Source: a virus
Reading direction: 5' to 3' (one strand)
Virus record (IMG/VR): IMGVR_UViG_3300030107_006280
Span: 1 to 37,836 of that record
Length of the DNA: 37,836 nucleotides
Shown: positions 1 through 37,836 of the stretch, piece after piece
Position numbering within the stretch: position 1 is the stretch's first letter
Layout: each line of letters begins with the position of its first letter
Notes under the pieces: generated by a model
Told to the model about the DNA's origin: nothing
The model's database searches: none
Seen by the model: only the letters and a program-made list of their open reading frames with translations
Made by a program: the position numbers and the translations under genes

Positions 1-261
1 CACTGCACCATCCAGCCTGTCAAACAACAGCGCTGCACACTTCACGTCCCCCTGGCGCGCCTTGTGGATCAAGCCCATCACCACGTGCTCCATGTACTCC
101 GGATGCTCCCTCACGTAGTCCTTCAACGCCTTCACCAGGCTCACGCTCTTACCGCCAGACATCTTTGGGGGCCTCCTCTTGTGCTCCGCTGGGATCGCAC
201 CACGGCGCTCTAGCTCGTCCCACGCCGCTGCCGGAGTGCTCGGGGGATCAGGGTTGCTCAT
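1..261 (-). CDS. Putative small terminase subunit, N-terminal part (runs off the window edge)
   Basis: An open frame on the minus strand begins at ATG 261-259 and is still open at base 1. It encodes 87 residues, including the stretches AAWDELERRGAIP and AALLFDRLDGAV. A second in-frame ATG at 162-160 has a much better Shine-Dalgarno (AGGAGG, 9 nt spacing) and is the alternative start; I prefer 261 because the extra 33 codons read like ordinary protein. The frame resumes exactly at base 37836 and stops at 37795, overlapping the large terminase start by GTGA, so the joined protein would be about 100 residues. A short helical protein directly upstream of TerL, ending in a 'DRLDG' type segment, is typical of small-terminase-position proteins in many phages. 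The assignment rests on position and general character, not on a recognised domain. Confidence 0.6.
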   Translation of the reverse strand, partial: MSNPDPPSTPAAAWDELERRGAIPAEHKRRPPKMSGGKSVSLVKALKDYVREHPEYMEHVVMGLIHKARQGDVKCAALLFDRLDGAV

Positions 262-306
262 AATATTTGCTACCACCAGTATGGGACCCGCTGAGTATGC
301 AAAACA

Positions 307-323
307 GGGGGGGGGGGGGGGGG
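307..323 (+). repeat. Homopolymer of 17 G
   Basis: Seventeen consecutive G on the plus strand, preceded by AAAACA. This is the longest homopolymer noticed in the window. It lies in the non-coding region between the divergent gene blocks. Such runs can slip during replication, can form G-quadruplex structures, and are a common place for sequencing length errors. Confidence 0.9.
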
Positions 324-507
324 AGCCGCTGCGCGGGGCAGGGAGTTATTGGATCGTTCCATGGGCGGGCGGGTGCGCGGATGGGTGGGGGTGTGCGCGT
401 GCATGGAAGATGCCGCTGGGTGGTACGTAAGGTGCATTATCCGACGTAGATTGCAGGGAAGATGAGCCCCCCATGCGCCCCCGGGCATGCGTCCGGGCTG
501 CCCGCGC

Positions 508-595
508 AGGGCCTACGGCCCTCACGGCGTGTACGGGCTAGCTGAGACCCCCCCTTAGTCCCCTACGGGGACCGCGCGCGTACCCCCTACGGGGG
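508..595 (+). repeat. Array of three hairpins with TAC triloops
   Basis: Three perfect inverted repeats share the apex CC-TAC-GG but differ in their lower stems. They are AGGGCC/GGCCCT (508-513 with 517-522), GTCCCC/GGGGAC (558-563 with 567-572) and CCCCC/GGGGG (583-587 with 591-595). Each has a 3-nt loop. A fourth, smaller hairpin with a TTCG loop follows at 602-613. The array ends just before the 23-bp hairpin at 617-672 and about 140 nt upstream of the first plus-strand gene. Different stems on the same loop suggest the structure itself is kept. Function is unknown; REP-like elements and structured promoter or operator sites are alternatives. Confidence 0.7.
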
Positions 596-616
596 CTGGG
601 CTGGCTTCGGCTAGGA

Positions 617-672
617 CCCCCCCCTCTCCCTCTCTTTTGGAGTCTGCGACAAAAGAGAGGGAGAGGGGGGGG
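617..672 (+). promoter_or_regulatory. 23-bp perfect hairpin with GAGTCTGCGA loop (copy A)
   Basis: The left arm (617-639) is a pyrimidine tract of C, CT and T runs ending in one G. It pairs perfectly with the purine-rich right arm (650-672). The 10-nt loop GAGTCTGCGA occupies 640-649. The hairpin ends 65 nt before the ATG at 737. A second hairpin with the same loop and the same G-C closing pair, but an unrelated stem, lies at 3233-3280, 70 nt before the ATG at 3350. No T-run follows, so it does not look like an intrinsic terminator; a regulatory or processing element at the head of each plus operon fits better. Confidence 0.65.
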
Positions 673-736
673 GCCGTTTTGTTTTCGGCTTCCCCACCTC
701 CCACCACCAACTCGGCGCCAAGGAGGCGTCACGATC

Positions 737-1315
737 ATGTCCAAGTCCAAGCTCCACCTCGCCAACCTCAACACTCGTCGCCGTCTCGTTCGGGAGTTCC
801 TCGCAAGCATGGAGGAGGCCAAGGGTGCCCTCAAGACCGCATGGCGGCAGGAGCCGCCGCACCGCTGGGCCAACAGGCTCGCCACGAGCACGCAGAACCT
901 CTCCGAGGTTTGGGGCGGCTCGGAGGTCAACCTGGAGCCCTTCCGCAAGGCCCTGGAAGGCGGCAAGTGGAAGGCGGCTTCCAAGGCCCTTGCCAAGGCG
1001 GCGGAGTCCTGGTGCAAGTGGGCCGAGAAGCAGGGTGCATGGGGGGAGATCCCCGGCTGGATGGACAGCCAGCGCCCTCGGGTCATCCGTACATGCTCCA
1101 TGGACGGCTGGCTGACGAAGGCCGAGGAGAAGGCCAAGGAGGCCCCCAAGGCGGCTCCCAAGGCCAAGGCCCCGGCCAAGGCCCAGAAGGCCAGCAAGGC
1201 GGCTCCCAGTGCCCCTGACGGCATGGACAAGCTGCTGTCGGCCATGGAGGTGCTGGTGACCTCCTCGGTCCAGACCAACGAGAAGCTGGACAAGCTGGTG
1301 GACGCACTGGTCTGA
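737..1315 (+). CDS. Lysine/alanine-rich protein of unknown function
   Basis: This 192-residue protein starts at an ATG with AAGGAGG about 10 nt upstream. The first ~125 residues are mixed and basic, with several Trp (WGGSEV, WCKWAEKQ). They are followed by a KAPKAAPKAK-type tail of lysine, alanine and proline at about residues 130-158, similar in composition to histone H1-like or nucleoid-binding tails. The last ~35 residues form an amphipathic helical segment. It is the first gene of the plus operon, directly below the hairpin array, which suggests early expression. DNA or RNA binding is inferred from composition only. A long minus-strand frame (538-1377) overlaps it but is low-complexity and was discarded. 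Confidence 0.75.
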   Translation: MSKSKLHLANLNTRRRLVREFLASMEEAKGALKTAWRQEPPHRWANRLATSTQNLSEVWGGSEVNLEPFRKALEGGKWKAASKALAKAAESWCKWAEKQGAWGEIPGWMDSQRPRVIRTCSMDGWLTKAEEKAKEAPKAAPKAKAPAKAQKASKAAPSAPDGMDKLLSAMEVLVTSSVQTNEKLDKLVDALV

Positions 1316-1381
1316 GCTTGCAAGCGGGCTGGCCCTCCACGGGGGGTCAGCCCCATCACCCATGCACAAGGAGGCATGACG

Positions 1382-1498
1382 ATGGAATCAAGTTGCTATT
1401 TCTGTAGCTGCAAACTAACCGACGAAGAGGAACGGCTAGGCGACGGATCTTGCCTGGCGTGCTTCGAGCGATTGAACCCCGATGCCAAGGAGGCATGA
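1382..1498 (+). CDS. Small zinc-ribbon-like protein (38 aa)
   Basis: A short frame begins at ATG 1382 and stops at 1496-1498. It has two cysteine pairs, CYFC near the N-terminus and CLAC about 20 residues later, a C-x2-C / C-x2-C arrangement typical of small zinc ribbons. An in-frame ATG at 1376 would add Met-Thr, but AAGGAGG (1368-1374) sits 7 nt from 1382 and only 1 nt from 1376, so 1382 is chosen. The end of the gene carries the AAGGAGGC that serves the next gene. Function is unknown; small zinc-ribbon proteins in phages are often protein- or nucleic-acid-binding adaptors. Confidence 0.75.
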   Translation: MESSCYFCSCKLTDEEERLGDGSCLACFERLNPDAKEA

Positions 1499-1500
1499 CG

Positions 1501-1863
1501 ATGGCAAGAGTCCACACCCACCCCGAGCGGCTTGTCCGCATCCTGAGCAAGCTGTCGTTGCAGGATCTCAGCGACCTGTACAGCAACACCGCATACACGA
1601 TGGACGTAAGTAAGTTCCTCTCCGGCGGAGGCGACGTTGGCTACACGCCGGCCTGGCACGCCGCCAGCGACATGGCCCGTGTTCGCATGCGGGCCCTGCG
1701 TTCTGCTGCAAAGTGGAACATCGGCTGGCGGGGCAAGACCGTGATCCGCACAGGCGGTACGACGGGCTCGGGCGGCGAGGCACACAGCAGAGGCATGACC
1801 ATGCGGATGCGCCCCGACACCGGGCCTGACAGGTTCAGCACCCCCATGCACGAGGATGCATGA
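1501..1863 (+). CDS. Hypothetical protein (120 aa)
   Basis: The frame can be opened at 1450 or 1495, but the Shine-Dalgarno AAGGAGG (1487-1493) is correctly spaced (7 nt) only from ATG 1501. The start region is identical over 17 nt to that of the preceding gene. The N-terminal third (HPERLVRILSKLSLQDLSDL) looks helical. The middle is rich in Arg and small residues, and the tail is Arg/Gly/Met-rich and probably disordered. No domain is recognised. It sits in a chain of small genes whose stop codons lie inside the next gene's start region, which argues for translational coupling. The last ~35 codons have a biased composition, but the frame ends in the same junction motif as its neighbours. Confidence 0.65.
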   Translation: MARVHTHPERLVRILSKLSLQDLSDLYSNTAYTMDVSKFLSGGGDVGYTPAWHAASDMARVRMRALRSAAKWNIGWRGKTVIRTGGTTGSGGEAHSRGMTMRMRPDTGPDRFSTPMHEDA

Positions 1864-1865
1864 CG

Positions 1866-2204
1866 ATGACAGACAAGCGCAAGATCGAGGACCGTCTGGG
1901 CATCACCGAAGGACAGTTCGAGGACATGGCGGACAAGGTCGCCAGCCGCATGGACGAGGGGGGGGACCCGCCCCCCATGCCCAAGTGGGGAGGGCCGTGC
2001 GTGCCGAAGTACCAACCCCGACCCCGCCTTGACGCTGCCATGCAGGACAAGCTGGCGCCGGTGCTTGCGTGCCCGGGGGCATGCCCGGCGTGCGGCTCGG
2101 AGGACATCTATCTTTCCCTCAACGGCTACGACTCGTCGCTGGTCTGCCGCAACTGTGGCGGGGAGCATCACCGGCGCGTTTCCTGCAAGGACGAGGAGGC
2201 ATGA
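1866..2204 (+). CDS. Zinc-ribbon protein (112 aa)
   Basis: The start is taken at ATG 1866, 8 nt after GAGGAT; an upstream in-frame ATG at 1860 is too close to that site. The N-terminal ~60 residues are charged and include a GGDPPPMPKWGG-type linker. The C-terminal part has a zinc ribbon: CPACGSE, then about 15 residues, then CRNCGGEHHRR. This is a standard C-x2-C / C-x2-C fold, usually used to bind nucleic acid or a protein partner. The tail ends KDEEA and its last codons supply GAGGAGG for the next gene. Function beyond zinc binding is unknown. Confidence 0.75.
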   Translation: MTDKRKIEDRLGITEGQFEDMADKVASRMDEGGDPPPMPKWGGPCVPKYQPRPRLDAAMQDKLAPVLACPGACPACGSEDIYLSLNGYDSSLVCRNCGGEHHRRVSCKDEEA

Positions 2205-2206
2205 TG

Positions 2207-2473
2207 ATGTACCGAGGACGAGACTACGACGCTGCGCTTCGCGAGGCGCTGGACATTGCAGGCCGGACGGGTCGTGACATGGGCATTGAAAAGCTCACCG
2301 ACCTGGACGGCTTCACCGTGTATGCGGTGCGGCACCTGCCGAACCCGGAGAACCGCTTCGGGGTGGATGCACGGTGCGAGGTTGTGTACGGGGCTGTGTA
2401 CCCGGACCACCCCCAGCATGAGAACTGGGCGGATCACCGCCCGAGCCCTGATACCTGTGACCTGGACTACTAA
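2207..2473 (+). CDS. Hypothetical protein (88 aa)
   Basis: Three consecutive ATG codons lie at 2201, 2204 and 2207. GAGGAGG at 2193-2199 is 7 nt from 2207, which is therefore preferred. The protein begins YRGRDYDAALREALDIAGR and contains a predicted alpha/beta core (FTVYAVRHLP, CEVVYGAVYP) with an acidic, proline-containing tail ending DTCDLDY. No domain is recognised. The preceding gene's TGA lies within the ATG cluster, so translation is probably coupled. Confidence 0.65.
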   Translation: MYRGRDYDAALREALDIAGRTGRDMGIEKLTDLDGFTVYAVRHLPNPENRFGVDARCEVVYGAVYPDHPQHENWADHRPSPDTCDLDY

Positions 2474-2498
2474 CTACATGCCCAAGGAGGCAACATAA

Positions 2499-2747
2499 AT
2501 GACACTCATCAAACCTGACGTATACTTAGAGTGGGACGTGTCCTTCGAGGTCGACGCCGAGGAGATCGTGGACGACGCTCGCCATTCCATCGAGGATATC
2601 GCACGCAGAGAGGCCGAGGATGCCATCAACGAGAGCGGCGTGGAATATGGGCTTGAGAGACTTGAAGAGCGAGTCGAAGCCCTTGAGGCCAAGCTGGCAA
2701 AACTGTGCGCCAAGCTGGCCCCCGAGGTGAAGGATGCACATGCATAG
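2499..2747 (+). CDS. Small acidic coiled-coil protein (82 aa)
   Basis: The ATG is preceded by AAGGAGG with 8 nt spacing. The N-terminal half is acidic and beta-like (DVYLEWDVSFEVDAEEIVDD). The C-terminal half has a clear heptad pattern of Leu with Glu/Lys (LERLEERVEALEAKLAKL), so a coiled-coil dimer is likely. Function is unknown. The gene overlaps the next small membrane protein by 8 nt. Confidence 0.7.
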   Translation: MTLIKPDVYLEWDVSFEVDAEEIVDDARHSIEDIARREAEDAINESGVEYGLERLEERVEALEAKLAKLCAKLAPEVKDAHA

Positions 2748-2835
2748 CGACCGGACTCCGAACGCTGACGATGAGCCCGCATGGGTGACGTGGCTGTTCT
2801 TTGCCACGCTCATGGTCATCACGTTCCTGGTGTAA
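2740..2835 (+). CDS. Small single-pass membrane protein (31 aa)
   Basis: The frame runs from ATG 2740 to TAA 2833-2835. About 14 polar, acidic residues are followed by one hydrophobic segment (WVTWLFFATLMVITFLV) that ends at the C-terminus. The start overlaps the end of the upstream gene, with GGTGAAGG just upstream as a possible ribosome-binding site. An in-frame ATG at 2734 would add two residues. It is likely a tail-anchored inner-membrane peptide; its role is unknown. It is the last gene before a 514-nt non-coding region. Confidence 0.55.
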   Translation: MHSDRTPNADDEPAWVTWLFFATLMVITFLV

Positions 2836-2840
2836 GTAAC

Positions 2841-2876
2841 GCGGGGTGGCCGAGCGCAGTTGCTTGGTCACCCCGC
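2841..2876 (+). terminator. 15-bp hairpin directly after a stop codon; possible terminator or processing site
   Basis: The arms 2841-2855 and 2862-2876 pair over 15 positions with two G-T wobbles. The loop is GCAGTT. It begins 5 nt after the TAA of the small membrane protein gene. There is no T-run after it, so a classical intrinsic terminator is doubtful; an RNA-stabilising or processing hairpin is equally possible. Confidence 0.4.
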
Positions 2877-3133
2877 TCCCCATCCCAACACCCACGCGGT
2901 CTTCGCTCCTGCGTGGGTGTGGGTCAAACACCCCCCCCTCCCCCCTTGGCACGTGGGGTGTGCCTTGGAGGTCAGAGAGGAGGGCCACCCCCGACAGGCT
3001 TGTTTAGCCAGGCCCTGCCGGATGCGTCAGCGCATCCCCCTGCCTGGGTGCATGAGCTTGAGTTGGTAGAGCGGTCAGGCTGGTGGCAACACCGCTGCGT
3101 GCCAGGCTAGCACACCTGCGCCGGCATGCACAA

Positions 3134-3216
3134 CCCCTCTCCGAGGGGAGCCACCCCCCCCTCCCTCCCCTAAGCCCTCCTCCGGAGGGCCCGCGCGTAG
3201 TCCTCCGGAGGAGGAC
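3134..3216 (+). repeat. Second array of three triloop hairpins
   Basis: Three perfect inverted repeats with 3-nt loops: CCCCTC/GAGGGG (3134-3139 with 3143-3148, loop TCC), GCCCTCC/GGAGGGC (3174-3180 with 3184-3190, loop TCC) and GTCCTCC/GGAGGAC (3200-3206 with 3210-3216, loop GGA). As in the array at 508-595, three short triloop hairpins precede a long hairpin with a GAGTCTGCGA loop and then a plus-strand operon. The loops differ from those of the first array. Confidence 0.65.
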
Positions 3217-3232
3217 CGAGAAGTTCCACCCC

Positions 3233-3280
3233 CTCCCCTCTCCCGGGGGGGGAGTCTGCGACCCCCCCGGGTGAGGGGGG
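3233..3280 (+). promoter_or_regulatory. Long hairpin with GAGTCTGCGA loop (copy B)
   Basis: The inner stem CCCGGGGGGG/CCCCCCCGGG (3242-3251 with 3262-3271) is perfect. After one T-T mismatch the pairing continues for 8 more positions with one wobble (3233-3240 with 3273-3280). The loop 3252-3261 is GAGTCTGCGA, identical to copy A at 640-649, and the closing pair is again G-C. The stem sequence is unrelated to copy A except for general C/G richness. It lies 70 nt before the ATPase gene start at 3350. Confidence 0.65.
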
Positions 3281-3349
3281 AAGCTGTTTCCGGCGGCGTC
3301 GTCGTCGCCACAACCTGAACTGCCGGACACCCCGGCAAGGAATGCAAGC

Positions 3350-4852
3350 ATGACTGGTCAGTATTACACCTGCCTCGGTGACGACATCATCGGAGGCTGC
3401 GGCAAGATTCACGGCCCGAGCACCAAGAGCACGCCGCTTGCGAAGGCGGAGGATTGCTGCTCAAGGCGCAACGACCCAGCCCGTGGCATCGTCCGCAAGC
3501 CCACCGGCCCGCTAACCCGGGGCGAGGTGGACGACATGCGGGCTCAGCGCCCGCTGCCCCGGGACACGTGGACTGACGAGGAGGTTGCCCGCTTCCTCTC
3601 CACTCGCATCTACGCCAACGAGATCGGCTACGGCCCCGACATGAGGTGGAGCGAACTCGCCGCCGTGGATCTCACCCAGATGGCGAATGGCGGGGAGGCG
3701 CATTGCGATGGCCGGGCGTGGCGCAAGCGGGTGGCTAAGCGGCTGATTGCCCGTGGGCTGACCGACATGTGCGACCGCACGAGCCTGGTGAACTGCCTGC
3801 CGTTGCTGATCGATGAGATCGACGCTGCTGCAAAGCCCGAGCCCGTTGCTGCAAAGCCGGAGCCCGTTGCGGCAACGCCTGCAACGCCTGCAACGCCGGC
3901 ATCCAGTGCGCTTGCCGGCCACGACTGGGGCGACCTTGCCCCGGTCGTCGTGGCGCTGGGCATGGACAAGGTGGCGGAGTCCATCTTGCAGGCAGTCGAG
4001 CGAGGGCTTGCCGTCAACGAGCCGCTGCTCCAGGCCCTGTCCGAGAGGCTGGGCGTGACCCGCAAGGTGGAGCATGTCCTCCCTGACCGCAAGCGTGTGA
4101 AGGTGGATGGCGTGGAGCACCCAGAGTTCGGCAAGCTGGTCAAGCTGCTGGGCGGCGGCCGTGTGAACCGCATCTGGATCACCGGAGAGGCCGGCGTCGG
4201 CAAGACGTATGCGGTGGAGCAAATCTTCCGGGCGCTCGACATCCCCATGTTTGTTGTCACCCCGGTTGGTGATAAGTACGAACTGCTGGGCTTCAACGAT
4301 GCCACAGGCACGTACCAGGAGACGGAGCTTTATCGGTGGGCGACTCACGATGGGCCGTGCGGGTTGCTGATCGATGAGATCGACGGCTCGCACCCCAACG
4401 CCCTGCTGTCGATCAACGCCGCGCTTGCCAATGGGCTGGCCGTGTTCCCTCCTGGGCAGGTCAAGGTCTCGGACGACAAGATCTGCGTGGCTACCGCAAA
4501 CACGGTGGGCGAGGGTGCCGATAAGAAGTACAACGCTCGCCTTGCACAGGACTCTGCCCTCCGTGACCGCTGGCAGGCGTATGTGCACTGGTCCCTGCAT
4601 GGCCCGACGGAGGAGGCGATTGCTATTGCCAACCACTACGGCACCCGTGAGGTGGTGGAGGCATCGCGGGCTATCCGCAAGAACCTGTCATCCAACGGCA
4701 TCGAGCGTGATTGGGGGCCGCGCAGGACGTACGCCCTCTGCCGCAACGTGGCGTCCGGCTTCGACATCAAGGACGCTGCGCTTCTTGCGGGTCTCAACAC
4801 TCTCGACAAGCAGCAGGTCAAGCGCGCCATGGAAGGAGTGAACTGTGGTTGA
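3350..4852 (+). CDS. MoxR/CobS-like AAA+ ATPase
   Basis: A 500-residue protein. A Cys-containing N-terminal region (C8, C17, C36-C37) may bind metal. A Pro/Ala linker made of tandem repeats lies at about residues 158-184. The AAA+ module follows: Walker A GEAGVGKT at 279-286, Walker B LLIDEID at 339-345, a sensor-1 type Asn in ATANT at 384, and an Arg-rich stretch (ALRDRW) where the arginine finger and sensor 2 are expected. The general layout matches the MoxR/CobS/CbbQ group, which remodels or inserts metal into partner proteins and usually works with a VWA-domain partner. The next gene, overlapping by 8 nt, may be that partner. AAGGA lies 8 nt before the ATG. Its target in the phage cycle is unknown. 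Confidence 0.85.
   Translation: MTGQYYTCLGDDIIGGCGKIHGPSTKSTPLAKAEDCCSRRNDPARGIVRKPTGPLTRGEVDDMRAQRPLPRDTWTDEEVARFLSTRIYANEIGYGPDMRWSELAAVDLTQMANGGEAHCDGRAWRKRVAKRLIARGLTDMCDRTSLVNCLPLLIDEIDAAAKPEPVAAKPEPVAATPATPATPASSALAGHDWGDLAPVVVALGMDKVAESILQAVERGLAVNEPLLQALSERLGVTRKVEHVLPDRKRVKVDGVEHPEFGKLVKLLGGGRVNRIWITGEAGVGKTYAVEQIFRALDIPMFVVTPVGDKYELLGFNDATGTYQETELYRWATHDGPCGLLIDEIDGSHPNALLSINAALANGLAVFPPGQVKVSDDKICVATANTVGEGADKKYNARLAQDSALRDRWQAYVHWSLHGPTEEAIAIANHYGTREVVEASRAIRKNLSSNGIERDWGPRRTYALCRNVASGFDIKDAALLAGLNTLDKQQVKRAMEGVNCG
3827..3898 (+). repeat. Tandem repeats encoding a Pro/Ala linker
   Basis: Two near-identical 21-bp units (3827-3847 and 3848-3868, one mismatch) encode AAKPEPV. They are followed by three 9-bp units GCAACGCCT/G (3872-3898) encoding ATP. 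They form the flexible linker between the N-terminal region and the ATPase core of the AAA+ protein. Slippage here would change linker length in multiples of three codons or seven codons without breaking the frame. Confidence 0.85.
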
Positions 4853-5702
4853 TAAGTCACCCATGCACATCGACGGACTCGATGATGCTCTTGCCTACAC
4901 GCCGGGAGGCGAGATGGATGTGGTCCACGTAAAGGGATTGCAGCACCTCGCCCGCATCCATGACGCCCTGCCTGATTCATGGGTTTGCGGGCGACGTTCT
5001 TGGACGTATGGAGACCTTGGCGACGCTAAGGCCTTGAATGCCCTCTTCGTCAGCGGCGATGCCAAGTCGGCTGCGGAGGCAGCCAAGATCGCCAAGCGTC
5101 TTGACGATGAGGTCAAGCTGTACGGCAAGAGAGTTGAGCTACTGCCTGCCGTTGCTGGTGGCGCAGTCAACGCACCGGCATACCTGGCCGGCAACCCCAT
5201 GTGCTTTCGCCGCCCCGAGTGGCAGCCCGATGCAACGTCGGTGCTGCGCATCTTCGTCCCAATCGCTGCGCTTGCGGTGGTCAGCGTTAGCAAGCTGCGC
5301 AAACGTATGCTTGCGCAGCTTGCACTAGCCCGTGCCGTTAGCGGAGTTCGCCCTGTGCAGCTTGAACTGTACGCTTGCGAGGAGTGCTCGGGTGCTGAGC
5401 GCCCCGTGCTGGTGCGTTTCCCCGTCGGCTTGTCGCCTATCGACTGGGGGATGGCCGGGGTCATGGCGCAGCCGGGTTTCTTCAGGGACCTGTGCTTTCG
5501 ATTGCTGCGCTGGGGTAGCCGATACGGTCACGACGAATACGGTGGCATCTGCCCGCAGGACCCAAGCCGCGAACTGCTCGGGGCCTCCGAGGACGACCTC
5601 GTGCTTACCAGGCATGACGCTGGTGGAATTGACAGCGACCCGATTGGCTGGGTCAAGAGGCAGGTCGAGAAACTAAACCTTGCTGCCGACGAGCAGCAGT
5701 AA
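4845..5702 (+). CDS. Possible VWA-like partner of the AAA+ ATPase
   Basis: A 285-residue protein starting at GTG 4845, 6 nt after GGAAGGAG and inside the end of the ATPase gene, so translation is coupled. The C-terminal half contains a hydrophobic strand (LRIFVPIAALAVVSV) followed by a helix and a second strand (RPVQLELYACEEC), the order seen at the start of von Willebrand A folds. The Asp-x-Ser-x-Ser metal site expected there is not present (VPIAALA), so if VWA-like it has lost metal binding. A YGKRVELLP and AGNPMCFRRPEWQ region precedes it. MoxR-type ATPases are known to be encoded next to VWA proteins; the link here is inference from position and fold pattern. Confidence 0.5.
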   Translation: MVDKSPMHIDGLDDALAYTPGGEMDVVHVKGLQHLARIHDALPDSWVCGRRSWTYGDLGDAKALNALFVSGDAKSAAEAAKIAKRLDDEVKLYGKRVELLPAVAGGAVNAPAYLAGNPMCFRRPEWQPDATSVLRIFVPIAALAVVSVSKLRKRMLAQLALARAVSGVRPVQLELYACEECSGAERPVLVRFPVGLSPIDWGMAGVMAQPGFFRDLCFRLLRWGSRYGHDEYGGICPQDPSRELLGASEDDLVLTRHDAGGIDSDPIGWVKRQVEKLNLAADEQQ

Positions 5703-5726
5703 CCGCAACGAAACTAGGAGAACGAT

Positions 5727-6614
5727 ATGAGCATGTTTAGAGAGTGGTCAGAGACGCTGACCGAAGGCGAGTGCAAGAAGCTGGCCGAGTACCGAAAGCC
5801 GCTACGTGACAGCGACCTGCATACGCAGGCTGCGTGGCTCGTGTATTCGTTCTGGCAGATGTTCGTTCATCACGCCATGGAGAGCGGGGCCATGCACGAT
5901 GACGATGGCAATCCAAGGGAGGAGGATGCGCACCGTCTTGGCAGCTTGTGTGCAACCCTTGACCTGGAGATGAACCGCATCCTCCGTGGCTACGGCGGCG
6001 GCATGCCGGACGACGACTCAAAGCTCGGCTATATGTCGGGATACTTTGCAAGCATCGTTACCCGAACCATGAAGGGGGACGAGGCCGAGACAGTAAAGGC
6101 AACATGGCCCGTGCTGATTGGTGCCGTCTCAGGCAAGCACACCATCGTCGTGCCGATTGTGAGAGACGAGGAAGGCAACGTGTCAGCCATGGTTGCCGAG
6201 GCGTTTGGCCGTGAGGTGGAGGTCGGCGATCTTGTAAAGGCGTTCGCCCCCAAGCTGGCACCGGGGCATCGCATTCTCGCCATGCTTGAGCTTGGCCGAT
6301 ACATGATGGCGACCGACGGAGAGCAGACCGAGTGCTTTGGCGCAAACGTGGTCAGCGTGTCCGGCGATCTCGCCTCCCTCTACCTGCCTCTCAACGGGGA
6401 GGACGGCGGCAAGCTGATCGAGAGGGTGGAGGCTATGAAGTGGAGGCTCGACCGTGGACAGAGCGGCGAGGCTAAGTGCATGGGCATGGGCCCCATAGAG
6501 GAATGCATGATGGGCTACGCTCAAATGCTATTGCAGGTAGATGCCCCGGCGAGTGACCAGGGCAACGAGTTTGACATCAGCAACCGTGGCGGCATTGACC
6601 CGTCACTCAACTAG
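5727..6614 (+). CDS. Hypothetical protein (295 aa)
   Basis: The start has AGGAG at a normal distance, 24 nt after the previous stop. The N-terminal third is helical and aromatic-rich (AAWLVYSFWQMFVHHAMES), followed by an acidic loop (HDDDGNPREED). The middle contains alternating strands (WPVLIGAVS, HTIVVPIVRDEEGNV, FGANVVSVSGDLASLYLPL). The tail is Met-rich and hydrophilic. No family is recognised. Its position after the ATPase and its presumed partner suggests it belongs to the same functional group. The gene has normal GC-rich codon use. Confidence 0.65.
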   Translation: MSMFREWSETLTEGECKKLAEYRKPLRDSDLHTQAAWLVYSFWQMFVHHAMESGAMHDDDGNPREEDAHRLGSLCATLDLEMNRILRGYGGGMPDDDSKLGYMSGYFASIVTRTMKGDEAETVKATWPVLIGAVSGKHTIVVPIVRDEEGNVSAMVAEAFGREVEVGDLVKAFAPKLAPGHRILAMLELGRYMMATDGEQTECFGANVVSVSGDLASLYLPLNGEDGGKLIERVEAMKWRLDRGQSGEAKCMGMGPIEECMMGYAQMLLQVDAPASDQGNEFDISNRGGIDPSLN

Positions 6615-6625
6615 GAGGCTTGCGT

Positions 6626-6952
6626 ATGCAACGCGACCATCTCGAAGACATCCACGATGCGTGGAACCGCATCCGTGAAGAGCTTGAGCAGTACGTGCTT
6701 GGGCACACAGATGACGATCCCATGCTGGAATTGCAGTTTTGGCGCAAGGCCGAGGGCAGCGGCTTCATCATGGAGGCGACCTTCGCCATCGGCGGGCCCA
6801 CGGTGTACGCCGTGTACGACAGCCGGTGGGACATGGCTAAGTTCCACCACTCGTGGGGCAAGGGCAGCGACGGCAGGCTTTGCACCTACATCCACGTGGA
6901 CGGCCAAGTCCTCCAGGCCCTGGCTGAGATGGCGGGCTACTACCATGAATGA
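6626..6952 (+). CDS. Hypothetical protein (108 aa)
   Basis: AGGAGG (6613-6618) is 7 nt from ATG 6626, which is preferred over an in-frame TTG at 6620. The protein has an N-terminal charged helix (HLEDIHDAWNRIREELEQ) and then a beta-rich portion with many aromatics (FIMEATFAIGGPTVYAVYD, LCTYIHVDGQV). No family is recognised. It overlaps the next gene by 8 nt. Confidence 0.65.
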   Translation: MQRDHLEDIHDAWNRIREELEQYVLGHTDDDPMLELQFWRKAEGSGFIMEATFAIGGPTVYAVYDSRWDMAKFHHSWGKGSDGRLCTYIHVDGQVLQALAEMAGYYHE

Positions 6953-7076
6953 CTACGACCAGGACCGCATGGGTCCGGGCCAAGCAAACGGCGGCTGCAA
7001 CGTGGCCTGCCTCATACTTCTCGCCGGCTACGGTATCGGGCTGGCAATCCTCTACATGATTACGAAAGCACTATGA
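6945..7076 (+). CDS. Small membrane protein (43 aa)
   Basis: The ATG at 6945 overlaps the end of the preceding gene. About 15 polar residues (NDYDQDRMGPGQANGG) are followed by one hydrophobic segment (CLILLAGYGIGLAILYMI) and a short TKAL tail. A single-pass inner-membrane protein with a cytoplasmic or periplasmic N-terminus is likely. Role unknown. The stop overlaps the next ATG as ATGA. Confidence 0.65.
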   Translation: MNDYDQDRMGPGQANGGCNVACLILLAGYGIGLAILYMITKAL

Positions 7077-7327
7077 GTAACAAGAACAAGCGCAAGGTCG
7101 TGCGAGACATGTACGACGGTACGAATCGGTGGCGCATCGTCCGCCACGTTGGACACGACGGAATCGTCTATTACCTGGAGAAGGCCGGGAGAGATTGCAT
7201 GGGCGATCCTATGTGGTTTCAGGTTAGGACCGATAACTCCCCCCCTATCATGCGTGACGCCATGAGCGTGCTGCTGCGTGACGCTGCGCTCGCCGTTGAC
7301 CCCGACGCCGAGGGGGTGCAGCCGTGA
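7073..7327 (+). CDS. Hypothetical protein (84 aa)
   Basis: Begins with ATGA overlapping the previous stop. The N-terminus is basic (SNKNKRKVVRDM), then a beta-like core (RWRIVRHVGHDGIVYYLEK) and a C-terminal helix (RDAMSVLLRDAALAV). The short tail EGVQP is encoded by the GGTGCAGCCGTGA junction that also starts the next gene. No family is recognised. Confidence 0.65.
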   Translation: MSNKNKRKVVRDMYDGTNRWRIVRHVGHDGIVYYLEKAGRDCMGDPMWFQVRTDNSPPIMRDAMSVLLRDAALAVDPDAEGVQP

Positions 7328-7653
7328 GCTTCTATACCGTCGCGATTCCCCACCAAATGCCTGCCGAGGTGGTCGATTGGCCTAGCAAGCAAGACGCGAT
7401 CGCCCACTACCAAGAACTGTGGTACTCCTGGGACAATTACGGCACCGAATACGAGAAGGAGCCGCAGGGGGACGAGATATTTGAGTGGGCCGGACACGAC
7501 ATGAACGGCTTCTTGGCCTTCGAGTCACTTGGCGAGCTTGAGGCCTGGGCTCGCGCTTACGCCTCTGACAGTACACCCGGCGGCTCTGGAGGGCATCAAT
7601 CCTTCCGGGTGCTGGCGCTGGTAGAGCGGATGATCGAGGAGGTGCAGCCGTGA
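7324..7653 (+). CDS. Hypothetical protein (109 aa)
   Basis: GTG start overlapping the previous TGA (GTGA), with GAGGGGGTG upstream as ribosome-binding site. The sequence is acidic and Trp/Tyr-rich (AHYQELWYSWDNYGTEYE, FEWAGHDMNGFLAF). It has a Gly/Ser loop (STPGGSGGHQS) and a C-terminal helix ending EEVQP. No family is recognised. The end repeats the same junction sequence as the gene before it. Confidence 0.65.
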   Translation: MSFYTVAIPHQMPAEVVDWPSKQDAIAHYQELWYSWDNYGTEYEKEPQGDEIFEWAGHDMNGFLAFESLGELEAWARAYASDSTPGGSGGHQSFRVLALVERMIEEVQP

Positions 7654-7745
7654 CCATCACTTCCGTATTGCTACTCGTCGCATCGACGGCATTCATCTAC
7701 CTCGGCGTTAAGTGGTGGAAAGACATCTTCGGGGTGAAGCCGTGA
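7650..7745 (+). CDS. Small membrane protein (31 aa)
   Basis: GTG start overlapping the previous stop, with GAGGAGGTG upstream. The N-terminal ~20 residues are hydrophobic (ITSVLLLVASTAFIYLGV), followed by a short basic/aromatic tail (KWWKDIFGVKP). This is a single-pass membrane peptide with a positive C-terminus. The stop overlaps the next GTG. Role unknown. Confidence 0.55.
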   Translation: MTITSVLLLVASTAFIYLGVKWWKDIFGVKP

Positions 7746-8008
7746 GTGGCACGAGCCGCAAACAGCAGAAGGGCGCTAGCACCTGCAACCACTCCCCCGG
7801 GCATGCCCCGAGCCACCGGACTAACAAGGAGAAGTGGTGGATCATCGTTCGCGATGCGAGCGGCAAGATCCTCATCCGCAAGGCTGGCCGACAGCCGAAC
7901 GAGGTCATGGCCCGCCACGCGGTAGCACGCGAAGGCGACATTGTGCTTTACGAATACTTCGGAAGGTTGAAAGGAGCGGAAGGGATTGCGAGGAGGTACC
8001 AGCGATGA
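7742..8008 (+). CDS. Hypothetical protein (88 aa)
   Basis: GTG start overlapping the previous TGA. The first ~30 residues are polar, with His and Ser (STCNHSPGHAPSHRTN), and are probably disordered. A compact core follows (KWWIIVRDASGKILIRKAGRQ, EVMARHAVAREGDIVLYEYFGRLKG) that looks like a small beta-sheet domain. No family is recognised. The last codons overlap the next ATG as ATGA. Confidence 0.65.
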   Translation: MSGTSRKQQKGASTCNHSPGHAPSHRTNKEKWWIIVRDASGKILIRKAGRQPNEVMARHAVAREGDIVLYEYFGRLKGAEGIARRYQR

Positions 8009-8211
8009 GCGCCGATAACATCCCCGATGAAATGCCCCAGCCGTGCTGCCTGTGCAACGGCTTGATCTGGCCCGACGTGAACGGCTGGACTGGAGGCCAC
8101 AACGCATGGCCGCTTGCCGATGGCAGGTGCTGCGAACTGTGCAACAACAAGGTCGTGCAGGAGCGCATCCGCCAACTGCTCGACCCTCGCCGTCCCGACG
8201 GCAAATCCTAA
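8005..8211 (+). CDS. Small zinc-binding protein with two Cys pairs (68 aa)
   Basis: Starts with an ATGA overlap. It contains CCLCNG at about residue 14 and CCELCNNKVV at about residue 45, separated by a region with Trp and Asn (DVNGWTGGHNAWPLADGR). This four-Cys layout with 'CCELCNxKVV' resembles short phage zinc proteins I have seen in other genomes; none has a defined role that I know of. Last gene of the overlapping run before the regulator's promoter region. Confidence 0.7.
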   Translation: MSADNIPDEMPQPCCLCNGLIWPDVNGWTGGHNAWPLADGRCCELCNNKVVQERIRQLLDPRRPDGKS

Positions 8212-8219
8212 GCAGATAC

Positions 8220-8256
8220 TTGACGGGTGGCGGCGACATGTGTAGCGTCGCCACCC
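8220..8256 (+). promoter_or_regulatory. Candidate promoter with overlapping inverted repeat (operator-like)
   Basis: TTGACG (8220-8225), 17 nt, then TAGCGT (8243-8248) form a possible sigma70-type promoter with a weak -10. The ATG at 8257 lies 9 nt after it and has no ribosome-binding site, so a leaderless transcript is possible. An inverted repeat GGGTGGCGGCGAC / GTCGCCACCC (8225-8237 with 8247-8256, one 3-nt bulge) covers the promoter and ends at the start codon. It could be an operator for the HTH protein that follows, or a hairpin blocking the start. Confidence 0.4.
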
Positions 8257-8757
8257 ATGGCACTTCCTAACCCTCTTACCCAAAGTATTTCTATGAAGTA
8301 CATCGCCAAGGACGCGCTCATCGAGGCGCTTATCGAAATCGACGGAGGCTGTGCTCCGTCAACAACTCTTGTTGGCCTCGGGATCAGCGGAAGCACCGCA
8401 ACGCGAGTGACCAACAACTACACGGTGAGGCCGACGACCGCGTACAAGATCGCGCACGTCCTTGATCGCAAGATGCCTGACCTCTTCGAGCTATACCGCC
8501 CGAAAAAGCACGGCCTTACCCGGCATAAGGCTGGGCGTGTAATCCCGAACGAGGTTCCCCGCCCCGCCGGGCCGGCAAGGCCTGGGCCCAAGCCTGTCGT
8601 TTTCAAGCCCGTCGGTGGCGGCGCTGACGTAGCCGGCCCGGCTTCACCTGGAGCTACCCTGTCGGTTGCGGATGGCGTGCTTACGCTTCGCGTCAAGCTC
8701 TCCGATTGTTCCGGCGAGGACCTCGCCTACCTGATGTCCCGCTTCGGCGGCAAGTAG
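8257..8757 (+). CDS. Putative helix-turn-helix regulator
   Basis: From ATG 8257 the protein has 166 residues; ATG 8293 and GTG 8227 are alternative starts, and none has a clear Shine-Dalgarno. The N-terminal ~75 residues are helical (KYIAKDALIEALIEID, GISGSTATRVTNNYTV, TAYKIAHVLDRKM). The pattern of a short helix, a Gly turn and a second helix resembles phage HTH DNA-binding domains. A long Pro/Gly/Ala linker (PRPAGPARPGPKP) leads to a C-terminal strand-helix segment (GVLTLRVKLSDCSGEDLAYLM) that may mediate dimerisation. The inverted repeat just upstream makes self-regulation plausible. It could be a repressor or an activator; no integrase is present to support lysogeny. Confidence 0.5.
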   Translation: MALPNPLTQSISMKYIAKDALIEALIEIDGGCAPSTTLVGLGISGSTATRVTNNYTVRPTTAYKIAHVLDRKMPDLFELYRPKKHGLTRHKAGRVIPNEVPRPAGPARPGPKPVVFKPVGGGADVAGPASPGATLSVADGVLTLRVKLSDCSGEDLAYLMSRFGGK

Positions 8758-8975
8758 TGCCCCGAGGCGGATGGAGACCCGGCGGCGGACGCAAGTTCGT
8801 GGACCCTACGGGGAAGCGACTGGTCCGCCGCCGGATCATGCTGACCGAGGCCCAGGACAAAATGCTTGAGGTCCTCGCAAAGAAGCACGGCATTACCGTG
8901 TCGGCTTTGCACCGCCGGCTAATCGACCTCGTCTTGCAGGGCTTTGTTGAGCCCTCCGACTTAGACGGCGAGTAA
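8757..8975 (+). CDS. Ribbon-helix-helix DNA-binding protein
   Basis: The GTG at 8757 overlaps the upstream TAG (TAGTG), giving 72 residues. After a Gly/Arg-rich N-terminus the segment KRLVRRRIMLTEAQDKMLEVL followed by a helix (VSALHRRLIDLVLQG) matches the strand-helix-helix layout of CopG/Arc-type repressors, where the strand enters the DNA major groove as a dimer. It is translationally coupled to the putative HTH regulator and is the last gene before the terminator at 9021-9057. Confidence 0.65.
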   Translation: MPRGGWRPGGGRKFVDPTGKRLVRRRIMLTEAQDKMLEVLAKKHGITVSALHRRLIDLVLQGFVEPSDLDGE

Positions 8976-9020
8976 GATGTCACTTCCTCCTAAGCTGCGA
9001 TACTTGGGTGGAAGTGCCTG

Positions 9021-9057
9021 CGAGGCCCTACCCTAACCGGGTGGGGCCTCGTTTTTT
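9021..9057 (+). terminator. Intrinsic terminator of the first plus-strand block
   Basis: CGAGGCCCTACCC (9021-9033) pairs with GGGTGGGGCCTCG (9039-9051) over 13 positions with one wobble, loop TAACC, followed by six T (9052-9057). It ends the plus operon 45 nt after the ribbon-helix-helix gene. The minus-strand nuclease gene ends inside the stem (9033). No A-run precedes the stem, so it acts mainly in the plus direction. Confidence 0.9.
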
Positions 9058-9329
9058 ATGCAAGCCAGGGCGTCGTCCACCCCCTCGACCACGACGACGT
9101 GGCCCTTCCAGCTTGCATGCCATGCGGCTTCGTCGGGGGTCAGCCGGCGGCGGCTGGGCGTGAGGGACCCATCCTTGACCTCCATCAAAAGGCTAGCCCC
9201 GTTTATGCCGACCAGCAAATCTGGGCACCCATGGCCCACCGCTGCAAGGGATTGCACGGTGGCTCCGGCTGCGCGCAGGGCGGCAACGATCTCGTTTTGG
9301 TTGCCGTCGATCCGTGCAGCCCGGCGCAT
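9033..9329 (-). CDS. VRR-NUC-type nuclease
   Basis: A 98-residue protein on the minus strand. It shows the compact PD-(D/E)xK core of phage VRR-NUC nucleases: Glu13 in the first helix, Asp37 in GCPDLLVG, and Glu50-x-Lys52 in LLMEVKDG, followed by a helix-strand ending (VVVVEGVDDAL). These enzymes cut branched or nicked DNA and often act as Holliday-junction resolvases in phages. The start ATG 9329 lies 3 nt after the stop of the gene before it, and translation is probably coupled. It is the last gene of the replication block, ending inside the plus-strand terminator. Confidence 0.85.
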   Translation of the reverse strand: MRRAARIDGNQNEIVAALRAAGATVQSLAAVGHGCPDLLVGINGASLLMEVKDGSLTPSRRRLTPDEAAWHASWKGHVVVVEGVDDALACIKNEAPPG

Positions 9330-9332
9330 GCG

Positions 9333-9551
9333 CTAGCGTACGCGAACGCTCTCCGCGTACTCGCGCAACGCGCGCCTGTTCTCAAAGTGCTTGGTGTCGC
9401 AGGTGCCCTCGCGGACCACCTTCCAGCCATCACGACCCATGCGTATTAGGGTGCGCCCGCTGGCGGCGAGGACGCACGCTATCTGTTTTGTCGTTTCGTT
9501 TTCATCCTCGCTAGTTGGGAGGATGACCTCCTGATATCTGCGCTGGCTCAT
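9333..9551 (-). CDS. Hypothetical protein (72 aa)
   Basis: Begins with an ATGA overlap with the helicase-loader-like gene. The N-terminal half is charged (QRRYQEVILPTSEDENETTKQ); a strand-turn-strand follows (TLIRMGRDGWKVVREG), then a basic C-terminal helix. No family is recognised. Its place between a helicase-loader-like protein and a nuclease suggests a role in DNA metabolism. Confidence 0.65.
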   Translation of the reverse strand: MSQRRYQEVILPTSEDENETTKQIACVLAASGRTLIRMGRDGWKVVREGTCDTKHFENRRALREYAESVRVR

Positions 9552-10075
9552 GGCTGCTTTGCACGGACAGCGTATTGATTTGCAATGGGCCGGGCAAGCT
9601 CAAGCACAGCATCCGCATTGCCAATGCTCTTGGTCAGGGTGTCCCTCTCGTCCATCTGGTCGTAGGCCTCGATGAACCTGGCCCGCAAGGCCGTGACCTC
9701 TCGGGACTCCAGGCTGCGGCACATGGCCTCCCATGGACCGCCGACCGCCTGGATTGCAGCCATGGTCAGGTCGTCTAGCTTGGGTGTGCCGGCGTAGCCC
9801 ACTCTATGGATTTCGGACTTCACCTTGCCCCATGCCTCGCCCGCCGTCAGGCGCTCTGTGCTGGCGCACATGCCAAGCAGGGCGCCGGGGGTGGGAGGAT
9901 GCGGGTTGTCCCCCCGGGCCCACGTGGTGGCAGCTACGAGGATCTGGCGAGGGTCTGCGTCCGCAAGCAGGACAGACCAGACATCCACGGTGGTCTCGGT
10001 GTCTCCGCCTCCGATGCGGCGCGGATACACCTCATGCAGGATGGCTAGAACGGCGCTAACTTCGTGGCGTTTCAT
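9548..10075 (-). CDS. Replicative helicase loader-like protein
   Basis: The frame opens further upstream, but ATG 10075 overlaps the previous stop as ATGA and gives a 175-residue protein beginning MKRHEVSAVLAILHEVYP. The N-terminal ~70 residues, with a helical start, a conserved Trp (VDVWSVLLAD), and a PHPPTPGALLGM ending, match the layout of the G39P-type 'loader and inhibitor of G40P' domain, which recruits or restrains the replicative helicase. The C-terminal part (GGPWEAMCRSLESREVTALR and an acidic helix) is typical of small phage loaders. No phage helicase is seen, so it probably acts on the host DnaB-type helicase. Confidence 0.65.
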   Translation of the reverse strand: MKRHEVSAVLAILHEVYPRRIGGGDTETTVDVWSVLLADADPRQILVAATTWARGDNPHPPTPGALLGMCASTERLTAGEAWGKVKSEIHRVGYAGTPKLDDLTMAAIQAVGGPWEAMCRSLESREVTALRARFIEAYDQMDERDTLTKSIGNADAVLELARPIANQYAVRAKQP

Positions 10076-10779
10076 TGCTGGTCGTACTTGGGAAGGGCCT
10101 GGGTGTTGGGATCTACGAACTTGGCGCCCTCTGCAAAGGGGTTGCCCCCACGCTTGGGCGCCTTCTTGGGGTGCACGCTGCGCCACTCGCTGCGGGTGGC
10201 GGTCTCGTACGCAGCCTGCCACTCCTCGTGGCTGTACTTGTCGCTGAGATTCTTGAGCCAGGTGGCCTTGCGCCACACGGGGTATGCGTTCTCAGCACGC
10301 ATGCGCCGGTACTCGTTCATGGCAGCGATCAGGGGTGCGGGCAGCGCCGGCCCCCGCACGGCATACAGGTGGACCGCGCCATCAAGCTCGGCCTGTCCGT
10401 CCACCCGCTTGCGGCTGGCCTTCTTCTTCTTGGCCTTGGGCTCGTCGGACCAGCGGGAAAGCGCAGCCTGCCGGTTCTGCTCCGACCTGCCCAGGGCCTT
10501 GAGCCGTAGCTCGTCCAGCCTGGGATTGACGAGGTTGCCTTCAACGTCGGACTTGAACGCCTCGCCCAGTGGGCCAGCCAGCGCCTCCTCTACCTCATGT
10601 GGTAGTAGGCCGAGCACGGCCCCCAACATCTTGTGCTGTACACTTCCGTACTCCCATTGCAGGCACAGCATGCGCAGGTACATAGCCTGCGTTCTCAGGT
10701 CCATGCCGAGGACGAGCGGTGATCCGCACCAATCTCGCCAGAAGAATGGGAAGCTATCGGGTGCTCTCTTGCTTGCCAT
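10072..10779 (-). CDS. DUF1376-like phage replication protein
   Basis: The start is ATG 10779 (MASKRAPDS), with GGAGCGAG about 8 nt upstream; the longer frame to 10833 has no such site. The 235-residue protein begins with a segment (FPFFWRDWCGSPLVLGM, then TQAMYLRMLCLQWEYG) characteristic of DUF1376-type phage replication proteins, which place a winged-helix-like domain at the N-terminus. A Lys-rich linker (KAKKKKASRKR) separates it from a C-terminal domain with WRKATWLKNLSDKY. With the loader-like gene that follows, it resembles the lambda O/P arrangement of origin-binding protein plus helicase loader. An origin could lie within or near this gene; none was identified. Confidence 0.7.
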   Translation of the reverse strand: MASKRAPDSFPFFWRDWCGSPLVLGMDLRTQAMYLRMLCLQWEYGSVQHKMLGAVLGLLPHEVEEALAGPLGEAFKSDVEGNLVNPRLDELRLKALGRSEQNRQAALSRWSDEPKAKKKKASRKRVDGQAELDGAVHLYAVRGPALPAPLIAAMNEYRRMRAENAYPVWRKATWLKNLSDKYSHEEWQAAYETATRSEWRSVHPKKAPKRGGNPFAEGAKFVDPNTQALPKYDQQ

Positions 10780-10981
10780 GTAGCTCGCTCCAGGTGACGC
10801 GCATGTTGTGGATGTCGTGCATGTAATACTCAAGGAACCGGGCAGCGGTGGGGTTTGTCACCCTGCCCTGCCGCACCCAGTAGCGCACGGCGCCATCGGT
10901 TAGCCCGCAGGCAGCAGCAAGGGGGGTGATCCCGCCCACCTCCTTGAGCACCCGCTTGAGGGTCTTCGAAGTCTTGGTCAT
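10754..10981 (-). CDS. Cro/YdaS-like helix-turn-helix protein
   Basis: From ATG 10981 the protein has 75 residues. The segment GGITPLAAACGLTDGAVRYWVRQGRV is a Cro/YdaS-type HTH: first helix, GL turn, recognition helix with AVRYW. These proteins usually repress or switch phage early promoters. It is the first gene of the minus replication block and faces the RecE-like gene across a 77-nt gap, so it probably controls both directions. A TACCAT -10-like hexamer (10993-10988) lies 6 nt before the ATG, which again suggests little or no leader. It overlaps the replication gene by 26 nt. Confidence 0.75.
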   Translation of the reverse strand: MTKTSKTLKRVLKEVGGITPLAAACGLTDGAVRYWVRQGRVTNPTAARFLEYYMHDIHNMRVTWSELHGKQESTR

Positions 10982-11058
10982 TCGCGCATGGTAGCGAGGG
11001 CCCACAGAAAATCTACAACGATCTTGACCTAGTGCTCGGCATAGCTACGATGCGCCGC
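10982..11058. promoter_or_regulatory. Divergent promoter region of the HTH gene and recE-like gene
   Basis: In the plus direction TTGACC (11024-11029), 16 nt, TACGAT (11046-11051) make a good sigma70-type promoter. The ATG at 11059 lies 8 nt after the -10, about where transcription should begin, and it has no Shine-Dalgarno. In the minus direction TACCAT (10993-10988) with a weaker TTGTAG (11018-11013, 19-nt spacing) precedes ATG 10981. Both transcripts would be leaderless or nearly so. The -35 elements of the two promoters are only 5 bp apart, so they should compete. Confidence 0.55.
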
Positions 11059-11940
11059 ATGAGCACTTCCATTACACCCGAGCCTGGCGTCTACGACGAC
11101 GTACACATGAGCGTGTACCAGTCGTGGGATGCCACTAGCTCGCACGATCTAATCAACGTGCTGCGCTCGCCGCTGCACTACAAGTACCGCAGGGAGGCGG
11201 ATCGTGGCGAGCCAACGCCCGCCATGCGGCTGGGCACAGCAGCCCACGCATACACCTTGCAGCCGGGCGAGGCCCACCGTGAGGTAGCCGTGCTGCCCAC
11301 CAGCATCAACCGCCGCACCAAAGTGGGCAAGGAGGAGTACGCCCTCTTCGTCGAGGAGAGCAAAGGCATGTGCGTCCTCTCCTACGAGGAAAACCTCCGG
11401 GCGCAGAACATGGCAGACAGCGTGCTTGCCTGCCCGGCTGCTGCAAATCTGCTGAAGCACGCCCCTGAGCGAGAGATGTCGCTGCTGTGGAATGACCCCG
11501 ACACGGGGCTGGTTGCACGGGGCAGGCCCGATGCCTTTGGCAGCGAGTTCAACGTCATCGTTGACCTCAAGACAACGGCCGACGCCAGGCCAGGCATGCT
11601 TGCCAGCAGCGTGGCTAAGTACATGTATCACGTGCAGGCGTATGCATACAGGACCGGGCTAACCACGCTTGGGCGCATCACCGACGACCCCTTCATGCCG
11701 TGCAGCTACATCATCATTGCGGTGGAGAGCACGGCCCCGTATGCGGTGGGAGTGTACTCCCTCTCCGCGCGTGACATCGAGCTTGGCGGTCGGCTGTACC
11801 GGCGCGCCGCGATCAAGCTCAAGCAATGCGTTGAAGCCGGCAGCTATCCTGGCTATGCCGGCGACGGCGACGACATCCCCGAACTAAACCTTCCCGAGTG
11901 GGCACACAAAGAAGATGACCGAGATTCAGAAGCAGATTGA
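11059..11940 (+). CDS. RecE-like exonuclease (PD-(D/E)xK family)
   Basis: A 293-residue protein from ATG 11059; 11050 and GTG 11032 are alternatives lying within or before the promoter. It has the RecE/DUF3799-type layout: YQSWDATSSHDLINVLRSP near the N-terminus, His63 in RLGTAAHAY, Glu138 (APEREMSLLW), Asp158 in RGRPDAFG, Asp169-x-Lys171 in VDLKTT, and the YHVQAYAY helix (190-197). These are the metal- and phosphate-binding positions of this nuclease group, which resects double-stranded ends 5' to 3'. It overlaps recT by 26 nt, and the pair would carry out single-strand annealing recombination. Confidence 0.9.
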   Translation: MSTSITPEPGVYDDVHMSVYQSWDATSSHDLINVLRSPLHYKYRREADRGEPTPAMRLGTAAHAYTLQPGEAHREVAVLPTSINRRTKVGKEEYALFVEESKGMCVLSYEENLRAQNMADSVLACPAAANLLKHAPEREMSLLWNDPDTGLVARGRPDAFGSEFNVIVDLKTTADARPGMLASSVAKYMYHVQAYAYRTGLTTLGRITDDPFMPCSYIIIAVESTAPYAVGVYSLSARDIELGGRLYRRAAIKLKQCVEAGSYPGYAGDGDDIPELNLPEWAHKEDDRDSEAD

Positions 11941-12610
11941 AAGCCACGTTGCGCCCGACATTGCCGATGCCGAGCGCCAGTGGAAGTACGCACAGGCACT
12001 CTCCAAGGCAACCATCATCCCGAAGGCGTATCAGGGCAATCCAGCCAACGTGTTCGTCGCCCTCTCAACTGCTGCGCAGCTTGGCGTTGGGCCGCTGGAG
12101 GTGATGCAAAACTTGCACGTAATCCATGGCACTCCCTCGTTCTCTGCGAAGTACGCGATTGCCATGGCGAACCGCAATGGCCCGTTTGACGGGCCCATCA
12201 AGTTTGACATTCAGCACGTGCCGCAAGTGTCCGTCACTGCATACGCCAACCTCAAGGGGAGCGGCGAGCGCGTTGAGTTCAAGGTTGACATGGAGATGGC
12301 AACCAAGGAGGGATGGACTAAGAACGCAAAATATAAAACAATGCCCACTCTGATGTGTAGTTACCGGGCAGCTACAATCCTAATACGCCTCACGTGCCCT
12401 GAGGTGCTCCTCGGCATGCAGACCTCGGAAGAGTTGCGCGATGTGCGCGCTGCGCGCACGGTTATCCCCACGGCGCTGGAGGCGGAGCAGGAACTCCAGG
12501 CTGCGGGCCAGCAGGTAGAGCAGGTTGCTGCTGCGGACAACTCCCCCCGCTCCGCAGTGGACGAGAGCGCCAAGCCCGACGAGGGCGGCGCACGGGAAGA
12601 CCTGTTCTAG
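11915..12610 (+). CDS. recT: RecT single-strand annealing protein
   Basis: A 231-residue protein with the RecT hallmarks: WKYAQALSKATIIPKAYQG and NVFVALSTAAQLGVGPLEVMQNLHVI, then PSFSAKYAIAMANRNG, the beta-rich middle, and MCSYRAATILIRLTCPEVLLGM near the end of the core. RecT proteins coat and anneal single strands produced by the RecE-type nuclease. The C-terminal ~50 residues (Gln/Glu/Ala-rich, ending EDLF) are disordered; acidic tails of this type often contact host SSB or the replisome. Starts inside the recE-like gene, so it is translationally coupled. Confidence 0.92.
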   Translation: MTEIQKQIESHVAPDIADAERQWKYAQALSKATIIPKAYQGNPANVFVALSTAAQLGVGPLEVMQNLHVIHGTPSFSAKYAIAMANRNGPFDGPIKFDIQHVPQVSVTAYANLKGSGERVEFKVDMEMATKEGWTKNAKYKTMPTLMCSYRAATILIRLTCPEVLLGMQTSEELRDVRAARTVIPTALEAEQELQAAGQQVEQVAAADNSPRSAVDESAKPDEGGAREDLF

Positions 12611-12633
12611 TAAGCGGACTGCCTCTGCTGGCG

Positions 12634-12672
12634 GGGCCCCTCTGCGTGTGTTGCGCAGGGGGGCCCTTTCTT
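12634..12672 (+). terminator. Intrinsic terminator after recT
   Basis: GGGCCCCTCTGCG (12634-12646) pairs with CGCAGGGGGGCCC (12654-12666) over 13 positions with one wobble, loop TGTGTTG, followed by TTTCTT. It closes the recE-recT operon where it meets the minus-strand late block, whose last gene ends at 12671. Confidence 0.85.
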
Positions 12673-12940
12673 ATAGATGCACTAGGCCATCCCAGATGGC
12701 GGTTGCAACCATTGTGGCTACGCCGGTTGCCATCCATATGCGGAGGGTCTTCACCTCCGAAACAAAGTCCTCGATGGTTTGCACGCGGCTTTCGAGTAGC
12801 TCCACTTTCGTGACCAAGCCCTTGCTGCCGTTGCCTCTGATAGCTCTATCGATTTGCGAGACTCGTAGTGCAATATCCTCGACGGCATCCGCCGTGCTCT
12901 CGATCTGCATTTGCAGTACGCCCGGAGGGATCTCACTCAT
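12671..12940 (-). CDS. XhlA-like membrane-anchored protein (lysis)
   Basis: An 89-residue protein from ATG 12940, overlapping the previous gene by 8 nt. An N-terminal helical part with a heptad pattern (IESTADAVEDIALRVSQIDRAIRGNG, then GLVTKVELLESRVQTIEDFV) leads to one C-terminal membrane segment (IWMATGVATMVATAIW). The 'GNG..GL..KV..LE' motif followed by a tail anchor resembles XhlA-type hemolysin/lysis proteins that work with holins. It is the last gene of the late block, in a group of membrane proteins at 12671-14008. Confidence 0.6.
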   Translation of the reverse strand: MSEIPPGVLQMQIESTADAVEDIALRVSQIDRAIRGNGSKGLVTKVELLESRVQTIEDFVSEVKTLRIWMATGVATMVATAIWDGLVHL

Positions 12941-13490
12941 CGCGCTTGTCCACCGGCTTTGCTGCATCCTTCTTGGGCGCTGCCTTCCTGTGTCCGTTGC
13001 CGTTGCCGTTGCCGTTGCTGTCGTCGTCCATCTTGCCGGTCACCACCGACCTGAGGTTCTGAAGCAAGCCCGTGATGAGCAGGGTGAGCATGGCGCTGGC
13101 AGTGGCAGTGGCTTCATCGGGAATTGTTCCCATTGCAAGAGCCCCGATAAAGCCGCCAATGAGAAGCGCGAGGAGGAACGGCGTGCTGAGAGCGATCGTC
13201 GTTCGCGCTTTCTCGATGGCGCTGGTGCCGATACGTAGCCTGGTCATCTCGGCCTTGAGTTCCCGGGTGCGCCGCCGGTCCTCTGCCTTGATGCGTGCAA
13301 GCTCTGCCTGCGCTTCCATTTTGCGGGCCTCAGCCTGCGCCTTTGCTTCGCTTCTGCGGGCACGTTCGTCCGCACGGGCCTGCACCTTCCGCATCTTTAC
13401 GGCGGCGGCGAGGTCGCGCACCACGTGCTTGACCACGGGCTTGCCGCCCTCGTCGTGCTCCTCTGTTCTGCTGTCGTCAAAGTCGTCCAC
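12933..13490 (-). CDS. Coiled-coil membrane protein, possible holin
   Basis: GTG 13490 is chosen because it lies one nt after the previous stop; the open frame extends upstream to 13688 but there overlaps the lipoprotein gene with an implausible Arg-rich sequence. The 185-residue protein has a long charged coiled coil (about 30-110, rich in Arg, Lys, Glu, Ala), two membrane segments (TTIALSTPFLLALLIGGFIG; ATASAMLTLLITGLL) and a basic tail. The tail includes GNGNGNGNG, encoded by four CGTTGC repeats at 12995-13018. Two membrane helices with a charged tail suit a holin, but the long coiled coil is unusual for one. Confidence 0.5.
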   Translation of the reverse strand: MDDFDDSRTEEHDEGGKPVVKHVVRDLAAAVKMRKVQARADERARRSEAKAQAEARKMEAQAELARIKAEDRRRTRELKAEMTRLRIGTSAIEKARTTIALSTPFLLALLIGGFIGALAMGTIPDEATATASAMLTLLITGLLQNLRSVVTGKMDDDSNGNGNGNGHRKAAPKKDAAKPVDKRDE

Positions 13491-13491
13491 G

Positions 13492-13797
13492 CTACGCCTC
13501 CGCCTCGACCTTCTTCTTCTTGCGACGATGCCCCGCAAAAAGTCCGCCGGCCAACGCAGCGGCGCCACCTGCGAGGATCGGATTGCCAGTAAGCATGCCG
13601 ACCACGTTGCCTGCAACGTCCTCGCTGTTGTCCGCAAGCATGTCGCCAACCGTTGTCGTGCCGACTTGCTCTCCCGTCTCCTGGTCAAAGACAGGAACCT
13701 CCCTGTCTAGCATGCCGCAAGACGAGAGGAAGAGTAGGCCGATGCAAGCGAGGATGTACCATGCGCCAGTCAACGACGCGACACGCCTAAGTCGCAT
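13492..13797 (-). CDS. Lipoprotein, possible outer-membrane spanin-like protein
   Basis: A 101-residue protein with a lipoprotein signal: basic N-terminus (MRLRRVASL), hydrophobic stretch (YILACIGLLFL) and lipobox LSSC at about residues 24-27, so Cys27 should be lipidated. A hydrophilic acidic middle is followed by a Gly/Ala-rich hydrophobic segment (ILAGGAAALAGGLFAG) and a KKKK tail. A small lipoprotein in a phage lysis group suggests an o-spanin-type role, but the second hydrophobic segment and basic tail are not typical. It overlaps the gene before it by 11 nt. A lipobox implies a host with lipoprotein processing and favours a Gram-negative host for a spanin role. Confidence 0.55.
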   Translation of the reverse strand: MRLRRVASLTGAWYILACIGLLFLSSCGMLDREVPVFDQETGEQVGTTTVGDMLADNSEDVAGNVVGMLTGNPILAGGAAALAGGLFAGHRRKKKKVEAEA

Positions 13798-14008
13798 CGT
13801 CGCCTCCGCCCTTCTTTGCCATGGCGCGGCTCATAACGTAGACGGACGCCAGGACGCTGATGCCTGCTGCGGCTGCAATCTGCACGCGATAGTCATCGCT
13901 TGTGGTAAGAGCGGTGGTGAGGGCGGTCAGTCCTGCCGTTCCGAGGATTCCCTCGGACGAGTTGAGCATGCTGCCGGGGGAAACAATGGGCTTGTCGGTT
14001 TCGGTCAT
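13787..14008 (-). CDS. Small membrane protein, holin candidate (73 aa)
   Basis: ATG 14008 overlaps the stop of the giant virion gene (ATGA) and has AGGAG 7 nt upstream. The sequence contains two moderately hydrophobic segments (GILGTAGLTALTTALTT and VQIAAAAGISVLASVYVM) and a basic tail (SRAMAKKGGGDDAT). Length, two membrane helices and a charged tail fit a small class II-type holin. The first gene of the lysis group. Confidence 0.5.
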   Translation of the reverse strand: MTETDKPIVSPGSMLNSSEGILGTAGLTALTTALTTSDDYRVQIAAAAGISVLASVYVMSRAMAKKGGGDDAT

Positions 14009-17000
14009 TGGATTACTCCTGCGGGGGGGTACGTGCGGTGGACAGCCATGCCCACCATCTTTCCCATCCAGTCGAAGGTGTCGATCTCGCCCTGCAAGAA
14101 GCGCATCGACGCCTCTAGCTGGATGGGGCTCACACTCCTGACTCGCTCGGCAATGAACGACGGCAGGTTTTGCGGGGTGATTGCTTCGCCGCCACCGGGC
14201 GCCCACGAAACAAACTTGCCTCTTAGCTCGGGGTCGGGCTCGTAGCCAAACATGGACACGCCGGTCAGGTCCGAGATGTTTGTGTACTGGCGACCGGCCC
14301 AGTCCGACCCGGAGAGGGCGTCGATGGCTGTGCGCATCATGGGGCTGGCCTTGCCCTTGGCTACGCTGACGGGGCCCTTGCCCCCGGTGAAGGTGGCGAT
14401 GCCCCACTTGAAGGGGTCGCGGAAGTGGCCCATCAGCGAGAAGTATTTGTCGCTGCCGGTTTGCACGCCCTTCTCTCCGAGGTGCTTGTTCATCAAGGCT
14501 GCAAGCGGACGCATGTTCATGTCTGTCCAGTACAGCTTGTGCACGCCGTCGTGCCAGCTTTCTCCCCCGGCTGCGGACGCCTCCTTGGTGTCTTCCCAGA
14601 GCTCGTCCCAGTCAAAGCCGGCCATCATAAAGTTCCACAGCATGGTGGTGGCAACGAAGCGCACGGCCACGTTGGCCCACATGTCTCGGTAGACTTGCTG
14701 CTCCGCCTTGCTCCCAGACTTGATGGCCTTGACAGCGGTGATGAGGTTGGATTCCGTCCAGTCCGGCGCAAGGAACACCATGCGCAGGGCCATCTGGGCG
14801 CGCACGCTGCGTGGCCCCCCCAGCAGCTTGCCCGTAGACCGGCGCAGGTTGAGGCCGCCAAAGTCAGCGTTGAGCTTCTCGGCTGCAAGCCTGGCGACGT
14901 ACTCCTGGGCGGAGTTGTCGGGGTTGTTCTCCGTCCACAGCGGGTTGCTGCTGTCCCACGGCAGCGCCAGTTCGGCGGCGTACTTGCGCTTGAGGTGGGC
15001 GTACTCAACCATTGCGCCCTGCACCTTCAGGTGTGCGCCCATGTTGTTGAACAGCCAATGCGACGCGCGCCGCTGCGTGGCAACGAAGTTGTCGTAGCCC
15101 TGCATGGCCTTTGGCGTAATGCCCATCTTCTTCAGGGCGCCGTCCAGCTTCTTCCTGAAGTCTGTCAGGTCGCTGATAAGAGCGGGCTCCATGTCTTGCA
15201 CGGACCCCACGGTCAGGCCTGCGCGCACAAGCTCGACAAGCTCGGGGGCCTGGCTCAGGATCGCCTGCCTGCCCGCCTCGTAGGCCGGCATGTTCCTGGC
15301 GGACGCCTCAACGCTCTCCCTGCTAATGAGGCCAACGGCATACCCCGCCGTCTTGATTGCCGCCGTTGCAATGGACGGCAGGTGCGGCAGGTTCTTCATC
15401 ATGGTCGGCCTGTCCATCGTCACGATGGAGCTTCGCATGAACGCCTGGTGGTGGAAGAAGCTGAACGTCAGGATGGTGTGCTTGGCCCACGAGTTCACCC
15501 CGATCAGGTGCTTCATCACCGGGTTGAGGTTGTCGTAGTCGAACGTCTCCGTGATGGCGTTGAGCGTTCTTGCAAGCTGCCTCGGGGCGACATGCCCAAT
15601 GAACTGCGGCGCCCGCAGCGGGATGTACCCATCCCCGCGCCCGACCTCGTCGTGCTTGGCAATGATGCCCTTGGACTTGAGCGTGTCGATGAGCCTGGAG
15701 TTGTACACGGCCTCGCCCACCTGCCTTGACGCAACCCGCTGGGCTTCGATTGCACCCGGCACCCGCAGCGTTTCGCCCAGGGCCTGGCCCTGCAAGATGC
15801 TGTCATAGACGCGCTGCTTTTGCCGACCGCCCGGCTTGGTGCGCAGCGGGCCTCCAGGGCGCGAGGGATCAACAAGGCCGCCGCCGGCCCCCTGCCCTTT
15901 GCGGAACCACAGGCGCGCAGCGTAGACCTCCTGCTTGCCTCCGATGACTCCGTTGCGGACAGCGACGGTGCCGATCTTGTCGTTCTCTAGGATTAGCTGC
16001 TCGGCAAGGGCGTGGACCTGGGGCTCTTGCCGCTCAAGGCTTTGCGATAGCTCCCACAGGCGGCGCTGCTCGGGGCTAAGGTCAGCCCGGTATGTGTTGT
16101 ATAGCTCCTGCGCACTGCCGTACACGAGCGCGCCCTGCTCGTCCGTCATGCGCAAGGCGTTCTTGGTGTCGATGTACAGCAGCATCGCCGCATCGCGGTC
16201 GCGCACCCACTTGTCGTGCTCGCGCGGGCCCAGCCCCGGCGGGGCAAGCTCGTCCAGCTTTGCGCTGTGCAGCTTGCTGGTGGTGTCGCGCTCAAACAGG
16301 AACTGGTCGAGGTTTGCCAGGTACTTGTTGAGCAGCACCACCGACTGCCGGGGGTCGGCGCCGGGCACCAGCAGCGAGGTTGCAGGCCCGCTGACCGGGG
16401 TGTCCGTTACGGCGTAGGGGTCGTCGCCAAAGCGCCTATCGCTGGGGTAAAGCGGGCGCAGCCCTTGGGCCGCCCGCGCAATGTTCATGTCCTGCACCGA
16501 CATTGTCAGCGCGAACTTGGGGGACATGGTGGACATGCCGCCCTTGCCCTCAATGTCGCTCGCGCTCGGCACGCCGGCTACGTTTTGTTGCCCCCTCGCT
16601 ACTTGTTCAGCCTCTGTCGCTTCGCCAATTACAGCGGGGACGGCGGCGGGCAGGTCGAGCCCGTGCATGAACTGCCCCCGGTTTAGCTCGTAATGAATGG
16701 AGGGCGATTTCCGCAATGCTCTTTCAATGGCATTTGCGGCTTCGTCGTGGCTGTCAACCGGCGAGCGATTGACGTATTGGACGCCTGCGCCACGGCCATA
16801 GTCATGGCGGTAGACCCGGGCAAGCGCCTCGTCCCAGACCCTGCGGACATGCCCCTCGATGGCCTCCTTGGTCAGCGGCAGCCTGCCGCCATATACGCTC
16901 TCTTCGGTTGGGATGAAGTCGCGCATCGCATCATCGGGCTGGCCTGGCTCAGCAACGGCATCGCCAGTTTTCACGTCCCATACGGAGTCGTGCCTTTCGG

Positions 17001-20000
17001 AGGCATCCTCGGTCGCGGCCAGGTGCACCAAGAAGATCCCGGTGCTTTCGGGGCCGCTGGTGTCGGTCTGTGGCACCACAAAGCTTACGTACTGGCGCTC
17101 GCCGTCAATCCCGTTTTCGTTCGTGGTCGCTGTGGACCACCAGATAGGCACGCTGTATCTGCGCTTGCCGTGCGACACTTCGACAAAGGTTTTCTGGTCA
17201 GCCGGGATGGGCGTCCCCTCGACGCGCCTCGGCGTTCCGATGCCTAGCTCTTTGCCGAGCTTGCGGGCAATTTGGGGTAGGATTATGTCGTACGTCCTGA
17301 CGTGCGAGTATACGGGCTTTGAGTCAGGCTTTCGGGCAGCCTCCCGGGCGAACGCGACTGCCTCCCTAACCGCCGCGTCCCTTTCTTTGCCATCGGGCGT
17401 TGTGTAGTCATTGAGCGCAAGCGCAATGCGCGACGCGCCATACGCGCCAACCTCCTTGGCAAGCTCCGGGTCGTGCTCGCGTAGATAGCGATAGCCCTGA
17501 AGCACTCCAGCGCCGTGGTAGTTGCGAGCAATGATCTCTTCGCCGGTAGGCCAGGACAGTTCTTTGTATCCAAGCTCCGCCGCGCGCATCATTGCCAGCT
17601 TGAAGAACGCGGTGCGCCAGCGCCCGCTTCCAAACGGGGAGCCCCACTCCGGCGGGATTTCCTTTCTTGCAATTCGCTGCTCAAGGTCCGACTGCATCTC
17701 TTCCATGCGCAGCCGGGTTGGGGTTTCGACGGCAAACCGGATCCAGCCGATCATGCCCGGCGTTGCGCGCCGCGCCTTGGGCAGTTCAAAATGATCGCGG
17801 AGATAGTCCGGGTGCTCTTCAAACCCGTCAAGGAGCACTGCCACCTCGATGTGCTTGGTAGCGCCGGTAGTCCTTTCGCCGCGCCAGTAATCCTCGTAGT
17901 CGTCGGGGGAGTACTGCACGTCCTCCCCGCTGAAGACCACCGTCTTTAGCACGAGCCTGCGCTTCTGCATCTTGCCGAGCACTTGCTCCCGCGTAATCGG
18001 CCTGCCGGGCTCCTGCTCCGCTTTCAGCTCCGCCTTGATCTCATCCCAGCCAATGGCTTCCAGTTCTGCCTGTAGCGCCACCTTTTTCACGGAGCGGTCG
18101 ATGTCGTCTACGGCGTTCTTGCCGCCCCACTTCTTGTTGGGCAACGCCTCGACCGCCCGCTCAGCCGCCGAAAACATGTTTGCGGTAATCGGAACCGTGA
18201 TTGCAAAGTTGGCTTCGTCCTGAGAGGTCGTGCCATCTTCTTGCCCCGGCTCGCGGATTACGTCCAGCGAGTGGATGATGTCCGGGTCTAGGACATGCGC
18301 AACCTTTGTGCGCGGGGCCCCAAGCCCCTCGCCCTCCTCTACGGTGTTGATAACAACGGTCGTTCCGTCGGGGACTTCGATGTCGTCAATCGACTCCAGC
18401 GGCTGCGGCGTTGTGACTTCAACGACGGTGCCTGGCGGGGGCAGCAGCACCGACGCAGACTCCCCGCGCTGCATGGCTTCTTCGGCCATGTCCTCAAGGT
18501 GCTGGTTTTGCTGCGCGGCAAGGCGGTCAAGCGAACTGGCCGTTTGCGCCTGCTGCGCCATGTACTCGCGGAGCAGTTCATCCAGGGCTTCGCGCTGCTC
18601 GGGATCGGTGTCCTCGGGCAGCGACTCCGCCGCTTTGCGGATCTCCTCAGCGGCGGCTTCGGCGGCGCTGTTTTGATTCTGGATGCGCGCCGTATCCGCA
18701 AGGAACTCGGCGTTGGGCTCGACCGTTCCGGGCTGCGCGGTCTTGCGCCCGTCCTGGTTTGTAACAAGCACAAGGGTGTCGCCCTCTTCTTGCTCGGCTT
18801 CCCACCAGGCAAACGTGCCGCCGGCGTTGTCATGCACAGCGGGGTCGGCAGACTTCACCAGCAGCGCTCCGCCCTGGTCGGGCTGCACCGTAGCCATGTA
18901 CCCAGCCTCGGTGATCTTGCCGACAGAGGAGCCGCCGTCGCCGTAGCTAACGTCGTCTACCACGGGTGTTCCAAGACCCAGGATCTCGGCCTCGGACACC
19001 GTGGCCTGCCCCGCACCTAGCAGGTCGGCCTCTCGCAGCCCTTGCTTGTAGAGGATGCTGTGCAGGATGCGCGTCCGGCGCGTAGCCCACGGCTTCCAGT
19101 CTTGCCCCTTGTTGTAGGACTGCAAAGCCCCAAGGGTGCCCGGGATGTCGCGGATGTCCTCTTCGGTTACGCCGTGCGTCGCCGCTACCGTGCCCTCATC
19201 CCCAGCCGTCATAGCGGCGAGCACTTCGCCGGCAGGGTCTTCCGTGTTTGCCCACACGCTGTCGGCGGGCGGCTCGTACATGCGCCTGAACTGGCGCTCG
19301 ACAATCCGCTCAAACCTTCGGCCCCGCGTCTGCCTGCTGCCCTGCAAGTCCATAAGGTCTTGCCGCAGGGCCTCGGTCTCCTGGCGCGGGTCGATAAACG
19401 GCAGCCCCGGCTGGGCTCGGTTGTGCACCATGGCCTCGCTCTGTAGCTCGGAGCGATCCATGTCCCTGATCCTGCTGGCCTGCGGGCGCGGCCCGGTTGC
19501 GCGGGGGCGCACAGCCCCTGCCTCTTCCAGGGCTTCGCGCTGCCGCCTTTCGCCGCCAACCTCTCCCTCGTCAAGTTGGCGTCTTTGCGCTGCGCGGCGC
19601 TCTGCTGCGTCGCGGCGGGCCTGCTCCTCGGGCGAGACAACGGGCTGCGGCTGGACCTTGGCCGGCATGCTTGCAAAGTCGAGGTCGCCCTGCTGCTCCG
19701 CCTCAATCGCCTTTAGGGCCGACATAAGCTCGGCGGTCTTGCCGTTGAGCTTCGGGACGCTTACGCCGTCTTGCTCGTGCTGGCGCAGCGCCTTGATGAT
19801 TGCCTGGCGCTGCTTGCCCTTCGGCATTTTTTCAATGCGCTCCGACTCCGACAGGAACGGGTTGTCGGCTGCAAGCCGCTCCTCCTGCTCCGGCGTCCGC
19901 TCCTTCTTGGGCTCCTCTTTTTTCTTTTGGCTTGCCGCCCTTCTGCGTCCGCGCTTTTTCTTTCTCCCGCCTCCGGCCTGGGCGGCCTGGCGCGTAGACG

Positions 20001-23000
20001 TTTTGGCTAGACCGGGAACCGTGCTTAGGTCGGCGTAGACAGGGCCGCCCTCTTTGTAGACGCCATAGACCGTGCCGTCGTCCAGCTTGCCGGTCGGCGT
20101 GAAGTCATCCTTCGGGGCTCTCTCCTTGGTTCCCGCAATGCCGGCGCCTCGGGCTTCGTCGTGCTGCGCAGCCAGGCTTCGCACCATGTCGGCGTCAAGC
20201 TCGTTTTGCGGCAGCGTCGGCTCTGCGGGCTCGGGGTATGTGTCCGGGTCTTGCTCGTGCAGAGCCTTGCGGACCCTGTAGTGCTGCGTGTCGCGCCACG
20301 CCCTCCGCTGAATCGGGGTGGGCTTGCGGATGCTCGGCTTGCCCGCCTCCTCCTCTTCCGGCGCCGCTGCCTTGACCCTTCGCGGCTCCGGGTCTTCAAG
20401 CGGCTTGGGCTCTGCCGCTTTTTTCCTGGCCTTCTTCCTGGCCTTCCTGCTGGCTTTCTTGCCGGCCTTCTTTTTTGCACCAGGCTCTGGCTGCTCTTGG
20501 GCTTCGGCCTCTTCCTGCTCCTGTGCCTGGGCCTCTTCCTGCTCTTGCGCCTCGGGCTCTGCTTGCTCCTGCGCCTCGGCCTCGGTGTCAACCTCGTCAA
20601 TCTCTTCGCTAAGCGAGCGGTCGGCGGCTGCGCGGGCTGCGCTGTCGGGGTTCTCGGCAGCGTCTTTGACGCCGGCCTGCTCCTCGGCCTCCCACGAAGC
20701 CGGGACCGGGGGCGCCGAGAACACGCCATACAGCGCGGTTGCAACCTGCGTTGCGGCGGCTACTTGGTCGCTGCTCCACAGGTCTGCGTCCCCGCCGATC
20801 TCCTCCTTGATCTTGGCCCGAATTGCGCGCAGCGCCATGGTGTCGATGTTGACCCACGGCAGCTTGCTCGCGGCCTTCGCAAACATGTCGGCCACTCGGT
20901 ACGCCACGCTGTGCTGCTGGGCGAGTAGCTCGTTGAACAGGTGCATGTTGTCGGCAACGTGCATCTGGTGCAGGAGCGGCCACAGGATCTGCGCCATTAC
21001 GGCTACAGACTCTTCGGCCTCGCTGATCTCTTTGCCTGGGTGTTGCTTCTGTATGGCTTCAACGTACGCCCTGCGCGCGGCCTCGTACGGGCCAGGCATG
21101 GCGGTCTTGATGAACTCTTCTAGCGCCTCGATCGTTTTGGGGAAGCGCTGGTATGCCTCGTGCACAAGCTCGTGGAACAAGTGCTCCCACCTGCGGCGGC
21201 GGGCAAGCTCCTTGATCTCGGGCTCGGTCATCTCCGCCATGTCGTCGGGCGTAATCCCGACGCCCTCTACGGCGCGACCCTCGCTGTCTTTGAGCCCGAT
21301 CTCGGCCATTGTCTGCACAGACATGTCCGACATCATCGGGCGGCTCATCACGATGACGCGGCCCTCCTTTTGGGGGCCATACCGCCCCCCCTCTACGCGC
21401 TCGTTGTACTTGTACTTAGCGTGCAGCGACGGGATCCGGTGGCCTTCGCCGTCCACCCACATCACAGCAACGCCCAGCCGACTAAGCATGTCGGCAACTT
21501 CTTGCTCCTCGGGCGTGTACTCCGATTGCGGGATGGCGCGAACGTCCTCGCCCATCTTGACTACGCTTGCCTTGGACAGCCGAGGCACGCCAGGCATGCC
21601 AATGGCCGAGGGCCCTTGCGGCGTCACCGGCTCAAACTCCACGTTTGCGTGGACAGAGCGCCCTGCAACGCTGCCGCTTACAGCGTCTTGGTCAAGGTAC
21701 GTGCGGCTAAGGCTGTCTTGCAGCGCCTCCACAGCGTCTACCTGCGCCGCGTTCCACCCCTCAAGCTCACTGCCGTCGTACTGCTCCAGGTTGGCCGTGA
21801 GCGACCGCACGGCCTGGTCGGCCTCCTCTCGGTCCTTGACCCCGTGGAGGGCCTCCTGCGCCTGCTGAACGGCTGCCTCGCCAGCAGCCTCGGGGTTCTC
21901 CTCGCCCCGTGCGGCGGCCTCCGCCGTTGCCTTCATGCGGATTGCAAGTGCAGTCGGCTTGGGTAGCTCGACGCGCGCCTGCATGCCCGTGGCTTCCCGA
22001 ATGGCCTTGGGGGCGTTGGCAATAAGCTGGCGCACCACGCCCATGTCGGCGCTGCGCCCTGACGACAAGACCTTTGCCCCAGCGCCGGCCCCGCCAGAGA
22101 TCAAGGCCATGCCGAGCATCGTGCCCAGCAGGTTTTCCGGCTCCCAGAACTCCTCCCACGACCCCTCAAGCTGTCCGATGTGCCCCACGTCGGGGAGCCC
22201 GCGCCCGGCCAGGTCTCGTGCCCCGGCGCCAAACGCCTCCTCAAGCATCTCCACTGCGAACGCAGAGAACGGCCCCTTGCCGTCGATGCCGATCTTTGCC
22301 AGTCGCCTGCTGACTGCGTCGGCGCCGTACTTCTGCACGCCCTTGCGCACGATGTGGCCCTTGAGCGCGGGCACAATGCCCATCGCGGCTTTGCCAAACA
22401 TCGCGCCCGACGCTTCGGACCACATCTCGATGTAGTCGTCAAGGATGGCCTTGGGCAGGTAGCTCAGCCACGTGCCGGCGTCATCGTCAATCTCTGCAAT
22501 CAGGTTGTCGGCTGCGGTCAGGGACAGGCCGACGCTGTCCGAGAACCAGTCGCGCATTGCGCCCGCGCGCGTGCGGCCAGCGCTGATGCCGTTGGCTCCA
22601 AGCGCGTCCATGGCGCCGCCAACCATGTGCCCTGCCAGGTTCTGCCCGAAGTATTGCCGGGCACCAATGCCCATGCTTTCGATGACGGGGGCCACTACGG
22701 CCTGCGCCATTTGCGGCGCAGAGGCTGCCCACTTCTTGGCAACCCCTTCAACCACGTCGCTTCCCGCCTTAGCTAGATACTTAGTTAGCGCGGTCTTGCC
22801 GGCGGCCTTCATGCCCGCCTTGGCGGCGGCCTTCCACAGCGCTCCGCCAATAGCAAACTCGGGCAGGAACGCCGACGCTTCACCGACAGCCCGGCCCGCA
22901 GTAAAGCCAATGCCTGCGTACTGGGAGCGGTAGAAGAACTGCTCGATGTCCTTGAGAAGCTCTAGCTCGTCCGCTGTTGCAATGCCTTCTTCGGCGCGCT

Positions 23001-23355
23001 GTGCGGCCTGGCTTGCGCGGTAAATGTATGCGCCGTCGGTGGCCGTGCTGGCGACAGGGAAGGCAATGCCTAGCCCTGCGCGCTCGCGCCCCAGCGCGCC
23101 CGTAAGCATGCCTTCTCCAAAGTCGGGCGTGGTTTCGCGCTCGATCAGGTCTTCGCGCCATTCCCTTTGGCCTGCTGTCTCGCCAAACTGCTCCTGCTTT
23201 AGGAATGCAGTGCGCGCCGCAAGCCCGGCCTCGTCCATCTCGGGCGTAAACCCGGCGCCGTCGATGATTGCGAGCGCCTCCGGCGACAGGGAGCCATCCT
23301 GCTTGGGCTCCTGCATTGCGGCGCCGGGGGGCAGCGGTTTCTTGTAGGTAGCCAT
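14005..23355 (-). CDS. Giant polyvalent virion protein (3116 aa), ejectosome position
   Basis: One uninterrupted frame, starting TAATG-coupled to the gene before it. It occupies the T7 gp16 position but is more than twice that length. Seen in order: helical, membrane-active-looking N-terminus with Gly/Ala stretches (to ~430); a zinc-metalloprotease motif HELVHE at 728-733, with acidic candidates for a third ligand near 779-782; an Ala/Glu/Gln-rich then Lys-rich low-complexity segment (about 915-1005); a MEEMQSD (1884-1890) ... LSWPTGEE (1933-1940) module found in phage 'large polyvalent' proteins; and a helical C-terminal region (about 2618-3116, with LAPDWTESNL) resembling the LPD38-type end of such proteins. 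It probably enters the host with the DNA. No RNA polymerase or lysozyme motif was recognised. Confidence 0.8.
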   Translation of the reverse strand: MATYKKPLPPGAAMQEPKQDGSLSPEALAIIDGAGFTPEMDEAGLAARTAFLKQEQFGETAGQREWREDLIERETTPDFGEGMLTGALGRERAGLGIAFPVASTATDGAYIYRASQAAQRAEEGIATADELELLKDIEQFFYRSQYAGIGFTAGRAVGEASAFLPEFAIGGALWKAAAKAGMKAAGKTALTKYLAKAGSDVVEGVAKKWAASAPQMAQAVVAPVIESMGIGARQYFGQNLAGHMVGGAMDALGANGISAGRTRAGAMRDWFSDSVGLSLTAADNLIAEIDDDAGTWLSYLPKAILDDYIEMWSEASGAMFGKAAMGIVPALKGHIVRKGVQKYGADAVSRRLAKIGIDGKGPFSAFAVEMLEEAFGAGARDLAGRGLPDVGHIGQLEGSWEEFWEPENLLGTMLGMALISGGAGAGAKVLSSGRSADMGVVRQLIANAPKAIREATGMQARVELPKPTALAIRMKATAEAAARGEENPEAAGEAAVQQAQEALHGVKDREEADQAVRSLTANLEQYDGSELEGWNAAQVDAVEALQDSLSRTYLDQDAVSGSVAGRSVHANVEFEPVTPQGPSAIGMPGVPRLSKASVVKMGEDVRAIPQSEYTPEEQEVADMLSRLGVAVMWVDGEGHRIPSLHAKYKYNERVEGGRYGPQKEGRVIVMSRPMMSDMSVQTMAEIGLKDSEGRAVEGVGITPDDMAEMTEPEIKELARRRRWEHLFHELVHEAYQRFPKTIEALEEFIKTAMPGPYEAARRAYVEAIQKQHPGKEISEAEESVAVMAQILWPLLHQMHVADNMHLFNELLAQQHSVAYRVADMFAKAASKLPWVNIDTMALRAIRAKIKEEIGGDADLWSSDQVAAATQVATALYGVFSAPPVPASWEAEEQAGVKDAAENPDSAARAAADRSLSEEIDEVDTEAEAQEQAEPEAQEQEEAQAQEQEEAEAQEQPEPGAKKKAGKKASRKARKKARKKAAEPKPLEDPEPRRVKAAAPEEEEAGKPSIRKPTPIQRRAWRDTQHYRVRKALHEQDPDTYPEPAEPTLPQNELDADMVRSLAAQHDEARGAGIAGTKERAPKDDFTPTGKLDDGTVYGVYKEGGPVYADLSTVPGLAKTSTRQAAQAGGGRKKKRGRRRAASQKKKEEPKKERTPEQEERLAADNPFLSESERIEKMPKGKQRQAIIKALRQHEQDGVSVPKLNGKTAELMSALKAIEAEQQGDLDFASMPAKVQPQPVVSPEEQARRDAAERRAAQRRQLDEGEVGGERRQREALEEAGAVRPRATGPRPQASRIRDMDRSELQSEAMVHNRAQPGLPFIDPRQETEALRQDLMDLQGSRQTRGRRFERIVERQFRRMYEPPADSVWANTEDPAGEVLAAMTAGDEGTVAATHGVTEEDIRDIPGTLGALQSYNKGQDWKPWATRRTRILHSILYKQGLREADLLGAGQATVSEAEILGLGTPVVDDVSYGDGGSSVGKITEAGYMATVQPDQGGALLVKSADPAVHDNAGGTFAWWEAEQEEGDTLVLVTNQDGRKTAQPGTVEPNAEFLADTARIQNQNSAAEAAAEEIRKAAESLPEDTDPEQREALDELLREYMAQQAQTASSLDRLAAQQNQHLEDMAEEAMQRGESASVLLPPPGTVVEVTTPQPLESIDDIEVPDGTTVVINTVEEGEGLGAPRTKVAHVLDPDIIHSLDVIREPGQEDGTTSQDEANFAITVPITANMFSAAERAVEALPNKKWGGKNAVDDIDRSVKKVALQAELEAIGWDEIKAELKAEQEPGRPITREQVLGKMQKRRLVLKTVVFSGEDVQYSPDDYEDYWRGERTTGATKHIEVAVLLDGFEEHPDYLRDHFELPKARRATPGMIGWIRFAVETPTRLRMEEMQSDLEQRIARKEIPPEWGSPFGSGRWRTAFFKLAMMRAAELGYKELSWPTGEEIIARNYHGAGVLQGYRYLREHDPELAKEVGAYGASRIALALNDYTTPDGKERDAAVREAVAFAREAARKPDSKPVYSHVRTYDIILPQIARKLGKELGIGTPRRVEGTPIPADQKTFVEVSHGKRRYSVPIWWSTATTNENGIDGERQYVSFVVPQTDTSGPESTGIFLVHLAATEDASERHDSVWDVKTGDAVAEPGQPDDAMRDFIPTEESVYGGRLPLTKEAIEGHVRRVWDEALARVYRHDYGRGAGVQYVNRSPVDSHDEAANAIERALRKSPSIHYELNRGQFMHGLDLPAAVPAVIGEATEAEQVARGQQNVAGVPSASDIEGKGGMSTMSPKFALTMSVQDMNIARAAQGLRPLYPSDRRFGDDPYAVTDTPVSGPATSLLVPGADPRQSVVLLNKYLANLDQFLFERDTTSKLHSAKLDELAPPGLGPREHDKWVRDRDAAMLLYIDTKNALRMTDEQGALVYGSAQELYNTYRADLSPEQRRLWELSQSLERQEPQVHALAEQLILENDKIGTVAVRNGVIGGKQEVYAARLWFRKGQGAGGGLVDPSRPGGPLRTKPGGRQKQRVYDSILQGQALGETLRVPGAIEAQRVASRQVGEAVYNSRLIDTLKSKGIIAKHDEVGRGDGYIPLRAPQFIGHVAPRQLARTLNAITETFDYDNLNPVMKHLIGVNSWAKHTILTFSFFHHQAFMRSSIVTMDRPTMMKNLPHLPSIATAAIKTAGYAVGLISRESVEASARNMPAYEAGRQAILSQAPELVELVRAGLTVGSVQDMEPALISDLTDFRKKLDGALKKMGITPKAMQGYDNFVATQRRASHWLFNNMGAHLKVQGAMVEYAHLKRKYAAELALPWDSSNPLWTENNPDNSAQEYVARLAAEKLNADFGGLNLRRSTGKLLGGPRSVRAQMALRMVFLAPDWTESNLITAVKAIKSGSKAEQQVYRDMWANVAVRFVATTMLWNFMMAGFDWDELWEDTKEASAAGGESWHDGVHKLYWTDMNMRPLAALMNKHLGEKGVQTGSDKYFSLMGHFRDPFKWGIATFTGGKGPVSVAKGKASPMMRTAIDALSGSDWAGRQYTNISDLTGVSMFGYEPDPELRGKFVSWAPGGGEAITPQNLPSFIAERVRSVSPIQLEASMRFLQGEIDTFDWMGKMVGMAVHRTYPPAGVIQ

Positions 23356-25106
23356 TACTGCTTGCCCGGCCCTTTGGACGTGCCGTCCTCGCGCGCCATG
23401 GATGGGGCCAGTTGCGACCTCGTTTCTTCGAGATGTTTTTTTAGCTTGTTGATATGGCTCGTAATGCGGCGGCGCTTTTCGGCCGCGCCGCGCCCCGAAA
23501 TGTTTTGCTTTTCGGCCTCTAGGCGCTCGATCTCCCCTTGGATGCGCAGCGCCCGGTCTTCAAGCTGCACGCCTAGCCCCGCTTTGGTCTCGGGGTTGTC
23601 CTGCTTGGTCTCGGGGTTGTCCTGCTCCGCGGCGTATTGCTCCGGCGTTAGAAAGTCAAACCCTTCAATTTGGTATGCATCCGGTTCCGGCGGGGTCGGC
23701 GTCCCGTCAGCGTCACGTTGAATCTCAGCCAACTCCGCTTGAAGTTCGGCATCCGTCATCCCGCGGGGCGCCCCGAAGTAGGGCTTGCCGGTGCCAGCGG
23801 GCACCAGCCCAGATGTTTCATGCTTTGCCTTTAGTTTGCCCCTCATGCTCGGGTCGGCCAGGTCGTCAACCGTCAGGCCGTTGTTGACAAGGTAGCGCTT
23901 GATGGCACCAGACCAGTATTGGTCTGCCTCGAACTGGTCTTTGGACGCTGGCCCAGGCAAGCCCTCGTTTATCAGCATGCCCTTGATGTACTCGGCGTTG
24001 CTAAAGACCGTGGCCTGGTGCTCGCCAACAAACGCCTCAAGGCGTGCGGCAAAGATGGGGTTATCTTCAAAGGCGGCGGTCACGTCGTAGGCAAGCCCGC
24101 TGCCTTCGGCTGCCGGGTAGTGCGAGCCGGCCACACCTTCTGCCCAGGTTCTTTTTTGCTCATAGTCATCGAGGTTTTTGCGCGCCAACGCAAGCTGGCC
24201 CTCAATGTCTGCTAGTTGGTTCTCGTAGCTGTTTTTGACTGTGGGGTCGGCAAGGCCAACGGCAAGCTCGGTCAGCGCTTTGTCGTACCAAGCCTTTAGG
24301 TCTGCACGAGACATAATGTCTGCCGGCGGACCCATCTGGATTTTCTCTACAGCGTCCTGGGCGTCCTCTGGCAGGGCCGCATTGCTGTTTTTTTCAATCC
24401 ACTCATTGACCTCGCCCTGGCTAATCCTTTGAACTTGGTCGGTCATCTGCGCGCGGCGCCATGCGTTTTGCCACGCCAGGCCGGTTGTCCGGAGCGTCTC
24501 TTCTAGCTCGGTCCCCGTCATGCTGTTGAGGCCGTTCGGCTCTTTGAGGCCAGCCTGTTCAGCCCATGTGCGGATTTGCTGCCGGTACTGGGACTCGGTG
24601 TGCGCAACGACCTCGTCGCTTTGCAGGAACTCGGAGGCTTCCCGGCGGGACTCGCCAATCCACACCTCCGCCTCAAGGCGCTCGTCTGGAGTAGATGTGG
24701 GGTCGGCAAGCACGGCCTGGGCGTGGTCGTACCGCTGTTGCAGCCGGACTGCTACAGACGGGCTGACCGCCGCCACCTTGTCAAAGCCTTGCCGGTCAGG
24801 CGTGCTCGACGGCTGGTTCTCGATGGGGCCCCCGTTTTCTAGGGCGGCGCCTGGCAGCGGCCCCGGGCCGGTGGGGGGCGTAATGGTTCCGCCGAGCTTG
24901 TAGGAATGCAGCGCGTTCTCGTACTTGAGCTTCTTTAGCTGCTGCTCCCCAAGCTCCTGGCTCTGCTCCGCCTGGCGCATTGCAAGGCCGAGTTTGACGC
25001 CCTCCTGCATGCCCTGAGCCATGCCCGCTCCGGCGCCAGCAAGGCCCTCTGCAAGGCCGCTGATGCCGCCCATGTCGCTCTTGAGCGCTGTGAATAGACG
25101 TGCCAT
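23355..25106 (-). CDS. Internal virion protein, gp15-like position
   Basis: A 583-residue, mostly helical protein. The first ~45 residues are Gly/Ala/Met-rich (GLAEGLAGAGAGMAQGMQEG), then charged coiled-coil segments (QLKKLKYENALHSYK; ENQLADIEGQLALARKNLDDYE). A Pro-rich stretch lies at about 72-100, and near the C-terminus a tandem DNPETKQDNPETK repeat is followed by a basic coiled coil. It lies between a gp14-like protein and the giant protein, the place of T7 gp15, which forms the periplasmic part of the ejectosome. Assignment is by position and architecture. Confidence 0.65.
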   Translation of the reverse strand: MARLFTALKSDMGGISGLAEGLAGAGAGMAQGMQEGVKLGLAMRQAEQSQELGEQQLKKLKYENALHSYKLGGTITPPTGPGPLPGAALENGGPIENQPSSTPDRQGFDKVAAVSPSVAVRLQQRYDHAQAVLADPTSTPDERLEAEVWIGESRREASEFLQSDEVVAHTESQYRQQIRTWAEQAGLKEPNGLNSMTGTELEETLRTTGLAWQNAWRRAQMTDQVQRISQGEVNEWIEKNSNAALPEDAQDAVEKIQMGPPADIMSRADLKAWYDKALTELAVGLADPTVKNSYENQLADIEGQLALARKNLDDYEQKRTWAEGVAGSHYPAAEGSGLAYDVTAAFEDNPIFAARLEAFVGEHQATVFSNAEYIKGMLINEGLPGPASKDQFEADQYWSGAIKRYLVNNGLTVDDLADPSMRGKLKAKHETSGLVPAGTGKPYFGAPRGMTDAELQAELAEIQRDADGTPTPPEPDAYQIEGFDFLTPEQYAAEQDNPETKQDNPETKAGLGVQLEDRALRIQGEIERLEAEKQNISGRGAAEKRRRITSHINKLKKHLEETRSQLAPSMAREDGTSKGPGKQ

Positions 25107-25109
25107 TAG

Positions 25110-25643
25110 TTATGAGACCATTGCCGGCCCCATGTCGCCCGGCCCCAGCCCGCTAGGGTTGATTTGCGTCGTACCCGGGTACATCTTATCTGCCATGTAG
25201 GCCGTCGAGGCCATCTGCATTCCGGCGCCCGCCAGCGCAGCGCCAGCGCCGGACGGCTGGTACTGGATCATGGGGTACTCCTGGCCCTGGAATACGGCTG
25301 CCCTGCTGCCCCTGTATTGCGTGTGCAATGCGGCCAGGGCGTTGCGGAAGTCCATGGCCTGCCCGCGCTGGGCGCCAAGGCCCACCGTCGAGGTGTCCGA
25401 CCATCCGCCGCGCGCAAGCCCGGCAAGCAGGTTGCGCCTGTCGGCCTCCATCTGCCCAGCCATTCGCTCTTGGGAGCCCTTATACCCAGCCTTTAGCTCC
25501 CCTAGGGACTTCCACATTTGCTTTGCCTGGAACGCGAGGGACGCAGCCTGCTGCCCCTCGTTGGCTTTGCGAGCGTCACTCGACTCCTTTGCCCCAAGCG
25601 CCGCGCCGCCAATCGCCATCAGCCCGCCGGTTACTGCACCCAT
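25110..25643 (-). CDS. Internal virion protein, gp14-like
   Basis: A 177-residue protein starting GAVTGGLMAIGGAALGAKESSDARKANEGQ: a hydrophobic Gly/Ala helix followed by a charged one, as in T7 gp14-type internal virion proteins, which insert in the outer membrane during DNA ejection. The C-terminal part has a second Gly/Ala-rich segment (GAGAALAGAGMQMAS). It directly precedes the gp15-like gene, supporting the ejectosome assignment. Confidence 0.7.
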   Translation of the reverse strand: MGAVTGGLMAIGGAALGAKESSDARKANEGQQAASLAFQAKQMWKSLGELKAGYKGSQERMAGQMEADRRNLLAGLARGGWSDTSTVGLGAQRGQAMDFRNALAALHTQYRGSRAAVFQGQEYPMIQYQPSGAGAALAGAGMQMASTAYMADKMYPGTTQINPSGLGPGDMGPAMVS

Positions 25644-25644
25644 T

Positions 25645-26145
25645 TTATAGCTCCACTTCTTTGATGTAGCCGACCTCGAAGGGCTTGTACCCCCAGCGCT
25701 TGAACAGGCGCGACAGTCGCAACCCGGTGTCGTCCACTAAATGCGTCATGCACACACGCTTTGCCTCTGCCCCAACGGCAAAGGTTTCTAGCGCGCGCAC
25801 CAATCTCTTAGACAGCGTCCCGCTGCGGTGGTCGGGGTCCACGTACCACAGCGTCTCGGTAACCTGCATGGCTCCGTCTGTGTGCGCCAAAGCCACGGTT
25901 GCAGCCAGGAGGCCGACCGGCTTGCCGATATCGTTTGTGCAATAAAGGATCAAGCCAAGCCCCTCTGCCAGGAGGGACGACCAGTAGTGCTCCCAGAACT
26001 CCGCAGAAAAGTCTTCAAGGTAGCCAGCCGTTGCGTTCTCTTCGTGGAACTTGCGCGCCAGGTTCACAAGCGCACCTACCTCGCACGGCTCTGCGGCGTA
26101 GATGTGGGCCTTGTCGGCTTGGGTGCCGTCGATAGGGCTAACCAT
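25645..26145 (-). CDS. GNAT-type acetyltransferase-like protein
   Basis: ATG 26145 (MVSPIDGTQ) is chosen because it lies 2 nt after the previous stop; a longer frame begins at 26172. The 166-residue protein has the GNAT order: N-terminal helix (LVNLARKFHEENAT), central strands (LGLILYCTNDIGKPVGLLAATVA), the coenzyme A binding strand-loop-helix (LWYVDPDHRSGTLSKRLVRALE) and a C-terminal RLFKRWGYKPFE ending typical of the fold. GNAT-like genes occur at this place, next to internal virion genes, in several podoviruses including the T7 group, where the product is a minor virion or assembly protein. Enzyme activity is not proven by the sequence. Confidence 0.75.
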   Translation of the reverse strand: MVSPIDGTQADKAHIYAAEPCEVGALVNLARKFHEENATAGYLEDFSAEFWEHYWSSLLAEGLGLILYCTNDIGKPVGLLAATVALAHTDGAMQVTETLWYVDPDHRSGTLSKRLVRALETFAVGAEAKRVCMTHLVDDTGLRLSRLFKRWGYKPFEVGYIKEVEL

Positions 26146-26147
26146 TT

Positions 26148-26795
26148 TTAGATCTTTACAGCAGATGCCCACCCACGCAGGCCGTCAATGTTTGTCGTTG
26201 ACCCGGCGATCCTGATCTGGACAGCAGGGATGGCTCCGCCACGGTTATCAACAACCGCCGACACATCAAGGAATGCGCGCCCGCTTGCCTCGATGCTTGT
26301 ATGTGTGTAGGCAAGTGCGTCAGAGCTTGCAGATGATGCTGCGCTTGCGGCGATTGCCAGGTACGCCTGCCGGGCACTCCCAGTGTCGTCGTTCCTGAAG
26401 AAGTGCGTGGCCGTGACAAGGTATGCGTTGCCCGCCCCAAGCACGATCTCGTCCGAATCTGTATCCACGCTCACAGCGGTTCCAGTGGTTGTGGACGGCG
26501 CGTTTAGCGGGACCTTTGTAAGCGTCGTGGTTGCCTCGGTGATGCCGTCTAGGGCAAGAGCCGCGCCGTGCGGCGCAGTCACGCTATGCCTTAGCTCAAG
26601 CTGCTCCTTGCTGTTCACCTTGAAGTGCTTTGGACTAAAGCGCTGGGACACCTCCTGCTCAGCCTGTGCGCCACGGCGGTCACGTGTGCCGCTTCTTCGG
26701 TCGCGGCTTTGGCTGCCGGCAAGGGGCTCGCCCTTCGCCGTCTTTTCACGCTCTCCTTTGTTGAGGGCGTCGCTGCCATCCCTGCGCGTGTACAT
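26148..26795 (-). CDS. Virion-associated protein of unknown role (215 aa)
   Basis: ATG 26795 overlaps the nozzle gene stop (TGATG). Residues 1-60 are very basic and hydrophilic (RRDGSDALNKGEREK, SRDRRSGTRDRRG). From about 75 on, the protein is beta-rich with Ser/Thr/Ala (TTTLTKVPLNAPSTTTGTAV, EIVLGAGNAYLVTATHFFR, VQIRIAGSTTNI), suggesting a beta-sandwich. Position next to the nozzle suggests a tail-tip or head-tail component. No family is recognised. Confidence 0.6.
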   Translation of the reverse strand: MYTRRDGSDALNKGEREKTAKGEPLAGSQSRDRRSGTRDRRGAQAEQEVSQRFSPKHFKVNSKEQLELRHSVTAPHGAALALDGITEATTTLTKVPLNAPSTTTGTAVSVDTDSDEIVLGAGNAYLVTATHFFRNDDTGSARQAYLAIAASAASSASSDALAYTHTSIEASGRAFLDVSAVVDNRGGAIPAVQIRIAGSTTNIDGLRGWASAVKI

Positions 26796-29674
26796 CAGTA
26801 ATCCGTCCGTAGGTCTCCAGCGCCAGTTGCCTGGATGTAGCCCTGCTCGTACGCCCACCTGGAACTAGCCCTGGCGTTGCGCATGCGGATGAAGACGTTG
26901 TCTCCCGACACCCGGATGAGCTTGCGCCCGTTCCGGCCCGGCCTGAGGAATCCAGCGGCCTTTGCCTGACCTAGGTCCTCCGGGTTGTCGGAAGAGAAGA
27001 CCTCGAAGTTGCAGCCGTCCTGGGAGTCACCAAGCAGTGCGCTTAGCTCTGTGATTTGCAGTTGCTGGGTTTGGCCCGGCGGCCCGATGGGCCCAGCGGT
27101 CACGTAGCTGTCGATGGCAATGTCTGCCGACGTTGTCTGCTCGTCATCGCTGGGCATGTTGCCGCTGGAGTCTTTGCCCCAGCGACGCAGCCGCCCGTCC
27201 TCGCCGCCGATGAGCACGGCGCGGTCGCTGAACGTGTCGCCGTTTAGGTCGATGGCTGCGGTTGGCTGGATGTTGCTGGAACTGGACTGCCCGAACCGAT
27301 CCTTGTGGAAGGCGTTGTTTGCGGCGTCGTAAAACCAATGGTCCACCAGAGCCCCGCCGGCACCGAACGGGCACACGAAGATGTGCACCCCGTTGTCGAT
27401 GTAGTTCCAGACGAGGTTGACGTAGTAGTTGCCCAGGTCCACCTGCTGCAAAGAGCGAGGAACGCGCGAGGCCGACACCGATGCGGGTAGCTGGCCGGGA
27501 GCCATGACGTACAGGTCTCCGTGGCTGCCAAAGAACCACATCCTCCCGTTGGGGTCCTTGCACCAGGGCCTGCCAAAACTGATTCCCGTGCTGTCTGTGA
27601 GGAGGTCTAGCTGTCCTCCGGCGCGTGGGTCCCCAGTAAGCTGCCAGATGCTGGAGTCCCCACCAAAGATGCACAGGTCGTCGTTGTAGGGAATGACCGT
27701 GTTGACAATGTCGGGGATTCCGCCGGCCCTGCTGTTGCGGGCGGAGATGGCGTCGGACGCGCTGGGGTTTTGCGGGAAGTTGTCCCACCCGTCAGGGTCG
27801 AACACCTCGCTCATGTGCCACGCCGAAGGGTCCTCGGGGTCGCGGGCAAGAACGATTCTCCCGCGCCACGTCTCGACCAAGCGGCAGCGCTTGGGCGTCT
27901 CCGCCATTCCGGAGCCGGTCCACTTCTTTAGCGATCCGTTGGTGCCATCGTCTGGGTCGTAAACGAGGTTGGACTTGCCATCTACGATGTAGACCTTGCC
28001 GAAGGCCGGCACCATCTGCACGTAGGGGGCGGCGCTGTCGAGGTGCGAGTTGTACGAGGTCGGGTTGGTGTCGTAGTTGGTGCCCGCCGCATTGAGAACG
28101 CGCACCATGTTGCTGCCGGCCACGACGACCTTTACGTCTCTGGGCGCCTGCGTTGACTGCGTGACCTTGGCTAGGCGCGTCTGCCAGATAGAGATAGCGG
28201 ACTCTGCCTGGCCGCCATATACGGCGTACTCAGAGTATGGAATGTCTACTCCTCCATACTCCGGCTTGCCGATGGGTAGCGCCGCAGCAAGGATAGGCGT
28301 TCCAAATGTGCCGTCAATGCCCTCCGAGTTGCCATCGGAGATCCCGTTGCTGACGTATTTGCAGAAGATAATGGGGTCTGTGGTGTACGCAGAGTTGGGG
28401 TCGTACAGCCCATAGGGAACGTATAGGTGCCCGTCCTTGTCAACCGCAATTCGAATGCGCCGGCTATCGCCAACCCCCGCCGCAGAGCCGTCGCTGCCAT
28501 TGACGCGCCATCCGGTTGAGCTTCCGCCAAAGCTGACGCCACTGCTTGCCGCCAGCGTTCCTGCGTCCTTGTCGTCCTTGAGGACGGTGATGTGTCGGAC
28601 GGCGCTATTGCTGCCCAGCTTGTCTCCAGCCGTTGCAATGTGAATGTCGCCACTGGATAGGGTCTCGATTACCGTGACGCACATTCCAATTCCGGCTACG
28701 TCGGTCCCTCCCCCGGAGTTGATAATCGAGTATGTGCTTGACGCAGGAGACGTACCGTTAGGGTCAACGCGAAAGACGGCTTGGTAGACCGCGTCGTTGC
28801 CGTCCTGATCCGTGACGCTGACATATGCGTGTCCCGGTGTAGCGATTGCCACCTGCATTAGCCTGGCGCAGCCAGAGCTTAGGGTGGCCGCTGTTTGCCC
28901 GACGGCCTGAGTCCACTTCTTAGATACGTCCTCTTTAGGGGCGTACGTCATGTCGTACTCTGGGAATACGTGCATGTACACGTTTGTCTGCGCAGTCGTG
29001 CTTGGCTGCGCAGAGCTTGTAACGTACAGCGTATCCCTGACGGCCCCGGGGTAGATGGCTACGCTGGTGATTGACCAGACGGAAGACATCTCAATCTGCC
29101 ACGCAAGGGCGTACGTGCCATCGGCCTGCAACTCTGCCGCGTACAGGACTGCGGCATGTGTTTGGTCTCTGGCTGTCGGCCCGGTAGCGGCGATAATGTT
29201 CTGGTATTGGTCTACGGCAATGGCGTTGACCTTGGAGCCGTTTGGCAGCGGAAAGGTCATCGTGTTGATGACCTCCCCGTCGCTGTTGATGCGGTGGACG
29301 GCGCCGTTTACGTCAGCCGCGTAGAACCCACCGTAGTCGTCTCGGATTATGTCAACGCAGGGCGTCGGCGTCGGCAGCACGCTAACGTCCCAGTCGTTGC
29401 TGCCTGTCACTCCGCCGGCCTGGTTCTTGGCCCACGTAAGCTGCGTCTTGTCTTTGGCTAGCGAGACTATGGCCTTGATCTTGTTGGAGCCATCTAGCTG
29501 GTTGCCTCCAGCGTGCAGACCAAGCCCAGCCCTTTGCGCCCCTCGAATGCGCTGCGTTACGGGGTCGATCGAGCGCATGTTGCGCTCGTCCCTTGAGGTG
29601 CCGACTTCCTGGTTGGAGAAGCTAAACACCTCGGACAGCCCCCCATAGGGGTAGTCGAACGCAATGCGCGGCAT
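26795..29674 (-). CDS. Tail nozzle protein (T7 gp12-like)
   Basis: A 959-residue protein that follows the adaptor gene with a TGATG overlap. The N-terminus (GGLSEVFSFSNQEVGTSRDERNMRSIDPVT) and C-terminus (FIRMRNARASSRWAYEQGYI) match the nozzle ('tail tubular B') proteins that close the tail tip. Between about residues 105 and 480 there are repeated units such as DDYGGFYAADVNGAVHRINSDG and VDKDGHLYVPYG, the pattern of NHL-like beta-propeller blades. The C-terminal half contains the usual nozzle elements (WRGRIVLARDPEDPSAWHMS, CIFGGDSSIWQLTG). It is longer than T7 gp12 (794 residues); the extra length lies in the propeller-like part. Confidence 0.8.
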   Translation of the reverse strand: MPRIAFDYPYGGLSEVFSFSNQEVGTSRDERNMRSIDPVTQRIRGAQRAGLGLHAGGNQLDGSNKIKAIVSLAKDKTQLTWAKNQAGGVTGSNDWDVSVLPTPTPCVDIIRDDYGGFYAADVNGAVHRINSDGEVINTMTFPLPNGSKVNAIAVDQYQNIIAATGPTARDQTHAAVLYAAELQADGTYALAWQIEMSSVWSITSVAIYPGAVRDTLYVTSSAQPSTTAQTNVYMHVFPEYDMTYAPKEDVSKKWTQAVGQTAATLSSGCARLMQVAIATPGHAYVSVTDQDGNDAVYQAVFRVDPNGTSPASSTYSIINSGGGTDVAGIGMCVTVIETLSSGDIHIATAGDKLGSNSAVRHITVLKDDKDAGTLAASSGVSFGGSSTGWRVNGSDGSAAGVGDSRRIRIAVDKDGHLYVPYGLYDPNSAYTTDPIIFCKYVSNGISDGNSEGIDGTFGTPILAAALPIGKPEYGGVDIPYSEYAVYGGQAESAISIWQTRLAKVTQSTQAPRDVKVVVAGSNMVRVLNAAGTNYDTNPTSYNSHLDSAAPYVQMVPAFGKVYIVDGKSNLVYDPDDGTNGSLKKWTGSGMAETPKRCRLVETWRGRIVLARDPEDPSAWHMSEVFDPDGWDNFPQNPSASDAISARNSRAGGIPDIVNTVIPYNDDLCIFGGDSSIWQLTGDPRAGGQLDLLTDSTGISFGRPWCKDPNGRMWFFGSHGDLYVMAPGQLPASVSASRVPRSLQQVDLGNYYVNLVWNYIDNGVHIFVCPFGAGGALVDHWFYDAANNAFHKDRFGQSSSSNIQPTAAIDLNGDTFSDRAVLIGGEDGRLRRWGKDSSGNMPSDDEQTTSADIAIDSYVTAGPIGPPGQTQQLQITELSALLGDSQDGCNFEVFSSDNPEDLGQAKAAGFLRPGRNGRKLIRVSGDNVFIRMRNARASSRWAYEQGYIQATGAGDLRTDY

Positions 29675-30759
29675 CAGGAGGGCCCGGCTGTGCTGCTAAA
29701 GTTCCAGAACCAGTCGTAGTTTGCGCGCAGCCCCTCGACCGCGCCGCCGGTCATAGCCCCGATGGTCGGGGTCATCTCTTTGTCGCGCTGCTGCGCCGCC
29801 ATGAAGATGGGGCCCTGCTTGATGTCGGCCAGCCGCATGTTGACGGTGCCGTCGCCCTCGCGCTCGTACCCGCGCGCGAACGCGCGCACGGCAAGCAGGT
29901 ACAGCGTCTCCATCCACTCGGGCAGGTAGAGCATCTGCTTGTCGTTGGTGACAGGCAGCCAGCCGCCACGGTAGTACACCAGCAGCCCGCCAAGGCTGTC
30001 CGTTGTGGGCGTCGGCCAGATGTCCAGGCGGGGCTGCGGAGTGCCCCCGTCCCGGCCACCAGACAGCGTGCCGCCAGAGAACGTGATGTTTGTGGTGGCC
30101 GTTGTCTGCGCCTGCGTAGCGCTGTTGCCGACCGCCCCAGGCATCGTGTACGTCAGCGTGCTGACCCGCGTGGCTGTGTCGGCTGCGCGCATGTACAGCG
30201 TGGGGGCAGCGTTGACGGCGTCGGTAAACGCGGCTGCCGTGTCCGCCGTTGTCGTGCCCTTGACCACGTGGCGCAGCACATCGGTGTCCGTGCCAGCAGA
30301 GGCAACGAACTTGAACTGCACCGCCGCGTTGCGCTTGTCGTCTAGGGTGACGACGCTGTCGTTGTCAGGCTGGCTGCTCGAATGGAACGTCAGCGTCCCC
30401 GATGCCTGCTCCTGCCGCATCGCGTGCGTCACAGCCGCGTGGTACACGTAGCTGTTTGCAGCCGACATAGACCGCAGCCGGAGTAGCTGCTGCTGCGTCG
30501 TCATCTGCACGCCTGCGTTGATGCCGTCCTCGGTCTGGACGGCCACAAGCTCGCGGAAGTTGTCAGGCAGCCACACGTAGTCCGTGTCCTTGAGCAGGTC
30601 CAGCGTGGCCTGCTGGGACTCCAGCCAACGCCAGTTGTGCATGTTCACGAGGAACTGCCCGGCGTCGTTGAGAATGCGCATTGCCCCGACGCCCGGCACA
30701 GAGTCCGAAGCAAGCGTGTGCTCGATGTGCCGAATGGCGTCGTGGGCAGAGAGGCTCAT
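29674..30759 (-). CDS. Tail adaptor protein (T7 gp11-like) with inserted domain
   Basis: A 361-residue protein. The N-terminal helical part (HDAIRHIEHTLAS, GAMRILNDAGQFLVNMHNWRWLE) is typical of adaptor ('tail tubular A') proteins that join the portal to the nozzle. The C-terminal part (LPEWMETLYLLAVRAFARGYER, then the RLADIKQGPIFMAAQQRDKEM helix) is the conserved second half. About 130 Thr/Ala/Gly-rich, beta-type residues (roughly 110-240) are inserted between them, making it nearly twice the length of T7 gp11 (196 residues). It starts with an ATGA overlap. Confidence 0.8.
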   Translation of the reverse strand: MSLSAHDAIRHIEHTLASDSVPGVGAMRILNDAGQFLVNMHNWRWLESQQATLDLLKDTDYVWLPDNFRELVAVQTEDGINAGVQMTTQQQLLRLRSMSAANSYVYHAAVTHAMRQEQASGTLTFHSSSQPDNDSVVTLDDKRNAAVQFKFVASAGTDTDVLRHVVKGTTTADTAAAFTDAVNAAPTLYMRAADTATRVSTLTYTMPGAVGNSATQAQTTATTNITFSGGTLSGGRDGGTPQPRLDIWPTPTTDSLGGLLVYYRGGWLPVTNDKQMLYLPEWMETLYLLAVRAFARGYEREGDGTVNMRLADIKQGPIFMAAQQRDKEMTPTIGAMTGGAVEGLRANYDWFWNFSSTAGPS

Positions 30760-31091
30760 ACTTTGTTGTAGAAGGTCGTGACGTGGAACACGTCGTTCTG
30801 GGCGCCAGTTACCCGGATAACAGTTCCAGGCTCTACATACGTTCCGTAGTTACGGATGCCGCCAGCGCCGTCTTCTAGGACAACACCCTTGCCGGTTTGG
30901 TCGGTGCCTCCGTCCGGGTCTTTGGTGGTGCTAAGGATGAGGTCTCCAGACGCAGTTTTGAGCGTGAAGATGACGTAGCAGGCGCCGCCTGCGATTGTCA
31001 CGTCGGAATAGCCGGCGACGCCAATCGTAGTGTCCGCTGTGTCGGTGTTGCTGTCCCACGTCCACGGGGCCGGCTCGGGTCTCCAGGGCAT
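30756..31091 (-). CDS. Small beta-rich virion protein A (111 aa)
   Basis: The sequence is beta-rich: ATTIGV-type strands, ACYVIFTLKTASGDLILS, then NYGTYVEPGTVIRVTG and a C-terminal DVFHVTTFYN. It resembles its neighbour (31104-31493) in three places: the W-D-S start, the N(Y/F)G-x-(Y/F)-(V/I)-EPGT motif and the aromatic ending, so the two are probably diverged duplicates. Position between the decoration protein and the adaptor suggests a head-surface or head-completion protein. No family is recognised. Confidence 0.65.
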   Translation of the reverse strand: MPWRPEPAPWTWDSNTDTADTTIGVAGYSDVTIAGGACYVIFTLKTASGDLILSTTKDPDGGTDQTGKGVVLEDGAGGIRNYGTYVEPGTVIRVTGAQNDVFHVTTFYNKV

Positions 31092-31103
31092 GATTAGATC
31101 CTT

Positions 31104-31493
31104 TTATGCGTCCGTTACTTCGGTCCACGCGTTGCGGTGGACGGTGTAGTAGATTGCGTGCCCCGACGAAGCGTGGGCGTTGTGCACGTAGAACGTCGTG
31201 CCCGGCTCGATGAAGAACCCAAAGTTGGCTACATCGCCGCTGTGGTCGTTTATGTAAATGCCGCCATCAGCGACAACGGTGCTTGGCGAAATGACAAGCG
31301 GCTCGTTTGTATCGTCGGCAGTAATAGTGACGTAGTACGCAGAGGCCCCGAGGTAGTAGGTGTGCGTCCCGGTGTTATCGGTGCCGTCCGAAGCTACAAA
31401 CGTAGCGTAGGCCGCACGGTTGACTGACGCGGTTACGTTGGTCTTGGTGCTGCTATCCCAGACCGGGTATTGGGGATTGGGTCGAAAAGTCAT
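31104..31493 (-). CDS. Small beta-rich virion protein B (129 aa), paralogue of the next gene
   Basis: Starts TFRPNPQYPVWDSSTKT and is beta-rich throughout (THTYYLGASAYYVTITA, NEPLVISPSTVVADGGIY, NFGFFIEPGTTFYVHNA, HAIYYTVHR). It shares the W-D-S start and the NFGFFIEPGT motif with the protein encoded at 30756-31091. The ATG lies just after a strong hairpin (31520-31549). A head-surface role is inferred from position only. Confidence 0.65.
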   Translation of the reverse strand: MTFRPNPQYPVWDSSTKTNVTASVNRAAYATFVASDGTDNTGTHTYYLGASAYYVTITADDTNEPLVISPSTVVADGGIYINDHSGDVANFGFFIEPGTTFYVHNAHASSGHAIYYTVHRNAWTEVTDA

Positions 31494-31519
31494 GCTGGCC
31501 TCTGCGTGGTGTTCGGTGT

Positions 31520-31549
31520 AGCCGCCGAGGGCCCGTGCCCCCGGCGGCT
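31520..31549 (-). terminator. Strong hairpin between capsid and tail genes
   Basis: AGCCGCCG (31520-31527) pairs with CGGCGGCT (31542-31549); after one mismatch GGGC (31529-31532) pairs with GCCC (31537-31540), loop CCGT. It lies in the 75-nt gap between the decoration gene and the small virion genes. No T-run follows on the minus strand, so it is more likely a partial terminator or RNA-stabilising hairpin that lowers expression below the capsid genes. Confidence 0.5.
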
Positions 31550-31568
31550 GCGTAGTTATCTAGCTAGA

Positions 31569-32018
31569 TTAGGCATCCTTCATGCCAAACCCGTTCCAGC
31601 CGTCGAACAGAACGCTCTGAATGCCGGTTCCATTGGCTCCGGTCTCAAGCATATAGCCAACGCATTTAGACGCGGTGGCAGCAGCAAGGAGGTTCTTCGT
31701 TGTGACCTTGACGCTTACACCTGCGCCCACCGCAGGCGTGCCGTCGATTAGGCAGTCAACAATGCCGGACACGGCAAACTGGCCCTTTGCCCCCGAGGCA
31801 ATGTCTTCCAGGGCCACGACAAAAATGCCGAACTCATTATCGTCAATGCCGGCATTGTCACTTGCCGGAGCCTGCGTGGTGTAGAACTTGCCGTTCGCAA
31901 CCGTGGGCGAGACGGCAACAACGTCGCCTTTAGAAAGAGCCGCATAGGCGGTCAATTCCACAGTCACCCGCCGGGGCTCAAGCCCATCGACAGGCCCATG
32001 AATGGGATTCATGCTCAT
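31569..32018 (-). CDS. Capsid decoration/cement protein (DUF2190-like)
   Basis: A 149-residue protein with AAGGAA 8 nt before the ATG. It has the 'LSKGDVVAVSP...' segment near residue 28 and repeated short strands (EFGIFVVALEDIASGAKGQFAVSGIVDC, VGAGVSVKVTTKNLL) typical of DUF2190-like capsid cement proteins that form trimers on the head surface. It directly follows the major capsid gene, as such proteins usually do. Confidence 0.7.
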   Translation of the reverse strand: MSMNPIHGPVDGLEPRRVTVELTAYAALSKGDVVAVSPTVANGKFYTTQAPASDNAGIDDNEFGIFVVALEDIASGAKGQFAVSGIVDCLIDGTPAVGAGVSVKVTTKNLLAAATASKCVGYMLETGANGTGIQSVLFDGWNGFGMKDA

Positions 32019-32049
32019 TGGATTATTTCCTTAGTGGTTAGTGGGGGGC

Positions 32050-33225
32050 CTAGAACAGGTTGGTGACGTTGTCGCCGGGGAACACGATTCCCTGGCGCTT
32101 GCGGCTGCGGCAAACAAAGTTGTACCAGGAGTCCACCGGCATAATGGTGGTGAACGGCTGGTTGGGGTGGCGCATCGTCGGGTGCGAGTACATGTAGCGG
32201 CTGCTGTGGAAAACAGGCTTCAGGTAGTTGCCGTTGATGAAGTAGTAGCGCGGGCCTAGGAAGGCGTCGGCTGTGGACTCCGTCTTCGGAGCCTGAGAGC
32301 CGTCAGCCTTGCCGTAGCCAGCATAGGTGTCCAGGGCAACAACGCGCTCCAGGTCGATACCGGCGTACTGCGGACGCATGTAGGCCGGGTCTTGGCGGCT
32401 GGCCGTAACAAACGTGTCCTGGGCGTCACGCAGCAGGGTGGTGTAGATCCGTTGGCCCGCTTGGCTGCACGCAATAAACTGCGCGTTTAGGCTAGGCTTT
32501 TCGAAATACTCCTGATGCGACGGCGGCGGAGTGAACTCCACGTCCATGTACATCTGGTCAAACGCGGCAATAATGCCGGTGTTGTTGCCGGAGGTAGTGT
32601 AGCTCTTTTGCTGCACCTGCCAGCCCGCCTGGGTTGAACTGTTGATGCCCTGAACGGTGAAGATCTCCGCCGTAGTATTGGTGTGGTACGCCGAGCTAGT
32701 GCATTCGTTGATGAACATGGGGATGCTGTACGGCTTGGTCGCCGTTGCGCCGTCACCCTCCATCTCCGAAGCGCTGGGGATTGCGAACAACTGGTCCTCC
32801 ATCCCGTTGAGGATGGAAGTCCAGAGGCGCTGCTCCTTGGTGCGCTTGAGCCTCTTGTAGGCCTGGTGGCGGGCAGCCTTGCCCATGCCGCCGCCGACGT
32901 TTAGCTCGATCTCCTGGTCGGTCCAGGACATGTGATCGACAGCAAAGCGCCAGTCAATCTCCCAGTTGTCCAGCACCTGGGGGTTGCTCCAGGTGAAGGT
33001 CTCGTTGGGCTGATAGAACTGAAAGCTGTTGCTCTCATCGAACATCATGGTGTCCTTGATTTTGGTGCCCCCTTGGACAACCTCATCAGGACCCTTGCCC
33101 CGCAGGAAGCGGCGCAGCAGATAGTTATTTTTGACCGCCTCGTTCACCACGTCCTCGGCGGACGTAAGGAACGCGGGGCCAGTAGTGTCAACGAAGTCGT
33201 TGAACGTGCTGAGTGCAGAGGCCAT
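32050..33225 (-). CDS. Major capsid protein
   Basis: A 391-residue protein between scaffold and decoration genes. N-terminal helix (STFNDFVDTTGPAFLTSAEDV), then NNYLLRRFLRGKGPDEVVQGG and a region with FQFYQPNETFTWSNPQVL and WRFAVDHMSWTDQEIELN, which I recall from major capsid proteins of podoviruses with an HK97-like fold. The C-terminal part is aromatic-rich (YYFINGNYLKPVFHSSRYMY). A strong ribosome-binding site (AGGAGCTACGAGAA region) precedes the ATG. Confidence rests on position and recognised pattern. Confidence 0.85.
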   Translation of the reverse strand: MASALSTFNDFVDTTGPAFLTSAEDVVNEAVKNNYLLRRFLRGKGPDEVVQGGTKIKDTMMFDESNSFQFYQPNETFTWSNPQVLDNWEIDWRFAVDHMSWTDQEIELNVGGGMGKAARHQAYKRLKRTKEQRLWTSILNGMEDQLFAIPSASEMEGDGATATKPYSIPMFINECTSSAYHTNTTAEIFTVQGINSSTQAGWQVQQKSYTTSGNNTGIIAAFDQMYMDVEFTPPPSHQEYFEKPSLNAQFIACSQAGQRIYTTLLRDAQDTFVTASRQDPAYMRPQYAGIDLERVVALDTYAGYGKADGSQAPKTESTADAFLGPRYYFINGNYLKPVFHSSRYMYSHPTMRHPNQPFTTIMPVDSWYNFVCRSRKRQGIVFPGDNVTNLF

Positions 33226-33248
33226 TTCTCGTAGCTCCTAGAAAAAAG

Positions 33249-34232
33249 TTAGCGCCCGCCAATCTCCCGCGCGCGTTGCAGCCGATCAGGAATGTCGCTT
33301 TCGAGCATGTCGAGGACTGCTGCCTCTCGCTCCTCCATCGTCATTTCCTTGGCCGGAGTGCGCTGCCGCTTGGGCGAGTCGGGCATTCCGTTGCGCTGGT
33401 AGCGCTTCATTACCTTTTGCGCAGACTGGGCTTCCTTTCGGAAGTCCTCGCGGAACTCAAGGCCGATAGCCTCCTCCATCAACTCCCGTACGCTGGGGAT
33501 GTGGCTGGCCTCCGGGTCGTATAGCTGGACCATACGCCCGATGACACGTTGGATGTTCTCGTCCTCTCCGTCTGCAATCTGTGGATACGTCTCCACAAGA
33601 TCCGCTCTCGCTTCATCAACCTCCCGTTGAAGCTGCGCCGACTGCATGGCTTGCACTTGAGCAAGCACAGGCGCCACCACGGCTTCGTAGGACTTGATGA
33701 GCAAGCCCTTTCCTTCTTCGTCTAGGCCGAGGTACTCGGCAAGGGGCGCAGCGGCTTCTTGCAGGTTAGCCGTCAAGGGTGCGTCCGGGGTGGCCTCTGC
33801 TTGTGGTTGGGCTGCCTCGGAGTCCTCTAGGGTCTGCTCGCTCGCTTCGGTGTCGCCGTCTTGCTTTTGCTCTTTGCCTTCACGAATCAGGCGGTCTACA
33901 TCTGTCTGCACCTTCTTGCGGTGCTCCGCAAGGCGCAGGATTGCCTCGTTGTCTAGCGCTTCGAGGTCTTCGCGCTGGAACCCGTCGCGCCGGAGCACGG
34001 TGTATGCGTCCGAAAGCTCCTCGTTGTTGACGGGCTCCTTGGTCTCCTGCTTGGCCTGCGGCTCGGGAGCGGCGTCGCCGTCCTCTTCGCGCCCAGGGTC
34101 AAGCTCCTCCAGAAGGGCGTCCTCCTTGGCCTCCTGCGCCTCCTCCGGCGCCGGCTCAGGGGTTCCCTCGACAGCTTGTACAGGCTGCTCCGCAACGGCC
34201 TCGGGCTCGTTCGCGTTCTCTTCTGCGGTCAT
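33249..34232 (-). CDS. Scaffolding protein
   Basis: A 327-residue protein with a strongly acidic, Glu/Pro/Ala-rich N-terminal third (EPEAVAEQPVQAVEGTPEP; EELDPGREEDGDAAPEP), a helical middle and a basic C-terminal helix-turn-helix (KRQRTPAKEMTMEEREAAV, then RLQRAREIGGR). Acidic disordered N-terminus plus basic helical C-terminus, directly upstream of the major capsid gene, is the usual pattern of podovirus scaffolds; the basic end contacts the capsid protein. It is removed before DNA packaging in known systems. Confidence 0.8.
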   Translation of the reverse strand: MTAEENANEPEAVAEQPVQAVEGTPEPAPEEAQEAKEDALLEELDPGREEDGDAAPEPQAKQETKEPVNNEELSDAYTVLRRDGFQREDLEALDNEAILRLAEHRKKVQTDVDRLIREGKEQKQDGDTEASEQTLEDSEAAQPQAEATPDAPLTANLQEAAAPLAEYLGLDEEGKGLLIKSYEAVVAPVLAQVQAMQSAQLQREVDEARADLVETYPQIADGEDENIQRVIGRMVQLYDPEASHIPSVRELMEEAIGLEFREDFRKEAQSAQKVMKRYQRNGMPDSPKRQRTPAKEMTMEEREAAVLDMLESDIPDRLQRAREIGGR

Positions 34233-34492
34233 AGTTCGTTGTGGTAGATGGTCGTGCCTTCTTCCCCGCGAGCGCGAGCCATAGACTCTTCGATCTGCTT
34301 GCGGGTGCTAAAAACGGGTTGGCCCTTGTCGTTGAACTCGCCCCCGGCCTGCTCGTGGTGGACCCAGTTGCGCGGCAGTTGGTGCGAGGCAAAGTTGATG
34401 TCGGGCTGCACGGAAAGCTCTACGCGCGTTCGCGCGCGGGTGGCCTTCTTCTCCACCATCTTTCCGTTGCGAAAAACGTAGGTGCGTCTCAT
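34229..34492 (-). CDS. Small conserved protein between portal and scaffold (87 aa)
   Basis: Begins RRTYVFRNGKMVEKKATR, a pattern I have seen in short podovirus proteins next to the portal gene. The rest is hydrophilic (HQLPRNWVHHEQAGGEFNDKG) with a C-terminal segment ARGEEGTTIYHNEL. It overlaps both neighbours by 4 nt, so it is translated together with the portal and scaffold. Its role is unknown; a minor assembly or head-completion role is possible. Confidence 0.7.
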   Translation of the reverse strand: MRRTYVFRNGKMVEKKATRARTRVELSVQPDINFASHQLPRNWVHHEQAGGEFNDKGQPVFSTRKQIEESMARARGEEGTTIYHNEL

Positions 34493-36363
34493 TGGGGTGC
34501 CTGCTGGACAGGCCCTTGCATCATCTGGGCCATCACGTCGCCCATCATCGGGACAGACTTAGACGGCTTGGGTTGGTTGTTGTTCATCAGGCGGCTAGAG
34601 CCAACGTCCTTGCCCATGCGGGGCTGCGACGGCATCGGCTCGGGCTGGGCTTGGGACTGCTGCATCTGCATCAGGTCTTGCGCCAGGCGTTGCAGCAGGC
34701 TGGTGGTGACAAGCTCCGACATGTCCGGCGCGTTCATAGCGTTGCCGATCTTGGCGAAGTGCTCGCGCCACGGGTAGTCGGGGAACGCGGCCATTGTCGG
34801 CAGCGAGTTGATAAGAATCTGGTGCATCTCCAGGGCGCGCTTCTGGGCGAGCCCCTCGCTGGCGCGCTCCATGGAGTACGGCTCAATGTCTAGCTCCAGG
34901 TCGTCAAACGTGTAGCCGTCGTCGGGGTCGTGGCCGCCGCCCTGGAAGATGATGGCGACCTCCTCGGGCATGCCCATCTCCTTGATCGCGTCCTCCCCGA
35001 GGGGGAACACGATCTCGTCGTCGTGGTACATGTAGTACGCAACGAGGCTCAGCAGCTTGACCGTCGAGTCGGCAAACACCTGGCGGATGAACGCCATGCG
35101 CGTGTTGGCGGCCTCGCTTGCAATGGTGTGCTCGGTGGCGGTTCCAGACCCAGACACAGAGCCGCGCAGGGCCTCGTCCATGCCCAGCACCCTGTCGGCG
35201 CGCTGGCGGCACGTGTTGATCCAGACGGCCTGCTGCTCGGTCTGTCCGCCTAGCTCAAACTCCTGCACCAGCGCCTTGCCGTCCTCGAACGGCACCACCG
35301 TCACGTAGTCGTGCTGGGTGTTCTTGACAAGCTGCGCCGTGCGGCTGTCGTTGACCCCGACGATGCGCTTGTGCTTCATCATCGAGTTGCTTGCAGCAAG
35401 GACGTGCTCGTTCAGGTCCGTGATCTGCGTCTGCACAGCCACAAGCGGGGACAGCGGGTAGGCGTTGTCGGGCACCTTGTAGCAGCCGTATATGACGTAC
35501 GGGCCAGTGCGCGGGCCGTAGAACGGGCGAGGCTCCCTGACAAAGAACGCCTTGCCGTCCTTCTCGTCGCCAATGGGCTGGTTTAGCCCGATGGTGTAGA
35601 TCGTGCCGTGGAAGCCGGCCTCCGGCCCAGGCTCGCCATCAAGCTGGATCTCGGGGACCCAGACCTCGTAGCACCAGATCTCCTTGCGATCTACGGCGTC
35701 CGGGCCCTGCTCGTAGGGCAGGCGTTCGCTTTGCTCGTCGGCTGTCCCGGTCGAAAGCTGCTGGATGACATCTTCGTTCCAGCCGGCGTCCGGGTTGTCC
35801 TTTGCAAGCTCAAGCAGGTCGTCCTTGTCGCGGCGCCACACGTGCCCGTAGAAGCGTGCGTCCTCCCAGCGCTGCGCTTGCGGGTCGATGAAGAACCGCT
35901 TCTGTGACAGCCGCTCAATGACCGGCCAGGACGGCGTTGCGGACTTGATCGGGTCCGACTGCGGGAGCGAGACACCCTTGTTCTCCTCCTGCCGGACAAT
36001 GCACACGCCCCAGCTAAGGAGCATGTCCGTTGCAAGCTCGGCAAGCGTGCCGCGCAGGTGGCTGTCTTTGCACCAGCGGTTGAGGCCATGGCGCAGCGCC
36101 TCGGCTACATCCTGCTGGGCCCCGGGGCGCCGCGAGCTAACCTGCACGCGCGGGTTGTCGTACACCAGCCGGGGGATCATCAGGCTGATGTACTCGTAGT
36201 AGGTGTTCTCCGGCGCGTAGTCGCCAGCGCTGCCATCATTGGGCGCGTAGGCCGGGCCGGTAAAGCGGTGGACCTGCTCCTCTAGCTCGGTCAGCCGCCC
36301 TTCGCGGAACTCGATGGCCGACTTGATCTCCTGCATGAGATCCTTGGGGTCAGTCGATAGCAT
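34489..36363 (-). CDS. Portal protein
   Basis: A 624-residue protein following the large terminase with a 14-nt overlap. It has the layout of podovirus portals: an N-terminal helical part (AIEFREGRLTELEEQVHRF), the YYEYISLMIPRLVYDNPRVQV clip/wing region, a central stem region (VQTQITDLNEHVLAASNSMMKHKR), a crown-type C-terminal region and a Gln/Met/Pro-rich tail. The gene order terminase-portal-scaffold-capsid supports it. The portal forms the ring through which DNA enters and leaves. Confidence 0.88.
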   Translation of the reverse strand: MLSTDPKDLMQEIKSAIEFREGRLTELEEQVHRFTGPAYAPNDGSAGDYAPENTYYEYISLMIPRLVYDNPRVQVSSRRPGAQQDVAEALRHGLNRWCKDSHLRGTLAELATDMLLSWGVCIVRQEENKGVSLPQSDPIKSATPSWPVIERLSQKRFFIDPQAQRWEDARFYGHVWRRDKDDLLELAKDNPDAGWNEDVIQQLSTGTADEQSERLPYEQGPDAVDRKEIWCYEVWVPEIQLDGEPGPEAGFHGTIYTIGLNQPIGDEKDGKAFFVREPRPFYGPRTGPYVIYGCYKVPDNAYPLSPLVAVQTQITDLNEHVLAASNSMMKHKRIVGVNDSRTAQLVKNTQHDYVTVVPFEDGKALVQEFELGGQTEQQAVWINTCRQRADRVLGMDEALRGSVSGSGTATEHTIASEAANTRMAFIRQVFADSTVKLLSLVAYYMYHDDEIVFPLGEDAIKEMGMPEEVAIIFQGGGHDPDDGYTFDDLELDIEPYSMERASEGLAQKRALEMHQILINSLPTMAAFPDYPWREHFAKIGNAMNAPDMSELVTTSLLQRLAQDLMQMQQSQAQPEPMPSQPRMGKDVGSSRLMNNNQPKPSKSVPMMGDVMAQMMQGPVQQAPQ

Positions 36364-37798
36364 CGGTCAAACCCCTGCTCTCAAGGTACATGTCGGAGTG
36401 TCCAAAGAGATTGCCGTATGTGCCGGGCTCGTACTCGGGCGGGCGATCAGGCTCGGACAGGTCTTTGTTCCACAGGAACATTGCAGCGTAGCGGAGGGCG
36501 TCCACACCGTGGTCTGAACAAACCGGATCGGGGCGCTCCTTTACCGGGCGCCCGTCTTTGCTCTTAGACCACACGTAGCTGGGCATCTCTTCGATAAGGC
36601 AGCAGGGCTTCTTCTTGGTCACACGGTCCTCGTCCCGCCCAGACAGGCAATCCCGCACCACTTGGATGCGCGGCCCGTTGTCAGCCTCGCTCAGCGCCCA
36701 GCGAACCATGTCGATGCCGGTGCGGATGGCGTTCTTGGCCTTGCGTGCAATCCTGTCGCCGTCGCGTCCGCGCGCTGCGCCAAGCCTGTCGTTGAACACG
36801 CGGATGTATTCCGGCTCGCTGGGGTCGCATACCAGGGCTTGCAGCCCGAAGTCGCGCTGCGCCTCCATCACGCGCTCGGCCCACCAGTCCTGGTTTTGGT
36901 TGGTGCGGTAGATCTCGCGCACCATGTACATCGCGTCGTCGCGCACGCCCCACACCTGCAACGTGCCGGGGTGCCGCAGCCCCTTGTCGTAGCTGGCGAA
37001 GTACCACTTCATCTCGGGCAGGTCTTCGTGATCCATCAAGTGGACCGACGGGTCCCAGTCCTCGAAGATGATGCCCTCCTCGCTCGCCCACTTGCCCTCG
37101 TATAGGTTGGCCCGGCGGGCCCCGGTCAGGTTTCCGAGGATGCCATGGACGTAAGCGTCGCCCTCCTTCGTCCAGCCCCCCTCTTTCTGGTCGAAGTACA
37201 CCGGGTTGTCCATGTGGCGCGACAGCAAGCGCACGCACTTGTCGCCGCGATGGCGCTCAGGCACTTCGCGGAAGCCCTGCGGGAAGTGCGTGTTCAGCCA
37301 ATGGAACTCGCCAGCCGGGTTGGTGTCCGCAATCCGCATCTGCCACGGCATTTTGAAGTTGCGGTTTGCACGAGCCAGCCACTCCCAGGTGTCGGCCCCA
37401 ATTTCGCGGGCCTCAAACACCGCAATCACGTCATATTGCGTCGAAAACGTCTTCTCGGGCTTGTCCAGGCCGCCAACAACAATGTGTGAGCCGTTGGGAT
37501 ACTGGTAGTTTTGCCGCGTGTTTCGGGACGCAGAACCGTGGATTGCGGGGTGTCCGGGCCACAAAACCTCGTGCTCGAAGGTCACAAGCACGGATTCGGT
37601 CAGGGACTCCCGTGTTTGGCGCAGCATCAGCACGCGGATGCCGTCGTACTTCTCACACAGGAAGTTGATGTACTCCAGCAGCGCCCGAGACTTGCCGGTG
37701 CCAGCCGGGCCCTCCAGCAGTAGCTCGGTTGCGCGCAGATACCAAAGCTGGCGCGCGGCGCCGTACGGGGTGTACTCGTGTACAACCGTCTTGCTCAC
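36350..37798 (-). CDS. terL: Terminase large subunit
   Basis: A 482-residue packaging motor with GTG start 37798 (GTGA overlap with the previous stop). ATPase: Walker A GPAGTGKS at 30-37; Walker B region DVIAVFEARE at 123-132, where the usual acidic pair is FEA-R-E rather than EEA or DE; a TN pair at 159-160 (ADTN) as coupling motif. Nuclease: Asp271 in SYDKG, Asp325 in VCDPSEPEY and Asp433 in DHGVDALRY, the three acidic positions of the RNase H-like fold. Packages the genome into the head through the portal. Headful or site-specific cutting cannot be told from the sequence. Confidence 0.93.
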   Translation of the reverse strand: MSKTVVHEYTPYGAARQLWYLRATELLLEGPAGTGKSRALLEYINFLCEKYDGIRVLMLRQTRESLTESVLVTFEHEVLWPGHPAIHGSASRNTRQNYQYPNGSHIVVGGLDKPEKTFSTQYDVIAVFEAREIGADTWEWLARANRNFKMPWQMRIADTNPAGEFHWLNTHFPQGFREVPERHRGDKCVRLLSRHMDNPVYFDQKEGGWTKEGDAYVHGILGNLTGARRANLYEGKWASEEGIIFEDWDPSVHLMDHEDLPEMKWYFASYDKGLRHPGTLQVWGVRDDAMYMVREIYRTNQNQDWWAERVMEAQRDFGLQALVCDPSEPEYIRVFNDRLGAARGRDGDRIARKAKNAIRTGIDMVRWALSEADNGPRIQVVRDCLSGRDEDRVTKKKPCCLIEEMPSYVWSKSKDGRPVKERPDPVCSDHGVDALRYAAMFLWNKDLSEPDRPPEYEPGTYGNLFGHSDMYLESRGLTDAID

Positions 37799-37836
37799 CG
37801 CTTGCCCCCCCAGTATTCAACGGCATGGCCGTCCTC
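37795..37836 (-). CDS. Putative small terminase subunit, C-terminal part (enters from the window edge)
   Basis: Thirteen codons ending EYWGGKR and a TGA that overlaps the large terminase GTG as GTGA. The frame at the right edge is exactly the continuation of the frame left open at base 1 (261-1), giving a joined ending ...DRLDGAVEDGHAVEYWGG. This supports the view that the two ends meet in the real molecule. The chance that the frame matches by accident is about one in three, so it is supporting, not decisive, evidence. Confidence 0.55.
   Translation of the reverse strand, partial: EDGHAVEYWGGKR

Follow-up and report, generated by a model that had tools for sequence, protein, structure and literature searches.

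Genome layout and the two plus-strand operons

The analysed DNA is the IMG/VR virus record IMGVR_UViG_3300030107_006280 of an uncultured phage, and its whole length of 37,836 bases is referred to as the window. Plus-strand genes start at 737, and the large terminase and structural genes lie on the minus strand, extending to 37,798. The first gene of operon 1 (737-1315, +) encodes a 192-aa basic protein (pI 9.8) whose N-terminal stretch is basic, and the first gene of operon 2 (3350-4852, +) encodes a 500-aa AAA+ ATPase (PF00004; PHROG 249, CobS-like). The labels "early" and "operon" were assigned from gene order and content; the two gene sets are probably used early. The 737-1315 protein had no family match in Pfam or PHROG, no relative with a solved structure was found, and its predicted model (pLDDT 56) was of too low quality to look for related folds. 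None of the scanned proteins was recognised as an RNA polymerase, suggesting that the phage probably uses the host enzyme. The 3116-aa protein encoded at 14005-23355 (-) had no match in Pfam or PHROG and no recognisable polymerase motif set; it is 79% identical in contig L059, which is the rest of the contig of the close relative L038. Two strong terminator-like sites were seen at 9020-9052 and 12633-12667 (+), the second directly 3' of a RecT-like gene. Judged against L038 and the sister phage L007, the record appears to lack roughly 2.6-2.9 kb between its ends (37836 to 1). A search with the first 20 kb of the record found no near-identical phage record.

Two hairpins with an identical loop precede the operons

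An inverted-repeat search recovered the twin hairpins described in the first-pass annotation, with the same 10-nt loop and the same closing G-C pair at the same positions, and these exceed all other short-loop inverted repeats of the window in length. In leader 1, hairpin C (614-675, +) has a perfect 23-bp stem at 617-672 that extends to 614-675 with one mismatch, and carries the loop GAGTCTGCGA at 640-649. In leader 2, hairpin C (3233-3280, +) carries the same loop at 3252-3261 on a stem with one T.T mismatch and one U.G pair. The 12-nt core GGAGTCTGCGAC, comprising the loop and the closing pair, is identical in all 12 letters, and the exact 10-mer occurs only at these two sites in the whole record. 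The hairpins lie about 65 and 70 nt before the ATGs at 737 and 3350, as first described.

The two stems had been called unrelated. This holds for the seven pairs adjoining the closing pair, which are almost wholly different (2 of 14 letters identical) and yet all paired, but not for the stems overall, in which 24 of 46 positions are identical and a C/G-rich lower stem is common to both copies (CCCCTCTCCC / GGG[A/T]GAGGGG). That pairing is kept while sequence changes was borne out: in an ungapped alignment about the loop, eight of the 23 pairs are altered on both sides and remain standard pairs, compared to 4.0 in shuffles (0/500 reached eight), a count that compares two paralogous sequences of one genome and is distinct from covariation across genomes. 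It dropped to 2-5 when the alignment register was slid. Both hairpins had also been said to lack a T-run, which applies only to copy 2, where GTTTCC alone follows the hairpin. In copy 1, the extended stem ends at 675 and is followed by a G and then by the U-rich tract TTTTGTTTT (677-685), which together with a TGTTTTCGGC-like stretch occupies 677-689 (+) in the alignment.

The twin-hairpin arrangement is real and far beyond chance. Hairpins of at least 15 pairs appeared in 0 of 40 Markov simulations of the window, and when the two intergenic regions were simulated 2000 times, no loop of at least 7 nt was shared between hairpins. Of some 100 loci compared, the window alone had a loop shared by two hairpins that differ in their stems.

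The hairpins are part of a larger repeated leader module

In both leaders, hairpin C belongs to a module with the same order of parts: a hairpin-forming segment (H1), about 20 nt, hairpin C and a TGTTTYCGGC-like stretch, to which the predicted fold adds small hairpins near the ribosome-binding site. In H1, self-complementary stretches flank GCGCGTA on either side. In leader 1 (557-597, +) it reads GTCCCCTACGGGGAC - CGCGCGTA - CCCCCTACGGGGG and can fold around GCGCGTA either into two local hairpins or into a single longer one, and in leader 2 (3176-3214, +) it forms a 15-pair hairpin (CCTCCTCCGGAGGGC / GTCCTCCGGAGGAGG, with one G.U pair and the loop CCGCGCGTA). Since the pairing registers of the two copies differ, no covariation is claimed for H1. 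Downstream of hairpin C in leader 2, sequence and alignment place a TGTTTCCGGC-like stretch at approximately 3286-3295 (+). RNA folds of the leaders were well below those of shuffled sequences, with z values of -4.4 (leader 1) and -4.6 (leader 2). The non-Watson-Crick pairs of the leaders, the T.T mismatch aside, are U.G or G.U on the plus strand. No promoter was recognised in the leaders, a perfect complement of the loop that might serve as a kissing partner was absent from the rest of the plus strand, and in Rfam no bacterial family matched, the duplex giving only microRNA models below threshold.

Other non-coding features lie near the module. TATGGGACCCGCT and TTGGATCGTTCCAT occur at 280-295 and 349-362 (+); the former is also found, sometimes repeated, upstream of the divergent gene in L007-L010, L017, L018 and L039, and the latter is common to the window and L007/L008. 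A conserved non-coding RNA of ~140 nt, probably structured, precedes the AAA+ gene in the window (2968-3115, +) and in L007 (1535-1672, -), with a mean column identity of 84% (MAFFT), a GGTGGCAACACC (GNRA) hairpin and a change that matches on both sides, from CCAGGC/GCCTGG to CCACGC/GCGTGG. It had no match in Rfam, and pattern scans of IMG/VR gave no copy beyond L007.

A sister phage carries its own repeat at the same two places

The large terminase (TerL) of L007 is 81% identical to that of the window. L007 has homologues of both first genes, each behind a leader; its AAA+ homologue is 32% identical, and the leader of its homologue of the 737-1315 gene is equivalent to leader 1. Both genes are preceded by a local hairpin followed by GCGCGT, which is seen once more upstream of the first, while in other loci such a hairpin preceded 44 of 1232 GCGCGT sites. 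L007 also has three copies of GCGTSAGGCGCCYGAATCAGAAGA (4824, 4589 and 1381; -) at the leaders of both first-gene homologues, and this repeat is absent from the window. The shared hairpin-GCGCGT part and the L007-only GCGTSAGGCGCCYGAATCAGAAGA indicate, by sequence comparison, that in both phages these two leaders hold a repeated element, partly common and partly phage-specific, and by its placement GCGTSAGGCGCCYGAATCAGAAGA appears as the L007 counterpart of the loop module. L007's own leader hairpins share no loop among themselves, and GCGTSAGGCGCCYGAATCAGAAGA is not clearly displayed in a hairpin loop. The first leader of L008 is almost the same as that of L007, so that the two are not independent.

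The loop itself was found in no second genome. TerL relatives lacked the exact loop. With two mismatches at most allowed in the core, their whole contigs gave scattered matches, in numbers similar to those of a reversed-pattern control. When the core was flanked by C and G runs, IMG/VR gave eight matches, none with a stem of more than about five pairs. The core plus GTTTNCGGC had no match in IMG/VR; GTDB genomes gave 16 matches, roughly the number estimated for chance, whose inner stems had 1-3 pairs. With a covariance model of the two copies run on 63 sources, only the window scored strongly, and the matches in L007 and L062 were without the loop. GTDB genomes held no TerL relatives, a RecT-based search gave distant loci only, and a literature search for the loop sequence returned only unrelated papers among the matches listed. 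Because exact patterns or seeds from close relatives underlie these searches, a diverged version of the loop in other genomes would have escaped them. The contigs of the closest relatives, among them L003 and L025 (TerL 92% identical), L038, L004 and L005, stop short of the leaders; that of L038 breaks off ~52 nt short of the divergent gene, within a C-run at the place corresponding to a 17-G run of the window (307-323). Four more distant relatives (L009, L013, L017 and L039) have other leaders, without the GAGTCTGCGA loop. Since only one genome has the loop, the case for selection on it rests on its two copies.

The leaders as candidate antitermination elements

Our leading reading, held tentatively, is that the module is a plus-strand leader-RNA recognition element that coordinates the two early operons, most likely by antitermination. 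Each operon (from 737 and from 3350) would open with a transcribed leader RNA in which H1 (hairpins around GCGCGUA) is followed after ~20 nt by hairpin C with the loop GAGUCUGCGA and by the UGUUUYCGGC-like stretch. The stems would present the loop, and the identical loop resembles a recognition tag through which a single factor, either phage-specific or a host factor exploited by the phage, would control both gene sets. The factor would most likely act on the host RNA polymerase by processive antitermination, in the way known from lambdoid nut/boxB and HK022 put sites, which are likewise found once per early operon. The hairpins, their common loop, the pairing kept through changed stems and the repeated module with its position are observed; transcription of the leaders, its early timing, action as RNA, the factor and antitermination itself are what we infer. 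Antitermination is favoured because one phage-specific repeat per operon leader and a phage with no recognised RNA polymerase correspond to the nut/put arrangement; the identical 12-nt core beside half-diverged stems, the eight two-sided changes, the low folding scores and the constant module order support it as well. Counting against it are the restriction of the loop to one genome, leaders in which no promoter was recognised, a loop geometry unlike boxB on a stem far longer than in nut sites, and the L007 repeat, which is not clearly placed in a hairpin loop. No antiterminator gene was recognised. The first-pass annotation had proposed a conserved structured regulator before two operons, which fits the constant loop, the kept pairing, the folds and the larger module, with "conserved" applying to the two copies of one genome. 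It had left the choice between RNA, DNA cruciform and processing site unmade; the wobble pairs, which fit the plus strand, favour the RNA level, as limited evidence on the strand.

Coordination could also occur after transcription, leaving the polymerase untouched, if the leader hairpins stabilised the 5' end, served as RNase III processing sites or were translational operators for a single phage or host protein. We consider this rather unlikely but worth serious attention. A long perfect duplex is a good RNase III substrate, and here one lies 65-70 nt before the first ATG, with small hairpins also predicted next to the ribosome-binding sites. However, a stem would be enough for processing or stabilising and would not need a constant 10-nt loop, and the hairpins lie too far upstream of the start codons to mask the ribosome-binding site directly. 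The U-rich tract after copy 1 could instead make hairpin C a conditional intrinsic terminator, switched by H1 or by a bound factor. Such an attenuator seems unlikely: a GC-rich stem followed directly by a U-tract was found in copy 1 only, and the stem is much longer than those of typical terminators. The terminator scan reported neither hairpin, as its permitted loop size of 3-8 nt excludes both.

The hairpins fold well as DNA too, on either strand, which would suit a cruciform or single-stranded hairpin bound by a protein in replication, packaging or recombination, or an N4-like promoter. We regard action on DNA as quite improbable, because the wobble pairs fit plus-strand RNA only and both copies have the same orientation at gene starts, and because the 3116-aa protein shows neither a family match nor a polymerase motif set, although a very diverged polymerase could be missed. 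Least probable in our judgement, and only a slim prospect, is that the arrangement has no function and stems from a recent leader duplication whose arms were perfected by template switching (quasi-palindrome correction) while the loop stayed unchanged by chance. Copying from arm to arm can yield matching changes without selection, the arms are rich in C/G runs, and long homopolymers such as the 17-G run occur in the region. Against this, the core is identical in 12 of 12 letters compared to 24 of 46 in the stems, each copy precedes the first gene of an operon, and L007 has a repeat of its own at both of these sites.

Returning to leader-RNA antitermination, a more specific version, which we put forward as doubtful, is that the module represents a new class of leader RNA, with a long, freely changing stem and a fixed 10-nt loop beside a GCGCGTA hairpin, by which each phage of this uncultured group tags its early transcripts for antitermination, and that the tag is possibly read by the basic first-gene product. 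On sequence grounds, the 737-1315 protein is only a lead, a candidate partner for the loop. If leader-RNA antitermination holds, this uncultured GC-rich phage group would have its own version of nut/put-type control, in which the loops occupy fixed places but vary from phage to phage; the two copies would offer a simple test of loop recognition, and the module would aid in finding early operons in phages without a known regulator.

Comparison with known systems

The leader element is not assignable to a known family, because its geometry differs from boxB and put could be compared by architecture, not sequence. Promoters of the N4 virion RNA polymerase are likewise hairpins upstream of early operons, but theirs have a short stem and a 3-nt loop and act as DNA for a virion polymerase; this type is disfavoured here, as no polymerase family was found among the scanned proteins and no motif set in the 3116-aa protein. 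ANTAR dual-hairpin targets have two loops of six bases, each beginning with A and having G as the fourth base, whereas the predicted loops here are of 9-12 nt and 10 nt. BoxB has a stem of about 5 bp and a small, purine-rich, GNRA-like loop of five bases, in contrast to the 10-nt loop on a stem of 16-23 pairs found here. No boxA-like sequence common to both leaders was seen by eye, though the boxA of the host may have another form.

Phage mEp021 has three nut sites with a conserved boxB loop, one of them upstream of an N-like gene (PMC11893012). Similar to the nut sites of lambdoid phages and mEp021, the module occurs once per early operon, the loop is kept within the phage while other positions vary, and specificity differs between phages; in contrast to them, no N gene, whose product would carry an arginine-rich motif, was identified, although the 737-1315 protein is basic at its N terminus, without a family match. 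In HK022, each put element has two stem-loops, and two copies per phage lie at the start of the early operons (PMC9378689). Each leader of the window likewise has two stem-loops (H1 and C), a likeness of architecture rather than sequence in which early timing is presumed, but put is ~70 nt with short bulged stems and binds the beta' zinc-binding domain, and the phage module is ~130 nt with long stems. The antiterminator LoaP recognises a hairpin that two operons have, almost unchanged, in their leaders (PMC12691694). Its hairpin is of the UNCG type and belongs to Bacillus biosynthetic operons, and no LoaP/NusG-like gene was recognised in the window, but the precedent demonstrates recruitment of an antiterminator by one hairpin that is present in two leaders.
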